Assembly: GCA_022600955.1 (NCBI GenBank)
Contig: JAHZJK010000017.1
Coordinates: 95,366 to 159,365 of the forward strand
Direction of reading: 5' to 3'
Source of the DNA: Gammaproteobacteria bacterium
GTDB taxonomy: Bacteria > Pseudomonadota > Gammaproteobacteria > Steroidobacterales > Woeseiaceae
DNA length: 64,000 nt
Shown: positions 1 to 64,000 of the stretch, one piece after another
Layout: each line of letters opens with the position of its first letter
Position numbering within the stretch: the first letter of the stretch is position 1
Translations under genes and position numbers: made by a program
The notes under the pieces: generated by a model
Seen by the model: the letters and a program-made list of their open reading frames with translations, nothing else
What the model was told of the DNA's origin: nothing
Databases searched by the model: none

Positions 1-1620
1 GTCGCCGGCCACTGTCGCTGCAGTGTCGAGCTCGCCTGTCTTTAGCGTCGGCATTGAAAGATCCAGTCTGAGCACTTTTCCTGTAGAAAGAATGACAGCT
101 CGCTCAATGACGTTTTTAAGCTCGCGAACATTTCCAGGCCAATCGTACGAACGCAGATTAGCTGTCTGTGTTCTTGTAAGGGTCAACACCTCGCGCCCGA
201 AGTCTTTGCATGTCTGCTCGAGAAAGTGCTGCGCCAGCTGCACGATATCATCTCCGCGCTCGCGCAGGGCTGGCACCTCCACGGGAAATACGCTAAGTCG
301 GTAGAACAGGTCTTCGCGGAACTCACCGTCGACGATCAATTGTTCGAGGTTACGGTTTGTCGCCGCAATGATTCGAACATCGACAGAGCGGGTAACATCA
401 TCGCCGACCCGCTCAAACTCGCTTTCCTGCAAAACACGTAACAACTTGCCTTGCAGCTCGACCGGAATTTCGCCGACTTCGTCGAGAAAAATGGTACCGC
501 CATCCGCCAGTTGAAAACGGCCAATGCGATCCTTGTGTGCCCCCGTGAATGCACCTTTGACGTGACCAAAGAACTCGCTTTCGAACAACTCTTTTGGAAT
601 CGACGCGCAGTTCACTTTGACCAGTGGTTTTTGCGCGCGCGGGCTCTGAACATGAATTGCATGCGCTACCAGCTCCTTACCGACACCGGACTCACCCTGG
701 ACCAAAACGCTCGCAGGCGTTTCCGCGACCGCTTCTACCCGTTTCAGCATGCGCCGCAATGCCGGGCTCGTGCCGATAATACGACCGAAGTTCATCGCTA
801 CATATACTTCCTCGCGAAGATAGTCCCGTTCCCGCTCGAGCTCTTCCCGCAGCTGCGCATTTTCAGCCAGCGTGCGCCGTAACTCCTGTTCCGTACGACG
901 ACGTTCCGTGATGTCTTTTGACGCAACCAGCATTCTGTCGACCTGGTTGTTCTCATCACGGTGCGCTATCGATGACATTACAAGATGCAATGTCGTACCG
1001 TCCTTGGCCAGCATCTGACGTTCAAGATTCGTGAATTCGCCATCACTGATCAGTGATTTCAGGCGCGCTTCATCGTAGAACTTACGATCACGAAGACTGA
1101 AAAAGTCGGTTATCGGGCGGCCAACAACTTCATCACGCTTGTAGCCCAGTTTTTCCAACCAGCGATCGGTAACTGTGACAATATTGCCGTCAGCGTCAAC
1201 TGTATGGAGCATTGCTGGCGTCGCTCGGTAGAGCGTGCGGTACTTGAAGTTTGCGCGTGCCTCATCCGAGACTTCTGAATACATCGCGACGGTACGCAAG
1301 TACTCGCCCTCATGGTCGTACTCAACCAACGCACTCGTGAGGCAGTCGACAACCTCGCCGGATTTACTGATAAAGCTGATCGGTTTGTTCTCGAGCTTTC
1401 CGGTGCGGCGCAATGCGGGCCGCAGTTCCTGCTGAATGCGCTCGACGCTGTCCTCGGTCATAAATCTCTCGGGACTTTCGCCGACCATCTCATCGCGCTC
1501 GAACCCAAGACGCGCTAACACCGCGTCATTGACGTCCAGATACACGCCGTTCTCAGCGATAGACGTCGTCATGACAGGCGCTTTGCGAAACAGCCACTGA
1601 TAGTCATCTTGGGAGATCAT
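1..1620 (-). CDS. PAS domain-containing sigma-54-dependent Fis-type transcriptional activator (3' end outside window)
   Basis: Reverse-strand reading frame open from ATG at 1620 to the window edge; begins MISQDDYQWLFRKAPVMTTSIAENG, has two PAS-like segments, then an AAA+ domain with GESGVGKE, GAFTGA and the WPGNVRELKN motif. Confidence 0.93.
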   Translation of the reverse strand, partial: MISQDDYQWLFRKAPVMTTSIAENGVYLDVNDAVLARLGFERDEMVGESPERFMTEDSVERIQQELRPALRRTGKLENKPISFISKSGEVVDCLTSALVEYDHEGEYLRTVAMYSEVSDEARANFKYRTLYRATPAMLHTVDADGNIVTVTDRWLEKLGYKRDEVVGRPITDFFSLRDRKFYDEARLKSLISDGEFTNLERQMLAKDGTTLHLVMSSIAHRDENNQVDRMLVASKDITERRRTEQELRRTLAENAQLREELERERDYLREEVYVAMNFGRIIGTSPALRRMLKRVEAVAETPASVLVQGESGVGKELVAHAIHVQSPRAQKPLVKVNCASIPKELFESEFFGHVKGAFTGAHKDRIGRFQLADGGTIFLDEVGEIPVELQGKLLRVLQESEFERVGDDVTRSVDVRIIAATNRNLEQLIVDGEFREDLFYRLSVFPVEVPALRERGDDIVQLAQHFLEQTCKDFGREVLTLTRTQTANLRSYDWPGNVRELKNVIERAVILSTGKVLRLDLSMPTLKTGELDTAATVAGD

Positions 1621-1632
1621 CGGCGCAGTATA

Positions 1633-1685
1633 TACGAAATTTCGTAATAATATTTACGGTTTTTCGCTAATTACGAAATTCCGTG
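1633..1685. promoter_or_regulatory. Candidate activator binding sites: palindrome TACGAAATTTCGTA (1633-1646) and near-copy TACGAAATTCCGTG (1672-1685)
   Basis: Perfect 14-bp palindrome plus degenerate copy in the divergent intergenic region, roughly 50-115 bp upstream of the sigma-54-like promoter. Confidence 0.6.
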
Positions 1686-1732
1686 ATACGCGATAATCAT
1701 GTAAGTATATGTTTTTAAAGGTTTTTCAAAGT

Positions 1733-1748
1733 TGGCACGGGTTGTGCA
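1733..1748 (+). promoter_or_regulatory. Sigma-54 (-24/-12) promoter
   Basis: TGGCACGGGTTGTGCA matches the TGGCACR-N4-TTGCA consensus with correct GG/GC spacing and one mismatch. Confidence 0.75.
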
Positions 1749-1821
1749 ATATAGTTGCTGTAACACACTTCAATTGGGCGTGGCACGGAGTGCGACGCGG
1801 CAACACAACAGGAATCGCATC

Positions 1822-1959
1822 ATGAAAAGCAAGTATTTTGAAAACGGACTGGCAGTAATTGGCCTGGTACTCATCTTCGTCGGCGTTACAGCCGCGGCAA
1901 GCACTGCATTGGCTGGCGAAGTCGGCACGGTTGAAATTTATTCATCCGCCCTCAAGTAA
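1822..1959 (+). CDS. 45-aa small hydrophobic/secreted-type protein
   Basis: MKSKYFENGLAVIGLVLIFVGVTAAASTALAGEVGTVEIYSSALK; one N-terminal hydrophobic segment; lies directly downstream of the sigma-54 promoter; GGAAT-type weak SD upstream. Confidence 0.6.
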   Translation: MKSKYFENGLAVIGLVLIFVGVTAAASTALAGEVGTVEIYSSALK

Positions 1960-1977
1960 TCGATTAGTAACCCCCTC

Positions 1978-2192
1978 CGGCGGCTGTCGCCGCAGACCTC
2001 TCTCCCCCCCTGAAGGTCTGATAGATAGCCGCTGGAATTCCGGGCCTTGCCCGGGACGCCAGACGCGAGTCTGGCAAATCGGGCCAGGAAGGCCCGGCGG
2101 CAGCCCCCCTGCCGTAACTCTGAGGGCGCCGAAGACCGCTCCGTGTCGGATCGGCCCGCTGATTCACTCTTTTGAATTCAGTTCTTCGGCGC
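1978..2192 (+). ncRNA. Candidate structured RNA / structured 3' UTR with a string of perfect hairpins and a terminator-like final stem
   Basis: Consecutive inverted repeats: 1978-1992, 1993-2020, 2040-2054, 2059-2074 (CCAGAC-GCGA-GTCTGG), 2080-2096, 2098-2114; then GCGCCGAAGA (2126-2135) pairs with TCTTCGGCGC (2183-2192), followed by TTCTCTTTTTCT. Confidence 0.5.
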
Positions 2193-2453
2193 TTCTCTTT
2201 TTCTATGCGCCTCGGCGCGCTCCCCCAGGTTCTCCGCCGATTTCCGGCTGATCGCTTCACGCAAGCGCTTTAGCCAGCGTCGTGCGAACGCGAATTCGAT
2301 ACTGAGGATTGTTAGCCCTACCGGAATAAGCACAAATGCCGGGCCAGGCGTAACAATCATGACTACGCCAATGGCCAGTACGGTCGCACCGACAACCGCG
2401 ACAACCACACGTCGAGCAGTCTTGTAAGTAAGGTGAAAAGCGCGCTGAATCAC
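2178..2453 (-). CDS. PGPGW-type small transmembrane protein
   Basis: 91 aa with two hydrophobic segments and VTPGPAFVLIPVGL motif. Confidence 0.7.
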   Translation of the reverse strand: MIQRAFHLTYKTARRVVVAVVGATVLAIGVVMIVTPGPAFVLIPVGLTILSIEFAFARRWLKRLREAISRKSAENLGERAEAHRKREAPKN

Positions 2454-2471
2454 GGCTTGCCGGTCGAGGCC

Positions 2472-3380
2472 TTAAGACTCATTAATCGCCAGGTGCAGAT
2501 TCAGGAAATCCAGGGCACGATCCCATGCATCCTCTGCAGCAGCGGCGTCGTAGTTGTTACCAGTAGGGTTCGCAAATGCATGTCCCACACCGGGGTAAAT
2601 GTGAATATCGTAATTCTTGCGAAGGCGCTCCAGAGCATCACGAAACGCCTCGACAGTAGCAACCTTTATGCCACGATCCTCCGCCGCGAACAGCCCCAGC
2701 AATGGTGTCTCCAAGCCGCGCAATACGTCTTCATCATCCGTGACCTGCCCATAGTAGATGACGCTCGCGTCCAGCTCATCGGGGAACAGCAGTGCTGTGT
2801 TCAGGGACCAGTGACCGCCGAAGCACCAACCGAGCGACCCAACACGAGGGGCAGCGGCGGTTTGTGTTACAAACTCGTAGGCTGCGCGAATGTTTTCGTT
2901 GGCCGGCTCAGGATCTTCGATAACTTCAACCATGAGCGCGCGTGCTTCTGATGGCGTCGAGGCCGTCTTGCCCGCGTAAAGATCGACCGCGAATACGATA
3001 TAGCCTTCGGCGGCAAGCCTGTCCGCCATGGCACGAATATTGTCATTCAGCCCCCACCATTCATGAATCATGATGACAGCGGGTAGAGGCTCGAACATGT
3101 CGGCTGGCGCGGAGAAATAACCGTACACGAGTTCATCATCGTTTTCGGTATAGGGCATTTCCTGCGAAATAACAGCGCGCGATGGTGCGGTTGTTGCGGC
3201 CTCACTCGGCGACGTTGTGTCATCCGCGTGTTCCTCGGACATCGCATCAGCAGTCGCCATTCCCGCAGCCTGACGGTCCGCAGCATCGTCCGAACCCTGC
3301 TCGCCACAAGCACCAAGCAACAAAACCAGCAGCGCCAGCACTGGCAAACGCCCTGACAGCGAAAACTCATGTATGACCAT
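2472..3380 (-). CDS. Dienelactone hydrolase family lipoprotein
   Basis: ATG at 3380 gives MVIHEFSLSGRLPVLALLVLLLGACGEQG (lipobox LGAC); alpha/beta hydrolase motifs HEWWGLN, GSLGWCFGG, GVGHAFANP. Confidence 0.85.
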   Translation of the reverse strand: MVIHEFSLSGRLPVLALLVLLLGACGEQGSDDAADRQAAGMATADAMSEEHADDTTSPSEAATTAPSRAVISQEMPYTENDDELVYGYFSAPADMFEPLPAVIMIHEWWGLNDNIRAMADRLAAEGYIVFAVDLYAGKTASTPSEARALMVEVIEDPEPANENIRAAYEFVTQTAAAPRVGSLGWCFGGHWSLNTALLFPDELDASVIYYGQVTDDEDVLRGLETPLLGLFAAEDRGIKVATVEAFRDALERLRKNYDIHIYPGVGHAFANPTGNNYDAAAAEDAWDRALDFLNLHLAINES

Positions 3381-3477
3381 ACGTACCTCTACCTGTACTT
3401 TCTCGCAGCGACGCCAAGTGTAAATCAAAAAATACAGCAATACGCGATACCGCGCATCAGACAAAGTCGGGAGCGCC

Positions 3478-3636
3478 TTACCACTCGTCGTCGTCTTGCC
3501 ACTCTTTTAGCTTGCTTTTGTCGACCTGCTCCCATTGCCGGTCGCTTAGGCGCACATAGTTAACAACCTTCGCAATCGTGTAGACGATAACAATCGCAAT
3601 AAATATCAACAGATAGATCAGGCCATCAGGCATCAT
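3478..3636 (-). CDS. 52-aa membrane-anchored small protein
   Basis: MMPDGLIYLLIFIAIVIVYTIAKVVNYVRLSDRQWEQVDKSKLKEWQDDDEW; one TM segment with acidic tail, in a gap not covered by other genes. Confidence 0.55.
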   Translation of the reverse strand: MMPDGLIYLLIFIAIVIVYTIAKVVNYVRLSDRQWEQVDKSKLKEWQDDDEW

Positions 3637-3691
3637 GGGCACGCAGAACGAACTAAAGACCCAATCTTAACACTCCGTACAGATCTAACGC

Positions 3692-5104
3692 ATGAGCGAT
3701 ACCGCATCACAATCAGTCCTGGCACGCAGCGTAGCGTTTTTCCGCGAGTCATTGCGCGACAACGAGGAAGACTTTACGTCTGGACCGATAGGCCGCGCAC
3801 TTGGTCTGCTGGCGATTCCGATGATGCTCGAGATGGCTATGGAGTCCGTTTTCGCGGTTGTGGATATCGCGTTTGTGTCGCGGCTGGGTACCGATGCCGT
3901 CGCTGCTGTCGGTATCACCGAGGCGCTGATCACCGTTTTGTATGGTACAGCAATCGGCTTGGGCGTCGGCCTGACCGCCATGGTTTCAAGGCGCATCGGC
4001 GAAGGAAACGTGACGGGCGCGGCCGAGGTAACGGGGCAGGCCATCTGGGTCGGGGCGCTGCTGTCGATACTCATTGGTTTTGCCGGTGCCACCTTCGCTC
4101 GCGATCTGCTCGTTATCATGGGTGCCTCAGAAGGGGTCATAGAACAGGGTGTTGGGTTCACTACTGTGCTGCTGGGTGGCTCGTTCAGCATCATTTACCT
4201 GTTTCTGCTCAACGCCGCCTTTCGTGGCGCCGGTGATGCGACGGTTGCATTGCGTTCACTCTGGCTCGCGAACGGCATCAACATCGTTCTGGACCCGTGC
4301 CTGATCTTTGGACTGGGTCCGTTTCCGGAAATGGGAGTGACAGGCGCTGCAGTCGCAACGACCATCGGCCGCGGTGCCGGTGTGTTCTATCAATTATGGT
4401 ACCTGCTGAACGGCCGTGGCCGCCTCGCCTTCCAGGTGCAGCATTTGCGCTTCAGGACACGATTGGCACTACGCATGATCCGATTATCCGTTGGTGCGAT
4501 CGGCCAATTCCTGATTGCTACTGCCAGCTGGATTGCCGTCATGCGCATTGTGGCGCTCTATGGCAGCGCCGCTGTTGCCGCTTACACCATCGCCCTGCGC
4601 ATGATGGAGTTCGTTTTCTTGCCTGCCTGGGGCCTCGGTAACGCCGCTGCAACACTGGTCGGTCAAAATCTTGGTGCAGGACAACCGGAGCGTGCCGAAC
4701 AGTCGGCATGGCGTGCTGCAAAATACAACGCGATCTTTATGACAGTGGCCGGCATTCTTTTGCTCGTGTTTGCAGCCACAATAACGGGGCTGTTCAGCGA
4801 TGATGCCGATGTTCTTCGCTGGGGAACGAGTTGCCTGCAAATTCTCGCGGTGGGATTTCCGATGTATGCAGTCGGTATGGTTGTCGTGCAGGCACTTAAT
4901 GGCGCTGGCGATACGACCTCGCCGGCGACAATGAACGTGATTTGTTTTTGGCTGCTGCAGATCCCGCTGGCATTCTGGCTCGCCACGAAAACCGGGCTTG
5001 GCCCCAATGGCGCATTTGTCGCGATCGTTGTGTCCGAGTCGTTGCTGACGATAATCGCAGCGCTCTGGTTTCGGGCAGGTTCCTGGAAGCGGCAAAGTGT
5101 ATAG
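3692..5104 (+). CDS. MATE family efflux transporter
   Basis: 470 aa; about 12 hydrophobic segments; MATE-like features (NAAFRGAGDA, LVGQNLGAGQPERAE, ALNGAGDTTSP). Confidence 0.9.
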   Translation: MSDTASQSVLARSVAFFRESLRDNEEDFTSGPIGRALGLLAIPMMLEMAMESVFAVVDIAFVSRLGTDAVAAVGITEALITVLYGTAIGLGVGLTAMVSRRIGEGNVTGAAEVTGQAIWVGALLSILIGFAGATFARDLLVIMGASEGVIEQGVGFTTVLLGGSFSIIYLFLLNAAFRGAGDATVALRSLWLANGINIVLDPCLIFGLGPFPEMGVTGAAVATTIGRGAGVFYQLWYLLNGRGRLAFQVQHLRFRTRLALRMIRLSVGAIGQFLIATASWIAVMRIVALYGSAAVAAYTIALRMMEFVFLPAWGLGNAAATLVGQNLGAGQPERAEQSAWRAAKYNAIFMTVAGILLLVFAATITGLFSDDADVLRWGTSCLQILAVGFPMYAVGMVVVQALNGAGDTTSPATMNVICFWLLQIPLAFWLATKTGLGPNGAFVAIVVSESLLTIIAALWFRAGSWKRQSV

Positions 5105-5149
5105 AATTGCGTCCGGCATTTGAGGCGAACGAGGTTTGAGGACAAGGAA

Positions 5150-5683
5150 ATGACAGATTTATCAAGACTGGCGAACATGGCAGAGATTTTTAGTGCAGCA
5201 ATTGTCATCGGCGGTATTATTTTCGCGCTGATACAAATGCGCCAGACACGCCAGCAGCGCCGCGAAATGGCTGCGATCGAACTGTTTCGTTTTTTCGGCA
5301 GCCCCGACTTCTCAGCTGCCTACCGAAATGTGCTGCACTACCCGGACGGCATGACCGCCGACGATTTCAAACAGAAATATCCGGACGGTGAGAATTGCGC
5401 GATGCTGATTGCCACAACAATGGAGAATATCGGCGTCATGATGCACCAGCGAATTGTTCCGACGACGGTTGTCCATCACCTGATCGGTTCCAGCGCGGTT
5501 ATTCTCTGGAATAAACTCGAGCCATGGGTCATAGACCTGCGCAACGAACTCGACAACCCCTACGCATTTGAGTGGTTTCAATGGCTGGCTATCACACTGA
5601 CCAACCTGCAGGACAAATCCAACGCGCCAGCGTACGAAGCGCACACGGACTGGGTACCGAGCAATTTCGGCAGCGAAATCTGA
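5150..5683 (+). CDS. Hypothetical membrane-anchored protein
   Basis: ATG at 5150 preceded by GAGGACAAGGA; N-terminal TM then soluble helical domain. Confidence 0.6.
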   Translation: MTDLSRLANMAEIFSAAIVIGGIIFALIQMRQTRQQRREMAAIELFRFFGSPDFSAAYRNVLHYPDGMTADDFKQKYPDGENCAMLIATTMENIGVMMHQRIVPTTVVHHLIGSSAVILWNKLEPWVIDLRNELDNPYAFEWFQWLAITLTNLQDKSNAPAYEAHTDWVPSNFGSEI

Positions 5684-5690
5684 GATCACA

Positions 5691-6488
5691 GTGGTCGTGG
5701 AACCTGCGCTGATAGAAATCGAGAATGCCACTATCTGGCGTGGCAGCACCTGCGTTTTCGAGAATCTCAGCCTGAGCATTGCGCAGCATGAGCGCGTTGC
5801 AATACTTGGACCCAACGGCTCGGGCAAGACGACGCTGCTGAAGACGATCAACCGCGAGTTATACCCGGTTATCAGGCCGGACTCTCATGTTCGCATTCTT
5901 GGCAAGGACAAATGGAACGTCTGGGAGCTTCGCAAACGAATCGGTGTCGTTTCCAACGATCTGCATCAGCGCTATACGCCGACAACGACGGCACTCGAGG
6001 TCGTTGTGTCCGGATTTCACTCCAGTATCGGAGTGCACGGCAATCTCGCCAACAGGGTTACGTCGACACAGCAACAGTGCGCTATCGCGACACTCGAAGA
6101 ACTGGGCGTTGGCCAATTACAAAATTCAGCGCTGAAGCATATGTCCTCAGGTCAGCAACGACGTTGCCTGCTGGCACGGGCCCTGGTGCACAAACCGCTC
6201 ACGCTGATTCTCGATGAGCCCACATCCGGCCTCGATTTCGCGGCGAGTTTCGGCTACCTGGAGCGAATTCGAGGCCTCGCACAGGACGGACGCAACATTG
6301 TCATCGTCACGCACCATCTCAATGAAATCCCACCTGAGGTCGATCGCGTAATACTCCTGCAAGCTGGCAAGGTAGTCGCCGACGGCAGGAAGCATGCCGT
6401 GCTGAGCGGGGAACAACTGAGTCGCGTCTACGAAACGCCGGTCAAGGTTGCTGAAGTCGACGGCTACTATCTCGCCTATCCAGGCTGA
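5691..6488 (+). CDS. ABC transporter ATP-binding protein (ModF-like)
   Basis: GTG start; Walker A GPNGSGKTT, signature MSSGQQRR, Walker B LTLILDEPTSGLD; no adjacent permease. Confidence 0.85.
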   Translation: MVVEPALIEIENATIWRGSTCVFENLSLSIAQHERVAILGPNGSGKTTLLKTINRELYPVIRPDSHVRILGKDKWNVWELRKRIGVVSNDLHQRYTPTTTALEVVVSGFHSSIGVHGNLANRVTSTQQQCAIATLEELGVGQLQNSALKHMSSGQQRRCLLARALVHKPLTLILDEPTSGLDFAASFGYLERIRGLAQDGRNIVIVTHHLNEIPPEVDRVILLQAGKVVADGRKHAVLSGEQLSRVYETPVKVAEVDGYYLAYPG

Positions 6489-6562
6489 TTTCGTCTTGCA
6501 GCATCCCGAAAACGTGACCTGCTACGATACTTGTTCGGCCTTTCGGCCTTATTCTGTGACTT

Positions 6563-7270
6563 ATGTTGAACACGGCACGAATAATCGTCTCTGCCATACC
6601 GCTGATCGCGGTACCCATCTCGGCCGCCAACGGCCAGATTGAGACCGGCGTTGTCAGCATAGGACCAGCGATGTTTCTGTTCACACTTGCCGCTGCCCTG
6701 TTCCTTACGCTCGTTTTTCGCACCAGCGCAAGCCACCTGGCGCGGTTCATTACGCAGAAAGCCGGACAATGGCGCATCCATCGAGCCCTGGCGAAGCGCA
6801 GCACGGATGTATTGCACGACTTCATACTGCCGGGCGCCTACGGCGGACTTGCGAAGCTCGATCATGCGATCCTGACCGCTGGCGGCATACTCTGTATCCA
6901 GACCAAACACTACAACGGCGTCGTTTTTGGTGCAGAAGATGAGGCGCAATGGACCAATGTAGACGGCGTCAGCAAACGACGATTCCTGAACCCTTTGATT
7001 CAGAACGAAGGTCGCACGCGAGCGCTGCAGAAAATTGTTCCGGATGTCCCTGTCGCCAACCTCGTCATTTTCACTGGCGCGGTTGAATTCACGTCGCCAC
7101 CACCCGCCAACGTAATCCATGTTCGAGATCTTGAAAGCTACGTTGCCAAATACGTATTCGGACCCAGTAAAGTCGAAGACTGGGACGCCGTTTGGCTGAC
7201 CGTCAAGGCGGCCGCCCTGACCGATGATGCAACGCGCAAGGATCTGCAGGCTCAGGTCGGCTTCAGCTAG
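6563..7270 (+). CDS. NERD (nuclease-related domain) membrane protein
   Basis: N-terminal TM plus VLHDFILPGAYGGLAKLDHAILTAGGILCIQTKHYNGVVFG motif typical of NERD. Confidence 0.75.
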   Translation: MLNTARIIVSAIPLIAVPISAANGQIETGVVSIGPAMFLFTLAAALFLTLVFRTSASHLARFITQKAGQWRIHRALAKRSTDVLHDFILPGAYGGLAKLDHAILTAGGILCIQTKHYNGVVFGAEDEAQWTNVDGVSKRRFLNPLIQNEGRTRALQKIVPDVPVANLVIFTGAVEFTSPPPANVIHVRDLESYVAKYVFGPSKVEDWDAVWLTVKAAALTDDATRKDLQAQVGFS

Positions 7271-7341
7271 AGCACACGACTGCGCGGCTCTGCCGTCGAT
7301 GATTTATACTCAGCCGCACTATTCGGGTTGAGGCGTGATGT

Positions 7342-8559
7342 ATGGAAACCACTCAGATACTGATTTCTTCGCCGATCGGCGTATTGGCCGTACTGTGCGT
7401 GGTGGCTGCGTTCTTTTTTTTGCTGGCCCAGATCAGCGGAGCAAAGCTGTTCAATTTCGTTCCGCCGCTCTTGTTTATCTATGCAACCCCGGTGTTTCTG
7501 AGCAACCTTTCAATCGGCGGTCAGACCGTCATTCCCAACTCATCCATTATTTACACCGGACTCAGCAAGTACGCGTTGCCCGTGTTTATTGTGCTCATGC
7601 TGATCAAGGTCAACGTACCGGCGGTCGTAAAAGTCATGGGCAAGGGTGTACTTGTCATGCTAATGGGTACGGTCGGTGTCATGGTCGGCGGCGTCGTCGC
7701 CTACCTGATTGTTCATCGCTGGCTACCGGAAGACAGCTGGAAGGGATTCGGTACTCTGGCAGGCAGCTGGATTGGCGGAACGGCCAACATGCTGGCGACC
7801 AAGGAGATGCTCGACGCCTCCGAGGCTCAGCTCGGCCTCGCAGTGGTCGCCGACAACGTCATTTATCTCGTCTGGCTTCCGTTATTGCTGATGTCACGGG
7901 ATTTTGCGGATCGCTTTAATCGCTGGGCACGCGTACCTGCCGAACGGCTCGCTACCATGGATGCGGCAGCCGAAATGCATGTCGCGGAAGATCACGCGCC
8001 AACCATGCCGCAGTACTTGTACCTCGCCGCAGTGGTACTTGGCGTCGCAGCAATTGGTCACGCCCTTGCGCCACCGATCGCCGCGTGGATCGCAGATGCA
8101 TCCCCGGCCGCAGCAGGCATATTTTCAGAGACCACGACGCGCATCTTGCTCATCACAACTATCGCACTTGGACTCTCGACGACACCTGTATCGCAGTTAC
8201 CGAACTCGACAGCCATCGGCACTGCCCTTGTGTATGTTTTCGTTGCCGGCATGGGTGCACGGGCTGAGGTTTCCGGGCTGACAGATGCTCCGGCATTTGT
8301 TCTCGGTGCATTTATCTGGATATTCATTCATGGCGCCTTCATGCTCGCCGGCGCGTGGCTTTTTCGTGTCGACGTACACAGCGTTGCAATCGCGTCAGCC
8401 GCGAACATCGGCGCTGCCGCTTCGGCCCCGATCGTTGCCGCCCATCACCGGCCGAACCTGGTACCCGCATCGATATTGCTTGCACTACTTGGCTATGCGC
8501 TGGGTAACTATCTCGCACCATTGACCGGTCACCTCGCGAGAATCGCCGCGGGTCAGTAG
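7342..8559 (+). CDS. DUF819 family integral membrane protein
   Basis: 405 aa polytopic protein with GSWIGGTANMLATKE and SAANIGAAASAPIVAAHHRPNLVPASILLALLGYALGNY. Confidence 0.8.
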   Translation: METTQILISSPIGVLAVLCVVAAFFFLLAQISGAKLFNFVPPLLFIYATPVFLSNLSIGGQTVIPNSSIIYTGLSKYALPVFIVLMLIKVNVPAVVKVMGKGVLVMLMGTVGVMVGGVVAYLIVHRWLPEDSWKGFGTLAGSWIGGTANMLATKEMLDASEAQLGLAVVADNVIYLVWLPLLLMSRDFADRFNRWARVPAERLATMDAAAEMHVAEDHAPTMPQYLYLAAVVLGVAAIGHALAPPIAAWIADASPAAAGIFSETTTRILLITTIALGLSTTPVSQLPNSTAIGTALVYVFVAGMGARAEVSGLTDAPAFVLGAFIWIFIHGAFMLAGAWLFRVDVHSVAIASAANIGAAASAPIVAAHHRPNLVPASILLALLGYALGNYLAPLTGHLARIAAGQ

Positions 8560-8561
8560 AC

Positions 8562-9590
8562 ATGTGGCTCACCTACGCCAGGCGTACGGCATTCGCTCTC
8601 GTAGCGTTGCTGGTCCTGATCAGCCTCCTGCTGGTACTACTCTGGCGCGATCGCGCGGGTGTTGAAGATATTGGCTGGGCGACACCCGCAGTGGCGTCAG
8701 CGACGCGTCCGGACTCGGTTACAGTAACGTGGCTCGGTGTCACAACACTGCTTTTTGACGACGGCGAAACACAGATACTGATCGATGGCTTTTTCTCGCG
8801 CCCGACATTAGCCGACGTGATTCTCGATCGTCCGGTCGACAACGATGCGCCGCGCATTAACTACGCGATAAATGAATTTCGCATGCGCCGGCTCGCCGCC
8901 ATCATTCCGGTACACAGCCATTTCGATCACGCCATGGACATTGGTGCAATAGCGAATCGCACAAGCGCCTCAATTCTCGGCTCGGCGTCGAGCGCCCAGA
9001 TTGCGCGGGGTGCCGGCGTGCCTGAAGATCAGATTACAATCGCCGAGAACAGTCAGGTGTTTGAGTTCGGCCAGTTTAGTGTGCAATTGAGACCAACCGC
9101 ACACGTGCCTTTTGGCTGGGGCGGTACCGTACCGCTCGATGGGACGATTGATGAGCCGCTCGAAACACCCCAACCCGTGTCCGCCTGGCGTATGGGTGGT
9201 GCCTATACGGTCATACTCGAGCACCCGCAGGGCACCGCCCTGGTACAGGGCAGTGCAGGTTTCCACAAGTATGCTTTGAGAGATGTCTCAGCCGACGTCA
9301 TCATGCTGAGTGTTTCTCAGCTCGATACGATGGGACGAGACTATGCCGAACTCTATTGGCAGCATATTGTCACGGCAACAGGCGGGCACAGCGTCTACGC
9401 GATTCATTTCGACGACTTTACCAAGCCCTTCGGCGAAGTCGCATTGGCGCCCAGGTTTATTGACAATTTCAGCAAGACCGCAGGCTGGCTCGAAGGCTAT
9501 CGGCGAAGATGGGACAAAAATGCCTCACTGTTTGTGCCTGAATTCGGTAAGCCGATTGCCATTTTTGCTCAGCCGGCGCCCGAATCCTGA
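8562..9590 (+). CDS. MBL-fold metallo-hydrolase
   Basis: IPVHSHFDHAMD (HxHxDH-type motif) after an N-terminal TM; downstream GSAGF and HFDDF. Confidence 0.85.
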   Translation: MWLTYARRTAFALVALLVLISLLLVLLWRDRAGVEDIGWATPAVASATRPDSVTVTWLGVTTLLFDDGETQILIDGFFSRPTLADVILDRPVDNDAPRINYAINEFRMRRLAAIIPVHSHFDHAMDIGAIANRTSASILGSASSAQIARGAGVPEDQITIAENSQVFEFGQFSVQLRPTAHVPFGWGGTVPLDGTIDEPLETPQPVSAWRMGGAYTVILEHPQGTALVQGSAGFHKYALRDVSADVIMLSVSQLDTMGRDYAELYWQHIVTATGGHSVYAIHFDDFTKPFGEVALAPRFIDNFSKTAGWLEGYRRRWDKNASLFVPEFGKPIAIFAQPAPES

Positions 9591-9865
9591 ACAGACAACA
9601 AGGAGCGCAGCTCAATCGCCCCGCTGATGAGCGCTTCCTTCTGCGAACGACTGAGTTGCTTGACGCGGTACTCAAGCTGCGAGGCTCTCGAACGATCGCC
9701 AGCGGCAGCTGAATATACCAGCGTCAGCGGACGGCGCCCTTTGAGGTATTTGGCACCGCGGGGGCTCGACTCATGTTCGCTCACGCGACGGGCGACGTCG
9801 ACAGCGATGCCTGTGTAATAGCTGTCGTCGCTACAGCGCAGAATGTAAATGCTGTATTGCCCCAC
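9569..9865 (-). CDS. GIY-YIG nuclease family protein
   Basis: VGQYSIYILRCSDDSYYTGIAVDVARRVSEH; GTG start inferred at 9865 to avoid overlap with the upstream gene. Confidence 0.8.
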   Translation of the reverse strand: MGQYSIYILRCSDDSYYTGIAVDVARRVSEHESSPRGAKYLKGRRPLTLVYSAAAGDRSRASQLEYRVKQLSRSQKEALISGAIELRSLLSVQDSGAG

Positions 9866-9872
9866 GGCGCCA

Positions 9873-10103
9873 TCAATCGTCGCTGAGCACACGACGTTGG
9901 GAGGCAGGATTCGTTTCAAGAAGCCGGGTTGGACGAATTGGTCGGGGCTCAAAGTTGCCACCGCAGTTCGGACACACTCCTTGCAGCGGACCGTCAACAC
10001 AGTCGCTGCAAAAAGTGCATTCAAACGTACAGATCATTGCGTTGTCCGCCTCAGGTGGCAGATCACAATCGCAACGCTCACAGTTGGGTCTGAGTTCCAG
10101 CAT
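9873..10103 (-). CDS. DUF1272 domain-containing cysteine-rich protein
   Basis: MLELRPNCERCDCDLPPEADNAMICTFECTFCSDCVDGPLQGVCPNCGGNFEPRPIRP; multiple CxxC pairs. Confidence 0.85.
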   Translation of the reverse strand: MLELRPNCERCDCDLPPEADNAMICTFECTFCSDCVDGPLQGVCPNCGGNFEPRPIRPTRLLETNPASQRRVLSDD

Positions 10104-10108
10104 CGATA

Positions 10109-10477
10109 TCAGGCGTTACCGCCGACAAGCGTGTCGCCAAACACGCGAAATGCCCCGGCCTCAATACTATCCTGATTCTCATGAGTTTCTGACCAGGTCA
10201 GTACGATATCGCTCGTACCGTCAAGTTCTTCGGCAGGCTCGAATAGCCGCAATGTCAGAATATTACCTGTCAACGCAGCTTCGCGGATCAGGTTATGGCC
10301 ACTAAACTGTTGCTCATTGATTTCGATGTAAATCGACTCATCGAAGTCTTCGTTTACGGTTCGCATTAGCAGAAGATACTCGGAAATTTCTCCATCGGCA
10401 CTGGTTTTCGCAAAAAACAGCATCGTCGTATTGTCGCGCACATCAAATGCGACTGTATCGTACAACCTGCTATCCAC
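10109..10477 (-). CDS. Hypothetical protein
   Basis: 122-aa ORF between the DUF1272 gene and the acyltransferase, same strand; overlaps the acyltransferase stop by a few bases. Confidence 0.55.
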   Translation of the reverse strand: MDSRLYDTVAFDVRDNTTMLFFAKTSADGEISEYLLLMRTVNEDFDESIYIEINEQQFSGHNLIREAALTGNILTLRLFEPAEELDGTSDIVLTWSETHENQDSIEAGAFRVFGDTLVGGNA

Positions 10478-11381
10478 TCTGTTTGTCCTTCATAGATTGC
10501 AACAACGCGTCTTTGTCATTCCATACATCCCCGAGCCAGCCATGCAGGCGCTTGCGAAATTCTCGATCGTTTTGATAGTCGCCATGCTTCTGCCACTCTT
10601 CAAGCTCTCGCTCTCGAATGTCCACTATGACACGAACGCGGGTGCCGCAGCACATGTCCCAGAAACTGGTCGCACCATCCGGGTAGTACAACGTTACGTC
10701 GATGACACTGGTAAACAACTCTCCCATCGACGATAACGCAATTGCCAGTCCTCCGGCGCGCGGTTGCAGCAGGTTACGGTAGGTAGAGTTTCGGTTGGCG
10801 CGCTTGGCCTCCGAAAAACGGGTGCCTTCGATAAAGTTCAGCACTGAAGTCGGCGTATCGTGAAACTTTTCGCAAGCCTTGCGCGTCGTCTCGAGATCCT
10901 TGCCTTTCATGTGCGGGTTCCTGGCGAGATATGACGCTGAGTAACGCTTCATGAATGGCATATCCATTGCCCACCAGGCCATGCCCAGAAGCGGGAACCA
11001 GATTAGTTGCTGTTTGATAAAAAACTTCAGAAACGGCACACGACGATTGAACGCTTGCTGCAGAACTACGATATCAACCCAGGTCTGATGATTGGCGATG
11101 ATCAGATACCAGCCATCGCGACGCAGGTTTTCGACACCACGGTTCTCCCACTGAATTGAGCCACTGCGTGACAACCAGAAGGTGTTAAAGCTGATCCAGT
11201 TCTGACCGATCCACATCAGCACTCGGGTGATCCTCTCCCGCAAACCACGCAGCGGTATCAAAAGCTTGATGATCGCCAGAAAGAATATCGGTATGAACCA
11301 AAAAATTGTGTTTATCGTGAGGCCGCCAAAAATGATGACACCCCGACAGTTCCTGAGAAACTTTTTCACCGTGACTCGCAA
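10470..11381 (-). CDS. 1-acyl-sn-glycerol-3-phosphate acyltransferase family protein
   Basis: NHQTWVD (NHxxxxD) and FIEGTRFSEAKR motifs; N-terminal TM. Confidence 0.88.
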   Translation of the reverse strand: MRVTVKKFLRNCRGVIIFGGLTINTIFWFIPIFFLAIIKLLIPLRGLRERITRVLMWIGQNWISFNTFWLSRSGSIQWENRGVENLRRDGWYLIIANHQTWVDIVVLQQAFNRRVPFLKFFIKQQLIWFPLLGMAWWAMDMPFMKRYSASYLARNPHMKGKDLETTRKACEKFHDTPTSVLNFIEGTRFSEAKRANRNSTYRNLLQPRAGGLAIALSSMGELFTSVIDVTLYYPDGATSFWDMCCGTRVRVIVDIRERELEEWQKHGDYQNDREFRKRLHGWLGDVWNDKDALLQSMKDKQSG

Positions 11382-11431
11382 ACTCCATTTCGAAGTGACA
11401 TTTTAGCCTGAATCGTCGTATCTTGACTCGC

Positions 11432-11755
11432 ATGGATGAATTAATGACCCCAAAGAATGCACTCAAAGCGGTACGCGAATCGGACGACGGCCTATACGGT
11501 GTAATACTCGAACACGGCTCAATGGAGCTTGGATTCTACAAACCGGATGCAGAAGACAAGCAGCAACCGCACGAGCAGGATGAGATATACATCGTGCAGA
11601 GCGGCAGTGGCAGTTTCGTCCGCGGCGCTGAGACCATCCCGTTTTCTTCCGGTGACGCTTTGTTTGTCGCAGCAGGCGTCAATCACCGGTTTGTCGATTT
11701 CAGTGAAGATTTCGCAGCCTGGGTGATCTTCTACGGCCCCAGCGGGGGTGAGTAG
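11432..11755 (+). CDS. Cupin domain-containing protein
   Basis: Cupin motifs PHEQDEIYIVQSGSG and DALFVAAGVNHRFVDFSEDF. Confidence 0.8.
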   Translation: MDELMTPKNALKAVRESDDGLYGVILEHGSMELGFYKPDAEDKQQPHEQDEIYIVQSGSGSFVRGAETIPFSSGDALFVAAGVNHRFVDFSEDFAAWVIFYGPSGGE

Positions 11756-12217
11756 ATGAGATGCCTTGTTCTGCTTTCGGTACTACTTGCTACACCGGCG
11801 TTGGCGGCAATCGAAGACCTGCAGTGGCTCTCGGGCTGCTGGCGCTACGACAACGAGGCAAACGGCTCCGGTGAATACTGGATGCCACCCGCCGGCGGCA
11901 TGATGCTCGCCGTGAGCCGCACCGTTCGCGCGCCGCGAGCGACCACGTTCGAGTTTATGCGTATCGCAGAAACCAGCAGCAAATCACTGGCGCTGTTCGC
12001 GTCGCCATCCGGCAAGCCAGCGACGCAGTTCGACCTGAAACGTGTCTCGGCTCGAGAGGTCGTTTTCGAGAATTTCGCCCACGATTTTCCACAACGCGTA
12101 ATTTATCGGCTAACAGGCGAGAATGCGTTGCTGGGACGGATCGAAGGCATCAACAATGGCAAAACTGTCGGCGTCGACTTCCCAATGCACAAGACCCAGT
12201 GCGAGTTTCTGCGTTAA
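11756..12217 (+). CDS. DUF6265-like secreted protein
   Basis: Signal peptide, IEDLQWLSGCWRYD...EYWMPPAGGMMLAVSRTV, HDFPQRVIYR. Confidence 0.7.
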   Translation: MRCLVLLSVLLATPALAAIEDLQWLSGCWRYDNEANGSGEYWMPPAGGMMLAVSRTVRAPRATTFEFMRIAETSSKSLALFASPSGKPATQFDLKRVSAREVVFENFAHDFPQRVIYRLTGENALLGRIEGINNGKTVGVDFPMHKTQCEFLR

Positions 12218-12981
12218 TGAGTGTTTCCTGGCGAGCAGTGATACTGGCGCTGGTTACGGTGGCAATCGTTGTTGCTGCCACGTTGATGGACCCAATACCG
12301 CAAGACCCGGAATATCACCGCTTCGTCGACCAGCGCACGCTGTTTGGCGTAGCAAATTTTCTCAATGTCATATCGAATACGCCTTTCTTGCTGGTCGGCG
12401 TCGCAGGACTCTTCACTATTGCCACATGCAGGCACGCCACGACCCGACAGTTGCGTCCGATCTGGCTGGTATTTTTCCTGGGTATCGCACTCACGACTTT
12501 CGGCTCCGGCTATTTTCACCTGATTCCAGGGAATGATTCGCTGGTCTGGGATCGTCTGCCGATGACCCTGGGTTTTATGAGTCTCGCTGCCGTCATTACC
12601 GGTGAGTACTATTCAGCAACACTCGCCAGGCGGCTATTGCTGCCGTTGCTAATTCTTGGCATCGCGTCCGTAATGTACTGGTCGCATACAGAACAGCTGG
12701 GGCGTGGTGACTTACGACCGTACGCAATCGTGCAATTTCTGCCAATGTTGCTTATCCCGCTGACGATCAGCCTGTACGCCTCACGCAGTGAGCTCGGTCG
12801 TTACGTCTGGTGGATGGTCGGCTTTTACTTTTTGGCAAAACTGGCCGAAGCGTTCGACGCGCAGATCTTCGCCCTTGGACAGATTGTCAGCGGACATTCA
12901 CTAAAACACGTCATTGCGGCGATGGCACCACTGAGTTTGCTGTATGGCCTTCAACTCCGAGAACGCAATGTTAGGACCTGA
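12217..12981 (+). CDS. Ceramidase-like (CREST-type) integral membrane protein
   Basis: About 7 hydrophobic segments with NVISNTPFLLVGVAGL, SGYFHLIPGNDSLVWDRLPMTLGFMSL and a late conserved His; start overlaps the previous stop (TAATG). Confidence 0.6.
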   Translation: MSVSWRAVILALVTVAIVVAATLMDPIPQDPEYHRFVDQRTLFGVANFLNVISNTPFLLVGVAGLFTIATCRHATTRQLRPIWLVFFLGIALTTFGSGYFHLIPGNDSLVWDRLPMTLGFMSLAAVITGEYYSATLARRLLLPLLILGIASVMYWSHTEQLGRGDLRPYAIVQFLPMLLIPLTISLYASRSELGRYVWWMVGFYFLAKLAEAFDAQIFALGQIVSGHSLKHVIAAMAPLSLLYGLQLRERNVRT

Positions 12982-13085
12982 CTGGCCGCTATCTGCGGGA
13001 TCCCACGGTAGAAACCAGCCCGAAGCGGCGTTAACATGCGTCGCGCCGGAATTTGCTGGCGCATGAACCCAGGGGACGAAACCGC

Positions 13086-13982
13086 ATGAGCACTGCCAAC
13101 CGCATCGACGGAAAAGCCAAGGCCGCCGCAATAGCCGAAGCTATCACCGAGGAAACTGCCACACTGTTGGCAGAGCACGGTGTCAAACCCGGCCTGGCCG
13201 TCGTTATTATCGGCGAGGACCCGGCTAGCCAGGTCTATGTGCGCAACAAGAAACGTACTGCTGAATCCTGCGGTTTTCATTCGGTGCAACACACTCTCGC
13301 GGCTGACACTGCCGAGGCCGACGTGCTCGCTCTGATTGAACAATTGAATGTCGACCCGTCGATTCACGGTATCCTGGTTCAGCTGCCGCTGCCCGGGCAT
13401 CTCGATGAGCAGGCGATCACACAGGCGATCGTACCGAGCAAAGACGTCGACGGATTCCACTTCGTGAATATTGGGAAGCTAAACGCAGGCCATATCGCCG
13501 ATGCTTTTGTACCGTGCACGCCTGCGGGTTGCATGCTTATGATCGAGGACGAACTCGGCAAGGATCTTTCCGGCAAGACCGCGGTCATCATCGGGCGCTC
13601 CAACATCGTCGGCAAACCCATGTTCTCCTTGCTGCTACAAGCCAATGCGACTGTCACTGTGACTCACAGCCGAACCAGGGACCTGCCAGACGTCGTCGCG
13701 TCCGCAGACATTGTCGTTGCTGCCGTAGGCCGCCCTGACATGGTCAAGGCCGATTGGCTCAAGCCAGGGGCTGTTGTTATTGACGTCGGCATCAATCGCG
13801 TCGAGAAAACAATCGACGGCGAAACCAAAATGGGGCTTACCGGCGACGTTGATTACGACGATGCCATGACTGTTGCCAGCGCCGTTACACCTGTTCCTGG
13901 CGGAGTTGGGCCGATGACGATTACGATGTTGATGGCAAATACGTTGCGCTCGGCACGCCTCGCGCTCGGTCTCGAAGGTTAG
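13086..13982 (+). CDS. folD: Bifunctional methylenetetrahydrofolate dehydrogenase / methenyltetrahydrofolate cyclohydrolase
   Basis: [54 protein letters not shown] motifs. Confidence 0.97.
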
Positions 13983-13991
13983 GGCTGCCAG

Positions 13992-15104
13992 ATGCTGCCG
14001 GAGAATGCTGAGGACTTTCGTACTATTTGGCTACACCCTGAGGACGACGGGGTGGTACAGATTATCGATCAACGCGAATTGCCTCACGAGTACCGCATAC
14101 ATGACTTGAAATGCTGGCAGGACGGCGTAGAAGCGATAGCGGACATGTACGTACGCGGCGCACCATTGATCGGCGCGACCGCGGCATGGAGCCTGTACCT
14201 CGCTGCGCGAGTCTCACCAGATCCGGAAGCCGAGCTGAAATCCGCAGCAAGCGCGCTGCTCGATTCACGTCCGACGGCCGTCAACCTGCGATGGGCCGTC
14301 GAGCGCGTGCTACAGCAAATAGCGGCTTCTGGTACGGACGCGCATCTGTCGGCGATCACACGCAGCGAGGCAGAAGCGATATGTGCGGAAGACATAGAGA
14401 TCAGCCGCGGGATCGGGGAGCACGGGCTACAGCTGCTGCGTGCGATTTCGAAACGTAAAAACGGCGCCACAGTGAATGTACTGACACATTGCAACGCTGG
14501 ATCTTTAGCAACCATCAATTGGGGCACAGCGACTGCGCCTGTTTATTTCGCACATCAGCAAGGCATCGACGTGCATGTCTGGGTTGACGAGACCCGACCC
14601 AGAAACCAGGGCTCGCAGCTGACCGCGTGGGAGCTTGCTGCGAACAAGGTTCCGCATACGCTGATCGTGGACAATGCCGGCGGGCACCTGATGCAGCACG
14701 GCATGGTAGACATCGTCATTACGGGCACCGATCGAACCACGCGTTGTGGCGACGTGGCGAACAAGATCGGCACCTATCTCAAAGCACTTGCAGCGCATGA
14801 CAACGACATCCCGTTTTACGTTGCACTGCCGTCGACCACCATCGACTGGGAAAGTCGTGACGGCGTCAAGGAAATTCCGATCGAGGAACGAGACGCTGCC
14901 GAGGTCACCGATATATACGGCGTCGTGGATGGCGTCAAAACGGTTGTACGAACTACGGCTTCAGAGACGCCTGTCAGCAATTTTGCATTTGATGTCACAC
15001 CTGCGCGCCTGGTTACCGGTCTGATCACCGAACGTGGTATCTGTGCGGCGAGCGAGCAAGGCCTGCTCGAACTGTTCCCCGAGGTCAAAGACGGTGACGA
15101 TTGA
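13992..15104 (+). CDS. mtnA: S-methyl-5-thioribose-1-phosphate isomerase
   Basis: RGAPLIGATAAW, LTHCNAGSLAT, VDETRPRNQGSQLTAWEL, ITGTDRTTRCGDVANKIGTY motifs. Confidence 0.95.
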   Translation: MLPENAEDFRTIWLHPEDDGVVQIIDQRELPHEYRIHDLKCWQDGVEAIADMYVRGAPLIGATAAWSLYLAARVSPDPEAELKSAASALLDSRPTAVNLRWAVERVLQQIAASGTDAHLSAITRSEAEAICAEDIEISRGIGEHGLQLLRAISKRKNGATVNVLTHCNAGSLATINWGTATAPVYFAHQQGIDVHVWVDETRPRNQGSQLTAWELAANKVPHTLIVDNAGGHLMQHGMVDIVITGTDRTTRCGDVANKIGTYLKALAAHDNDIPFYVALPSTTIDWESRDGVKEIPIEERDAAEVTDIYGVVDGVKTVVRTTASETPVSNFAFDVTPARLVTGLITERGICAASEQGLLELFPEVKDGDD

Positions 15105-15699
15105 TGAAGGCTATATCAAGTACGATAGTCAGTGGACCAAGGGACCTGCTGTAGAAGAAGGGCTAGCTGCCGAATTGGAGCGCTGTCGAGCACCGTTGTA
15201 CAAGGCAGGGCTGGTCGGCGAATATGCAGAACTCGGCATTGGTTTCGGCAATATCAGCAAACGTTGCCCTGGAGACAACAGGTTTGTCATTACGGCGACG
15301 CAGACCGGCAACCTCCCTCGTACAACGGCCGACCATTACGCACTCGTTACCGCGTTCGACATTGAGCGCAACAGTGTCACTAGTGAAGGTCCCCTGCAGG
15401 CTTCGTCCGAAGCCATGACACATGCCGCGATATACGCGCTCGACGAAAATATCGGCGCGATTGTCCATGTGCATAGTAAGCCCGCTTGGTGCCGCTATTT
15501 GAACGAGCTGCCGACGACCAGTCCGAATATCGCCTATGGCACGCCGGCGATGGCACGCGAATTTGCGCGCCTTTACGTTGAGACAGACTTCAGCAGGGAT
15601 GGTGTCGCGGTCATGGCAGGCCACGAAGAGGGCCTGATCAGTATTGGCGCCTCGCTCGATGAGGCCTCCGCACGAATCATGGCGCTAGATATCACCTGA
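15094..15699 (+). CDS. Class II aldolase/adducin family protein
   Basis: GTG start inside the 3' end of mtnA (11-bp overlap, different frame); GFGNIS, HAAIYALDENIGAIVHVHS motifs. Confidence 0.85.
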   Translation: MTIDEGYIKYDSQWTKGPAVEEGLAAELERCRAPLYKAGLVGEYAELGIGFGNISKRCPGDNRFVITATQTGNLPRTTADHYALVTAFDIERNSVTSEGPLQASSEAMTHAAIYALDENIGAIVHVHSKPAWCRYLNELPTTSPNIAYGTPAMAREFARLYVETDFSRDGVAVMAGHEEGLISIGASLDEASARIMALDIT

Positions 15700-16071
15700 T
15701 TCGTTTAGCGGCTCCAGGGCAAAAATAAACGTACGGCAAGTTTTCATCGCCTGAATCGTTTCATCTTCCTTCAGCGGCTTGAAGGTTGAGCGGCGCACCG
15801 CCTTCTTCGACGGCTTCTCGAAAATCCGGTTGCTGCTATGACGTACCGCGATACGCCTTGTCCCGCCACGACGATCAATATCGAAGCAAACCTGTACTTC
15901 TCCTTCGATACGATCCCGGCGTGCATCGCGCGGGTATTTTGGGGCGACCGTTTCCGCAGGAATGCGATCCGTATCGCCATCAATAACGGTAGCCCGCGGA
16001 ACATCATCCTCGGCGTACACCGCGGAGCAAATAAACGCCAGCAAAGCGACCACAAGAAAACGCCGCATCAC
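15685..16071 (-). CDS. TonB C-terminal domain (energy transducer-like) protein
   Basis: Signal peptide then APKYPRDARRDRIEGEVQVCFDIDRRGGTRRIAVRHSSNRIFEKPSKKAVRRSTFKP. Confidence 0.8.
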   Translation of the reverse strand: MMRRFLVVALLAFICSAVYAEDDVPRATVIDGDTDRIPAETVAPKYPRDARRDRIEGEVQVCFDIDRRGGTRRIAVRHSSNRIFEKPSKKAVRRSTFKPLKEDETIQAMKTCRTFIFALEPLNESGDI

Positions 16072-16595
16072 TGTGGCTCTTCGTCAGCTGTGTCCGGCGG
16101 ACTGCGCCGGTCATCGATCGTGATGTTCTCAGTGACCGGAGCAATTTCATCGAGCAACATGCCCTTCACTTCTTTTAGGTTCTCAGAACGGGGATTCAGC
16201 TCCTGGCCACGTTTCACATCGGCCTCGGACTCTTCGAAACGTTCCAGCTGCAAGTAGGCGATCGCGCGATTATTATAGGTACGCCAGTGAAAGGGGTCGC
16301 GCTCAAGCACCCAGTTACAATGCTCGAGTGCCGACTGTGCTTGCCGCATGAGAACAAATCCCGCGCACAAATTGGCGTGGCCCATCTTCTCTTCTCGTTG
16401 ACCGTGGGCCAGCTTCAGCCCCTTGAGTGTCAGCCTTACGCCTTCTTCGCCATGGCCTGCCTGCAGAGCGTTGGCGCCGTCATAAAGAAAAACATTCGTC
16501 GGGCCAAGAACCGTTTTGGATTTCATGTCGTCATCCGTCTGAGCATGCAACGCAGCTGGCGCTAACAAGACAAGCAACAAAATTCGCCAAACCAT
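16068..16595 (-). CDS. Secreted tetratricopeptide repeat protein
   Basis: MVWRILLLVLLAPAALHAQTDDD signal; TPR-like helices (WRTYNNRAIAYLQLERFEESEADVKRGQELNP). Confidence 0.75.
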   Translation of the reverse strand: MVWRILLLVLLAPAALHAQTDDDMKSKTVLGPTNVFLYDGANALQAGHGEEGVRLTLKGLKLAHGQREEKMGHANLCAGFVLMRQAQSALEHCNWVLERDPFHWRTYNNRAIAYLQLERFEESEADVKRGQELNPRSENLKEVKGMLLDEIAPVTENITIDDRRSPPDTADEEPQ

Positions 16596-16599
16596 TTCT

Positions 16600-17490
16600 C
16601 TAGCCCTCGAGCTCCAAATGTCGCGTGAAAAATTCAATGCTGCGTCGCCAGGACTCGGCCGCGGCGGCCTCATCAAATCGCGGTGTCGTATCATTATGGA
16701 AGCCGTGGTCTGCATTGGCATATTCGAAATTTTCATAACGAACTTTCGCCGCGTCCAGCGCCTTTGCAAACGCCGGCCACGACGCATTAACTCGCTCATC
16801 CAGTGCGCCATGATGCAGCATTAAGGGCGCGTTGATTGCTGCTGCGTCTGCGCTGTCCGGGTGACGACCATAGTAGGCGACGGCCGCACCGAGGTCAGGC
16901 AGCCGCACTGCCAGTCGCATTGACATTGCGCCGCCAAAGCAGAATCCGACAGAACCGACCTTGCCACTGCAGTCAGGGTGCTTTTGCAGAAACCCCACTG
17001 CAGCGACAAAGTCTTCGACCATTTCATCGCGATCGCGCTGCCGCTGCATCGTGCGACCTTCGTCGTCATTTCCCGGATACCCGCCTAGCGGTGTCAAAGC
17101 GTCCGGCGCGAAGCCGATAAATCCGGCAACAGCGAGACGCCGGACCACGTCTTCAATATAGGGATTAAGACCGCGATTTTCGTGGATGACGACAACGCAG
17201 TGCAGTTTGTGTTGAACGACGGCCGGTCGCGCAAAATAGCCTCGCATAACACCGGCACCCTTCGGTGACGCGTATTTCTTGTAGCTTGTGGATATCGATT
17301 TGTCGTCGGGCGAGATTTGCTGCGCAAGCGCATAGTCCGGACTGAGGGCCGCAAGGATTGCCGCGGCAGCGGTTGCGGAAGCGGTGATCCTGGCCGTGCT
17401 ACTGAGAAACTCTCGCCGCGAAATTTTGCCGTGCACATAGCCATCGAACAGCCGCATGACGCGCGGATCGAAAAGTTGATTATCAGCCAC
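16600..17490 (-). CDS. Dienelactone hydrolase family protein with Tat-type signal
   Basis: SRREFLSSTARITASATAAAAILAAL Tat-like leader; HENRGLNPYIEDVVRRLA, GSVGFCFGGAMS, ADHGFHND. Confidence 0.85.
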   Translation of the reverse strand: MADNQLFDPRVMRLFDGYVHGKISRREFLSSTARITASATAAAAILAALSPDYALAQQISPDDKSISTSYKKYASPKGAGVMRGYFARPAVVQHKLHCVVVIHENRGLNPYIEDVVRRLAVAGFIGFAPDALTPLGGYPGNDDEGRTMQRQRDRDEMVEDFVAAVGFLQKHPDCSGKVGSVGFCFGGAMSMRLAVRLPDLGAAVAYYGRHPDSADAAAINAPLMLHHGALDERVNASWPAFAKALDAAKVRYENFEYANADHGFHNDTTPRFDEAAAAESWRRSIEFFTRHLELEG

Positions 17491-17911
17491 TGATGTAATG
17501 CTCCAGGTGCTCGATCTCTTCTTGCTGGTCGGCGATTATTGCCTGTACCAGATCACCGATAGAGATCATTCCGGATACCGAATCTTCATCGACTACCGGC
17601 AGATGCCGAATCTTTCGTTTCGTCATCAGCGCCATGCATTGATTGACTGTTTCCTGGCTGCTCGCGGTATAGACGTCCGAGGTCATGATTTCACCTACCT
17701 GGGTCGAATCGGAAGAGCGACCCTTGATAATGACCTTTCTTGCGTAGTCGCGTTCGGTGACAATGCCGAGCAGCTTGTCGCCCTGCATTACGAGCAGCGA
17801 GCCGACTGTCTTCTCCGCCATGAGCCTAATCGCATCAAGCACAGATGCATCAGGGCTTATGGATATGATTTCGCGGCCTTTCGAATCGAGCAAATGCTGT
17901 ACCAGTTTCAT
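17483..17911 (-). CDS. CBS domain pair protein
   Basis: Two CBS repeats: TVGSLLVMQGDKLLGIVTERDYARKVI and KIRHLPVVDEDSVSGMISIGDLVQAII. Confidence 0.9.
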   Translation of the reverse strand: MKLVQHLLDSKGREIISISPDASVLDAIRLMAEKTVGSLLVMQGDKLLGIVTERDYARKVIIKGRSSDSTQVGEIMTSDVYTASSQETVNQCMALMTKRKIRHLPVVDEDSVSGMISIGDLVQAIIADQQEEIEHLEHYISG

Positions 17912-17980
17912 AACGCCTCCCTGTAGACGCGCCCGAACGACGAGCGCTCTTCTACAGAGAGTTTAGCATTTTGGCGTTAC

Positions 17981-18691
17981 TCAGGTGTCAGACACAACCT
18001 CGCCTCGAATATTGGAGAATTTTTGCCCGCCACTACCGTCATCAACAATCACGAGATCATTCTCTACATCAGAGACCTTGATCGATCCTGAACCGTCTTC
18101 AATCGTGACAGTTCCTGCGACGCCACGCACTTTGATGCTGCCCGATCCGTCGTCAATAGAAACATCACCGTTTGCGTCGCGGACCTTTAGAGATCCGGAA
18201 CCGTCTTCCACCTTAACGTTGCCCACGTTTCTGATATCGATCGAACCTGAGCCGTCATCTATGGTGATATCTCCCTCGATATCGACAACGTCAATTGAGC
18301 CGTCACCATCGTCAATAGTGACGTTGGTTCCCACAGGCACGTTGATAATCAACGCGATGTACGCATCGGTGCCGCGACCCAGGAAACCGTCGTCGAAAAA
18401 CGCCTGCAGCATGGCAGTGTCATCATCTGCATCCAGCGACAAGGTCATTTTCTTACTCATGATCTGCACGGCTTCGGCCTCGTCCGCATCCGACACGCCG
18501 ATATTCGCCGTCACGTTGATGGCATCAAGCCCGTCTACACCGACAACTTCCATACTTCCGGCACCCGCATTGATCGACAGGTGCTTCACTTTGCTCGCGT
18601 CCAGCGTTAACTCACGAGTCTCTTCGTAGGTATCCCAGTCAGCCTGGGCCATTCCGGCCACTAACGTGGCCATCAATATGATGCTGCGCAT
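17981..18691 (-). CDS. Secreted DUF4097-like repeat protein (putative adhesin-type beta-solenoid)
   Basis: Signal peptide; six about 18-aa units built on (I/V)xIDDGSGSIxVxxVxGD. Confidence 0.75.
   Translation of the reverse strand: MRSIILMATLVAGMAQADWDTYEETRELTLDASKVKHLSINAGAGSMEVVGVDGLDAINVTANIGVSDADEAEAVQIMSKKMTLSLDADDDTAMLQAFFDDGFLGRGTDAYIALIINVPVGTNVTIDDGDGSIDVVDIEGDITIDDGSGSIDIRNVGNVKVEDGSGSLKVRDANGDVSIDDGSGSIKVRGVAGTVTIEDGSGSIKVSDVENDLVIVDDGSGGQKFSNIRGEVVSDT
17999..18322. repeat. Six tandem about 54-bp coding repeats (IDDGSGSI units)
   Basis: The DG glycine recurs at residues 129, 147, 164, 182, 200 and 219 of the encoded protein. Confidence 0.8.
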
Positions 18692-18817
18692 GATTATCCC
18701 CTTGGATTTTCTGTACCGGTATTGGAGATTAGACGCCTGTCGCAGCCGAATGGTTGCAATGCCCGCTTTGTCGTCTGACAGATCGCGGACTTTTTCATGC
18801 GATTGTGGGTTACCGGC

Positions 18818-19798
18818 TCAGTCGTCGCCGTCAGCAAGAATTTCCGCGAATTTCTGTTCTGCAATATTCTCGCCACAAATGATGATAACGACTGTCTGCC
18901 CCTGGTAATGCTCGCTTTCCTGCAGAAAGCCAGCGACGGCCACGCCCGCGGCGCCTTCGATGACCTGCTCCTCCGCGCTCATGTACTGGCGCATTGCCGC
19001 TGCGATCCGATCTTCGTCAACAACAACAAACTCATCAACGAGTGCTTGATTCAGCGCGAACGTTATTGCCTCTGCCTCAATACCGCCGGCCGTGCCGTCG
19101 GATAAGGTAGGCTCGCTCGGCAAATCGAGAATTCGGCCCGCTTCGACGGACTGCGCCATGACCGGCGACGCCGTTGGCTGACAGCCAATAATCCGAACAT
19201 CCGGCTTGTGCGCCTTCAGAATACTGGCGGCACCCGCGATCAGTCCGCCACCGCCCACAGCAATAAATGCAGCATCGACGTCGGCCAGTTGCTGGACGAT
19301 TTCAACGCCACAGCTACCCTGACCCGCCACCACCTGCTCATCGTTGTATGGCGACAGGTACGTCATGTCATTTTCCGTTGCCCAGCGACGCGCGTGTTGC
19401 TCAGTATCCAGACCGTCCGTGCCAAAAAACTGCACCTCGCCTCCATATGACCTGATTTTCTCTACTTTCGCGCTTGAAGTTTGCTCAGGCACGAAAATGA
19501 CGCCACTCACGTCAAGGCGCTGCATAGCGCAAGCAACAGCGGCACCATGATTACCACTGGATGCTGCAACGCATCCTTTTGCGCGCTGCTCTTCCGTCAA
19601 GGTCAGCAAGCGATTCGTCGCGCCGCGCAGTTTAAAAGAACCCGTTGTCTGCAGGTTTTCGAGTTTGAAATAGACGTCAGCGCCGGTTGCATTGCTGAAG
19701 GAGGCCGATCGCCGCAGCGGCGTCAGCTCAACGAAAGCTCGAATACGTGCCTCAGCTTCCCGGGCAAGCGTCGCCAGACGGGCGGGGTCTGCAGGCAT
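18818..19798 (-). CDS. Threonine/serine dehydratase (PLP-dependent)
   Basis: FKLRGATNRL PLP-Lys motif, SSGNHGAAVACA, AVGGGGLIAGAAS; no C-terminal ACT domain. Confidence 0.9.
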   Translation of the reverse strand: MPADPARLATLAREAEARIRAFVELTPLRRSASFSNATGADVYFKLENLQTTGSFKLRGATNRLLTLTEEQRAKGCVAASSGNHGAAVACAMQRLDVSGVIFVPEQTSSAKVEKIRSYGGEVQFFGTDGLDTEQHARRWATENDMTYLSPYNDEQVVAGQGSCGVEIVQQLADVDAAFIAVGGGGLIAGAASILKAHKPDVRIIGCQPTASPVMAQSVEAGRILDLPSEPTLSDGTAGGIEAEAITFALNQALVDEFVVVDEDRIAAAMRQYMSAEEQVIEGAAGVAVAGFLQESEHYQGQTVVIIICGENIAEQKFAEILADGDD

Positions 19799-20655
19799 CA
19801 GAGTCGATCAGCGCTGAAGGTGTCGCAGGCGTCCGGATCACCGTTCTGCAAGCCGATACGAAACCATCGCTGACGTTGCGCCGAGGTGCCGTGTGTGAAT
19901 GACTCGGGCACTACAGTGCCGCGACTTTGCCGCTGCAATGTATCGTCACCAATTGCGCTCGCGGCGTTCAGCGCCTCTTCGACATCACCCGACTCCAGGA
20001 TACTTCGCGCGCGATCTGCACGGTTCGCCCAGACACCCGCAAAACAATCTGCCTGCAACTCGAGCCGCACAGACAGAGCGTTACCTTCAGCCTTGCTGAG
20101 CTGGCGCTTCATTGAATGCACCTTGCCGGAAACACCCAACAGATTTTGCACGTGGTGCCCGACCTCATGCGCAATGACATAGGCTTGTGCAAAATCGCCC
20201 GGCGCTTTGTAACGAGTGCGCATCTGGTCATAAAAACTCAGGTCGATGTAGGCCTTCTGGTCGGCCGGGCAATAGAACGGTCCCATCGCCGCCTGACCCT
20301 GACCACAAGCGGAACGCGTTGAGCCCGTAAACATGACGAGCGTTGGCTCTTTATAGCGCTGGCCCTGTTCCGCAAATATCGCCTTCCAGACATCTTCAGT
20401 ATCGCCCATCACCACAGCGATCATGTCTGCGCGAGGGTCGTTTTTGAGCTCCTCAGCGCTCGGCTGCTTGCCGCTGCTCGACGCCTGGCCGGATTGCTGC
20501 ATGCCCTGGATAAGCGGTGTCGGATCGACGCCAAAATACATCGCGACGAGAACCAGCACGATCGTGCCAATTCCTCCGCCCAGCAATTTTGGGGTTGCGC
20601 GTTGTCCGCGCCGGTCTTCTATATTCGAACTGCGTCTACCACCACGCCAGCGCAT
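19798..20655 (-). CDS. YpfJ-type neutral zinc metallopeptidase
   Basis: MRWRGGRRSSNIEDRRG N-terminus, AYVIAHEVGHHVQNLLG (HEXGH), QRQRWFRIGLQNGDPDACDTF. Confidence 0.93.
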   Translation of the reverse strand: MRWRGGRRSSNIEDRRGQRATPKLLGGGIGTIVLVLVAMYFGVDPTPLIQGMQQSGQASSSGKQPSAEELKNDPRADMIAVVMGDTEDVWKAIFAEQGQRYKEPTLVMFTGSTRSACGQGQAAMGPFYCPADQKAYIDLSFYDQMRTRYKAPGDFAQAYVIAHEVGHHVQNLLGVSGKVHSMKRQLSKAEGNALSVRLELQADCFAGVWANRADRARSILESGDVEEALNAASAIGDDTLQRQSRGTVVPESFTHGTSAQRQRWFRIGLQNGDPDACDTFSADRL

Positions 20656-20734
20656 ACCTTGCTCCTGCTCAATCCGGCCGCCTATTGTCAGCTAATCGTC
20701 CGGTGTTTGACAAATATGCGCTCGAAAACCGGCC

Positions 20735-23700
20735 TCAGTTCTCAATGCGATAATTCAGGTCCACGCCTGATTCCTGCCGACCGGAGGTTGCTTTCACGCC
20801 GAATCCTTTCGCGAGATCGTAGCGAGCGCTAATGACGTTTTCCTGGTCAAAAATGCCGACGCCGTAGCTGATGAATAGCCTGGGTCCGATGTATGTCCCA
20901 AAATCGAGCGCACCCACGCCCTGTTCGTAGTCAAAGTCACTCCCTGTCACGAGCAAGGTGAGTGCCCGTTCCTCCGTCGTCTGCGGAACGGTATAGGCCT
21001 CGACGACCGGTCGCCGGGCCTCGCCACTGACCATCACGCCTGCGCGCTTCACCTGCGCATTGCCGTAGATCTCGCGCTCCGCGCGCAAGCGGACACTCGG
21101 GTTATCGGCCGGTCCGTTCAGATAGCGTATTCCGCCTTCGGCAATATCCAGTACCTGCCCATAGGCCTCAATAGAACCCGTCAAATCGTAACGTCCGGTA
21201 GCCTGGGGTACCGGCGGACCTTGCCAGTTGAACACAGCAGCCCCCACCACTTTCGCCTTCGCGATTTCAAGGTCGACGACGATCTGCTCGCCAAGCTCCA
21301 CCTCAAGTGAGCCGGAAAACAGACGCTTGTTTGCGACTGCAGGCTTCTGTTCCGCTTCGGGCAGGGTACCCGCGACGATAACAACATCTTCACTCTCGTC
21401 ATCGCGCGATTCTGCGAGGTTCGATGGCGCTATTCGTGCAAACGGCACCAGCAGCGAGCCGTTGATCTCGACGTTCTGCCTGGTCACTGCCAGTTCAATA
21501 TCCGGCTGCACCGTTACACGAATATCCGGAACGTCAACAAGCAACAAGTCGCTGCCACGAAGCTTGAAACGCAGACCCGGCTGCGCCACGTCGCTATAGT
21601 CCGCACTTGAAACGATCTCACCGCTACCTTCGCCGGCACGAAACCGTCCTGACAGCTCGAGCGCCCGGCTTGAGGTCAAAACGCCGTCAAGCTGAATGTC
21701 CTCAAGCTGCAAGCCAATCGGACGGTAGGCAAAACCACCGTCTTCCAGATCAAGCCGCCCCGTCATGAGTGGCTCTGATGCGGTTCCAGACAGCTCAAGT
21801 TCGGCGGCAAGTTTGCCCTTTACTGAGTCGACCCATGGGGCAAAGAATGCAAGCACTTCGACATTTTCCATCGACACACTGAGTTCCCCGTCAATCTCGC
21901 TCTCAGCCATATTTCTGACATCCTCGATTTCGAAATTTCCCTTGATGCTGTCAGTGCCCGACATCGGAATTGCCAATGCTCCCGATAACAACCGACCTTC
22001 CCGCATTTCGAAATCCAGATGACCGGCCGATGTCAGAGTGCCAACCTCGGGATCCGCGGCACTTGAAATTCGACCAGGCGACAAAGCAAAGTTGCCTTTG
22101 CCAGTGACTCTCTGCTGTCTGTCACGCGACAAGTCCAGCGAACCGCTGAGACGCTGCTCAATCAGCAACCCGCTGCGTACAAACAGATTCAGAAGCGCTA
22201 AAGGAACGTCCGTCAGTTGCGCGCCGATCTGCAAATCGCCGAAACCCGACTGGCTGAATTCAGCACACAGACTTTCGCCCGCCGAGCTGGCGAGGCAAAG
22301 CGGTCGCAGGTCGATCTCTTTGCCCCGCACCTGCAGCTGTGCCGGGGCCTGCAATCGGAACCGGTACTGGTCGCTCAAGTCCAGAGAGAATTCGTCAATA
22401 TCACCGCGCCATGCTGACGTCCATGGTTCTCGCCAGTCGCTGAAGCCGCCGCCGGCACCAACAACGAAGCTTGATCCAACGCTCTTGCCACTCACAGTTA
22501 ATGATTGCCGATCGGCCGCGAATGAAAGCTGAAGCTCGGCATCGTCAACGACGCTGTCGTCGATTTCCAGCGACACGGCCGTGATTGCCAGTGCGGCCAG
22601 CTCGCCCGTTTCGCGCTCATCGCTGACGCGGACGTCATTCAGGACCAGGTCGCCGACGCGAATCCGGTCGCTACTGAGGCTTACAGAAACAAACGGGTTC
22701 TGCGAGGCTCCCGACACCACACCGCTGGAGGAAAAACCGCCGGCGGCCTTATCCGTATAGGACTCGAGTGCAGCAACATCCAGCTCGAATGTCAGCCCGC
22801 GCTCAGATTCAAGTGCACCATTCAGAAGCGCATTTGACCGGCCGTGTTCGACCACCAGATTGCGAGCGCTCAAGCCCGCTTCGGTGTACGCCACATGCCC
22901 CGCTGCAGACAGTTTTCGCCGCAGCAACTCTCCGCTGACATCTTGCAGGTGTGCATCGATCGAAAATGGCCGCCCTGTGCCAACGGCTGTGACACGACCG
23001 GATACCACGCCAGGAAACTGCGGCGCCAGCTCCCTGGTTTGCAGTTCAAGAACTGACACATCGGCGGACCAGGCCAAACTATCGCGCCAGCTAAGTTTTG
23101 AACGACCAGCAACTGTGCCGCCGAATACCTGGCCATTCTGAATTTGCAGCAATAGCTGATCCCGATCGCCATTCCCGTTCAACTGAAAACTGCCATCCGG
23201 CATCAATGCCGTTGCGAGATCGACCGCCCCGGAGACGGTCCAGTCATCAATCGATCCGCTAACCGTGACATCGGCGCGTTCGCTCATGATGCGCGGACTC
23301 GATGCGTCGATTGGCCAGCCTAGTTTGGCCCACCGCAAATCTGCGGCGATATTCTGTGTGAGACGATCGAAGCTCGCGTCAACCTGCACTTCGGTGTCGG
23401 TACTCATGACGCGGACGCTGGAATCGCTGACGACAACGGCATGCTCGTCAATTTGCAACTGCAGCTTGCCGTGGAGCGGATGTGTCGCCGGCCAGGCATT
23501 CGTTAGTTTTGCGAGATTCAGTTTCGCAATATCGAGTATCGCATTGCCTGAGACGGCGCCATCCCACGAAACCCCAAGAGTACCGGTTGCCGCCAGGTGT
23601 TCTCCCGATATCGTTAACCGTTGCATGTCCAGGGACGTCAGATCACCGCTGCCAACTGCCGCTACCAGAAGCCTGCCCATGGCCTGTTCGTCATATTGCG

Positions 23701-24373
23701 CATCGATTGTCAGGTCATAACGATCGAGCACCCCTGACGCACCGAGACGGATTTCCGCATCCTCTGCCACACCCAGTAAATCCAGCCGAAACTCGTGTTG
23801 GTCCAGCAATTCCAGTTCGCCTTGCAGCTCGGCCTGCAGTTGTGGTGCCTGAACAGTCAGCTCGGAGATCGCAATCGTTTCTTGCCATTCGCCTTGCAAG
23901 CGCAACTTGTCTACCCGCAGCCGCTCACCATCTTCTGCTCGCAGATCAATGCCATCAAACTCGACATTTGACAGTCGTACAGGCAGCGGCAGCACCAGCG
24001 CCTCGAGTATTTCTCGAACCGACGTAGGCGCAACACCCTCTTTTTCGGTCGCAACAACACTCGCCGACGTATCACTCAGAATTGCACTTGCCACCTCGAT
24101 GCCTGGCGGCAATATGTCCACATTAATGATGGCATGCGCTTTCTTGATGGCGATCGTCACGCCCGTCGATTCCCAACGCACTTCGGACAAGCGCACGCCA
24201 CCAGCAAAATCGCCCTGCACGTTACCGACGTCTAAATGTTGTTGCGTTGCGTTGCCAGCCGCTCTCAATACCCAGGTAGCACCGCTATTGGTATGCAACA
24301 ACCAATACCAGCCTGCAAGCAGACAAACCGTTAGTGCTGCGAAAGCGAACAGAATTCGACGCCTGATGGTCAC
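20735..24373 (-). CDS. tamB: Translocation and assembly module subunit TamB
   Basis: 1212-aa AsmA/TamB-like beta-rich protein with N-terminal TM; ends VISARYDLAKGFGVKATSGRQESGVDLNYRIEN; overlaps the tamA stop by 4 bp. Confidence 0.93.
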   Translation of the reverse strand: MTIRRRILFAFAALTVCLLAGWYWLLHTNSGATWVLRAAGNATQQHLDVGNVQGDFAGGVRLSEVRWESTGVTIAIKKAHAIINVDILPPGIEVASAILSDTSASVVATEKEGVAPTSVREILEALVLPLPVRLSNVEFDGIDLRAEDGERLRVDKLRLQGEWQETIAISELTVQAPQLQAELQGELELLDQHEFRLDLLGVAEDAEIRLGASGVLDRYDLTIDAQYDEQAMGRLLVAAVGSGDLTSLDMQRLTISGEHLAATGTLGVSWDGAVSGNAILDIAKLNLAKLTNAWPATHPLHGKLQLQIDEHAVVVSDSSVRVMSTDTEVQVDASFDRLTQNIAADLRWAKLGWPIDASSPRIMSERADVTVSGSIDDWTVSGAVDLATALMPDGSFQLNGNGDRDQLLLQIQNGQVFGGTVAGRSKLSWRDSLAWSADVSVLELQTRELAPQFPGVVSGRVTAVGTGRPFSIDAHLQDVSGELLRRKLSAAGHVAYTEAGLSARNLVVEHGRSNALLNGALESERGLTFELDVAALESYTDKAAGGFSSSGVVSGASQNPFVSVSLSSDRIRVGDLVLNDVRVSDERETGELAALAITAVSLEIDDSVVDDAELQLSFAADRQSLTVSGKSVGSSFVVGAGGGFSDWREPWTSAWRGDIDEFSLDLSDQYRFRLQAPAQLQVRGKEIDLRPLCLASSAGESLCAEFSQSGFGDLQIGAQLTDVPLALLNLFVRSGLLIEQRLSGSLDLSRDRQQRVTGKGNFALSPGRISSAADPEVGTLTSAGHLDFEMREGRLLSGALAIPMSGTDSIKGNFEIEDVRNMAESEIDGELSVSMENVEVLAFFAPWVDSVKGKLAAELELSGTASEPLMTGRLDLEDGGFAYRPIGLQLEDIQLDGVLTSSRALELSGRFRAGEGSGEIVSSADYSDVAQPGLRFKLRGSDLLLVDVPDIRVTVQPDIELAVTRQNVEINGSLLVPFARIAPSNLAESRDDESEDVVIVAGTLPEAEQKPAVANKRLFSGSLEVELGEQIVVDLEIAKAKVVGAAVFNWQGPPVPQATGRYDLTGSIEAYGQVLDIAEGGIRYLNGPADNPSVRLRAEREIYGNAQVKRAGVMVSGEARRPVVEAYTVPQTTEERALTLLVTGSDFDYEQGVGALDFGTYIGPRLFISYGVGIFDQENVISARYDLAKGFGVKATSGRQESGVDLNYRIEN

Positions 24374-26280
24374 AGGAGTGGTGTTCCGATCGTAAAATGT
24401 ACTCGCCAGGGTTTGCCGTCTATATCCTGCGCCTGTGCCAAATCCACACGAATCGGGCCCGCTATCGAGTACCAGCGCAAACCCATACCGATGCCCGCCT
24501 TCAGGTCGCGCTGCCGCCAGTCATTGAACGCGTTACCAATATCGGCAAACAAAGCCACGGACCAGTTGTCACGAAACTTCATCTCTACTTCCGCACTCGC
24601 AGTTACGATGTTGTTAGAACCAATCTGGTTGTTACTGAGTTCTTCGTACTGGTAGCCACGTACGCTGTCACCGCCGCCCGCTTTGAAACGGTAAAACACA
24701 GGCAGCCGCGTCACCGACAACGGCACAATATCGCTCCCCGTATCGATTTCGAATGACTCGACTGGGGCGTCCGTATAGCCAACCTCGGCCCGCAGAATAA
24801 ACTTCCAGCGGTCTGCCGCAAGGTAACTTCGGCGAGTCGAAAAATACACCTGTGTAAAATCGCTGTTGGAACCAAACTTCTCGTTTGACGTGAATATCCA
24901 GCCTCTTTCCCGGTGGCCCTGGGTTTCCCAGCCTTTGCCGAGCACCGCAACGAGGTCATAGTCATAACCAACCGACAACGTCGTTTCCTCGGAGCGCAAC
25001 AGTGACGCGAGCTCGGGGTTCCGATCCAGCAACGGCGTCAGTCCGATTTCTCCCACAGCGCGCAGTGAGCGCCTGCCATTCAACATTTGAACGAATATGG
25101 TCTCCAGCGCCTGCTGCTCGCCCGAACGAAAATTGCGTAGCTTGAGCCTGCCAAGGCGCAGGTGCTGCTCATCCACCTTGCCCACCGCGATAGTTAACTC
25201 GCGCTCATCCTGCAGCGACCTGCGCAGCACAAAATCCTGATTCTCATTCTTCAGGATAAAGTCGCTCACCCAGAATTGGCGCGCCCGATTGGCCCGTGGC
25301 AGACGATATGTTCCGCGCAGCGATACTTCATCGTCTTTCTCTTGCCAGCCAGCGCCAATATCAAGGCGGTCACCATTGTGGGACATTGGTTGCCGGGTAT
25401 ACTGAGCCTGCGCCCGCAAGCCGGTATCGGTGCCGAAACCCAACGAGCCCTGGTAGGCGTTTCGAGTGCTCGTCTCAAGATACACGGACAGATTGACAAC
25501 CGGTTGGGCTGCATCCTTGACGCGCTTCTCTTCTACGCGCACGTCGGTGAAATAGCCGGAATTCCACAGGTCTCGCCGCAACTTGTCCATCAATCGTTGT
25601 GTGTAAGCCTCGCCGGGTTCGAATCGGGGAATGTATTCCACGATCCCCGGCTTCAACACGTGTTCTCCCCAGGAAATATCACCGAAGATGTAACGCTTGC
25701 CAGTGTCCATCGTGAGCTTCAACGTTGCGCGGCTTCGCTCGAGGTCGATTTCGAGCGCGTGCGTCAGGAACCGGGCATCAAGAAACCCGAACTGACTGGC
25801 AATCTCCAGGCCGGCTTTCTTCTGCATACTCCAAACCGTTTGGTCGAGAACGCTACCAACTTGCAATGGCCACGAACTGCGCCACGCGATCAACTCTTCG
25901 CGAGTCGCTCCTTCACCCAGAATCTCGATTTCGAGCGCTTCGACAATGATGGGCACACCGGGGTCGACGTGAAGACGCAGCACGACGCCGTTGTCAGATG
26001 TCGTAGTGATGTTACCGGTGACCACAGCGTGATAGTAACCATAGGGACGCAAGGCGATCGCTGCTTTGCTTACTGCCTCAGCGATGACCCGCTCGAAATC
26101 GCGCTCCCTGATTTCCGCGCCGCGCGCAAGGCGAAACGCCTGCACATGCCTTTGCACATTGCTGAGCAGCGGTTCAGGCACACCGGAAACCTCATAACGC
26201 AACTCCGCACCGCTGGCAGGCATCACGGCCAGCAGCAAAAGCATCAGGAGCGAACTTCGTTTACACAGTATTGGGCTCAA
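24370..26280 (-). CDS. tamA: Autotransporter assembly factor TamA
   Basis: 636-aa POTRA/Omp85 protein; VRGYQYEEL motif and C-terminal DIDGKPWRVHFTIGTPLL. Confidence 0.92.
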   Translation of the reverse strand: MSPILCKRSSLLMLLLLAVMPASGAELRYEVSGVPEPLLSNVQRHVQAFRLARGAEIRERDFERVIAEAVSKAAIALRPYGYYHAVVTGNITTTSDNGVVLRLHVDPGVPIIVEALEIEILGEGATREELIAWRSSWPLQVGSVLDQTVWSMQKKAGLEIASQFGFLDARFLTHALEIDLERSRATLKLTMDTGKRYIFGDISWGEHVLKPGIVEYIPRFEPGEAYTQRLMDKLRRDLWNSGYFTDVRVEEKRVKDAAQPVVNLSVYLETSTRNAYQGSLGFGTDTGLRAQAQYTRQPMSHNGDRLDIGAGWQEKDDEVSLRGTYRLPRANRARQFWVSDFILKNENQDFVLRRSLQDERELTIAVGKVDEQHLRLGRLKLRNFRSGEQQALETIFVQMLNGRRSLRAVGEIGLTPLLDRNPELASLLRSEETTLSVGYDYDLVAVLGKGWETQGHRERGWIFTSNEKFGSNSDFTQVYFSTRRSYLAADRWKFILRAEVGYTDAPVESFEIDTGSDIVPLSVTRLPVFYRFKAGGGDSVRGYQYEELSNNQIGSNNIVTASAEVEMKFRDNWSVALFADIGNAFNDWRQRDLKAGIGMGLRWYSIAGPIRVDLAQAQDIDGKPWRVHFTIGTPLL

Positions 26281-26355
26281 TGGTTCCCGGGATCAATCTG
26301 GAAATGGACGGCCTGACAGAGTGTCACGTCACGCTGGAAATGCAATGCGTTTTTG

Positions 26356-27858
26356 CTACATCTGACCTTCAATAGGCAGGAAACTCATCAGCCATGTCTT
26401 GATCCGGCGCCAGCGGCCGGCGTGCGGTTCGACGGTTGCGACGGCATCTCCGTTGCCATCCGGGTAGCGCCACAGTAGCTGACCAGAATCCGACAGGGAC
26501 AGTCTGTAAGTCGACTCGCTCAGCGATTCCAGAAAACTGGTCGACATCTGGGTTGCCATTTCGACAGACTTGGCGGCAAGACCCATCTCCGTGTTGATAT
26601 ATAGAGAGCGCGGATCCAGGTTGAACGAGCCAACGAAGAGACGCGCACGATCAACAACAGACACTTTGCTGTGCAAAGTCGTCTTGGTACCCACTCGCTC
26701 GTCAAATCCCGGCCGCAACTCGTACAGCTCTACACCTTGTTGCAAAAGCGGCTTGCGATACCTGGCGTAGACAGCGTGCACACTTGCGTGGTTTGTCGAA
26801 GCCAGTGAGTTGGTCACAATAACGACCCGGACACCCCGACTGACCAGCCGCGCGAAAAAGTCTACGCCTCGCTTTTGCGGCACAAAATACGGTGAGATTA
26901 TGATGAGCTCATCACGCGCCTGCTCAGCCATCTTCAGCAGATAGTCGTAGGTCTTGCTGGCCGGTTGCTTGATCAGGCTGCGGACTTTCTCCGGATCGTC
27001 CATCACCATGTCTGCATCGGCCGGGCAAAAATCGAGATCCTGCAACCGTGGATGATCCCGCACACGAACAGCTACCTCTCGCAGAAAATCATTTTCCTTG
27101 TGGCCGGCCACAAACTTCTTGCCAGACTCGAGCACATCCGTAATCGTATCGTAGCGAACCAGGCTGCCGAACACATTGACTGGAATAGCCTCCGGCATGT
27201 TCCAGTACTCATCAAATCCATCCGATACTCGATTGACGACTGCACCAATTGCCAGCAGATCCTCGTCCAGGAACTCTGATTTACCGCCAGTTTCGAAATA
27301 CTCGTCGGCAATATTGCGGCCGCCTACAATCGTCACCTGATTGTCAACCGTGAAAGACTTGTTGTGCATGCGCCGGTTCAGGACATTGAAGTTCGCGATG
27401 AAGCTGATAAACCTGGAGCGGCGGCGAGGGAATGGGTTGAACACCCGTACCTCGATATTGATGTGATCGTTTAACGACAGCAGACCGGTGTCGATTGGGT
27501 GTGTCAGTGCGTCGTCCATGAGCAACCGTACCCGCACACCGCGATCCGCCGCGGCAACGAGACGCAGCGCGATCAGGTTGCCGCTAAGGTCATCTCGAAT
27601 CAGGTAGCTCTGAATATCAATACTGCACTCTGCAGCATCAATTAATGCAAGACGGGTGCTTAGAGCTTCAGGCCCATCGTACAACCGGTACAGACCGCAG
27701 CGTCCCGCATGCGTTTGCAGCCAGTTTTTAGCCGACTGCCCCAATACCGTTGCGCCGGTCTCGGCAATCTTGAATGACGCCTTGCGCTCCGGTAGGTCAA
27801 AGTACTTTTGATACTTGCTCGGCACTCTAGTACCGACCAGCGTCGCCAACATTCCCAT
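26356..27858 (-). CDS. Phospholipase D / cardiolipin synthase-like protein
   Basis: Two HKD motifs: RRMHNKSFTVDNQVTIVGGRNI and TLHSKVSVVDRARLFVGSFNLDPRS. Start set at internal ATG 27858; the longer ORF start looks implausible. Confidence 0.87.
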   Translation of the reverse strand: MGMLATLVGTRVPSKYQKYFDLPERKASFKIAETGATVLGQSAKNWLQTHAGRCGLYRLYDGPEALSTRLALIDAAECSIDIQSYLIRDDLSGNLIALRLVAAADRGVRVRLLMDDALTHPIDTGLLSLNDHINIEVRVFNPFPRRRSRFISFIANFNVLNRRMHNKSFTVDNQVTIVGGRNIADEYFETGGKSEFLDEDLLAIGAVVNRVSDGFDEYWNMPEAIPVNVFGSLVRYDTITDVLESGKKFVAGHKENDFLREVAVRVRDHPRLQDLDFCPADADMVMDDPEKVRSLIKQPASKTYDYLLKMAEQARDELIIISPYFVPQKRGVDFFARLVSRGVRVVIVTNSLASTNHASVHAVYARYRKPLLQQGVELYELRPGFDERVGTKTTLHSKVSVVDRARLFVGSFNLDPRSLYINTEMGLAAKSVEMATQMSTSFLESLSESTYRLSLSDSGQLLWRYPDGNGDAVATVEPHAGRWRRIKTWLMSFLPIEGQM

Positions 27859-28089
27859 ACGCCCAATATTACACCGAGTTCGGCCCCGTATATGGGTTTG
27901 CGAACAACAACATACGACGACCAGCGATACGGCGACTTGACAATAAATAATAAAGTACGACAGCTCCATTGCGCGGCCCCGTGGCGTATGCAACGATGCT
28001 CGTGAAATTGAAAAAGGCACAGCTGCTGAAAAGCAGTCTCGCAAAGCCACCGGTCTACGGGTTTGACCTACGACAGCGGAGTTACCAAT

Positions 28090-29442
28090 ATGAAGTCACA
28101 AGGATTTCGTGACACGGGCAAAATCGTTCGACGCCCTGCACGCCCCGGGGTCTACGCACCTACCAATCTGGCTCGCCTGATGCGCTGCATGGACACTGGC
28201 GCCAATCTCGCGTTACCGATCCGCCCGCGCGGTGCTGATACGTCTGCAACCGACTGCAACGTCAGCCCGTCCGGCACCGTTGTGGATACGGCCGGACTCG
28301 ACCGAATCGTGCATATCGATAACTACAACCATACAGTTACGGCAGAAGCCGGCGTGCGCATCGGCGTATTGGTTGCAGCACTTGCGGAACATGGTCTGGA
28401 ACTCACGGGTGTATATGACCAGACCGAGCGCACCCTGGGCGGCGCTTTGGCCGCACCTTGCATGGGACCCGGCATCGGGGGTCAGGCGTCATTTTTTTCC
28501 AGCCAGGTCATTGCGCTGAAAGTTGTAACAGCCAGCGGCAAGGTTATGAAGATCGACGAGACGCAAAAGAATTTGCTCGCGGCATTTCGCCTGAATTACG
28601 GCATGCTCGGCGTGATCTACGAGGTGACCTTGCAGGTCCGACCGATCGCAACGTTCTCAGCCAGTCACCGGAGCATGGACATTGATACGTTCGCAGAAGT
28701 TGCGGACCGTATCTCCAAGGGGAACGTCGGCTTCAAGTTTTACCTGTTGCCATATCGCAATCACGTCTACATTGACGTCAGGCGCTATGAGAAGAAGGCC
28801 GGCAGTGCGTACCAGACCCCTTGGAAAATCAAAGACTGGGGTGAGAGCACGGTGTTACCGAACGTGTTCAAGTCGCTGGGTCGCGTTCTGCCTATCCCTT
28901 CGGTTCGCTACCAGCTGATCGACAGTATTTCTGCAGCGACGCATGGTCTCGTCAACTCCAGGCTCGTCAGAAAAGGTAATAATAATGCTGCGGGCGGGCG
29001 TCACCGCCGCCGCAAGCCGAAGGGCCTCCTGTACTCTACCTGGTGCTTCCCGGCGTCTGATTTCTCGCTGGTCGTGAAAGCCTACGCACGCTTCTGCCGC
29101 GAAACATTTGCACAGACTGCATATCGGTGCGATATGCCAGCGGTCGGATACCGTGTAGCGCAAGACACCAGCGCGTTGTTGTCGCCCTCATTTGACGAGC
29201 CGTTGATCGCATTACAGACCGTTTCGACGCAAAAGAAAGGCTGGGACGATTTTGTTATGCACCTCGCCGAATTCGCAGAAAACTGGGGCGGCACACCCTT
29301 GTTCAATCAGACGCAGGCGGCACGGCCAGAGTATGTCGCGCAGACCTACGGCGGACGCGTAGAGTTTTTTCGCAAGCTCAGAAGGCAGCTTGATCCCGAA
29401 AACCGGCTTCTTACGCCATTCCTGGCTCGAACATTCACCTGA
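28090..29442 (+). CDS. FAD-binding oxidoreductase (D-arabinono-1,4-lactone oxidase type)
   Basis: FAD_binding_4-like region IRPRGADTSATDCN...GVRIGVLVAALAEHGLEL and C-terminal ALO-like region. Confidence 0.8.
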   Translation: MKSQGFRDTGKIVRRPARPGVYAPTNLARLMRCMDTGANLALPIRPRGADTSATDCNVSPSGTVVDTAGLDRIVHIDNYNHTVTAEAGVRIGVLVAALAEHGLELTGVYDQTERTLGGALAAPCMGPGIGGQASFFSSQVIALKVVTASGKVMKIDETQKNLLAAFRLNYGMLGVIYEVTLQVRPIATFSASHRSMDIDTFAEVADRISKGNVGFKFYLLPYRNHVYIDVRRYEKKAGSAYQTPWKIKDWGESTVLPNVFKSLGRVLPIPSVRYQLIDSISAATHGLVNSRLVRKGNNNAAGGRHRRRKPKGLLYSTWCFPASDFSLVVKAYARFCRETFAQTAYRCDMPAVGYRVAQDTSALLSPSFDEPLIALQTVSTQKKGWDDFVMHLAEFAENWGGTPLFNQTQAARPEYVAQTYGGRVEFFRKLRRQLDPENRLLTPFLARTFT

Positions 29443-29542
29443 CGTCGCGCGAGGTGCCAGTCGAAATACTCAGCGCGCCTTTCCCTGGCGCCCGCTAGTT
29501 TTTAACTTACTGTTTTTGAAGTTCTTTTTCGCCGTTACAAAT

Positions 29543-29574
29543 CGATACACAAAATCACTGGATTTCATGTATCG
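29543..29574. promoter_or_regulatory. Candidate PadR operator: inverted repeat CGATACA-N18-TGTATCG
   Basis: Perfect 7-bp arms (29543-29549 and 29568-29574) upstream of the padR-like gene, followed by further GATAC/GCATCG/CGATA half-sites. Confidence 0.5.
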
Positions 29575-29630
29575 GGCTGATACTATGCATCGCCTCGATA
29601 TATAGCGATCAGTCGCTTAGCGGAAAGAAT

Positions 29631-30173
29631 ATGGATGTAAAAACAGTCTGCCTAGGCATGCTTACTGATGGTGCAGCCAGCGGCTACGACCTGAAAAAGC
29701 AGTTCGAATCTTCATTCGGCCATTTTTTTGCCGCCGGCTTTGGCTCAATCTACCCCGCTTTGTCGTCTCTGGCCGACTCCGGACTTGTCACGTGTACGCG
29801 CATTCCTCAGGACGGCAAACCAGATCGTAAAGTGTATGCAATCACCGCGGAAGGACGCGAGCACCTGCTACATACGCTGGACAACTCCGAGCCGTCCCAC
29901 AAAGTTCGATCAGAGTTTCTGGCCACGCTGTGTTTCTCACATTTGATGAGCGACGATCAGGTGCAACGAATATTCGACCACCGACTGGCGGAAGTTTGTG
30001 ACTACCTGAACATGTTCGATGAAATTGAGTCGAATGGAATGCAGGACTTGTCGGCTGGTATGCAATTCGTCGTGGGTTTCAGTCGAGCGATGAATGAAGC
30101 CAGGCAAAAGTACATTAGTGAACACCGGCATATGCTGGCCAACGACAATCCCGTCAGTTCTGCGACTGGGTAG
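29631..30173 (+). CDS. PadR family transcriptional regulator
   Basis: Winged helix N-terminus LGMLTDGAASGYDLKKQFESSFGHFFAAGFGSIYPALSSLADSGLVT; Vir-like C-terminal helices. Confidence 0.9.
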   Translation: MDVKTVCLGMLTDGAASGYDLKKQFESSFGHFFAAGFGSIYPALSSLADSGLVTCTRIPQDGKPDRKVYAITAEGREHLLHTLDNSEPSHKVRSEFLATLCFSHLMSDDQVQRIFDHRLAEVCDYLNMFDEIESNGMQDLSAGMQFVVGFSRAMNEARQKYISEHRHMLANDNPVSSATG

Positions 30174-30198
30174 TAGGAATAATCATGGAATCAGGCAA

Positions 30199-31326
30199 AT
30201 GAATCGTTACAAGTCTTGGCTCGTTTCGGCCGGTATTATTATTGCGATCGTGCTGTGGCTGGCCTCCGGCCAGTTGCGCAGTGACGAGGAAAAATCGGGC
30301 ACGGAAAGCGCGCTGGCGAACGAATCGACGAACCTTGCTTCGAAGAACGCCGTCCGCGTACGCACGCAGTCGGCGGAGCAGGTGCAACGCACGATCACCA
30401 TTAATGGCAACACCGCTCCGGCACGCATTGTCGAGCTGTCCGCCGAAACCGATGGGCGCGTCGTTTTCGTTGGCGCGGAGCGCGGCGCGAGTGTCGAGCG
30501 CGGCAAGATCATCGTGCGTCTCGATGAGCGCGATCGCAAGGCTCGCTTGTCACAGGCAGAAGCAACCGTAAAGCAGCGTGAGGTTGAACACGCGGCTCGA
30601 GTGAAATTGAAATCCGATAGCTATGTTTCTGAAGCGCAACTCCAGGAAGCTGTCGCTCTGCTTGAGGCCGCGAAAGCTGAATTAACGCGCGCAACGCTGG
30701 ATCTCGGCTACATGAATGTTCGTGCCCCTTTCGGCGGCGCGCTGCAGGCTCGCATGGTCGAAATTGGTGACTTCGTAAAGCGCGGCGACCCGATTGCCAG
30801 CTTTGTTGATAACCGTACCATCGTCGTTTCGGCAAATCTGTCGGAGTTTGATGCTCGTCATGTCAATGTCGACGATTCAGCCGAAGCAGAACTCGCAACG
30901 GGTGAGACGGTACACGGGCGAATTCGATACGTTGCCCCCGTCGCCGACGAGGCGACCCGTACCTTCAAGGTTGAACTCGAAATTGACAACCAGGACGGCA
31001 CGCTGCGTGCCGGCGGCACCGCAGAGTTACGAATCCCGGCCGAAGAGGTGCTTGCTCATCGACTGTCACCATCACTGTTGACACTCGATGATGCTGGCAA
31101 TGTCGGCGTGAAAATCGTGAATGCGGATGGCGAGGTTGAGTTCGTCGTGGCCGACATCGCTTTGTCGTCTAACGACGGCGTCTGGCTGGCCGGACTTCCG
31201 CGTACAGCTACAATTATCACCGTCGGCCAGGGATACGTTTCCAACGGCGCCGTGGTCGATCCGATTGCGGAAAATGAAGTGAATACAGCCGTAGCCATCA
31301 AGGCTGGTGATGCCGAGGCCGAGTAA
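30199..31326 (+). CDS. RND efflux periplasmic adaptor subunit
   Basis: Biotinyl-lipoyl-like hairpin GRVVFVGAERGASVERGKIIVRLDERDRKARLSQAEATVKQRE, LGYMNVRAPFGGAL. Confidence 0.9.
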   Translation: MNRYKSWLVSAGIIIAIVLWLASGQLRSDEEKSGTESALANESTNLASKNAVRVRTQSAEQVQRTITINGNTAPARIVELSAETDGRVVFVGAERGASVERGKIIVRLDERDRKARLSQAEATVKQREVEHAARVKLKSDSYVSEAQLQEAVALLEAAKAELTRATLDLGYMNVRAPFGGALQARMVEIGDFVKRGDPIASFVDNRTIVVSANLSEFDARHVNVDDSAEAELATGETVHGRIRYVAPVADEATRTFKVELEIDNQDGTLRAGGTAELRIPAEEVLAHRLSPSLLTLDDAGNVGVKIVNADGEVEFVVADIALSSNDGVWLAGLPRTATIITVGQGYVSNGAVVDPIAENEVNTAVAIKAGDAEAE

Positions 31327-34300
31327 TGACTGTCATTGAAGCTGCGATGTCGCGATCGAGGACCGTCATTCTTTCGCTAATTGTTGTCCTCGTTGGTGGG
31401 ATGTATGCCTACCTAACGATTCCGAAGGAAGCGGAACCGGACATCGAGATTCCGATCATCTATGTGAGCATCAGTCACGATGGAATCTCTCCTGAGGATG
31501 CAGAACGTTTGCTGGTACGTCCTGTGGAACAGGAAGTACGTTCGATTGAAGGCATTAAAGAAATGTCCGCGAACGCCTATGAAGGCGGCGCAAACGTGCA
31601 ACTCGAATTTGATGCGGGCATTGATACTGATAAAGCCCTGCAGGACGTACGCGAGAAGGTCGACAAGGCGAAAGCCAAGCTCCCTGGAGAAACCGACGAG
31701 CCTACGGTCAATGAAGTCAAGGTCTCGCGTTTTGACCCTATGCTGGTACTGAATCTCGCTGGCAATGTTCCGGAACGCATGCTGACGACGATTGCTAAAG
31801 ACCTGAAGGAAAAAATTGAAGGCCTGAGCGGCGTGCTGGAAGTCAACCTCATCGGCACGCGTGAAGAATTGATGGAAGTCGTGGTCGACCCACTGTCGAT
31901 GGAAGCTTACGGCCTGGATCAGGCACAGATTATCAACTTCATCAGCCGCAACAACCGACTGGTCGCCGCGGGCGCGTTGCACTCCAGTGAAGGTCGTTTC
32001 CCGGTCAAAGTCCCGGGTGTTTTCGAAAGCGCCGAAGACGTTCTCGACATGCCCATCAAGGCGGTCGGCGACCGCGTCGTGCACTTTAAAGACATCGCAG
32101 AAGTGCGCCGCACGTATAAGGACGCCGAGTCTGTTGCAAGGCTGAACGGCAAACCGGCAATTGCGATTGAGGTCGTGCAACGTGCGGGCGCGAACGTTGT
32201 TGACACCGTCGCTACGGTGAAAGCTTTGATCGCTGAGGAGCAGAGCTACTGGCCCGGCGACATTCAGGTGGTTGCCTCGCGAGACAAGTCGAAGGATGTC
32301 GACGACATGCTTAGCGAGCTGCAGAACAGTGTGTTGGCTGCTGTACTGCTCGTATTCATTGTGATCATCGGTATTCTTGGCATTCGCTCTGCCCTGCTTG
32401 TTGGTGTCGCTATACCTGGCAGTTTTCTCATGGGCATTCTGCTAATCGGTTCCTTTGGCGTCACGATCAATATGATGGTCCTGTTCGCATTGATAATGGC
32501 TGTGGGAATGCTGGTAGACGGCGCCATCGTTGTGACCGAAATGGCTGATCGCCGACTGGCTGAGGGAGAGTCACGATTTGACGCGTACTCGCGCGCCGCG
32601 ATTCGCATGGCGTGGCCGATTATTGCATCGACCTGCACGACGCTCGCTGCGTTCGTTCCACTGGCATTCTGGCCAGGGACGTCTGGCGAGTTCATGAAGT
32701 ACCTGCCAATTACACTGATAGCGGTTCTATCTGCGTCGCTCGTGATGGCACTGCTGTTCGTGCCAACGCTTGGATCAATTTTCGGCAAGACTGGCGCCAA
32801 TACAGCGGACGCTCGTCGCAATCTGTCGGCCGCGGAAACCGGTGATCTGGACACGGTGACCGGCTTTACGGGCAACTATGTGCGCTTCCTGAAGAATTCA
32901 TTGCGACGCCCGTGGCTTAGCGTTGCCGGTGTAACCGCGCTGCTTATTACGGTCTATGTGGCATTCATTTCATTCGGCAAGGGCATAGAATATTTTCCGA
33001 AAGTTGAGCAACCATTCGGCCTGGTCGACATACGAGCTCGCGGCGACCTCTCCACAGAGGAACGGGATTTCCTCGTCCGCCAGGTTGAGGAGCGCGTGCT
33101 GGACATGCCGGAGATTGAGTATGTGTACGCAAAAACTGGTAGTACCGACAATGGCGCAGAGGACCAGATTGGTTCTTTGACACTGAACTACATTGACTGG
33201 CAACAACGACGGCCCGCAGTCGAAATTCTCGCAGAAATACGAGAGCGCATGACGGACCTCGCAGGCATTCGCGTCGAAAGCCGTGAGCCCGATCCAGGCC
33301 CGCCGATTGGCAAGCCGGTCCGCATTGAATTCTCGTCACGCTTTCCCGATCGGCTTGCATCAGCTGTTGCGGACGTGCGCGCGCTGATGGACAGCACGCC
33401 CGGACTCATCAACATTGAGGACAGCAGGCCGCTGCCGGGCATCGAATGGCAGATCAAGGTCGATCGCGCCGAAGCAGCGCGTTTTGGCGCTGACATTTCC
33501 CTTGTCGGAGCAATGGTTCAACTGGTCACCAACGGCATCAAGATTGGTGAATATCGTCCTGATGACAGCGACGACGAAATCGACATCCGCGTTCGCTATC
33601 CTGAAAGCAGTCGCAGTCTCGCCCAGATTGATGAGCTGCGTATCCCTTCCGAGAATGGCCTGGTGCCAATCAGTACATTCGTGGAACGCGTTCCCGCCCA
33701 GAAAGTTGGCAACATTCGCCGCATCGACATGCGTCGCACGATAGCGATCGATGCTGACGTTGACCCTGACTTCCTGGTGGCGGACGTTGTTGCCAAATTG
33801 CGCTCGGAGTTGCCGAACATCAAGATTGACCCGAGTGTAGCGCTGGCATTCGGCGGCAGCACCGCCGATCAGGAGGAAGACCAGGCATTCCTCGCAAGTG
33901 CCATGCTTATGGCATTGGCGATCATGGCAATTATCCTGGTCACGCAATTCAACAGCATTTATCAGGCTGGCCTGATCCTCACTGCGGTCGTTTTTTCTAC
34001 GGGAGGAGTCCTGCTGGGCCACCTCATAATGGGCAAGCCGTTTGGCGTCATCATGAGCAGTGTTGGTGTGATCACTCTCGCCGGTATTGTAGTCAACAAC
34101 AATATCGTCTTCATCGACACCTATAACGTATTGCGCAGTCGTGGCGAGGCCGCGTTCGATGCCATCCTCAGAACTTGTGCAATTCGCCTGCGACCAGTCA
34201 TGTTAACGACAGTTACTACGATCGTCGGACTTATGCCGATGGTCCTCGGCGTAAATATCAATCTCGTCGACCGGGAAGTCTCCATTGGTGCCCCCAGTTC

Positions 34301-34469
34301 GCAATGGTGGACCCAGTTGGCATCGTCAGTCGCCGGCGGCCTGGCATTCGCCACTGTATTGACGCTATTGCTAACCCCGTGCCTGCTGATGATCCAGGCA
34401 AATATCGGTGAGCGCCTGAAGCAACGACAGGGCCGTGGCGCGAGCTTAACGGCGACCGCCAGCAGCTGA
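31326..34469 (+). CDS. RND efflux permease (AcrB/HAE family)
   Basis: 1047 aa; GMLVDGAIVVTEMADRRL, GVITLAGIVVNNNIVFIDTYN; start overlaps the adaptor stop (TAATG). Confidence 0.93.
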   Translation: MTVIEAAMSRSRTVILSLIVVLVGGMYAYLTIPKEAEPDIEIPIIYVSISHDGISPEDAERLLVRPVEQEVRSIEGIKEMSANAYEGGANVQLEFDAGIDTDKALQDVREKVDKAKAKLPGETDEPTVNEVKVSRFDPMLVLNLAGNVPERMLTTIAKDLKEKIEGLSGVLEVNLIGTREELMEVVVDPLSMEAYGLDQAQIINFISRNNRLVAAGALHSSEGRFPVKVPGVFESAEDVLDMPIKAVGDRVVHFKDIAEVRRTYKDAESVARLNGKPAIAIEVVQRAGANVVDTVATVKALIAEEQSYWPGDIQVVASRDKSKDVDDMLSELQNSVLAAVLLVFIVIIGILGIRSALLVGVAIPGSFLMGILLIGSFGVTINMMVLFALIMAVGMLVDGAIVVTEMADRRLAEGESRFDAYSRAAIRMAWPIIASTCTTLAAFVPLAFWPGTSGEFMKYLPITLIAVLSASLVMALLFVPTLGSIFGKTGANTADARRNLSAAETGDLDTVTGFTGNYVRFLKNSLRRPWLSVAGVTALLITVYVAFISFGKGIEYFPKVEQPFGLVDIRARGDLSTEERDFLVRQVEERVLDMPEIEYVYAKTGSTDNGAEDQIGSLTLNYIDWQQRRPAVEILAEIRERMTDLAGIRVESREPDPGPPIGKPVRIEFSSRFPDRLASAVADVRALMDSTPGLINIEDSRPLPGIEWQIKVDRAEAARFGADISLVGAMVQLVTNGIKIGEYRPDDSDDEIDIRVRYPESSRSLAQIDELRIPSENGLVPISTFVERVPAQKVGNIRRIDMRRTIAIDADVDPDFLVADVVAKLRSELPNIKIDPSVALAFGGSTADQEEDQAFLASAMLMALAIMAIILVTQFNSIYQAGLILTAVVFSTGGVLLGHLIMGKPFGVIMSSVGVITLAGIVVNNNIVFIDTYNVLRSRGEAAFDAILRTCAIRLRPVMLTTVTTIVGLMPMVLGVNINLVDREVSIGAPSSQWWTQLASSVAGGLAFATVLTLLLTPCLLMIQANIGERLKQRQGRGASLTATASS

Positions 34470-34626
34470 CATCGCGCTCGAGCGAAAATAGTCGCTGCAA
34501 AATCAATCCAAAACCTGCTCTGATGCATCTAAGAGATGAGTGGCGGCAGTAGCTACTTACGCTCTAACACTAAGTCGTTGAATTGCATATAAATTAGTCC
34601 GACCAGTCTAAGTGTGACCGGATCAG

Positions 34627-34668
34627 TTGCGTTATACCGAACTAGTGTTATACTTCACTACAACACTA
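34627..34668 (+). promoter_or_regulatory. Promoter with overlapping operator-like inverted repeat
   Basis: TTGCGT (34627) -16 bp- TATACT (34649); TAGTGTT (34643-34649) is the inverted repeat of AACACTA (34662-34668), surrounding the -10. Confidence 0.5.
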
Positions 34669-34690
34669 AACAATAGAATCAACAAAAATC

Positions 34691-35776
34691 ATGAAGAATC
34701 CGACCATCAAAGCAGTTTTGCCGATCGCGATACTTTTCGCCTCTTCCATTCTCGTCTCAGGATGCGGCGTCGGTGAGGCAAGTGTTGCCGATGCTGAAGA
34801 AATCCAGGCCGCGACCCCCGTCCCGGTCGAAGTAGCTCTGCCGATGCACACAGACATATTTGCAACGTATGCCGCCAGTGCCTCTATCTCTTCAGATTCA
34901 GATGCTCCAGTCACCGCCCGTGTCGGCGGCGAAATTGTCGAGCTACTGGTTGAGGAAGGCGACCAGGTCGGTGCCGGACAAGTGCTGGCACGGCTTGATG
35001 GAGAACGACTGCGTCTCGAGATGCTGGCTGAAAAAGCCAATCTCGAACGTGCCCGCAAGGAGTACAAACGCAATCAGGACTTGCACGCACGCGGATTAGT
35101 CAGTGCTTCATCGTTTGACGGGTTCAAATATGATCTCGATGCGCTGGCCGCCAGTTACGAGCTGAAACGCCTGAATTACGACTATTCGAATATCCGGGCA
35201 CCGATTGCCGGTATCGTTTCATCCCGGGACGTCAAGCCTGGCCAGAACCTGCAGGTCGGCGATGTTGCATTCCGCATAACGGACACAGTCGAACTGGTCG
35301 CCTATCTGCAGATCCCGCAGGCTGAACTTTCGAAGTTTCAGGCAGGTCACGCTGCCACCGTAGAAGTCGCCGCGATGCCGGACGCCAAGTTCGCTGCGAC
35401 AATCGTGCGCATCAGCCCGACAATCGACGCGCGCAACGGTACCTTCCGTGCTACCGCAATAATCGACAACAGCGACGGTGAACTGGCGCCGGGCATGTTC
35501 GGTCGTTTTACGATTGCTTACGAAAAACACGAGAACGCGTTGGTTATTCCATCGCATGCCTTGCTTGATGAAGACGATGAGCAGACTGTTTACGTCGTGA
35601 GCAATGGCGAGGTTGTTCGCCGTGTCGTTGAGACAGGCATTGAAAGTGCGGGTCGCATTGAGATACTCGATGGACTCAGGGACGACGAGCAAATCGTCGT
35701 TGTCGGTCACTCTGGCCTGCGTGACGGAGCGAAAGTTCTGGCGCACGTCGTCGACCGCAGCAGCTTCACAGGCTGA
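34691..35776 (+). CDS. RND efflux periplasmic adaptor lipoprotein (first of tandem pair)
   Basis: Lipobox VSGC; GEIVELLVEEGDQVGAGQVLARLDGERLRLE; SNIRAPIAGIVSSR. Confidence 0.9.
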   Translation: MKNPTIKAVLPIAILFASSILVSGCGVGEASVADAEEIQAATPVPVEVALPMHTDIFATYAASASISSDSDAPVTARVGGEIVELLVEEGDQVGAGQVLARLDGERLRLEMLAEKANLERARKEYKRNQDLHARGLVSASSFDGFKYDLDALAASYELKRLNYDYSNIRAPIAGIVSSRDVKPGQNLQVGDVAFRITDTVELVAYLQIPQAELSKFQAGHAATVEVAAMPDAKFAATIVRISPTIDARNGTFRATAIIDNSDGELAPGMFGRFTIAYEKHENALVIPSHALLDEDDEQTVYVVSNGEVVRRVVETGIESAGRIEILDGLRDDEQIVVVGHSGLRDGAKVLAHVVDRSSFTG

Positions 35777-35839
35777 TCTATTCTTGCTGCGCTCGTCAGA
35801 TAATGTCGATCGCAGCAGCATGAGCATAAGGGGATTCTC

Positions 35840-36955
35840 ATGAAGCTATACCGCGTTGGCTCGACAGCGCTCGCCTGCCTGTTATTGCTGAGTGCTTGCC
35901 AGCAAGGCGAGCAGGGCGAAGAACAAAACGTCGAAGAAGAAAAAGAAGAAACAGCAGCAGTTCCCGTCGAGACAGCAGCCCCGGTTCGAGGCGATATCTA
36001 CGCAACCTATTCCGGGACCGCACCGATCGAGGCATATGCCGAGGCCGACGTTATTGCCAAGGTTGAGGGTGAGGTGCGGCAGCTGCTCGCCGAGGAAGGC
36101 GATTCCGTTGGCGAGAACCAGGTGCTGGCAAAACTCGATGGCGATCGGCTGCGGCTCGAGCTCAATGAGTCCAGAGCACGGCTTCAGAAACTGCAACGTG
36201 ATTTCGAACGCAATGATGAACTGAGATCGAAGGGTCTGATTAGCGAGGGAGACTACGAAAAACTGCAGTACGATCTGCAGGCGTTGCAAGCATCATACAA
36301 CCTCGCAAGCCTGGAACTCGACTACACCCAGATCCGCGCGCCGATAAAAGGTGTCGTGTCTGAACGCTATATAAAGCTCGGTAACACCATAAAAGTCGGC
36401 GATCCGGTCTTCCGCGTTACCAGTCTGGATCCGCTGGTCGCGTACATGTTCATTCCGGAGCGCGAATTTCGCCGAATTGCTGCCGGTCAGCCCGTACATA
36501 TTTCTGTCGATGCACTCGACGGCCCGCCAGTCATTGCCAGCGTAACTCGCGTCAGCCCGATCGTGGACCCGGAAACGGGTACGTTCAAGATCACAGTTGA
36601 AATCCGCGACAACGACGGGCGCATAAAGCCCGGCATGTTCGGCAGAATGAATATCGTATACGACAAGCATGAAAACGTGTTGCAAGTCCCGCGCAGTGCG
36701 ATCAGCGAACTCGCGGGCGAATCGTCAATTTTTGTCGTCGAAAATGACATTGGCATTCGCAGGACCGTAACCACCGGTTACGGCGATAGCGGCATGATCG
36801 AAATCACCTCTGGACTAAGTGACGATGAGCAGGTCATTACGATAGGTCATATCGGCTTGAAGAATGAAGCAAGTGTTATCGTAATAAACGCTGCTGAAGA
36901 GGCAGCCGACGATTCCGAAGATACGACCGACGACGCCGAAGAGGCAGCCGAGTAA
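35840..36955 (+). CDS. RND efflux periplasmic adaptor lipoprotein (second of tandem pair)
   Basis: Lipobox LSAC; VRQLLAEEGDSVGENQVLAKLDGDRLRLE; TQIRAPIKGVVSERY; clear paralogue of the preceding ORF. Confidence 0.9.
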   Translation: MKLYRVGSTALACLLLLSACQQGEQGEEQNVEEEKEETAAVPVETAAPVRGDIYATYSGTAPIEAYAEADVIAKVEGEVRQLLAEEGDSVGENQVLAKLDGDRLRLELNESRARLQKLQRDFERNDELRSKGLISEGDYEKLQYDLQALQASYNLASLELDYTQIRAPIKGVVSERYIKLGNTIKVGDPVFRVTSLDPLVAYMFIPEREFRRIAAGQPVHISVDALDGPPVIASVTRVSPIVDPETGTFKITVEIRDNDGRIKPGMFGRMNIVYDKHENVLQVPRSAISELAGESSIFVVENDIGIRRTVTTGYGDSGMIEITSGLSDDEQVITIGHIGLKNEASVIVINAAEEAADDSEDTTDDAEEAAE

Positions 36956-39900
36956 TGCGCCGCCTGATAGAGCTGGCGACCGAGCGGCGTGTCACCATAG
37001 TCATGCTCATGACCGCCATAGTTCTATTCGGCATGGTCTCCCTATCTCGATTAAAGCTCAATCTGTTACCCGATATTTCCTATCCGACGCTCACGGTACG
37101 CGCCGAGTTAACAGGTGCTGCTCCGTCTGAAATAGAGAATCTGCTTACCAAGCCGATAGAAGAAGCCGTCGGAGTCGTTCGCAACGTGCGCCTCGTACGG
37201 TCAGTATCTCGCTCCGGACAGGCCGACGTGACCATCGAGTTTCTTTGGGGCACAGATATGGACATCGCGGGCATAGACGTTCGCGAAAAACTCGATGTAT
37301 TGTTCCTGCCTCTCGAAGCAAGTCGACCATTGTTACTGCGATTTGATCCGTCGTCTGAACCGATAGTACGACTCGGCCTGCTCAAGACCAGCACAACCGA
37401 CGGCACTCTGGACGAGGCAGGGCTAAAGGCCCTGCGACGACTCGCTGAGGATCGAGTCAAAGCGGATCTCGAGGCCGAAGAAGGTACAGCGGCCGTCAAG
37501 GTGTCCGGCGGCCTCGAAGACGAAATACAGATTCGGGTTGATCAGGAAAAACTGTCACAACTTGGCATAAGCATCGGCCAGATTGCTGAGCGTATCCGGG
37601 CAGAAAACGTCAATCTGTCGGGTGGTCGGCTGGAAGAAGGTACGCAGCGATTCCTCGTCAGAACGATCAACGAGTTTGCGAGCGTCGATGAGTTTCGCGA
37701 TGCCATCGTTGCATACGTTGCTGAACGGCCAGTATATTTGCGTGACGTCGCCACTGTCGAACGCGGCTACAAGGATCGAGAGGCCATTACACGCGTCAAG
37801 GGCCAGGAATCGGTTGAGCTGGCCGTATACAAGGAAGGCGATGCCAATACCGTGCAGGTGGCGCAACGAATGGCGCGTCGCCTTGACGCACTGCAGGAAA
37901 CACTTCCCGACGACATCGAGCTGGTAAAAATTTACGACCAGTCGAAGTTTATTTCATCAGCAGTCGACGACGTCCGGCTGGCCGCTATCCTTGGTGGCTT
38001 GATCGCCATTTTCGTACTGTATGGATTCCTGCGCGATGCGCGCGCGACAACGATCGTTAGTATTGCCATTCCGGTGTCAGTGATTGGCACATTCCTGCTG
38101 ATGTACACCAACGATATCTCTTTGAATATCATGTCACTCGGCGGCATCGCGCTCGCCGTCGGCATGTTGGTCGACAATTCGATCGTCGTTCTTGAAAACA
38201 TCGTCCGCAAGAAAGAAATGGGCGACAGCATCAAAGATGCGGCCAAAAACGGAACGACAGAAGTCGCATCAGCTGTCGTTGCGGCAACGCTGACAACAAT
38301 AGCTGTGTTCTTTCCAATGGTCTTCATCAGCGGCATCGCCGGGCAACTGTTCAAGGACCAGGCGCTCACGGTGACCTTTGCGTTGATATTTTCGCTATTG
38401 GTCGCCCTCACACTGATTCCAATGCTCGCTTCACTGGGCGCCCAGAGTCGCTATGACGACGGTGGCGACGGCGTTCCTGCAAACTGGTTTACACGCGGGA
38501 TTGCATTGCTCGTACGCGGCTTCGGCATCGTGTTCTTTGCGATCCGCTACGTGTTCTGGATCATCCTGTGGCCGCCGACCTGGGTATTGCAACGATTCTA
38601 TAAGCTGGTCGCGGCGGTCTACCCGGCTATGCTGCGCTGGTCCCTGAACAATCGCGTGGTCGTGCTTGCCATAGCCACAGGACTGTTCGTTTCGACCATG
38701 GCGCTTGTTCCAAAGCTCGGTTCAGAACTCATACCGCAGTTTTCTCAGGGCGAGTTCAACGTTGACCTTCGCCTGCCACCGGGCATGCCACTGAACGAGA
38801 CTGACAAGGCGATTCAAACGGCGCAACGAGCCGCTGCCGATATCGAGGCCGTGCAACTCAACTACTCGGTTGCAGGCACAGGCAATCGTCTTGATGCGAA
38901 CCCTGTCGACGCTGGCGACAACACGGGCTCACTGAGTATCACAATGGCTGATGGCTCGGGTCGCGATGCAGAAGATGCCACAATGGCCGCATTGCGACTG
39001 GAGTTGGCGGCATTGCCCGGCGTTCAGTATGAGTTTACGCGCCCTTCGCTGCTTTCCTTCGCCAGCCCACTGCAAGTTGAGGTGTCAGGCTACGATCTCG
39101 ATGCACTTGCCCGGGTTAGCCGGAACATAGTTGATGCGATGTCCGCATCCGACCGGTTTACGGATATCAAGACGAGCATCGAACGAGGCAATCCCGAGAT
39201 TCAGATCGTCTTCGATCAAGAGCGTGCGGCAAAACTCGGACTCGCAGTTCGCGATATCGCGAACAGCGTCGTCGCCAGCGTTCGAGGTGAACTTGCCACT
39301 CGTTATACCTGGCGTGACAAGAAGATCGACGTATTGGTCCGCAGTGTCGATACGCGCCAATCCAGTGTAGAAGACATTCGGCGCCTGATTGTCAATCCAA
39401 CATCCGACAGGCCCGTCACGCTCGACGCAGTTGCGGATGTCATCGTATCGCAGGGACCGTCTGAAATTCGCCGCGTCGCACAAGAGCGCGTTGCGCTGAT
39501 ATCGGCGAACCTGGCTTATGGTGATCTCGGCGCCGCGGCTGCGGAGGCTGGCGCTATTGTCGGCAAGACACCGATGCCGAACGGCGTTTCGGCAGTAGTT
39601 TCGGGGCAAAGTGAAGAAATGCAGGATTCGTTTCGCTCCATGCAGTTCGCATTGTTGCTGGCCGTCTTTCTTGTCTATCTTGTAATGGCTTCGCAGTTCG
39701 AATCACTGATCCACCCTTTTGTAATTCTGTTTACGATTCCTCTGGCACTGGTTGGCGCCGTGCTGGCGTTGTTCATAACGGGTACGACTATCAACATCGT
39801 TGCGTTCATTGGCGTAATCATGCTCGCCGGCATTGTCGTTAACAACGCAATCGTTCTCGTCGACCTGATTAATCAGCTAAAGGAACAAGGCAAAGAGCGA

Positions 39901-40119
39901 TTCGAGGCTATTCTCGAGGCCGGCTCGGCGAGGCTGCGTCCTATTCTCATGACATCACTGACGACAACTCTCGGCTTGTTGCCGATGGCAATGGGTTTTG
40001 GTGAAGGCTCCGAAGTCCGTACGCCAATGGCGATAACGGTCATCGGCGGACTAACCGTTTCGACTTTCCTGACGTTGCTCGTTATTCCGGTGGTTTACTC
40101 ACTAATGGATCGCAAATGA
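36955..40119 (+). CDS. RND efflux permease A
   Basis: 1054 aa; GMLVDNSIVVLENIVRKKEMG, GVIMLAGIVVNNAIVLVDLINQLK; TAATG overlap with the adaptor. Confidence 0.93.
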   Translation: MRRLIELATERRVTIVMLMTAIVLFGMVSLSRLKLNLLPDISYPTLTVRAELTGAAPSEIENLLTKPIEEAVGVVRNVRLVRSVSRSGQADVTIEFLWGTDMDIAGIDVREKLDVLFLPLEASRPLLLRFDPSSEPIVRLGLLKTSTTDGTLDEAGLKALRRLAEDRVKADLEAEEGTAAVKVSGGLEDEIQIRVDQEKLSQLGISIGQIAERIRAENVNLSGGRLEEGTQRFLVRTINEFASVDEFRDAIVAYVAERPVYLRDVATVERGYKDREAITRVKGQESVELAVYKEGDANTVQVAQRMARRLDALQETLPDDIELVKIYDQSKFISSAVDDVRLAAILGGLIAIFVLYGFLRDARATTIVSIAIPVSVIGTFLLMYTNDISLNIMSLGGIALAVGMLVDNSIVVLENIVRKKEMGDSIKDAAKNGTTEVASAVVAATLTTIAVFFPMVFISGIAGQLFKDQALTVTFALIFSLLVALTLIPMLASLGAQSRYDDGGDGVPANWFTRGIALLVRGFGIVFFAIRYVFWIILWPPTWVLQRFYKLVAAVYPAMLRWSLNNRVVVLAIATGLFVSTMALVPKLGSELIPQFSQGEFNVDLRLPPGMPLNETDKAIQTAQRAAADIEAVQLNYSVAGTGNRLDANPVDAGDNTGSLSITMADGSGRDAEDATMAALRLELAALPGVQYEFTRPSLLSFASPLQVEVSGYDLDALARVSRNIVDAMSASDRFTDIKTSIERGNPEIQIVFDQERAAKLGLAVRDIANSVVASVRGELATRYTWRDKKIDVLVRSVDTRQSSVEDIRRLIVNPTSDRPVTLDAVADVIVSQGPSEIRRVAQERVALISANLAYGDLGAAAAEAGAIVGKTPMPNGVSAVVSGQSEEMQDSFRSMQFALLLAVFLVYLVMASQFESLIHPFVILFTIPLALVGAVLALFITGTTINIVAFIGVIMLAGIVVNNAIVLVDLINQLKEQGKERFEAILEAGSARLRPILMTSLTTTLGLLPMAMGFGEGSEVRTPMAITVIGGLTVSTFLTLLVIPVVYSLMDRK

Positions 40120-43100
40120 GACATACAGAAGCCGCTCTGAGGCGCCCGGTTACAACCGTTGTTATTTTTGTCGCGCTTTCTCTGGTCGGCCTCCTGGCGT
40201 CGCGCCTTCTTCCACTTGAGAAATTCCCGGACATAGAGTTCCCCGGGATATTTATACAGATCCCCTACCAGGGCTCAACGCCCGAGGAGGTCGAGCGCCT
40301 CATTACGCGACCGATGGAAGAAGCGCTGGCTACACTCTCGGGCGTGGAAAGAATGTTCTCGAGTTCCACCGAAGACCAGGCACAGGTATTCCTGCAGTTC
40401 GGTTGGGACGAGAGCATGGGCGCGAAGGGCATCGAGGCGCGCGCGAAGGTTGACGGCATTCGACACTTGTTGCCACCGGACGTACGCCGCGTGTTCGTCT
40501 TCACGGGGTCCCTGGGTGACCAGCCGGTACTGCAGCTGCGAATTTCTTCAGAGCGAGACCTGTCCGGCAGCTACGAAATGCTGGAACGGCTGCTGAAACG
40601 GCGCCTCGAACGTATCGAGGGCGTGTCGCGCGTCGACCTTGCCGGAGTAGACCCGCGCGAAATACGCATTCTCATGAAGCCCGATCAGCTTGCGGCTCAC
40701 GGCATCGATATCGCAACGGTTCGCGACATTCTTATCAGTAGCAACTTTGCTGTCAGTGCAGGAAAAATCACAGCAGATGACCAGCGCTTCAGCGTACGTC
40801 CAAGTGGCGAGTTCAAATCGGTTGATGAAATTCGCAGCCTGGTGGTGAACGACACGGGACTGCGGCTTCGAGATGTCGCAGACGTCGAACACGTAACTCC
40901 CGAGCGCAACTACGGACGCCATCTCGACAGGGAATATGCGATCGGTGTTTCCATCAATAAAGCGACCGGATCCAACCTTGTAGACGTAACCGACCGCGTC
41001 ATCGCCGAGGTGGAAAAGATCGGCAAGCTGCCGCAGATGCGTGGCATAAATATTTTTTCACTCGACAATCAGGGTGACAGTGTTCGCGAGTCGCTGTCAG
41101 ATCTCCTGAATGCAGGCGCGCTGGGCGGCTTGCTGGCCATATTCGTCCTTTACCTGTTCCTCAGGCAAACCACCACAACGCTGATCGTGACAGCCTCAGT
41201 ACCATTTTCTTTGCTTATCACTTTGGGCGCACTTTACTTCGCCGGGCTTACTCTCAATATTTTGTCAATGATGGGCCTTATGCTCGCCGTCGGTATGTTG
41301 GTCGACAACGCAGTTGTCGTCACTGAGAGCATTTTTCGACATCGAACGGAGCACCCCGATGAGCCGGTCAAAGCGACCATCCATGGTGTGCGTGAAGTAG
41401 GTCTTGCTGTCATAGCTGGCACCGCAACGACGATAATTGTTTTTGCACCCATGATTTTTGGCGCGAAGACAGACCTCACGATTTTCCTGACACATGTTGC
41501 TGTCACGATCATCGTGGCTCTCATCGCGTCACTGCTCATCGCCCAGACATTGGTACCCATGCTGGCCGCACGCGTCGCTGTTCCACCGCAACCGAAATCA
41601 GGTGCGTGGATATCGAGGCTTACAGAACGCTACGCCAGAAGCCTGCAGTGGATTATTGGACACCGTTGGTGGACCGCGCTTGGAATATTTCTTGTCTGCG
41701 TCATTGGTATCCTGCCGATGGCGCTGGAGCTGGTGAAAGTTGACATGTTCCCGCAGGACGTCGGGCGGCGACTGTTCATGCCTTACCATGTCGAAGGCCA
41801 GCATTCCCTGGAGCGCATTGAAGATACCGTCGACACGGTCGAGGAGTACCTCTATTCGCGCCAGGAAGAATTCAACATTCGCTCCATCTATAGTTACTTT
41901 GATCAGGGGCGTGCCGAATCCACCATTTTGCTCACTGACAAAGATGACGCGACGCTTTCGACAAAGGAAATCATCAGCCTTATCGAGGCAGACATGCCGC
42001 AGATCGCGATCGGCGAGCCCAGCTTTCAGTTCGACCAGCAAGGTGGCGGTGATGGATTCACCGTACAGATCAGCGGCGACTCCACAGAAGTTCTGAATGA
42101 TCTGTCTATCGATGTTGGGCGAGCCCTGGCAAGTATTGAGGGACTGAAGGATGTTCGAAGTGATGGTGAGTCAGGAAATAAAGAAGTCCGTGTGTCGATT
42201 GATCGAACCCGCGCATCCAACGTCGGATTGACGACTGAAGTCATAGCGCAGTCCGTCGCGATCGCAATGCGCGGCGAAGACTTGCGAGAATTCCGTGACA
42301 AGACTGGCGAAATCGCTATGCGTCTCGCTTTTCGTGACGACGAGAAACAGAGCGTCGAACAGCTTGCCAATTTGCCGCTGTACACGCCCGATGGCCGACG
42401 TATTACGCTCGGCAGTGTTGCCTCTCTGCATATAGGTCGATCGCCCGACGTAATCCGCCGAACTGACCGCCAGACGGCAGTCATTCTCTCGGCCAACCTC
42501 GACGAAGACGTTGGTCCTGATGATGTACGCCCGCTGGTCAACAGTCTGATGGAACAGATCGAACTACCTCCGGGATACAGTTGGAAGGAAGGCCGTGGCT
42601 TCGAACGTCAGGATGAAACCGCAGATATGATGGCGACTAATATTCTGCTTGGCGTTGCCTGTATCTTTTTGGTTATGGCCGCATTGTTCGAGTCACTGTT
42701 ACTACCCTTCTCGATCATCCTGGGCTCAATCGTGTTTTCGATTTTTGGCGTGTTCCTGTTTTTTGCAGCGACCGGCACCACGTTCTCTTTCATGGCAATG
42801 ATCGGCATTATGATTCTGATCGGAGTAGTCGTGAACAACGGCATCGTCCTCGTTGACCACATCAACAACCTGCGCATGGAAGGCGTCGCACGGGAACAAG
42901 CTGTAATTACTGCAGGACGTGATCGACTGCGTCCTATTCTGATGACGGTCGCTACAACCATCGTCGGACTCGCTCCACTGGCGATGGGTACGACTCAAGT
43001 GGGTGGCGATGGCCCGCCATATTACCCCATGGCTCGGGCTATCATTGGCGGTTTGGCTTTCTCGACGGTAGTGTCTTTGCTAGTAGTCCCCGCACTCTAC

Positions 43101-43187
43101 CTGTACTTTGACAGCCTCGCCGCCTGGGGGAGAAAAGTCATGCGCACGGCCGGTAAAGGCCGTGCGCATGCACTTCAGCAGTCCTAG
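40116..43187 (+). CDS. RND efflux permease B
   Basis: 1023 aa; GMLVDNAVVVTESIFRHR, IGVVVNNGIVLVDHINNLR; ATGA overlap with permease A. Confidence 0.93.
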   Translation: MRHTEAALRRPVTTVVIFVALSLVGLLASRLLPLEKFPDIEFPGIFIQIPYQGSTPEEVERLITRPMEEALATLSGVERMFSSSTEDQAQVFLQFGWDESMGAKGIEARAKVDGIRHLLPPDVRRVFVFTGSLGDQPVLQLRISSERDLSGSYEMLERLLKRRLERIEGVSRVDLAGVDPREIRILMKPDQLAAHGIDIATVRDILISSNFAVSAGKITADDQRFSVRPSGEFKSVDEIRSLVVNDTGLRLRDVADVEHVTPERNYGRHLDREYAIGVSINKATGSNLVDVTDRVIAEVEKIGKLPQMRGINIFSLDNQGDSVRESLSDLLNAGALGGLLAIFVLYLFLRQTTTTLIVTASVPFSLLITLGALYFAGLTLNILSMMGLMLAVGMLVDNAVVVTESIFRHRTEHPDEPVKATIHGVREVGLAVIAGTATTIIVFAPMIFGAKTDLTIFLTHVAVTIIVALIASLLIAQTLVPMLAARVAVPPQPKSGAWISRLTERYARSLQWIIGHRWWTALGIFLVCVIGILPMALELVKVDMFPQDVGRRLFMPYHVEGQHSLERIEDTVDTVEEYLYSRQEEFNIRSIYSYFDQGRAESTILLTDKDDATLSTKEIISLIEADMPQIAIGEPSFQFDQQGGGDGFTVQISGDSTEVLNDLSIDVGRALASIEGLKDVRSDGESGNKEVRVSIDRTRASNVGLTTEVIAQSVAIAMRGEDLREFRDKTGEIAMRLAFRDDEKQSVEQLANLPLYTPDGRRITLGSVASLHIGRSPDVIRRTDRQTAVILSANLDEDVGPDDVRPLVNSLMEQIELPPGYSWKEGRGFERQDETADMMATNILLGVACIFLVMAALFESLLLPFSIILGSIVFSIFGVFLFFAATGTTFSFMAMIGIMILIGVVVNNGIVLVDHINNLRMEGVAREQAVITAGRDRLRPILMTVATTIVGLAPLAMGTTQVGGDGPPYYPMARAIIGGLAFSTVVSLLVVPALYLYFDSLAAWGRKVMRTAGKGRAHALQQS

Positions 43188-43190
43188 GAT

Positions 43191-43937
43191 TTACGACCAG
43201 CGCCTGACCGTAACGCCAGCGACCAGCGCCAACAGTGTAAGCAGTCCAAACGACCCGCCTCCGCCTGAATTCACGACGATCTGCGTCGTTGTGTCCGGCG
43301 CGTCTCGCGCAGCATCTTCGAGCGGCAGGAAAGACAGGGATGAGTTGTCATCCGGTCCATAGCTCGCTACGAAAGCACCATCGAAGGCATCGTAGAGTTC
43401 GATCAGAATATCGTAGTCACCGGTGACGTACCCTGAAACCAACTCGCTCTCGACGTAGTACTCATCATTGCCGGAGGTTCCGAAAATAGTGAAGTCCTCT
43501 GTGACCGCGTATTCATTCCATGGGCCGAAGTCCAGACTGAGATAGATTACCGCGTAGACGTCCGCTGCTGTATAGATAGTGTCCACATCAAAGCTCAGAT
43601 CAATCCCCGAGTAGTAGCCGTCGCGGTCGAAGTCCGAGAACAACTCAACGGACGCATCGTAGACCCAGAAGTCGACATTTGGCGCAGCCGGCGCATTGCT
43701 CGTTAGCTTTTGCTGCGCAGATGACCGGGTAGTAGTGCTGCGACTACCAGTTGTTTTCAGTGCCGCGAACTCCTGCTCAACCAGCTCACCATTGCGTTCC
43801 TTCGCAGAACCTTGCGATGTCATGTTAAGCCTGTTCTCCGCGACGTCTTCAGCCTTGACCGTCGAGGCGCCTGCCAGCAAAAGAAGCGTCAGCGACGCGA
43901 GCTTTATCAGGTTGAAGTCTCTGGTTTTGGTATTCAT
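43191..43937 (-). CDS. GlyGly-CTERM (choice-of-anchor H-like) exported protein
   Basis: Signal peptide (MNTKTRDFNLIKLASLTLLLLAGASTVKAE) and C-terminus SGGGGSFGLLTLLALVAGVTVRRWS (Gly-rich, TM, basic). Confidence 0.75.
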   Translation of the reverse strand: MNTKTRDFNLIKLASLTLLLLAGASTVKAEDVAENRLNMTSQGSAKERNGELVEQEFAALKTTGSRSTTTRSSAQQKLTSNAPAAPNVDFWVYDASVELFSDFDRDGYYSGIDLSFDVDTIYTAADVYAVIYLSLDFGPWNEYAVTEDFTIFGTSGNDEYYVESELVSGYVTGDYDILIELYDAFDGAFVASYGPDDNSSLSFLPLEDAARDAPDTTTQIVVNSGGGGSFGLLTLLALVAGVTVRRWS

Positions 43938-44090
43938 TTCTGTGCCCTCCTGCACGTTACAGCTCCATTTAAGACCAACTACGCTGAATCGGTGCTGAAC
44001 CTGTAGGAGAACGTGCAATCTTCTGCGATCATGTTCAGCTCCCGTTTAGGTAAGCTCTCCAAGAGCGCGTTTGAAGTGGCCAGAACAACT

Positions 44091-44999
44091 ATGCAAGACG
44101 ACATTCGACAGGCCATTTCCTGGCTCCTTTTGGGGGTCGCCGGAGGACTGGGGCTCGACTTATGTGCCAAACAGCTCCTGCAAGCCTATTCCTTGCGTGA
44201 GTTCGTACTCTTAAGAAGTCTGTTCGCACTCGTGATATTTCTGCTGCTGGCACCACGCCTGTTTGGTGGCTTACGACAACTGCGTACACGCCGCTGGCGC
44301 TGGCACGCACTACGAACTGCTCTCGCCGCAGGGGCTATGTTCGGCTTTTTCTATGGATTGGCTCACATGCCGCTGGTGGATGCTCTGACATTGGGGTTTA
44401 CAGCCCCGCTCATGGTCACGGCATTGTCAGCAATGTTCCTTGGTGAGCACGTTGGATGGCACCGTTGGATGGCCGTCATTGTCGGCTTTGTCGGTACACT
44501 GGTGATGCTGCGGCCCGGCAGCGGAGAAATTTCCGCGGCCTCAGTCGCCGTGCTGATTGCAGCCTTCTGTTACGCAACCCAGGCGATTACGGCGCGTCAC
44601 CTGTCGGACACCGAGTCGACCCTGTCGCTAAGTGTCTACGTCATTCTCGGTCCAATGCTAATCGCAATCGCTTTCCTCGATCAGTCCAGCTGGATTACGC
44701 CGGACCGCGCTGGCTGGCTGCTGATGGCCCTGGCTGGAGCCTGCTCGGCGATCGCCTGGGTCGGTTTCATTAACGGCTACCGCAGAGCCTCGCCAGCGTT
44801 GCTCGCACCACTCGAATACACTGCGCTGATTGGCGGCGCAGTCGCCGGGTTTCTGATCTGGGACGAGATACCGGACCGCTGGACTGTCATCGGGGCCAGC
44901 ATCATCATCGCGTCAGGGCTGTATGTCGTATATCGCGAAGCAACGCTCAAGAAAGTCGCACAAAAAAAAGGCGCGCAAGTTGCGCGCCCTTCGCTTTGA
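44091..44999 (+). CDS. DMT/EamA family transporter
   Basis: About 10 TM helices in two EamA repeats; ORF is open from 44013, ATG 44091 (MQDDIRQAISWLLLG) preferred. Confidence 0.85.
   Translation: MQDDIRQAISWLLLGVAGGLGLDLCAKQLLQAYSLREFVLLRSLFALVIFLLLAPRLFGGLRQLRTRRWRWHALRTALAAGAMFGFFYGLAHMPLVDALTLGFTAPLMVTALSAMFLGEHVGWHRWMAVIVGFVGTLVMLRPGSGEISAASVAVLIAAFCYATQAITARHLSDTESTLSLSVYVILGPMLIAIAFLDQSSWITPDRAGWLLMALAGACSAIAWVGFINGYRRASPALLAPLEYTALIGGAVAGFLIWDEIPDRWTVIGASIIIASGLYVVYREATLKKVAQKKGAQVARPSL
44962..44988 (-). terminator. Rho-independent terminator for the TerB-like gene on the minus strand
   Basis: GGCGCGCAA-G-TTGCGCGCC (44970-44988) with an 8-A run on its left side (a U-tract on the minus strand); lies within the 3' end of the DMT ORF. 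Confidence 0.75.
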
Positions 45000-45010
45000 A
45001 TATGTGCTGC

Positions 45011-45457
45011 CTAGTCGACGTCGCCTGCTACCAGACCCGCGATCTGTGATGGTGAAACCGCGAGTGCCGTCGCAACGCGATCGAAGAAATCGACCTCGAG
45101 AACACTGACATTACTGTCGCTGCGAAACACGTCTGCCAACGCCTGAATCGTCTCAGCGCGATGCGCGTCTGTCATCTTCGAACGTACGCTGCCGAGGTAT
45201 TTCCGCAACGTGGATTCTGCATACAGTTCTGAGCGGGCGGCAACCCGAATATCCGCCGAACTGAATTCTTCGCCTGTGTGCGCTTTCAGAATTTCCTGAA
45301 TTCGCTCGACCTCAACGGTCTGAATATTGATATCGGCGTCTGCTGCTCTCGCCAGCGTCATCAACAATACTTCCTTGAATAGTTCGTTCTGCTTGTCTTC
45401 GCTCATGTCGGAGCCGCCGAAGATGTTGAGTACGTTCTTGAGGTCTGCAATTGCCAT
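45011..45457 (-). CDS. TerB-like protein
   Basis: MLTLARAADADINIQTVEVERIQEIL helical TerB pattern with ALADVFRSDSNVSVLEVDFFDRVATAL. Confidence 0.7.
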   Translation of the reverse strand: MAIADLKNVLNIFGGSDMSEDKQNELFKEVLLMTLARAADADINIQTVEVERIQEILKAHTGEEFSSADIRVAARSELYAESTLRKYLGSVRSKMTDAHRAETIQALADVFRSDSNVSVLEVDFFDRVATALAVSPSQIAGLVAGDVD

Positions 45458-45549
45458 TGTTGTTCTCTTTATAGGATGTGTGGCTGAGCGGGTAATAATA
45501 ACCTGAAAATTGCGCCCATTTGAAGGCGTTTTTCAGAGCAATTTTTTGC

Positions 45550-45578
45550 TTGGAATTTAGAGGGTTACGAGAGATACT
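45550..45578 (+). promoter_or_regulatory. Sigma-70-like promoter for the 26-aa micro-gene
   Basis: TTGGAA (45550-45555) -17 bp- GATACT (45573-45578). Confidence 0.5.
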
Positions 45579-45611
45579 CTCTGCGGGCAAACAAACAAAA
45601 GGAGGTGATCC

Positions 45612-45692
45612 ATGTCTCGTGGGATAACAGAGGTATCTAGGAAACCGATGGGTCTGACGCGAATCCTGGAGCACCATTTAGAACTTCGCTAA
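45612..45692 (+). CDS. 26-aa small protein ORF with extended Shine-Dalgarno
   Basis: MSRGITEVSRKPMGLTRILEHHLELR; preceded directly by AAGGAGGTGATCC (45599-45611), the exact reverse complement of the canonical 16S rRNA 3' end GGAUCACCUCCUU. Confidence 0.6.
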   Translation: MSRGITEVSRKPMGLTRILEHHLELR

Positions 45693-45725
45693 CCCTCCTT
45701 TTCAGATACGATATCTCACAACCTG

Positions 45726-45757
45726 AGAAAGCCGCAGAAATGCGGCTTTCTTTTTTT
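45726..45757 (+). terminator. Strong Rho-independent terminator of the micro-gene
   Basis: AGAAAGCCGCA-GAAA-TGCGGCTTTCT: 11-bp perfect stem with a GNRA loop, then a T run. Confidence 0.9.
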
Positions 45758-45768
45758 GCACTCTTGCC

Positions 45769-47037
45769 TCAGGTCGAGACAATTCCGGGCAGAGCATCAA
45801 GCAACTCGTCAATCTCCCCAATACTGTTGTAGTGAACAGGGCCAACACGAACGACACCGCTGTCTTCCACATCGAGTGTTTTTGCTACTTCGACTGCATA
45901 GTTGTGGCCACTCCACACGAAAATATTCTGCCTGGCCAATGCCATGGCTATATCAGCAGGCGCAACCCGATCATGCACGAACGAGACGGTGGGGACGCGC
46001 CGATCGAGTGCATCCGGCGCAGTCACACCCAGTACAGTCAGGCCGTCGATTGCCTGCAGTCCGTCGATAAGATGGCTCGCCAGCAACTTCTCGTAGTCAA
46101 ACAGCAGGTCCATTGCCGCGTGCACAGCTTGACGTCGACCGCTGAAATGCTCCCAGGCGTCAACATGGCTGGCAGCCATCGTGGACCCGATCCATGCGAA
46201 ATAATCGACCGTTGCCGCGCAACCCACAATACCTTCGTGACTCTGCGTGCCGGTCTCAAAACACCATGGTAGCTCGGCTGCCGCGGGACGCACTTTGTAG
46301 GGTTCGAGCATCTCGAGTAGATCGCCCCGCCCCCACAGAATGCCCTGGTGCGGACCGAAAAATTTGTAGGCCGAACAAACGAAGAAATCACACCCGATAT
46401 CCTGCACATCAGTAGCAATGTGTGGCGCCGACTGCACCGCATCGATATAGGTAAGGGCGCCGGCAGCACGAGCCTTTGCGCAAATCGCCTTGATGTCGTT
46501 CAACGTGCCCGTGAGATTGCTGGCACCACCAACACACAGTAATCGGGTCCGATCTGACAGCACCTTGTCGACCTCGTCGAGATCGAACTCGTAGGTGTCT
46601 TTGTTGAATGGCAACCAGCGCACTGTCACGTCGAGATCCTTTGCCATCATTACCCAGGGCCAGACATTGGCATCGTGATCCATCTGCGACACTACAATTT
46701 CATCGCCCGGTTTCAGCAGCTTGCCGATTGAGCGAGAGAGATGCATCGTAATCGTGGTCATGTTCTGACCAAAAACAATTTCGTCACTCGACGGTGCGTT
46801 CAGGAAATCCGCCATTGTTTCGCGAGCATATTGCACCACGGCATCGGCATCTTTCGATGACTGAAAGTAGCCACCGAGGTTCGCGCTCTTGTGCAGCAGG
46901 CAGTCGCGCATCGCGTCAGCGACCATTGCCGGAACCTGGGTTCCTGCTGGATTATCAAAGTAGATTCGGCGCGTACCGTTGTCTGTCATCGCAAGCGCAG
47001 GGAACTGCGCGCGAATTGCATCGAGATCGAATGACAT
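45769..47037 (-). CDS. Cysteine desulfurase-like aminotransferase class V protein
   Basis: IYFDNPAGTQVP, DHDANVWPW, YIDAVQSAPHIATDVQDIGCDFFVCSAYKFFGPHQG (PLP-Lys). Confidence 0.88.
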   Translation of the reverse strand: MSFDLDAIRAQFPALAMTDNGTRRIYFDNPAGTQVPAMVADAMRDCLLHKSANLGGYFQSSKDADAVVQYARETMADFLNAPSSDEIVFGQNMTTITMHLSRSIGKLLKPGDEIVVSQMDHDANVWPWVMMAKDLDVTVRWLPFNKDTYEFDLDEVDKVLSDRTRLLCVGGASNLTGTLNDIKAICAKARAAGALTYIDAVQSAPHIATDVQDIGCDFFVCSAYKFFGPHQGILWGRGDLLEMLEPYKVRPAAAELPWCFETGTQSHEGIVGCAATVDYFAWIGSTMAASHVDAWEHFSGRRQAVHAAMDLLFDYEKLLASHLIDGLQAIDGLTVLGVTAPDALDRRVPTVSFVHDRVAPADIAMALARQNIFVWSGHNYAVEVAKTLDVEDSGVVRVGPVHYNSIGEIDELLDALPGIVST

Positions 47038-47040
47038 GTT

Positions 47041-47247
47041 TTATTCCTCTGCCTTGCCGCCCCATTTTTCGCGGTGCGCATCTTCCGCACGCTGTCGGAC
47101 CTTGGCGTGCCTGCGAGTCAGCAAGAGTGAGTTTGGGTCGCACACCTCTGCCCTGATCACGCCGAGATCGCTAGCTGCGTCGAAAAGACTTGGGTACCAG
47201 CGCTCCCAGTTGGGCAGTAGTGCTTCTACTTTATCGCGAAGGGTCAT
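47041..47247 (-). CDS. Hypothetical small protein
   Basis: ATG 47247: MTLRDKVEALLPNWERWYPSLFDAASDLGVIRAEVCDPNSLLLTRRHAKVRQRAEDAHREKWGGKAEE; ends just before the aminotransferase start. Confidence 0.55.
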   Translation of the reverse strand: MTLRDKVEALLPNWERWYPSLFDAASDLGVIRAEVCDPNSLLLTRRHAKVRQRAEDAHREKWGGKAEE

Positions 47248-47302
47248 GGCCGCAATGTAACCGAGCGGACCCACCAAAACAATGGCAACGGTCCCGCTTT
47301 TG

Positions 47303-47641
47303 CTAGTCTTCGAGTGTGCGAAGCCCCAGCAGGCAAACAGCGAGAAGCATTGCTCCCATTATGAGCATCTGCAACTGCGGCAACGAGCTCGCTGCAGTAT
47401 TCACATATTCGTTCGGAACGAATGACGTGAAACTTGCTAACGTCGACACGAGGCTTGCCAGCGGCTTAAACGCGATCACGCCACCGATGGACGCCGCAAC
47501 AGGCAGCGTCAGGCGCCGCAACCACAGGCGACGTCGAATCTTTCCCACCACCTTGACGCTAAAACCGTCATCGGCGACAGGCAGAGATTCAAACATCGAC
47601 TCCAAAAGCCGGTCTTCTGCGTCTTTGATTCTCTCAGCCAT
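47303..47641 (-). CDS. Putative anti-sigma factor-like membrane protein
   Basis: Cytoplasmic-type N-terminus followed by two hydrophobic segments; start overlaps the stop of the ECF sigma gene by 8 bp. Confidence 0.5.
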   Translation of the reverse strand: MAERIKDAEDRLLESMFESLPVADDGFSVKVVGKIRRRLWLRRLTLPVAASIGGVIAFKPLASLVSTLASFTSFVPNEYVNTAASSLPQLQMLIMGAMLLAVCLLGLRTLED

Positions 47642-48185
47642 GTTGATGATCTTTGATGTCAAAACTATTCCTGATCTTTTCTTTACCACGAAATATGACG
47701 GATTTCACTGTTCCGACAGGCATATCAGTTGCATCGCCTATCTCCCTGTGTGACAAACCGCATGCATAAGACATGACCATTATCGCCCGCTCCTCTTCAG
47801 TCAGAACGGCCAGGAACTTGTCGAGATCCGTTACTTCATCCACTGGCAACGCATGCGTCCGAGACTCCTGATCAGCCACGTGGCCAGCCGATTCCAGTAT
47901 TTCTGCGTAGCGCTTTGATTTGCGCTTCGATTGCAAGAATGTCGTGTAAGCAACTTTCAACAACCAGCCAATAAATGAACCGCGACCTGAGTAGCTGTGC
48001 AATTTGTCCCAGGCATGCATGAAGCAGTCCTGCGCCAGGTCATCCGCCAGCGTTGGGTCACCCGCCAGTTTTCGCAGGAAGTTCCTGACTTGCGACTGGT
48101 GCCGTCGGATCAACTCTCCGAACGCGGCGGCGTCCTGTGCGGACACCGCCTTCGCAACGAGTTCTATGTCTTGCTGATTGGTCAA
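47634..48185 (-). CDS. ECF-type RNA polymerase sigma factor
   Basis: Region 2 LADDLAQDCFMHAWDKLHSYSGRGSFIGWLLKVAYTTFLQSKR; region 4 LTEEERAIMVMSYACGLSHREIGDATDMPVGTVKSVIFRGKEKI. Confidence 0.93.
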   Translation of the reverse strand: MTNQQDIELVAKAVSAQDAAAFGELIRRHQSQVRNFLRKLAGDPTLADDLAQDCFMHAWDKLHSYSGRGSFIGWLLKVAYTTFLQSKRKSKRYAEILESAGHVADQESRTHALPVDEVTDLDKFLAVLTEEERAIMVMSYACGLSHREIGDATDMPVGTVKSVIFRGKEKIRNSFDIKDHQHG

Positions 48186-48199
48186 CGACGGGCGCCAGC

Positions 48200-48556
48200 T
48201 CAGTCGCGGTCAGTAATCTTGTGCAACAGCAAGTAGGCAGCGCCAATACAGAACGGGAATGCTGCGCCCGCAAGCATGCCCCTGAATGCATCAGGTTCCG
48301 GAATGGCAAACCCGATTAATACCATGCCGACCGCTATCGCGAGCCAGATGATGCCAAGACGCAGGTCCTTGTCTTTCGAAGGCTTCGGGTGACCCAGCCG
48401 GTCGATGACTTCTGGTGTCAGCTCCTGGCCTTTGTCCAGCGCGGTACGAAACGTCTGCTGCATATCGTTGCGCTGCTTGTATCGAAACCAGAACAGCACA
48501 CAAAAAACCACGGCCATGCTGATAAACATTACAATAGGGATCATCTCTTCGGTCAT
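48200..48556 (-). CDS. DUF6249-like small membrane protein
   Basis: 118 aa; TM, RTALDKGQELTPEVIDRLGHP, two further TMs; adjacent to the sigma gene. Confidence 0.6.
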   Translation of the reverse strand: MTEEMIPIVMFISMAVVFCVLFWFRYKQRNDMQQTFRTALDKGQELTPEVIDRLGHPKPSKDKDLRLGIIWLAIAVGMVLIGFAIPEPDAFRGMLAGAAFPFCIGAAYLLLHKITDRD

Positions 48557-48751
48557 TTCAGGTACTCCAAATTCGGTAAAATTCGTTTTGTCACCCAGCA
48601 GATGCTCAACCGGGCTGATTTGGATGCAAAATTATCTAAATTGTTGTTTTGAATATGTTTTTTTGTTGTTCAAACCCGGACATTCGCAGCTTAGTGTCAT
48701 ACGCTGACCCGCACCGGTCAACTAATCCTCACGAGCACCGTTGAAAGGACC

Positions 48752-50143
48752 ATGGACACTATGAGCAAAGCTTTCATTGCTGCAACGCGTTTCGGGCTTG
48801 GCGCCCGTCCCGGTGATCTCGAAAAGATTGGTGACAAGCCTGAAAAATGGCTGCTGGATCAACTGGCAGGTCCCTCGCGCGCTTTTGATGAGATCGGGCG
48901 GTTGCCGCATTCTTCCAGTGTTTTCGTAGAAGTTCAGAGGGTACGGCGCGAACGACGCGATGCGAAAAAAGCGGGTGATGACATTGTCAAAAACTATGGC
49001 AAGTTGGTCCGCAGGCATTACATTGACCAGAGCAATGTGCGATACAGGGCTGCGGCTGCATCAGATACACCTTTCCACGAGCGCCTCGTACATTTCTGGT
49101 CAAACCATTTTGCGGTTTCAGCTGACAAACAACCCATTCCTGCGATCGCCGGCCTGTATGAAAATGAGGCTATCAGGCCCAATGTTTGCGGAAACTTTGC
49201 CGACTTGCTGATTGCGGTTGAACAACATCCCGCAATGATTCTCTATCTCGACAACCAGCGCTCCATTGGCCCGCTGTCAAAACTCGGCAAGCGTGCGAAT
49301 CAGCGCCGGAGCGATCAGGAGTTTGGTCTCAATGAGAATCTCGCTCGCGAGATTCTGGAATTGCATACGCTGGGTGTTGACGGTGGCTATGCACAAACCG
49401 ACGTAACGACATTCGCAAAGATTATTACAGGATGGTCAATTGGCGGTGCCAGCGATCGCGGTCGATTTGCAGATGGCGTTCCAGGCAAGTTCGAGTTTCG
49501 CGAAGCCATTCACGAACCAGGCTCACAAGAAGTGCTCGGCAGGACATACGGGCAGTCCGGCGTCGACCAGGGTGAGGCGGTATTGCGCGACCTTGCCATG
49601 CATCCGGCGACCGCGCGATTTATCTCGACGAAGCTTGCTCGGCACTTTGTTGCCGACGAGCCTGCAGAATCCGTAGTGGACGTTTTACAGGCGTCCTATT
49701 TGAAATCAGGTGGCGACCTGACAGCCGTCTACACCGCACTCGTGCACGCTGCAGAGCCATGGCACAACAATTTTGCGAAGTACAAGACGCCGCATGACTT
49801 CGTACTCTCGACTTTGCGGGCGTTCGACCATACGCCCGAGAGTCCGCGTTTTATTGTTGGCGCGCTTGACCTGATGGGCCAGACACCATTTCGACCGGGA
49901 TCGCCCGCGGGCTGGCCCGACACTGCCGAGCAATGGGGCGGTGCTGACGCGCTGTACAAGCGCATTGAGTGGGCGAATACGGTTGCTCGTGTCGTTGGCT
50001 CGCGCATCAACCCGGTTGAGTTGGGTGACACAATATTGGGCAATGCGTTTAATCCTGAATCACGAAAGGCCGTGTCCAGGGCGGAGAGCGTGCAGCAAGG
50101 AATGACCTTGTTACTGGCATCACCGGATTTTCAAAGGAGATAG
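48752..50143 (+). CDS. DUF1800 domain-containing protein
   Basis: TRFGLGARPGD, RLVHFWSNHFAVS, NENLAREILELHTLGVDGGYAQTDVTTFAKIITGWSI. Confidence 0.92.
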   Translation: MDTMSKAFIAATRFGLGARPGDLEKIGDKPEKWLLDQLAGPSRAFDEIGRLPHSSSVFVEVQRVRRERRDAKKAGDDIVKNYGKLVRRHYIDQSNVRYRAAAASDTPFHERLVHFWSNHFAVSADKQPIPAIAGLYENEAIRPNVCGNFADLLIAVEQHPAMILYLDNQRSIGPLSKLGKRANQRRSDQEFGLNENLAREILELHTLGVDGGYAQTDVTTFAKIITGWSIGGASDRGRFADGVPGKFEFREAIHEPGSQEVLGRTYGQSGVDQGEAVLRDLAMHPATARFISTKLARHFVADEPAESVVDVLQASYLKSGGDLTAVYTALVHAAEPWHNNFAKYKTPHDFVLSTLRAFDHTPESPRFIVGALDLMGQTPFRPGSPAGWPDTAEQWGGADALYKRIEWANTVARVVGSRINPVELGDTILGNAFNPESRKAVSRAESVQQGMTLLLASPDFQRR

Positions 50144-50145
50144 GC

Positions 50146-51339
50146 ATGGCGAGTCGCAGAGATATTCTGAGATCAATCATGGTCGCAAGCGCCGCTTGCG
50201 TTGCGCCCGGCCTTACTGTCGCCGCTACCTCGTCGTCGAAGCGGTTTGTGCTGGTCGTGTTGCGCGGCGCCGTCGATGGCCTGGCGCTCGCTGCGCCGTA
50301 TGCTGACAGCAACTACGAGGCCGTGCGCGGTGAACTCGCAATCGACAAACCTGGCAACCCGGACGGACTTTTGCAGCTGGATGGATTCTTTGGTCTCAAT
50401 CCATCACTGCAAAACGTGCATCGCTACTTCCAGTCGGGCGACGCGGCTATCGTCCACGCCGTAGCCAGCCCGTACCGTGAGCGCTCGCATTTCGATGGCC
50501 AGGACATGCTCGAGAACGGCGCTACCCGCGTTGGCGGCAAACGCGACGGCTGGCTGAACCGCGCCATGGCTCCGATGCGGTCTACGCTCGGCAATGAAGC
50601 CGCAGTCGCACTAGCGCAAAATACGCCTCTGGTCTTGCGCGGTGAAAATTCGGTGACCAGCTGGGCGCCGTCGAAATTGCCCGATGCCGATGACGCTACC
50701 CTGGCACGTCTGCAACAACTGTATGCGGATGACGCGTTTTTCGCGACACGCCTGGAACAGGCGCTTCGATCACAGGAAATTGCCGGCAACATGGGGTCAA
50801 CAGGCACGCGCGGCAACGAGGCGAAGCAGTTCATCGATCTCATGGCGTCAGCGGCTAAATTCCTCACGACCAGTGATGGACCGAATATCGCTGTCGTTGA
50901 ACTGGGTGGCTGGGACACACATGCCAACCAGGGCGCCAGCAGCGGAGCGCTCGCCAACCGCTTCAGCTCGCTGGACACGGGTCTTGGCGAACTGAAAGAT
51001 GGCCTCGGAGAACGCTGGCATGACACTGCCGTCGCGGTGGTTACTGAGTTCGGCCGAACCGTGCGCGTCAATGGCACCAGGGGCACTGACCATGGCACGG
51101 GAACTGCGGCAGTACTGCTGGGCGGAGCCGTAAACGGTGGCCGTGTCATAGCGGACTGGCCCGGACTCTCGCAAGCTGACCTCTTTGCCGGCCGCGATCT
51201 TTTACCGACGTCAGATGTACGCAGCGTGTTCAAGGGATTGCTCGTGGACCATCTCGAACTCGCTCCCGCATTTGTCGAGCGCGAGGTATTCCCGGGTAGT
51301 CAAGCGGCGCGCACGATGCAGAATTTGATCAAGAGCTAA
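50146..51339 (+). CDS. DUF1501 domain-containing protein
   Basis: SSSKRFVLVVLRGAVDGLALAAPYAD, GGWDTHANQGASSG, VTEFGRTVRVNGTRGTDHGTGTAAVLLGGAVNGG. Confidence 0.92.
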   Translation: MASRRDILRSIMVASAACVAPGLTVAATSSSKRFVLVVLRGAVDGLALAAPYADSNYEAVRGELAIDKPGNPDGLLQLDGFFGLNPSLQNVHRYFQSGDAAIVHAVASPYRERSHFDGQDMLENGATRVGGKRDGWLNRAMAPMRSTLGNEAAVALAQNTPLVLRGENSVTSWAPSKLPDADDATLARLQQLYADDAFFATRLEQALRSQEIAGNMGSTGTRGNEAKQFIDLMASAAKFLTTSDGPNIAVVELGGWDTHANQGASSGALANRFSSLDTGLGELKDGLGERWHDTAVAVVTEFGRTVRVNGTRGTDHGTGTAAVLLGGAVNGGRVIADWPGLSQADLFAGRDLLPTSDVRSVFKGLLVDHLELAPAFVEREVFPGSQAARTMQNLIKS

Positions 51340-51373
51340 ACCCAAATCGCCATTCCCGCCGTTTATAGCGGGC

Positions 51374-52195
51374 ATGGAAACAAAAATACGACAACTGTCG
51401 AGCAACCTCGACCCTCGTTACTTTCAGATCGTCGTACTCAGCGCGTTGCTGCTGTATGGCGTCGCTATCCTCGACTTCGGCATACGCTGGCAAAATGCCA
51501 TCGCGATAATGCTCACGGCGCAATTCGTGCAGCTGGTCGGCACGCGCGCAGTTCAGCTGCCCAGGTTCGACCCTTTAAGCCCGCTGATCACGTCACTTTC
51601 GCTTACATTATTGCTGCGAACCGATGACGTGCGTCTTGCAATACTTGCCGCGTGTATCGCGATAGGCAGCAAGTTCGTTTTGCGCGTTCGCAACAAGCAC
51701 ATTTTTAACCCGGCCAATTTTGCACTCGTCTCTATGATGCTGTTGAGCGATCACGCGTGGGTTTCCTCGGGCCAGTGGGGTAGCGCTGCAATCGGCGCAT
51801 TCGCACTCGCCTGCCTCGGATTCATCGTGTTGACGCGCGCCAAGCGAGCGGAGACAACGCTCGCCTTTCTCGGCTGTTATGCCGCACTGGTTTTCGGCAG
51901 AGCACTATGGCTGGGAGACCCGCTTGGTATTCCTCTGCACCAGCTACAAAACGGTGCATTGCTGATATTCGCCTTTTTCATGATTTCAGACCCGCGCACA
52001 ACGCCGAACACGGCCGCTGGGCGAATTCTCTTCGCAGCACTCGTCACCGCAGTTGCCGGCACTATCCAGTTTATTTACTTCCAACCCAATGGCCCGATTC
52101 TGGCGCTGATTCTGTGTGCACCGCTGGTGCCCGTTATCGATTCGCTGTTGAAAGGCCGAAACTACCGGTGGGAACAACCGAAAGGAGTTTTGTAA
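51374..52195 (+). CDS. RnfD/NqrB-like integral membrane protein
   Basis: KHIFNPANFALVSM and ISDPRTTPNTAAGRILFAALV motifs, polytopic. Confidence 0.78.
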   Translation: METKIRQLSSNLDPRYFQIVVLSALLLYGVAILDFGIRWQNAIAIMLTAQFVQLVGTRAVQLPRFDPLSPLITSLSLTLLLRTDDVRLAILAACIAIGSKFVLRVRNKHIFNPANFALVSMMLLSDHAWVSSGQWGSAAIGAFALACLGFIVLTRAKRAETTLAFLGCYAALVFGRALWLGDPLGIPLHQLQNGALLIFAFFMISDPRTTPNTAAGRILFAALVTAVAGTIQFIYFQPNGPILALILCAPLVPVIDSLLKGRNYRWEQPKGVL

Positions 52196-53526
52196 TGCGT
52201 ATCCTCGCAACCATAGCTGCAGCGGCATTGACAGTCGCAATCAGCGCCACAGCACAGGCTTTCTGTGGATTCTATGTCGCCAAAGCTGACACCAGCCTGT
52301 TTAACAAGGCGTCGCAGGTCGTGCTTGTCCGCGACAAAGATCGCACTGTAATTACAATGGCTAATGACTTTGAAGGAGAGGTAGAAGACTTCGCGGTCGT
52401 CATTCCGGTCCCGACGAAGATCGAGCGCGAGCAAATCAACGTCGGCGACCGGGCGATCGTGCAGCATCTTGATGCCTACACCTCACCCAGGCTGGTCGAG
52501 TATCACGACGCCGACCCATGCATGGATTACAGGCATTTCGAAATGTCGATGGACAGCGCTGCACCACAAGCTGCGGTGCTCGAGGAAGCCAGGAAAGTCG
52601 CTCGTTCTCGCGGCGTAACGATCGAAGCCAGCTACACGGTCGGTGAGTACGACATCCTGATTTTGTCGGCAAACGAAAGTAGCGGACTGGTCAGCTGGCT
52701 GCAGGACAACGACTACAAACTACCGAAAGGTGCGGAACGCGTTGTCGACAGTTATCTCAAGCAGGACATGCGTTTTTTCGTTGCGAAAGTTAATCTCAAG
52801 GAACAGTCAAAGCTGGGTTACCAATACCTGCGGCCACTGCAGGTAGCCTACGAAAGCAACAAATTCATGCTACCTATTCGCCTCGGAACCCTGAACGCTG
52901 ATGGTAAGCAGGAACTGTATGTCTACGCGCTGACTCGCACTGGTCGCGTCGAAACGACCAACTACAGAACAGTCAAGCTGCCAAGCAATGTGAACGTACC
53001 TGAGTTCGTCGAAGGCGAGTTCGCTGATTTCTATCGCGCCATGTTCGACAAGCAGGTCGAGGCGGAAAACGAACGCGCAGTATTCCTGGAGTACGCCTGG
53101 GACATGGCCTGGTGTGACCCCTGTGCCGCAGACCCCCTCAGTGCACAAGAACTTCGAGAGCTTGGTGTCTTTTGGACTGGCGGCCGTGGGGGCAGCAAGA
53201 TTGCTCCGATGCCAGCACAGGATGTATTCGTAACTCGCTTGCACGTGCGTTATGACGGCGAGCACTTTCCGGAGGATCTGATGTTTCAGGAAACCGGTGA
53301 CCGGCAGAACTACCAGGGACGCTACGTGATTCAGCATCCCTGGAAGGGAGAGCCGAGTTGCGACATTTCTCAATACCAGGCGCAGGTCCGCGAACGCCAG
53401 GAACAGGAGGCGCAACAACTCGCCAACATGACGGGCTGGGATATCGACGATATTCGCAAGAAGATACCTTTTCCTGAGGGTGATGCACCGGTCCAGGAGC
53501 CCTGGTGGAAACGAATCTGGGGCTAG
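52195..53526 (+). CDS. DUF2330 domain-containing secreted protein
   Basis: Signal peptide then FCGFYVAKADTSLFNKASQVVLVRDKDRTVITMANDFEGEVEDFAVVIPVPT; ATG overlaps the preceding TAA. Confidence 0.88.
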   Translation: MRILATIAAAALTVAISATAQAFCGFYVAKADTSLFNKASQVVLVRDKDRTVITMANDFEGEVEDFAVVIPVPTKIEREQINVGDRAIVQHLDAYTSPRLVEYHDADPCMDYRHFEMSMDSAAPQAAVLEEARKVARSRGVTIEASYTVGEYDILILSANESSGLVSWLQDNDYKLPKGAERVVDSYLKQDMRFFVAKVNLKEQSKLGYQYLRPLQVAYESNKFMLPIRLGTLNADGKQELYVYALTRTGRVETTNYRTVKLPSNVNVPEFVEGEFADFYRAMFDKQVEAENERAVFLEYAWDMAWCDPCAADPLSAQELRELGVFWTGGRGGSKIAPMPAQDVFVTRLHVRYDGEHFPEDLMFQETGDRQNYQGRYVIQHPWKGEPSCDISQYQAQVRERQEQEAQQLANMTGWDIDDIRKKIPFPEGDAPVQEPWWKRIWG

Positions 53527-53533
53527 ACGAATC

Positions 53534-53559
53534 GACCCCGGCCTTGCCGGGGTCTTTTT
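53534..53559. terminator. Rho-independent terminator between convergent genes
   Basis: GACCCCGGC-CTT-GCCGGGGTC followed by TTTTT. Confidence 0.9.
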
Positions 53560-54678
53560 CTATTCATTGGCCGCCTTCCAGGCCGCGATGACTTCAGCTT
53601 CCCGCTCAGCCGATAGTCCCGCACGCAATTTGCCCTGTCGCTCTTCACCCAGAGTGTCCCACCATGCGAGAAGATCGCGAATGGTCTCTCGGGGGGCGCG
53701 ATAGTGACAACCAGCCTCAACAGAAGCCGTAGCGCCAAAGAGACCTCCTCCAGCAAGTGCACCTCCGCCAGGGTGCCATGTCGGGAATGAGCCGCTTGCC
53801 ACCAAGCCTTGTTCATATGCGAATTCTTCACTGGCCCAGAGTGGCTCGACCTGAGTCGCGGTGATTGCCTGGGAGTCCTCCAGTAGTTTTCCGGCTGTGT
53901 AAGGCCCGGCTGAATTCACCGCGTTGTAGACACCTGCTATTTTCCTGTCCAGGCAGTCGATCGTGAAGTTTGCAAGATCGCGCACATCCACGATCTGGAT
54001 GAGGTCCGAGGGCCTTCCTGGCCAGAGCATTTCACCGCCCTTGCGTGTCCGGATCGGCCAGTAGGAAAACCGGTCAGTGTGGTCACCGGGACCGGCAATA
54101 TACGTCGGTCGAATGACAGTGTAGTCATCAGCGGCGTACTCTGCAGCCGCTTTTTGTTCGCAAAGCGCTTTCAGAGCGCCGTAGCTTTCGCCAGTAACTT
54201 CCTCGATAGTCTCATCATCGATGCTCGCCAGCGGAGAGTTTTCATCGAGATCTTTGCTGAAGTCGTTGTATACCGACACGGTGGATATGAACAGGTAGTG
54301 TGATGAACTAGCCGCGAGCAGGCGAGCCGAATCCTGCACGTGTCTCGGCACATATCCCGAGTTGTCGATAACCGCATCCCACGTCCGACCTTTAAGCCCG
54401 TCAAGTCCATTGTTTCGATCACCTTTGATCGTTTCAATGTCAGGGAACAGTGCACTATTGGTCCTGCCACGATTAAACAGCGTGACCGAGTGCCCGCGGC
54501 GCAGTGCCTCGCGCACCATATGCGGTCCAATAAATCCTGTGCCACCCAGAATCAGAATATTCAGTGCTTCAGGCTGACTGTGCTCGGGGCCGGCACTCGC
54601 CGATTCTGGCAAACCTGTCGTCGCCGCAGCGGCTCCGATCAGCCCGGCCTTAATAAAATCTCGACGGCTATTGGTCAT
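53560..54678 (-). CDS. Tat-exported NAD-dependent epimerase/dehydratase family protein
   Basis: MTNSRRDFIKAGLIGAAAATTGLPES Tat-like leader; ILGGTGFIGPHMVREALRRGHSVTLFNRG. Confidence 0.85.
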   Translation of the reverse strand: MTNSRRDFIKAGLIGAAAATTGLPESASAGPEHSQPEALNILILGGTGFIGPHMVREALRRGHSVTLFNRGRTNSALFPDIETIKGDRNNGLDGLKGRTWDAVIDNSGYVPRHVQDSARLLAASSSHYLFISTVSVYNDFSKDLDENSPLASIDDETIEEVTGESYGALKALCEQKAAAEYAADDYTVIRPTYIAGPGDHTDRFSYWPIRTRKGGEMLWPGRPSDLIQIVDVRDLANFTIDCLDRKIAGVYNAVNSAGPYTAGKLLEDSQAITATQVEPLWASEEFAYEQGLVASGSFPTWHPGGGALAGGGLFGATASVEAGCHYRAPRETIRDLLAWWDTLGEERQGKLRAGLSAEREAEVIAAWKAANE

Positions 54679-54680
54679 TG

Positions 54681-55085
54681 CTATTGTCCTTCAATCTTCT
54701 GTATGGGAGTAACGGTGACGCCGATGCTGCGTCCTGCCTCAATCGCGACGGCGGTATCCCTGACTGTTGAGCCCTTTGCCAGCAGTACGACAAAACTCGC
54801 GTCCGGACTCTCAGCATACAATGCCTGGACGTAAGGCTGCACGCTCGCAGCGGACATAGCACGATTGTTGACCACAAAAGTACCGGCCGGTTCGACGCGA
54901 ACCTGGATTGTTTCGACAACGGATTGCCGATCCTAAGAATTCGGGAGCAACACGGGCAATCCCTGCTCGTCAATGAAGGACGCGACGACGATAAAAAAGA
55001 TCAACATGATAAACACCACGTCGAGCATCGGCGACAGATTGATTTCGCTCTGGTCTTGATATGGAACGGCTTGAAAGCGACGCAT
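54681..55085 (-). pseudogene. ExbD/TolR-type biopolymer transporter interrupted by one in-frame TAG
   Basis: MRRFQAVPYQDQSEINLSPMLDVVFIMLIFFIVVASFIDEQGLPVLLPNS-TAG(54933-54935)-DRQSVVETIQVRVEPAGTFVVNNRAMSAASVQPYVQALYAESPDASFVVLLAKGSTVRDTAVAIEAGRSIGVTVTPIQKIEGQ; same frame on both sides. Confidence 0.8.
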
Positions 55086-55131
55086 TACATTCTCCTGCAA
55101 TGTCATCTTCCCGCACGTTTTGACGCTGCGA

Positions 55132-56187
55132 CTACCGGTAGCGGCTTTGCAGCTTCTTCAATTCTTCCTTACCCGGATGCAATTCGTCAAGTGGCAACTG
55201 CGTCAGTGGTGTATCGACATTGCCCATCAACTCGTGCATTTCAGCTCGCGATTCATCGAGGTACAACAAGCCCGTCGTAATCTCGCCGGCGTTGAATCGT
55301 TCTCGAAGGTACTTGAATGACGCAGCACGACTGGTTGGTTCGTATTCTCTGTCGATCTTTCGCAGTACGATAGTGCTACCGTCGTGCATCTCAATCGGCA
55401 TGGCCTCACCATCATCATAAGCCGCCTTGATTTCTTCCCTGGGCGGAATGTAGTCCATGTTGATGACGTTATGGTAAAACTGCCGCGTGTGTGCGTAGCT
55501 CTTGGTGGAGCCTTCATGATCATTAAACGTTACACAGGGGCTGACGATATCGACCAAAGCAAAGCCCCGGTGCATCAATGCACCTTTCAGCAACGGCACG
55601 AGTTGTTCCTTGTCGCCTGAAAAACTACGTGCGATGTAGGTTGCCCCCAGGCTCAGCGCCGTACTCACGGCGTCGATGGGTTCCTGCAGATTCGGCTGGC
55701 CCTTTTTGGGTTTACTGCCAATGTCTGCGCTCGCCGAGAATTGCCCCTTGGTAAGACCGTAGACGCCGTTGTTCTCGATCACGTAGCACATGTTCAGATT
55801 ACGGCGAATCGCATGCACGAACTGGCCTACGCCAATCGACAGGGAATCTCCATCGCCGGATACACCGATATAGGTCAAGTCACGATTGGCCGCATTTGCG
55901 CCGGTGGTCACTGAGGGCATGCGTCCGTGAACCGAATTGAAGCCATGCGCCTGGCTGACGAAATAGGCCGGTGTTTTGGACGAGCAACCAATACCGCTCA
56001 TCTTCGCGAGCATGTGCGGTTCAATACCAAGTTCGAAAACTGCCTGGATAATCGCCGCAGTGACAGAATCGTGCCCACAGCCCGCACATAACGTCGACAC
56101 GGTTCCTTCGTAATCACGTTGCGACAGACCCAGGCTGTTTTTTGGCATGCCCGGGTGTGAAACATTCGGCTTGGCAATAAAACTCAT
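55132..56187 (-). CDS. 2-oxoacid:ferredoxin oxidoreductase subunit beta
   Basis: CAGCGHDSVTAAIIQA, SGIGCSSKTPAYFV, GVSGDGDSLSIGVGQFVHAIRRNLNMCYVIENNGVYGLTKGQFS (TPP motif). Confidence 0.93.
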   Translation of the reverse strand: MSFIAKPNVSHPGMPKNSLGLSQRDYEGTVSTLCAGCGHDSVTAAIIQAVFELGIEPHMLAKMSGIGCSSKTPAYFVSQAHGFNSVHGRMPSVTTGANAANRDLTYIGVSGDGDSLSIGVGQFVHAIRRNLNMCYVIENNGVYGLTKGQFSASADIGSKPKKGQPNLQEPIDAVSTALSLGATYIARSFSGDKEQLVPLLKGALMHRGFALVDIVSPCVTFNDHEGSTKSYAHTRQFYHNVINMDYIPPREEIKAAYDDGEAMPIEMHDGSTIVLRKIDREYEPTSRAASFKYLRERFNAGEITTGLLYLDESRAEMHELMGNVDTPLTQLPLDELHPGKEELKKLQSRYR

Positions 56188-57986
56188 GCGGCGCGACCTT
56201 TTGCTATTTCCTTTAAGACACTTTCAACAACGAATCCGGCATTGATTGGCATGCCGTTGTAATGCAATAGCGACACAAGCTTCGTTTGATCGGCATCTAT
56301 GTCGTTAATCAAAAGCGTGCGCAGTTGGCCATCCCTGTTTTGTTCAACAACATAGACAACTTCGTGTTGCTCTATAAATTCCGCAACCTCATCGGCAAAC
56401 GGGAATGCGCGGATACGACAGTAGTTCAGACCGACGTTTTGCTGTTCCAGTCGGTCCAATGCTTCGATGCAGGCACCATCGCTGCTGCCAATCGAAATGA
56501 TCGCCGCAGTATTGAATTTCGAATAGCGAATCGCGGGTTTCGGCAAGATTGCGCGGGCCGTCTCCCACTTAACAAGCAAGCGATCAATAACGTCCTGATA
56601 GGCGTCGGAATCCTCGGTATAGGCACCGAACTTGGTATGTCCTGAGCCACGCGTGAAGTACGAACCTTTTGGATGCACACCTGGCAATGAGCGGTAGGGA
56701 ATACCATCACCGTCGACGTCAAGATAGCGGTGAAACTTCTCTATTTCTTCCAGCTGCTCTGCGCTAAGAACCTTGCCGCGATCCGGCACATAATTCTCAT
56801 CCCATTCGAGCTCTGGAATCATCCAGTCGTTCATGCCGATATCAAGGTCTGACATGACCATGACCGGCGTCTGCAGCCGTTCGGCCTTGTCGAACGCATC
56901 CAGCGCCATCGTGAAACACTCGCCAGGATCGGCCGGGAATAGCAGAACATGCTTGGTATCGCCATGCGATGCGTATGCGCAAGACAGCAGATCACACTGT
57001 TGTGTGCGCGTTGGCATTCCGGTTGACGGCCCGGTCCGCTGTACATTGAAAATAACAGTGGGGATTTCGGCGTAATACGCAAAGCCAATGAATTCACTCA
57101 TCAGCGATATCCCCGGGCCACTGGTCGGCGTAAACGAACGTGCGCCGTTCCAGGCTGCACCCAGAACCATACCGATCGCAGCGAGTTCATCTTCCGCCTG
57201 AATTATGCAGTAGGTGCGCTTGCCGGTCTCCGGATCGACCCGGTACTTCGCACAAAAATCGCGAAATGAATCCATTAGCGAGGTTGATGGTGTGATCGGA
57301 TACCAGGCACCGACAGTCGCGCCAGCGTACATGCACGCAAGTCCAGCTGCAGTATTGCCATCGATGATAATGCTATCCGCTGTCGCATCCATCGCCTCGA
57401 CTTTCATTGGCAGCGGACAGGTCGCATTCTCACTCGCATAGTCGTACCCGAGCCTGATGGCCTGCATATTGGAATCAATCAGGTGTGCTTTCGCCGCGAA
57501 CGTCTCTTCGAGTAGTGCCGTTATCACATCAAGGTCAATATCAAGTAACGCGGCCACGGCGCCGACATACGCAATATTCTTCATCAGGATGCGCGCGCGG
57601 GCACCCTGGAAATTCTCGTTGCACAGTCGCGAAAACGGTATGCCAATGACCGTAATGTCATCCCTGTCAAGCAACGTGCTGCGCGGCCAGGTTGAGTCGT
57701 AGATCAACCACCCTCCAGGCTCAACCTCAGCCAGGTCTTTGGCATAGGTCTGCGCATTCATTGCCACCATGACGTCGACCCGGTTGGAGCGCGACTGATA
57801 ACCATTACCGGTGACGCGAATCTCGTACCACGTCGGCAACCCTTGAATATTGGAGGGAAAATAGTTCTTTCCAACAACAGGCACGCCCATGCGGAATATC
57901 GATTTGCGCAACAGGCCATTGGCACTGGCTGACCCGGTGCCATTGACGGTCGCGATTTTGATTACAACGTCGTTTACTGTAGCCAC
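56184..57986 (-). CDS. 2-oxoacid:acceptor oxidoreductase subunit alpha (gamma-alpha fusion)
   Basis: N-terminal gamma-type domain (GTGSASANGLLRKSIFRMGVPV), then GNTAAGLACMYAGATVGAWYPITPSTSLMDSF. Confidence 0.92.
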   Translation of the reverse strand: MATVNDVVIKIATVNGTGSASANGLLRKSIFRMGVPVVGKNYFPSNIQGLPTWYEIRVTGNGYQSRSNRVDVMVAMNAQTYAKDLAEVEPGGWLIYDSTWPRSTLLDRDDITVIGIPFSRLCNENFQGARARILMKNIAYVGAVAALLDIDLDVITALLEETFAAKAHLIDSNMQAIRLGYDYASENATCPLPMKVEAMDATADSIIIDGNTAAGLACMYAGATVGAWYPITPSTSLMDSFRDFCAKYRVDPETGKRTYCIIQAEDELAAIGMVLGAAWNGARSFTPTSGPGISLMSEFIGFAYYAEIPTVIFNVQRTGPSTGMPTRTQQCDLLSCAYASHGDTKHVLLFPADPGECFTMALDAFDKAERLQTPVMVMSDLDIGMNDWMIPELEWDENYVPDRGKVLSAEQLEEIEKFHRYLDVDGDGIPYRSLPGVHPKGSYFTRGSGHTKFGAYTEDSDAYQDVIDRLLVKWETARAILPKPAIRYSKFNTAAIISIGSSDGACIEALDRLEQQNVGLNYCRIRAFPFADEVAEFIEQHEVVYVVEQNRDGQLRTLLINDIDADQTKLVSLLHYNGMPINAGFVVESVLKEIAKGRAA

Positions 57987-57995
57987 GAAAACCTT

Positions 57996-59804
57996 CTAGG
58001 TGCTTGCTGCCGAGGTCGATTGTTCTTCGGCGAGTTCGTCCTGCGCATACGGCACCAGCAATGTCGATTTTTGCATGTCCCAGGCACCTGTCGGGCAACG
58101 CTCAGCACACAAGCTGCAATGCACACACAGATCCTCATCTTTGACCATTACGCGACTCGTATGAGGCAGGTCTGCGGATACGTACAAGGGCTGCTCGTGA
58201 TTTTCTGCTGGCGCCGACAACCGGGACCGCAAGTCATCTTCATCGCCATTGGCGGTAATTGTCAGGCAATTAACCGGGCAGATATCGATGCAGGCGTCAC
58301 ATTCGATACACAGGTCGGCGCTAAATACAGTCTGAATATCGCAATTCAGGCAGCGCTCGACTTCTTGTATGGCCTGCTCGGCCGTAAAACCCAGTTCAAC
58401 TTCGATATCGAGCTTCTTGAAGCGCTTCTTCAGGTCGACATGCGGCATGATGCGCCGAGACGCAGGGTCGTAGTCGTTGGAAAAGCTCCACTCGTGCATG
58501 CCCATTTTCTGACTCGCGAGATTCATTCCGCGCGGCAGGCGATCGGCAATGTCCTCGCCTTGACAGTATCGGTGCATTGAAATCGCAGCCTGGTGCCCGT
58601 GTTCAACCGCCCAAATGATGTTCTTCGGACCAAATGCGGAATCGCCACCAAAAAACACACCATCAATTGCGCACATCATCGTGGTTTCGTCGACGACCGG
58701 GCAGTCCCAGTTATCGAACTCGATTCCAATGTCCCGCTCTATCCACGGAAACGCGTTGTCCTGCCCAATTGCCAGCACAACGTCGTCGCAAGGGATGATT
58801 TTCTCTCCAGTCACAGTGCCTCTGTCGATGCGACCGTTATCGTCGACCTTGTACTCCATCAACTCAAATTTCATGCCAACGAGCTTGCCATCTTCAATGA
58901 CGAACTCCTTCGGCGAGTGATTGATCAGTATCTCGACGTTTTCTTCTTCCGCGTCTTCCAGCTCCCAGTCGGAGGCCTTGAAAAACCCGCGCGGCTTACG
59001 CGCCATGACTTTAACGTCCTCGGCACCAATGCGTAACGATGTCCGGCAACAATCCATGGCGGTGTTGCCGACACCAATGATCAACACCTTCTTGCCGATC
59101 TCTTTAGTATGTTCGAACGCGACCGACTCCAGCCAGTCGATGCCGATGTGGATACGATCAGAATCGTAACGTCCGGGAATTTCGAGGTTCTTGCCCCGGG
59201 GAGCGCCGGTACCGACGAATACCGCATCGTAGCCTTCGGTCAGCAGGCCTTTCAGGCTTTCGATCGGGTGGTTGGTTTTCAGGTCGACGCCCATATCGAG
59301 GATATAGCCGATTTCCTCATCCAGTACTTTCGGCGGCAGGCGAAACTGCGGGATATTCGTACGCATGAGGCCGCCGGTCGTATCCAGTGCCTCAAAAATA
59401 GTCACTTCGTAACCCAGTGGCGCAAGGTCGTTCGCGACAGTCAAAGATGCGCAACCGGCGCCAATCAGTGCCACCTTCTTGCCGTTGCTGGTTGCCGGCG
59501 CCTTCGGTAGCCGACTCGTTATGTCGTCACGATGGTCTGCGGCCACGCGTTTGAGGCGGCAAATGGCAACTGGCTTCTCCTCCACGCGGCCACGCCTGCA
59601 TGCTGGCTCACACGGACGGTCGCAGACGCGCCCGAGTATTCCGGGAAACACGTTGGACTTGCGATTTTCCATATAAGCATCGGAAAACTCGCCCTGGGCA
59701 ATCATGCGTATATAGGCCGGAACGTCGGTATGCGCGGGACAGCCAAACTGGCAGTCAACAACCTGGTGGAAGTACTCGGGGTTGGAAGTGTCGGTCGGCT
59801 TCAA
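57996..59804 (-). CDS. GltD-like FAD-dependent oxidoreductase with C-terminal dicluster ferredoxin domain
   Basis: CPAHTDVPAYIRMIAQGEFSDAY, RVCDRPCEPACRRGRVEEKPVAI, two Rossmann motifs (GAGCASLTVANDL, GVGNTAMDCCRTS), CIECDACIDICPVNC and CVHCSLCAERCP. Confidence 0.9.
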   Translation of the reverse strand: MKPTDTSNPEYFHQVVDCQFGCPAHTDVPAYIRMIAQGEFSDAYMENRKSNVFPGILGRVCDRPCEPACRRGRVEEKPVAICRLKRVAADHRDDITSRLPKAPATSNGKKVALIGAGCASLTVANDLAPLGYEVTIFEALDTTGGLMRTNIPQFRLPPKVLDEEIGYILDMGVDLKTNHPIESLKGLLTEGYDAVFVGTGAPRGKNLEIPGRYDSDRIHIGIDWLESVAFEHTKEIGKKVLIIGVGNTAMDCCRTSLRIGAEDVKVMARKPRGFFKASDWELEDAEEENVEILINHSPKEFVIEDGKLVGMKFELMEYKVDDNGRIDRGTVTGEKIIPCDDVVLAIGQDNAFPWIERDIGIEFDNWDCPVVDETTMMCAIDGVFFGGDSAFGPKNIIWAVEHGHQAAISMHRYCQGEDIADRLPRGMNLASQKMGMHEWSFSNDYDPASRRIMPHVDLKKRFKKLDIEVELGFTAEQAIQEVERCLNCDIQTVFSADLCIECDACIDICPVNCLTITANGDEDDLRSRLSAPAENHEQPLYVSADLPHTSRVMVKDEDLCVHCSLCAERCPTGAWDMQKSTLLVPYAQDELAEEQSTSAAST

Positions 59805-59870
59805 GATTCGGTCCCTGATATGGGCGCTAGCATAGCGGGATCACACGGAAAGTAAACAGTTTCGTTGGCG

Positions 59871-61208
59871 TTATCGAGCGCGGCCGAACTCGAGCTTGCG
59901 GCCGGCGATATTTCCGGTGAGGCCACCATCGCGGTAGACGATCTCGCCGTTGACGATGGTTGTATCGATCGAGGCCGAGAATTCGTGCCCTTCGAAGGGC
60001 GACCAATGACACTTGCTCAACAGCTTCGACTTCTCAACTAGCGTCGGCTTGTTTGCGTCAACCAGCACCAGATCGGCAAACCAGCCTTCCCTTACGTAGC
60101 CTCGCTCGGCAACTCCAAAGAGGTCCGCCGGAGCGTGGCAGGCGCGGTCAACTATAAGCTCGTGGCTCAGCTCCCCGCTGGCCGCAAGATCGAACAACGT
60201 CAGTACGGCGTGCTGCACCAGCGGCAGTCCCGCGGGCGCGTGGAAATAGCTGGCGGCCTTTTCCGACTCGGTATGTGGCGCATGATCGGTTGCAATGATG
60301 TCGATGCGCGAGTCATTCAGCGCAGTGATCAGGGCCGCGCGATCGTTGCTGCTCTTGATGGCCGGGTTACATTTGATTCTGGAACCCAGTTCCTCATAAC
60401 GTGACTCATCAAACCATAAATGATGGACACAGACTTCCGCCGTAATGCGTTTTTGCGAACGATGCGCGTTGGAAAACTGGTCCATTTCAATCGCAGTTGT
60501 CAGGTGCAACACATGCAGTAGCGCGTCATGCCGACGAGCCATTTCAATTGCCATGCTGGATGACGCCAGGCATGCCTCCGCCGATCGAATATGCGGGTGC
60601 TCACTGAACGGCACATCTTCACCATATTTTGCTCGCGCCTTTGCCTCATTGTCCCAGATCGTCGGCGAGTACTCACAATGCGTCACTACCATGAGCGGAG
60701 CATGCTGGAACAGTTTCTCGAGAATCTCGGGGTCATCGACCAGCATGTCGCCCGTTGACGCGCCCATGAACGCCTTGATCCCGCAACCATCGCCAACCTG
60801 AAGCGCTTTAACCTCTTCAATATTGCCGTTTGTCGCGCCAAAGTAGAATCCGTAGTTGGCTGTACAGCGATTCTCTGCGATAGCGTACTTGTCCCGCAAC
60901 GCCGCTCGGGTCGTGGTCTGCGGGTTCACGTTTGGCATGTCCATGAAGCTCGTAATACCGCCTGCGGCGGCCGCGGCCGACTCCGTTGCCAGATCCCCTT
61001 TTTGGGTCATGCCTGGCTCGCGAAAATGCACCTGGTCATCAATCATGCCCGGCATCAGAAATTTCCCGGCGGCGTCTATTACGCTGGCGCTGTCACTCGA
61101 CAGGCCCGTACCGATTTTCGCGATTCGGTCGTTCTCTATCAGTACATCGGCGTCCCGGATATCACCCTCGTTTATGAGGCGCGCATTGGTAATCAGTATT
61201 TTGCTCAA
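59871..61208 (-). CDS. Dihydroorotase family amidohydrolase
   Basis: PGMIDDQVHFREPGMTQKGDLATES, SFMDMPNVNP, IATDHAPHTESEK. Confidence 0.9.
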   Translation of the reverse strand: MSKILITNARLINEGDIRDADVLIENDRIAKIGTGLSSDSASVIDAAGKFLMPGMIDDQVHFREPGMTQKGDLATESAAAAAGGITSFMDMPNVNPQTTTRAALRDKYAIAENRCTANYGFYFGATNGNIEEVKALQVGDGCGIKAFMGASTGDMLVDDPEILEKLFQHAPLMVVTHCEYSPTIWDNEAKARAKYGEDVPFSEHPHIRSAEACLASSSMAIEMARRHDALLHVLHLTTAIEMDQFSNAHRSQKRITAEVCVHHLWFDESRYEELGSRIKCNPAIKSSNDRAALITALNDSRIDIIATDHAPHTESEKAASYFHAPAGLPLVQHAVLTLFDLAASGELSHELIVDRACHAPADLFGVAERGYVREGWFADLVLVDANKPTLVEKSKLLSKCHWSPFEGHEFSASIDTTIVNGEIVYRDGGLTGNIAGRKLEFGRAR

Positions 61209-61343
61209 CGAACATTCCGCAGTAGAAACCAGCCCCCATTATGGAAGGGTCTGTGGGTGATTACCACGGCAACTAATACCGCCCTTTACCTGTGACCGCC
61301 CGGTGTGCGATAACCGCAGTGCCAACCACCAAATCGCCCAACG

Positions 61344-62882
61344 ATGAATGACAAGCAATACCTTGATTTGATTCGCGATGCGCGAGTTTACGACGTCGCG
61401 ATAGAGTCACCGCTCGAACTCGCCCGCAACCTTTCGGCGCGGCTCGACAACCATGTCTTGATGAAACGTGAAGACCTGCAGCCAGTGTTTTCTTTCAAAC
61501 TGCGCGGCGCGTACAACAAGATTGCGTCGCTGGCCGAGCATGAACTGGGCGGCGGTGTGATCTGTAGTTCGGCGGGAAATCACGCACAAGGGGTCGCGCT
61601 AGCTGCCAAAAAGCGTGGCGTAAGGGCCGTAGTCGTCATGCCCGTCACGACACCGACGATTAAAACCGATGCGGTCAGGGCGCTGGGCGGCGAAGTCGTG
61701 CTGCATGGTGATGCCTACGACGACGCTTATGCGCATGCGATGACACTCAGCGAGAAACAGGGGCTGGCATTCATCCATCCATTCGACGATCCGATGGTTA
61801 TTGCCGGCCAAGGCACAATTGGTGCCGAAATTCTGCGCCAGGCAGAAGCGCCTGTTGACATTGTTTTCGTGCCGATCGGAGGTGGCGGGCTGATCGCCGG
61901 CATCGCCACTTACATCAAACAACTGCACCCCGAGGTTCGCGTTGTCGGCGTCGAACCCGAAGACTCTGCTGCCATGCGTGAGTCAGTGGCGGCAGGTACA
62001 CCGGTTACACTCGATCACGTCGGTATTTTCGCAGACGGCGTCGCGGTACGACGAGTCGGTGACGAAACGTTCCGCCTGTGTCAGCAATATGTCGACGAAA
62101 TCATTACTGTCGATACTGACCAGTGCTGTGCTGCGATTCGCGACATATTTGAAGACACTCGCTCCATTGTCGAGCCTGCCGGTGGCCTCGCCGTGGCGGG
62201 CGCAAAGAAATTTGTTGCCGAACATGTAATCACTGGCAGGAACATCGTTACGATCAGCTGTGGTGCGAACGTCAATTTCGACCGCCTGCGGCATATTGCT
62301 GAACGTGCCGCCATCGGCGATCAGACCGAAATGCTCATCGCCGCCGAGATTCCTGAACAACCCGGTAGTTTTCGACGCTTCTGCGGGTCGCTGGGCCGCC
62401 GCGGGATTACCGAATTTAATTATCGCTATGCCGATAATGACAAAGCACACATATTCGTTGGTATCCAATTGTCCGGTGGTCATGACGAGCGTGTTCATCT
62501 AATTAGAAAGCTGCAGGATGCCGATTTTCCAGTCGTCGATCTCAGCGATAATGAGATGGCGAAACTACACGTTCGTCACATGGTCGGCGGACGTGCGAAG
62601 GGTGTTGCCAACGAACGCCTGTTTCGTTTTGAGTTTCCTGAACGACCAGGCGCACTGCTCGACTTTCTCGATGCGGTGGGCGAAGACTGGAATATCAGCC
62701 TGTTTCATTATCGCAATCATGGTTCGGACCATGGCCGCATTCTGGTTGGCATTGATGTTCCGCAGGATGAAACGGCCGAACTGGAATCACACCTGACACA
62801 ACTCGGTTATGCACATTGGGAAGAAAGCGATAATCCGGCCTATTCAATGTTCCTGTCCTGGCGCAACCTAGTTCCGGAATGA
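61344..62882 (+). CDS. ilvA: Threonine ammonia-lyase, biosynthetic
   Basis: 512 aa; KREDLQPVFSFKLRGAYNKI, SSAGNHAQGVALAA, PIGGGGLIAGIATYIKQ, two C-terminal ACT-like regulatory domains. Confidence 0.95.
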   Translation: MNDKQYLDLIRDARVYDVAIESPLELARNLSARLDNHVLMKREDLQPVFSFKLRGAYNKIASLAEHELGGGVICSSAGNHAQGVALAAKKRGVRAVVVMPVTTPTIKTDAVRALGGEVVLHGDAYDDAYAHAMTLSEKQGLAFIHPFDDPMVIAGQGTIGAEILRQAEAPVDIVFVPIGGGGLIAGIATYIKQLHPEVRVVGVEPEDSAAMRESVAAGTPVTLDHVGIFADGVAVRRVGDETFRLCQQYVDEIITVDTDQCCAAIRDIFEDTRSIVEPAGGLAVAGAKKFVAEHVITGRNIVTISCGANVNFDRLRHIAERAAIGDQTEMLIAAEIPEQPGSFRRFCGSLGRRGITEFNYRYADNDKAHIFVGIQLSGGHDERVHLIRKLQDADFPVVDLSDNEMAKLHVRHMVGGRAKGVANERLFRFEFPERPGALLDFLDAVGEDWNISLFHYRNHGSDHGRILVGIDVPQDETAELESHLTQLGYAHWEESDNPAYSMFLSWRNLVPE

Positions 62883-63608
62883 TCCGTCGCGTCGGTCGAG
62901 TTTGCGCAACAAGGCTGGCCATACCAGGGCGCCGCCGAGCCCTTTAGTGACCTCCGCTGCCTGGGCCTGAATACCCGCGACGATGGGCTCGGGTACAGGC
63001 GCTAATTCACCGCCGGTGGATTGCGCCATTATCTGAATCTGACATGCCGTTTCCAGAACGTACATCATCAGGAATGCATCAGCGATGCTCGCACCCGCCG
63101 TCAATAAACCGTGATTGCGAAGAATCAGCGCGTTACTCGCTCCGAGATCGCGAACGAGCCGCGGCCTCTCGGAATCACTCAGCGCAACACCTTCATAGTC
63201 GTGATAGGCAAGCGTTGAGTACGGGAACAATGCAGTCTGGGAGATCGGTAACAGACCGTCGGCCTGCGCCGAAACCGCAATGCCGGCACGCGTATGTGTA
63301 TGCAGCACACAGGCGACATCTTCGCGCGCTTCGTGCACGGCGCTGTGAATCACGAAACCGGCCGGATTGACGGGATACGCCGACTCCGAGACCTTGTTGC
63401 CATCAAGGTCTACTTTTACCAGGCTGCTCGCGGTAATTTCTTCAAACATCATGCCGTAAGGGTTGATAAGAAAGTGTTCGTCCGGCCCCGGCACCGATGC
63501 TGAAATATGCGTAAACACCAAATCGTCCCAGCCGTACATTGCGACGATTCTGTAACACGCCGCCAGATCTACCCTGGTCTGCCATTCGGCATCGCTAGCT
63601 TGCTGCAT
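62868..63608 (-). CDS. Class II aldolase/adducin family protein
   Basis: VFTHISASVPGPDEHFLINPYGMMFEEITASSLVKVDLDG; VLHTHTRAGIAVSA; ILRNHGLLTAG. Confidence 0.9.
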   Translation of the reverse strand: MQQASDAEWQTRVDLAACYRIVAMYGWDDLVFTHISASVPGPDEHFLINPYGMMFEEITASSLVKVDLDGNKVSESAYPVNPAGFVIHSAVHEAREDVACVLHTHTRAGIAVSAQADGLLPISQTALFPYSTLAYHDYEGVALSDSERPRLVRDLGASNALILRNHGLLTAGASIADAFLMMYVLETACQIQIMAQSTGGELAPVPEPIVAGIQAQAAEVTKGLGGALVWPALLRKLDRRDGSFRN

Positions 63609-63719
63609 TTTAGTTTCCTTCGAAACGCACGTTTCGTCACTTATGCCTTTTTGTTTGCAACCATTTTTCTGCCCGCAGCATCAAATGATCATACAAAAAC
63701 GGAAAATAACACCGAAGTC

Positions 63720-63920
63720 ATGAATACCAAGATATCACTCAAAGCTGCCATCGTCGTAATGTGGGCGTGCACTATCGCCGGGGCCGCGGTAGCCAGTGAG
63801 AGCCATCGCATCTGCGTTGAGCACAATCATGCAATCTATCAACAGTTGCACGAGGAGCACCTTGTCGAAAAAGGTGAGTTCCAGGTCGCAATTGTCACCG
63901 AGGCTGACGTAACAAACTGA
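63720..63920 (+). CDS. 66-aa exported hypothetical protein
   Basis: MNTKISLKAAIVVMWACTIAGAAVASESHRICVEHNHAIYQQLHEEHLVEKGEFQVAIVTEADVTN; signal peptide and downstream terminator. Confidence 0.5.
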   Translation: MNTKISLKAAIVVMWACTIAGAAVASESHRICVEHNHAIYQQLHEEHLVEKGEFQVAIVTEADVTN

Positions 63921-63951
63921 AATCCCTTATGCTGTTTGTTTCGTACCGATT

Positions 63952-63980
63952 AGCGGTGGCATCTGCCACCGCTTTTTTTT
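63952..63980 (+). terminator. Rho-independent terminator
   Basis: AGCGGTGGC-ATCT-GCCACCGCT followed by an 8-T run. Confidence 0.9.
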
Positions 63981-64000
63981 GCTACCACATATCCCGCATA

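Follow-up and report, generated by a model that had tools for sequence, protein, structure and literature searches.

The sigma-54-dependent small RNAs Qrr, GlmY, and CrcZ are the output of an enhancer-binding protein, and the structured CcsR RNAs carry C-rich loops. In Xanthomonas, the small RNA sX13 presents apical loops of four or five C residues on stable stems; the mRNAs that it represses have G-rich motifs near the start codon, and repression requires its loops as well as these motifs in the targets (PMC3771888). In Caulobacter, an exposed C-rich loop of GsrN pairs with a G-rich mRNA leader (PMC5869019). At the CcaF1–CcsR1-4 locus (Cuckoo RNA or CIN1 locus) of Rhodobacter and other Alphaproteobacteria, a small-protein gene, a structured RNA array, and a terminator belong to one transcript (PMC10253847). 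The Woeseiaceae are a widespread family of marine-sediment bacteria (PMC12175321), for which no small RNAs are described in the literature searched.

Here, a 64,000-nucleotide stretch of a Woeseiaceae genome (the window) was analysed, in which an initial annotation had placed an array of hairpins at 1978-2192, downstream of a sigma-54-driven 45-aa ORF. Comparative data indicate that the plus-strand segment 1960-2203 is probably a conserved structured regulatory RNA of the sigma-54 transcript, with poly-C loops that would pair with G-rich ribosome-binding sites. We conclude that it represents a new, uncatalogued family of sigma-54-controlled 3' UTR or small RNA, whose mode of action is most likely that of sX13 or GsrN. 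The novelty lies in the RNA family, by sequence and structure, and in its setting, a dedicated sigma-54 activator, a small ORF, and a poly-C array, of which no description was found in the literature searched; the mode of action has precedents. The RNA occurs across the family, essentially as a single copy; its controlling activator is clear, and its seed can be tested.

As with Qrr, GlmY, and CrcZ, a small RNA is proposed here to be the output of an enhancer-binding protein; to our knowledge, those three RNAs have neither a poly-C hairpin array nor a small ORF, and they depend on other activators. The likeness to sX13 lies in the C-run apical loops on stable stems, which are present here, and in a gammaproteobacterial lineage rich in TonB-dependent transporters. 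sX13 itself is 115 nt long, adjoins polA, has no small ORF, and is confined to Xanthomonadaceae (PMC3771888), a setting not found at the window locus. In contrast, the window RNA measures about 245 nt, lies 3' of an ORF, has a sigma-54 promoter with a dedicated activator, and adds GGA hairpins. GsrN resembles it in having an exposed C-rich loop as its most conserved part and a family-restricted distribution, but differs in its general-stress sigma control, its single 5' loop, and its activation of katG (PMC5869019). CcaF1–CcsR1-4 likewise places an array of structured RNAs behind a small-protein gene, but it comprises a DUF1127 RNA-binding protein, an RpoH promoter, and four sRNA units (PMC10253847), whereas the window locus has an unrelated signal-peptide-like ORF without a Pfam match, a promoter of the sigma-54 type, and non-repeated hairpins. 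Finally, SisA-D and CrfA of Caulobacter are likewise sRNAs with an anti-Shine-Dalgarno motif, acting on TonB-dependent receptor mRNAs (PMC12559287); their control and setting are different, and no sponge RNA partner was seen for the window RNA.

Results

Control region

The locus has a constant order: a divergent activator gene, three palindromes, a sigma-54 promoter, a small ORF, and the RNA. The features preceding the RNA in the window are as follows.

1-1617, minus strand: sigma-54 activator (Pfam), N-terminal 539 aa of 605 aa; the gene runs past the window edge
1634-1684, unstranded: three palindromic operators, ACGAAATTTCGT / ACGGTTTTTCGC / ACGAAATTCCGT, read directly
1698-1712, plus strand: putative IHF-like element TAAN4-5YTG between operators and promoter, position approximate
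1732-1749, plus strand: predicted sigma-54 promoter TTGGCACGGGTTGTGCAA, GG-N10-GC (-24/-12), from sequence and conserved offset
1822-1959, plus strand: 45-aa ORF with a signal peptide/TM-like N-terminus, from sequence and codon-position bias

The activator combines two PAS domains, an AAA+ domain, and a Fis-type HTH (Pfam Sigma54_activat, 6e-72, and PAS). Its complete 605-aa gene was read from locus L123, and across the first 283 aa orthologues are 50-65% identical. The sigma-54 promoter reported upstream of the ORF was confirmed in the sequence (GG at 1734-1735, GC at 1746-1747), and a -24/-12 element with upstream activator sites, as befits an RpoN promoter, is present. This predicted promoter lies 118-119 bases from the alignment start in all 29 genus loci. 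Palindrome offsets are alike in most of these loci (exactly 19/41/58 in 25), the putative IHF site occurs in 26, and promoter and palindromes are present again in other genera. The palindromes are probable binding sites of the activator, which would also regulate its own gene. A strict double-operator pattern has a single match in the whole genome, which suggests that the RNA transcript is the activator's main output. Transcription would be expected to start near 1759.

Structure of the array

Downstream of the ORF, the plus strand contains a succession of structural elements.

1971-1977, plus strand: 5' C-rich lead CCCCCUC, read directly, resembling the lead in many genus loci
1976-2036, plus strand: P1 stem around the P2 hairpin with its poly-C apical loop (CUCUCUCCCCCCCUGA region), from fold and loop motif
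2038-2056, plus strand: 8-bp hairpin with a CUU loop, arms 2038-2045/2049-2056 (MFE)
2058-2075, plus strand: P3 hairpin, GCGA loop in the window, arms 2058-2064/2069-2075 (MFE and alignment)
2080-2096, plus strand: P4 hairpin, loop AGGAA, arms 2080-2085/2091-2096 (covarying stem)
2097-2115, plus strand: P5 hairpin with a C-run apical loop, GCGGCAG-CCCCC-CUGCCGU, arms 2097-2103/2109-2115 (MFE and alignments)
2122-2203, plus strand: T, a branched terminator-like stem GGCGCCGAAGA...UCUUCGGCGCU with a T-rich tail (MFE and covariation)

The annotated hairpin array is present in the sequence, and its predicted folding is far better than that of shuffled sequences: 1960-2210(+) has an MFE of -130 kcal/mol, compared with -92.8 +/- 4.7 kcal/mol for dinucleotide shuffles (z = -7.9; 0 of 200 as good), and the minus strand of the same segment gives z = -3.0. 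For the P1/P2 region (1971-2039), z is -8.3. Two details of the initial annotation require revision. The local hairpin proposed at 1978-1992 is outcompeted by P1, a 13-bp stem (1976-1988/2024-2036) that encloses P2 (1993-2002/2012-2020). The closing stem at 2126-2135/2183-2192 was correctly described as paired and followed by a T-rich tract, but it is only the base of a longer branched element, which spans 2122 to about 2196 and contains two further hairpins at 2136-2154 and about 2158-2182. In 8 genus loci this internal module is missing, and a plain hairpin with a T tract remains. The T stem, which covaries, and the T tract are evident in the sequence; a simple terminator scanner made no call there because of the long branched loop. 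For the hairpin at 2038-2056, no constant module is recognisable in the UTRs of relatives, and it was not seen as a conserved element.

Dense structure beside genes could also indicate a riboswitch, an attenuator, or another cis element. The array, however, sits downstream of an ORF, ends in a terminator-like stem, and faces a convergent gene, which makes such an element highly improbable. A search of 1700-2250 against Rfam 15, including riboswitches and the Csr/Rsm sRNAs, gave no match at the gathering cut-off or even at E <= 5, and riboswitch and known-RNA readings were discarded on this ground.

Distribution and covariation

The array DNA occurs as a single copy in its own genome. With blastn, the locus was found in 34 of 37 genus genomes, its own included; a 35th match was weak, covered the promoter region only, and came from another family of the order. 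When 27 sequences were aligned with MAFFT (A1), the named structure was paired in 97.6% of cells, compared with no more than 48.9% after shifts of 1-3 columns, a comparison in which the structure is favoured by having been derived from the same 27 sequences. Changes on both sides were found for 11 pairs, a number reached by none of 500 shuffles.

A covariance model built from the array (R1) matched 91 of 107 Woeseiaceae genomes, representing 9 of 12 genera, with one copy per genome except for one genome with two. Its single match among genomes of the order outside the family lies in a metagenome-assembled genome with 6% contamination (G257), which was rejected as a true carrier since the match looks to be on a contaminating contig. 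With a second, broader model (R2), matches among 339 genomes of the class were confined to Woeseiaceae. DNA-pattern matches in two Clostridia contigs (L049 and L058) have no model match and were dismissed as chance. In an alignment of 68 family-wide sequences fitted to the model (A4), 97.1% of cells are paired, and 26 of 35 pairs show double changes (139 cells). The mean folding z over 46 homologous UTRs is -5.0.

The existence of homologues, covariation in both alignments, single copy number, and folding energy support the annotated reading as a structured noncoding RNA or riboregulatory 3' UTR. Perfect GC-rich stems might also be expected of a dispersed REP-like repeat or of chance hairpins, but the single copy, fixed synteny, covariation, and the folding z of the window array refute this explanation, and its probability is practically negligible.

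Poly-C apical loops

The most constant feature of the RNA is not any stem but the single-stranded poly-C apical loops, CUCUCCCCC in P2 and CCCCCC in P5. The initial annotation, although right in recognising a structured RNA, overlooked these loops as a conserved functional feature. The P2 loop reads CUCUCCCC in 33 of the 46 UTRs and contains CUCCCC (CTCCCC) in 42, and the stems vary in almost every species. In P5, the C-run loop is retained where the stem has been rewritten, for example in L030 (GCGATAC-TCCCCCCCA-GTATCGC). The 46 UTRs contain 99 C5+ runs and 5 G5+ runs (40.8 and 16.5, respectively, in shuffles), and the C5+ runs are unpaired with a mean probability of 0.91, compared with 0.38 for all C. 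That stems are replaced while the poly-C seed stays fixed supports the idea, derived from sX13, that C-rich loops are a recurrent way to control G-rich start sites.

In the model proposed here, the PAS-domain activator, responding to a signal that it would sense, binds the three upstream palindromes and, with sigma-54, would switch on a transcript of about 1759-2203, of which 1960-2203(+) would be the 3' part. The RNA would be used either within this whole transcript or once released by processing 3' of the small ORF. The P2 and P5 loops, exposed on rigid stems, would serve as seeds for pairing with G-rich sequences, above all G4-G6 ribosome-binding sites. Pairing would block, and sometimes raise, translation of several mRNAs together, with TBDT mRNAs as the likeliest class.

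The GGA loops of P3 and P4 raise the alternative that the RNA titrates CsrA/RsmA in the manner of RsmY, RsmZ, or CsrB. The P4 loop, AGGAA in the window, conforms to NGGAN in 20 of the 27 genus sequences (counted by eye on A1, as automatic detection misread some genus loops), and P3 loops contain GGA (NGGAN) in most of the genus. However, the P3 loop of the window itself is GCGA, and GGA was present in only 3 of the 11 P4 loops detected automatically outside the genus, whereas poly-C loops persist everywhere. Classic Csr sponges have five or more GGA sites, compared with two at most that are conserved here, and no Csr/Rsm sRNA family of Rfam matches the array. With at most two GGA loops, not conserved beyond the genus, a CsrA sponge was rejected and is very unlikely.

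Instead of pairing with mRNAs, the poly-C loops could bind a protein, for instance Rho or a different C-binding protein, or act as a sponge for a G-rich sRNA. Loops with C runs are suited to binding of this kind, the presence of several on one molecule is suited to titration, and CrfA and SisA of Caulobacter illustrate that sponges exist in such circuits (PMC12559287). Nevertheless, the analysis yielded no pointer to a specific protein or sRNA partner, and known sRNAs with C-rich loops act on G-rich mRNAs (PMC3771888, PMC5869019), so that this role appears quite unlikely compared with mRNA pairing.

Candidate targets

In the genome of the window, a G5 run lies within 25 bases upstream of the start in 13 of 27 TonB-dependent receptor (TBDT) genes, compared with 0 of 40 other genes (p = 8e-7); the 27 genes are those with a picked start, and the start picker accepts GGGG in both gene sets. 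Predicted duplexes with the P2 loop have a median of -12.5 kcal/mol for TBDT genes versus -6.45 kcal/mol for other genes (p = 4e-6), and when the loop was scrambled the difference between the two sets was not significant (p = 0.1). One TBDT start, CAGGGGGAGA, reaches a predicted pairing energy of -18.9 kcal/mol. TBDT mRNAs are thus the most likely target class on these predictions.

G5 TBDT start sites were also found in genomes G128 (8/18), G061 (7/18), and G060 (6/20), of which the latter two, taken as negative controls for targets, carry diverged versions of the locus. Outgroups have them as well: 6 of 18 in G059, which lacks the activator, and fewer, 3 of 19, in G043; outgroups commonly contain GGGGGAGA-ATG matches, too. 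Because G059 has such sites, the genome comparison does not prove TBDT targeting, which was not retained as a proven role once the outgroups had weakened the first enrichment. G-rich start sites may be nothing more than strong ribosome-binding sites of the usual kind.

The genome of the window contains 35 Plug-domain genes. Its TBDT start sites are strikingly G5-rich, a habit that reaches outgroup families.

Small ORF and downstream neighbour

The annotated 45-aa ORF (1822-1959 including the stop) was confirmed and is apparently a reduced form of a family of approximately 90 aa ending ...LDLDIRLIGPTSVKIA. In most other genera the small ORF encodes about 85-100 aa that include a signal-like segment at the N-terminus and finish in a C-terminus like LDLDIRLIGPTSVKIA; between species its length falls from about 95 to 30 aa, and lengths down to 51, 45, and 30 aa occur in the genus of the window. 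Differences between species number 347/201/579 at codon positions 1/2/3. The 45-aa form is therefore under coding constraint, and its protein may for this reason matter besides the RNA. Neither the small ORF nor its longer relatives match a Pfam or NCBIfam family.

It is possible, if doubtful, that the locus as a whole is a one-promoter module, in which the PAS activator would have as its sole output a dual transcript, exported peptide plus poly-C RNA, repressing the TBDT repertoire via G-rich ribosome-binding sites; in some lineages the peptide would have dwindled while the RNA took its place.

Loci L100, L103-L108, and L111-L118 encode a conserved, exported-looking small protein family ending LDLDIRLIGPTSVKIA, without a Pfam match. 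The neighbours of the RNA locus are the sigma-54 activator, a PGPGW protein, and a DLH protein. Next to the RNA, and pointing towards it, lies the PGPGW membrane protein gene (2178-2453, minus strand), an arrangement that many relatives share. In the window, the 3' end of this gene and the 3' arm of the terminator-like stem overlap, and the two transcripts would therefore be antisense at their ends.

Diverged loci

The N-terminal region of the activator was searched in 18 genomes. Matches at 50-65% identity came from three R1-positive genomes and from four that are R1-negative, namely G060, G061, G062, and G037, the last from another family of the order. Within this search it was absent from the sampled R1-negative genus with reduced genomes (g29), from the incomplete genomes G028, G118, G081, and G086, and from the outgroups G042, G047, and G059.

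All four R1-negative loci keep the sigma-54 promoter, the palindromes (degenerate in L356), and the small ORF, followed downstream by poly-C loops on unrelated stems. L351 and L353 have one poly-C hairpin, with loops containing CTCACCCCCCCCGA and CTCTCCCCCCCCCTGA, and L355 has the poly-C loop ACTCCCCCCCCTCCCCCCCT; L356 has several C6-8 loops, one of them in a terminator-like stem, and a weak R2 match (33.7 bits, E = 6e-7). Three of the diverged loci are without most of the array. Because activator, promoter, and poly-C loops are kept in all four, the activator–promoter–poly-C unit appears to predate arrays of the window type.

These loci also bear on the view that the segment is an ordinary 3' UTR with a terminator, whose hairpins would only stabilise and end the mRNA of a small secreted or membrane protein. 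Such a view accords with the terminal stem and T tract and with the coding constraint on the small ORF. Yet the RNA remains conserved although the ORF becomes as short as 30 aa, a terminator has no need to retain multiple unpaired C runs on stems that change, and the poly-C hairpin of L351 and L353 is kept without an evident terminator; this explanation is therefore unlikely.

In L351 and L353, which belong to genus g22, another ORF is next on the same strand, and with no evident terminator the transcript may therefore run into it.

Other RNA element in the window

The only Rfam match in the window is a c-di-GMP-I riboswitch aptamer at 28006-28089 (plus strand, 69.9 bits). It overlaps the automatically called start of an ORF of 459 aa (28063-29442) that resembles FAD-linked oxidases, and the gene therefore probably starts further downstream, under c-di-GMP control.

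Follow-up and report, generated by a model that had tools for sequence, protein, structure and literature searches.

Among the RNAs described so far, the one closest to the unit analyzed here is CC2171, a small RNA (sRNA) of Caulobacter represented in Rfam by the family RF01867. Both RNAs carry the same element at the 5' end (AAAGGAGGUGAUCCA..UGUCU in CC2171), and they share a similar size, a terminator and a helix that pairs the beginning of the ORF with the foot of the terminator. They differ at the start site, where ATG directly follows GATCC in the window (the whole 64-kb stretch of DNA analyzed, from a Woeseiaceae genome) whereas CC2171 reads A-GTG, and in that the window unit has a 26-codon frame while CC2171 is annotated as an sRNA, the Rfam entry as available noting no ORF. 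In Mesorhizobium huakuii, MH_s33 was listed as RF01867 (a 215-nt entry beside the predicted coordinates), and RNA-seq products were reported for 34 of the 35 predicted sRNAs, only MH_s6 lacking one (PMC5596092). MH_s33 is alphaproteobacterial, and would correspond to the element-bearing Mesorhizobium loci found in this study.

Two further systems are relevant for comparison. Dual-function sRNAs and extended Shine-Dalgarno (SD) sites (e.g. in S. aureus, PMC13009471) resemble the unit in having a short ORF within a structured RNA and an extended SD near the start, but in our case the SD is the complement of the full 16S tail and the peptide is unconserved. The S. meliloti peptide SEP1 (23 aa, pI 4.18) showed the highest translation efficiency among unannotated sORFs (PMC10117765); it belongs to the same 23-aa size class as the Rhizobiaceae copies described below and may be a relative. 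In Caulobacter, only 24.6% of the genes have any SD (PMC4117421). The literature search retrieved no description of an RNA class with this element, or of the ORF carrying it.

Layout of the locus

An autonomous plus-strand unit was found at positions 45550-45752, consisting of a promoter, the element AAGGAGGTGATCC, an ATG, 26 codons and a terminator, in that order (Table 1). An earlier note on this DNA had described the promoter, the leader, the 13-nt match to the 16S rRNA, the ATG, the 26-codon ORF and the terminator, and all of them were recovered where it had placed them; its view of the whole as an autonomous unit of sRNA size gained support from both conservation and structure. The two promoter boxes are separated by a 17-nt spacer and were conserved in the genus alignment, although the automatic promoter scan did not list them. 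Transcription would start near 45585, and the RNA is best explained as a molecule of about 165 nt. The CAAC-type leader was present in Alphaproteobacteria copies too, and no Pfam family was found for the product of the ORF.

Table 1. Coordinates of the features of the unit within the window.
Feature	Position	Strand	Basis
-35 box TTGGAA	45550-45555	+	sequence read; CTTGGA kept in genus alignment
-10 box GATACT	45573-45578	+	sequence read; ATACT nearly invariant in genus
Short A/C-rich leader GGGCAAACAAACAA	45585-45598	+	GGGCAAAC portion conserved in genus
16S-complementary element AAGGAGGTGATCC	45599-45611	+	abuts ATG at 45612; near-invariant across clades
26-codon ORF MSRGITEVSRKPMGLTRILEHHLELR	45612-45692	+	stop TAA at 45690-45692
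P1 5' arm GTGGGAT, within codons 3-5	45619-45625	+	pair counts; cross-clade swap test
P2 5' arm GTATCT, codons 8-9	45633-45638	+	double changes in 5 of 6 P2 pairs
Putative internal anti-SD mimic CCTCCTTTT, just 3' of the stop	45694-45702	+	complementary to AAAAGGAGG at 45597-45605
P2 3' arm AGATAC, in the 3' UTR	45704-45709	+	covariation pair counts
P1 3' arm ATCTCAC, terminator base	45713-45719	+	covariation pair counts
Intrinsic terminator hairpin, then T	45725-45752	+	sequence; strong covariation

The TerB-like and class-V aminotransferase neighbours recurred in only part of the genus, and the neighbours of the Alphaproteobacteria copies were different. Linkage to one neighbour gene was therefore rejected, since the neighbours vary among clades.

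The 16S-complementary element

The element AAGGAGGTGATCC is the complement of the whole single-stranded canonical 16S 3' tail, and the match grows to 15 nt (AAAGGAGGTGATCCA, 45598-45612) if the tail reads TGGATCACCTCCTTT. The 16S gene was absent from this assembly and none was found in the relatives searched, so that the match is stated against the canonical tail; the tail GGATCACCTCCTTTCTAAG was found in two Alphaproteobacteria-type genomes. Only one site was detected in the window, even when up to two mismatches were allowed, and only one exact site in the whole assembly, with about 0.002 exact 13-mers expected by chance in 128,000 strand-bases according to simple arithmetic. The conservation of the element puts the match beyond chance. 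The predicted duplex between the window leader and the 16S tail reached -26 kcal/mol, compared with -10 for an ordinary SD.

The element was near-invariant among 175 family members (non-redundant loci with a detectable terminator), which were gathered with a pattern that itself fixes the core of the element. Independent of that pattern, a scan in which TC was not required showed that all the exact copies of AAGGAGGTGATCC with RTG at 0-1 nt spacing continued with TC, bar one; in the other matches the TG was differently placed, and these are probably chance sites. As the SD complements a universal sequence, its presence in distant loci could be partly convergent.

Conservation and distribution

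Conservation in sister genomes, proposed earlier as a check on the unit, was confirmed: a DNA search matched the unit in 56 of 100 relatives, and most genomes in the genus of the window (Woeseiaceae) have retained it. The 16-mer AAGGAGGTGATCCATG was found in 58 of 107 family genomes, with no matches to the reversed pattern. When 40 non-redundant copies, selected with a pattern in which AAGGAGGTGAT(C/T)CATG was fixed, were aligned, the invariant positions comprised AAGGAGGTGAT, then CATGTC after one variable base, and GTG.GA two variable bases further on. A DNA search with no fixed pattern recovered the element in each of the first 30 loci, the GATTC form being present in three. The usual number was one unit per genome; two Woeseiaceae assemblies each held two different copies (L055/L010 in G041; L079/L080 in G141), which could reflect duplication or mixed bins.

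The combination of AAAGGAGGTGATCC and TGTC at a distance of 0-3 nt also occurred in further families of the order and was widespread beyond the class. The element (G)AAAGGAGGTGATCC(N)RTGTC, followed by an ORF of 14-31 codons and usually by a recognisable terminator, occurred about once per genome across the Alphaproteobacteria, most of whose loci were grouped by peptide pattern rather than by tree. Among the matches listed, named records were mostly of Alphaproteobacteria (Sphingomonadales, Rhodobacterales, Rhizobiales, Caulobacterales, Hyphomonadaceae and Acetobacteraceae, among others), together with a Woeseiaceae record, a Gammaproteobacteria MAG and a few MAGs labelled Gemmatimonadetes or Acidobacteria. 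Mesorhizobium records carried the element, and in a Rhizobiaceae-type family 73 of 151 genomes had a match, one each. Two MAG records labelled Gemmatimonadetes (L165 and L200) had the element and a 20-codon frame sharing W-A-S, with an apparent TTG start.

The window unit had no match in phages, and a phage origin was rejected on this basis. A Sphingomonadales-type copy gave one 29-nt match among plasmids, on an Azospirillum plasmid (15% of the query), and a tblastn search of plasmids with one 23-aa Rhizobiaceae peptide gave none.

Relation to the CC2171 family

The RF01867 model aligned with the window unit over its full length (positions 1-159 of 159), including the 5' element and the 3' terminator, yet the score (28.7-28.8 bits) was below the gathering score of 75 that defines membership. 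When the whole genome was searched, the window locus was its only match (E 4.9e-4). The best score in the window's order was 46 bits, with none of the 60 genomes over the cut-off, while scores for the loci from Alphaproteobacteria lay between about 29 and 91 bits and exceeded it in four cases. Taken together, the scores formed a graded series from 91 to 26 bits, from the Alphaproteobacteria loci down to the window's order. A named Caulobacter genome was among those over the cut-off or matching the family. Apart from Caulobacter, three unrelated control genomes also gave matches in this search, below or without the cut-off, so weak matches alone prove little. Considering both the sub-threshold score and these control matches, the window locus is referred to here as a distant relative of CC2171 and not as an Rfam member. 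The element itself probably accounts for much of the score, in which case part of the similarity could be convergent.

RNA structure

Two long-range helices were predicted: P1, joining codons 3-5 to the base of the terminator, and P2, joining codons 8-9 to the 3' UTR (Table 1). In the 40-sequence set, 94.9% of the cells of P1, P2 and the terminator were paired, and double-change cells amounted to 104 against a mean of 36 in shuffled data; when the registers were slid, pairing fell to 38-52%. Double changes were located mainly in P2 and the terminator, and within the genus a single P1 pair changed in this way. Other clades also had a helix at the position of P1, built from different letters, where the mean duplex energy was -12.8 for own arms and -7.7 for swapped ones (3' arms exchanged between clades in the 175 non-redundant loci with a detectable terminator; 200 permutations, sd 0.21; "clade" meaning a group by locus source and peptide pattern, not by tree). 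The body is a covarying RNA.

In addition to these helices, pairing of the SD with a putative internal anti-SD mimic was predicted in some clades. The probability of an unpaired SD was 0.15 (0.35 in shuffles) in the Rhodobacterales-type clade and 0.10 (0.21 in shuffles) in the Bradyrhizobium-type clade, the latter with n = 4 sequences, and in both the start codon was predicted to be sequestered along with the SD. In Woeseiaceae, SD accessibility was near or slightly above that of shuffles (0.36 vs. 0.30). CCTCC was found 3' of the stop in 32 of 102 Woeseiaceae locus records, duplicate records included, and with only about a third of the records carrying it, SD sequestration is not general; a universal form was rejected in favour of a clade-specific one. 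One Rhizobiaceae clade (23 genomes from 15 genera) had the element with one extra A (AAGGAAGGTGATCC; SD variant AAGGAAGG), and 21 of these 23 genomes carried CCTTCC within 30 nt of the stop, CCTCC being found in none. In this clade the SD and its candidate mimic carry matching one-base insertions. The 3' part of a copy labelled Rhodospirillaceae (L235) contained GGATCACCTCC, which is identical to the core of the 16S tail.

Reading frame and peptide

Frame and stop position held across homologues, as a check for frameshifts and stop variation proposed in the earlier note required. Of the 62 distinct copies in Woeseiaceae, 61 had exactly 26 codons, and all three stop codons were used (TGA 41, TAA 13, TAG 7); the remaining copy (L078) had 31. 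No in-frame premature stops were present in the 40 copies tested, compared with a mean of 29 of 40 in column shuffles; these copies had been chosen for an open 26-codon frame, a choice that left out only one of the 62 distinct copies. All 27 Rhodobacterales-type loci (for which this length was one of the defining traits) and 26 of the 28 Sphingomonadales-type loci had 18 codons, as did every locus when the groups were instead set by record title or position (16 of 16 and 17 of 17). This conservation of frame and stop supports translation of the 26-codon ORF, as far as can be judged from sequence.

The peptide itself followed a different pattern. Difference rates at codon positions 1, 2 and 3 were 0.336, 0.343 and 0.377 in Woeseiaceae, 0.342, 0.294 and 0.238 in Rhodobacterales, 0.365, 0.396 and 0.282 in Sphingomonadales, and 0.493, 0.486 and 0.435 in the VSHC group (n = 4 sequences only), the Rhizobiaceae group (n = 2) being left unscored. 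No third-position excess was thus detected in Woeseiaceae, Rhodobacterales-type or Sphingomonadales-type loci, the three clades with a usable sample size, and the combination of an open frame with this lack of excess shows that, in those clades, selection acts on the frame but not on the amino acids. The earlier proposal to weigh synonymous bias against base pairing was borne out for compensatory pairing (P1, P2 and terminator), and not for synonymous bias. Within Woeseiaceae, codons 14-20 showed a modest third-position excess (0.258, 0.287 and 0.372), which may reflect a local peptide constraint. Charge was unconserved between relatives, with pI values from 4 to 12, and the wobble bases of an EQPS-like motif were near-fixed, which fits an RNA hairpin.

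The strongest of the alternative explanations, a small mRNA with an extra-strong SD encoding a functional microprotein, has to be weighed against these data. The open frame of fixed length with varied stop codons is what such a gene would show, and the variant-SD Rhizobiaceae copies (23-24 aa, pI 4.05-10.8) have a putative link to the efficiently translated SEP1 (PMC10117765). The missing third-position excess, the spread of pI and the mapping of conserved residues to RNA pairing make this explanation rather unlikely, and a microprotein under amino-acid selection was rejected on codon positions and pI. On the same grounds, together with the near-fixed EQPS wobble, the highly translated basic microprotein first suggested for the locus is not supported. 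The conserved functional peptide of a dual-function sRNA was not found either, the frame being kept and the amino acids not.

Interpretation

The features that can be read from the sequences are a 16S-complementary element, a covarying body, conservation of frame and stop with no sign of amino-acid selection, and predicted clade-specific anti-SD pairing. The front end, the folded body and the fixed-length frame are conserved across distant bacteria and the peptide sequence is not, so the importance of the locus probably lies in the RNA, and in how it contacts the ribosome, and not in a protein. The explanation we prefer, with a probability of about 0.5, is that the unit is a CC2171-related, ribosome-docking structured RNA whose mechanism includes translation of a short ORF up to a fixed stop, and not a microprotein gene. 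In this mechanism, the 5' tail would capture a 30S subunit through base pairing along the whole 3' tail of the 16S rRNA. The body would be a domain closed by P1 and P2 and enclosing the 26-codon frame; as P1 starts at base eight of the ORF, a docked ribosome would have to melt it to start, and would then run to the fixed stop, which just precedes the CCTCCTTTT mimic and the 3' arms of both helices. Translation would thereby remodel the RNA, acting as a ribosome-gated switch whose output would reside in the RNA and not in the peptide, either as sensing or titration of free 30S subunits or as exposure of a regulatory site. The option raised in the earlier note of an RNA that interacts with the anti-SD itself is supported by the conservation and structure described above.

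A broader and distinctly more tentative proposal is that an ancient, widespread class of RNAs senses or sets the free 30S pool, with the 5' tail competing for the 16S tail (in several clades against an internal mimic), passage to the fixed stop switching the fold, and the peptide as a by-product. An Rfam sRNA family with no assigned function proves to be a small part of a far larger class of RNAs, which carry an exact complement of the anti-SD tail of the ribosome at about one copy per genome. Such a class could provide a way to study how ribosome availability is sensed by cells, and could be a case in which selection acts on the translation of a short ORF and not on the peptide; laboratory Alphaproteobacteria offer a setting in which to test the family.

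An untranslated 30S decoy, in which the RNA occupies the 16S tail and dampens initiation, would account for an element that exceeds the needs of translation, with its -26 kcal/mol predicted duplex, and would agree with ribosome profiling in Caulobacter, where ncRNA regions were reported as not translated (PMC4117421), a result that counts against translation of the unit to the extent that those regions include CC2171. Selection on the frame, on the start (RTG; apparently TTG in the two records labelled Gemmatimonadetes) and on the stop position would have no role in a decoy, which is accordingly considered unlikely. The size, terminator and structure of the unit are also those of an sRNA, and its GGAGG-rich 5' tail might act in trans, or as a sponge, on mRNAs bearing CCUCC or on anti-SD sRNAs, of which the alpha-r14 group is an example. 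The conserved pairing potential is specific to the 16S tail even outside CCUCC, with GAUCC included, and ORF conservation would be left unexplained, making this role quite improbable in comparison with a ribosome-docking RNA whose short ORF is translated. A type I toxin mRNA or a leader-peptide attenuator, both of which share the short ORF and long-range folding, is hardly credible, given that the sampled peptides are unconserved and near-neutral or hydrophilic (GRAVY -0.47 to 0.08; -0.46 with pI 10.7 for the window peptide, which is not the short hydrophobic product of a type I toxin) and that the window copy has its own terminator, with the downstream class-V aminotransferase gene on the opposite (minus) strand and not co-directional as an attenuator would need. 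The same 64-kb window also contains a c-di-GMP-I riboswitch (RF01051) at 28006-28089 on the plus strand, with a score of 69.9 bits against a cut-off of 35.
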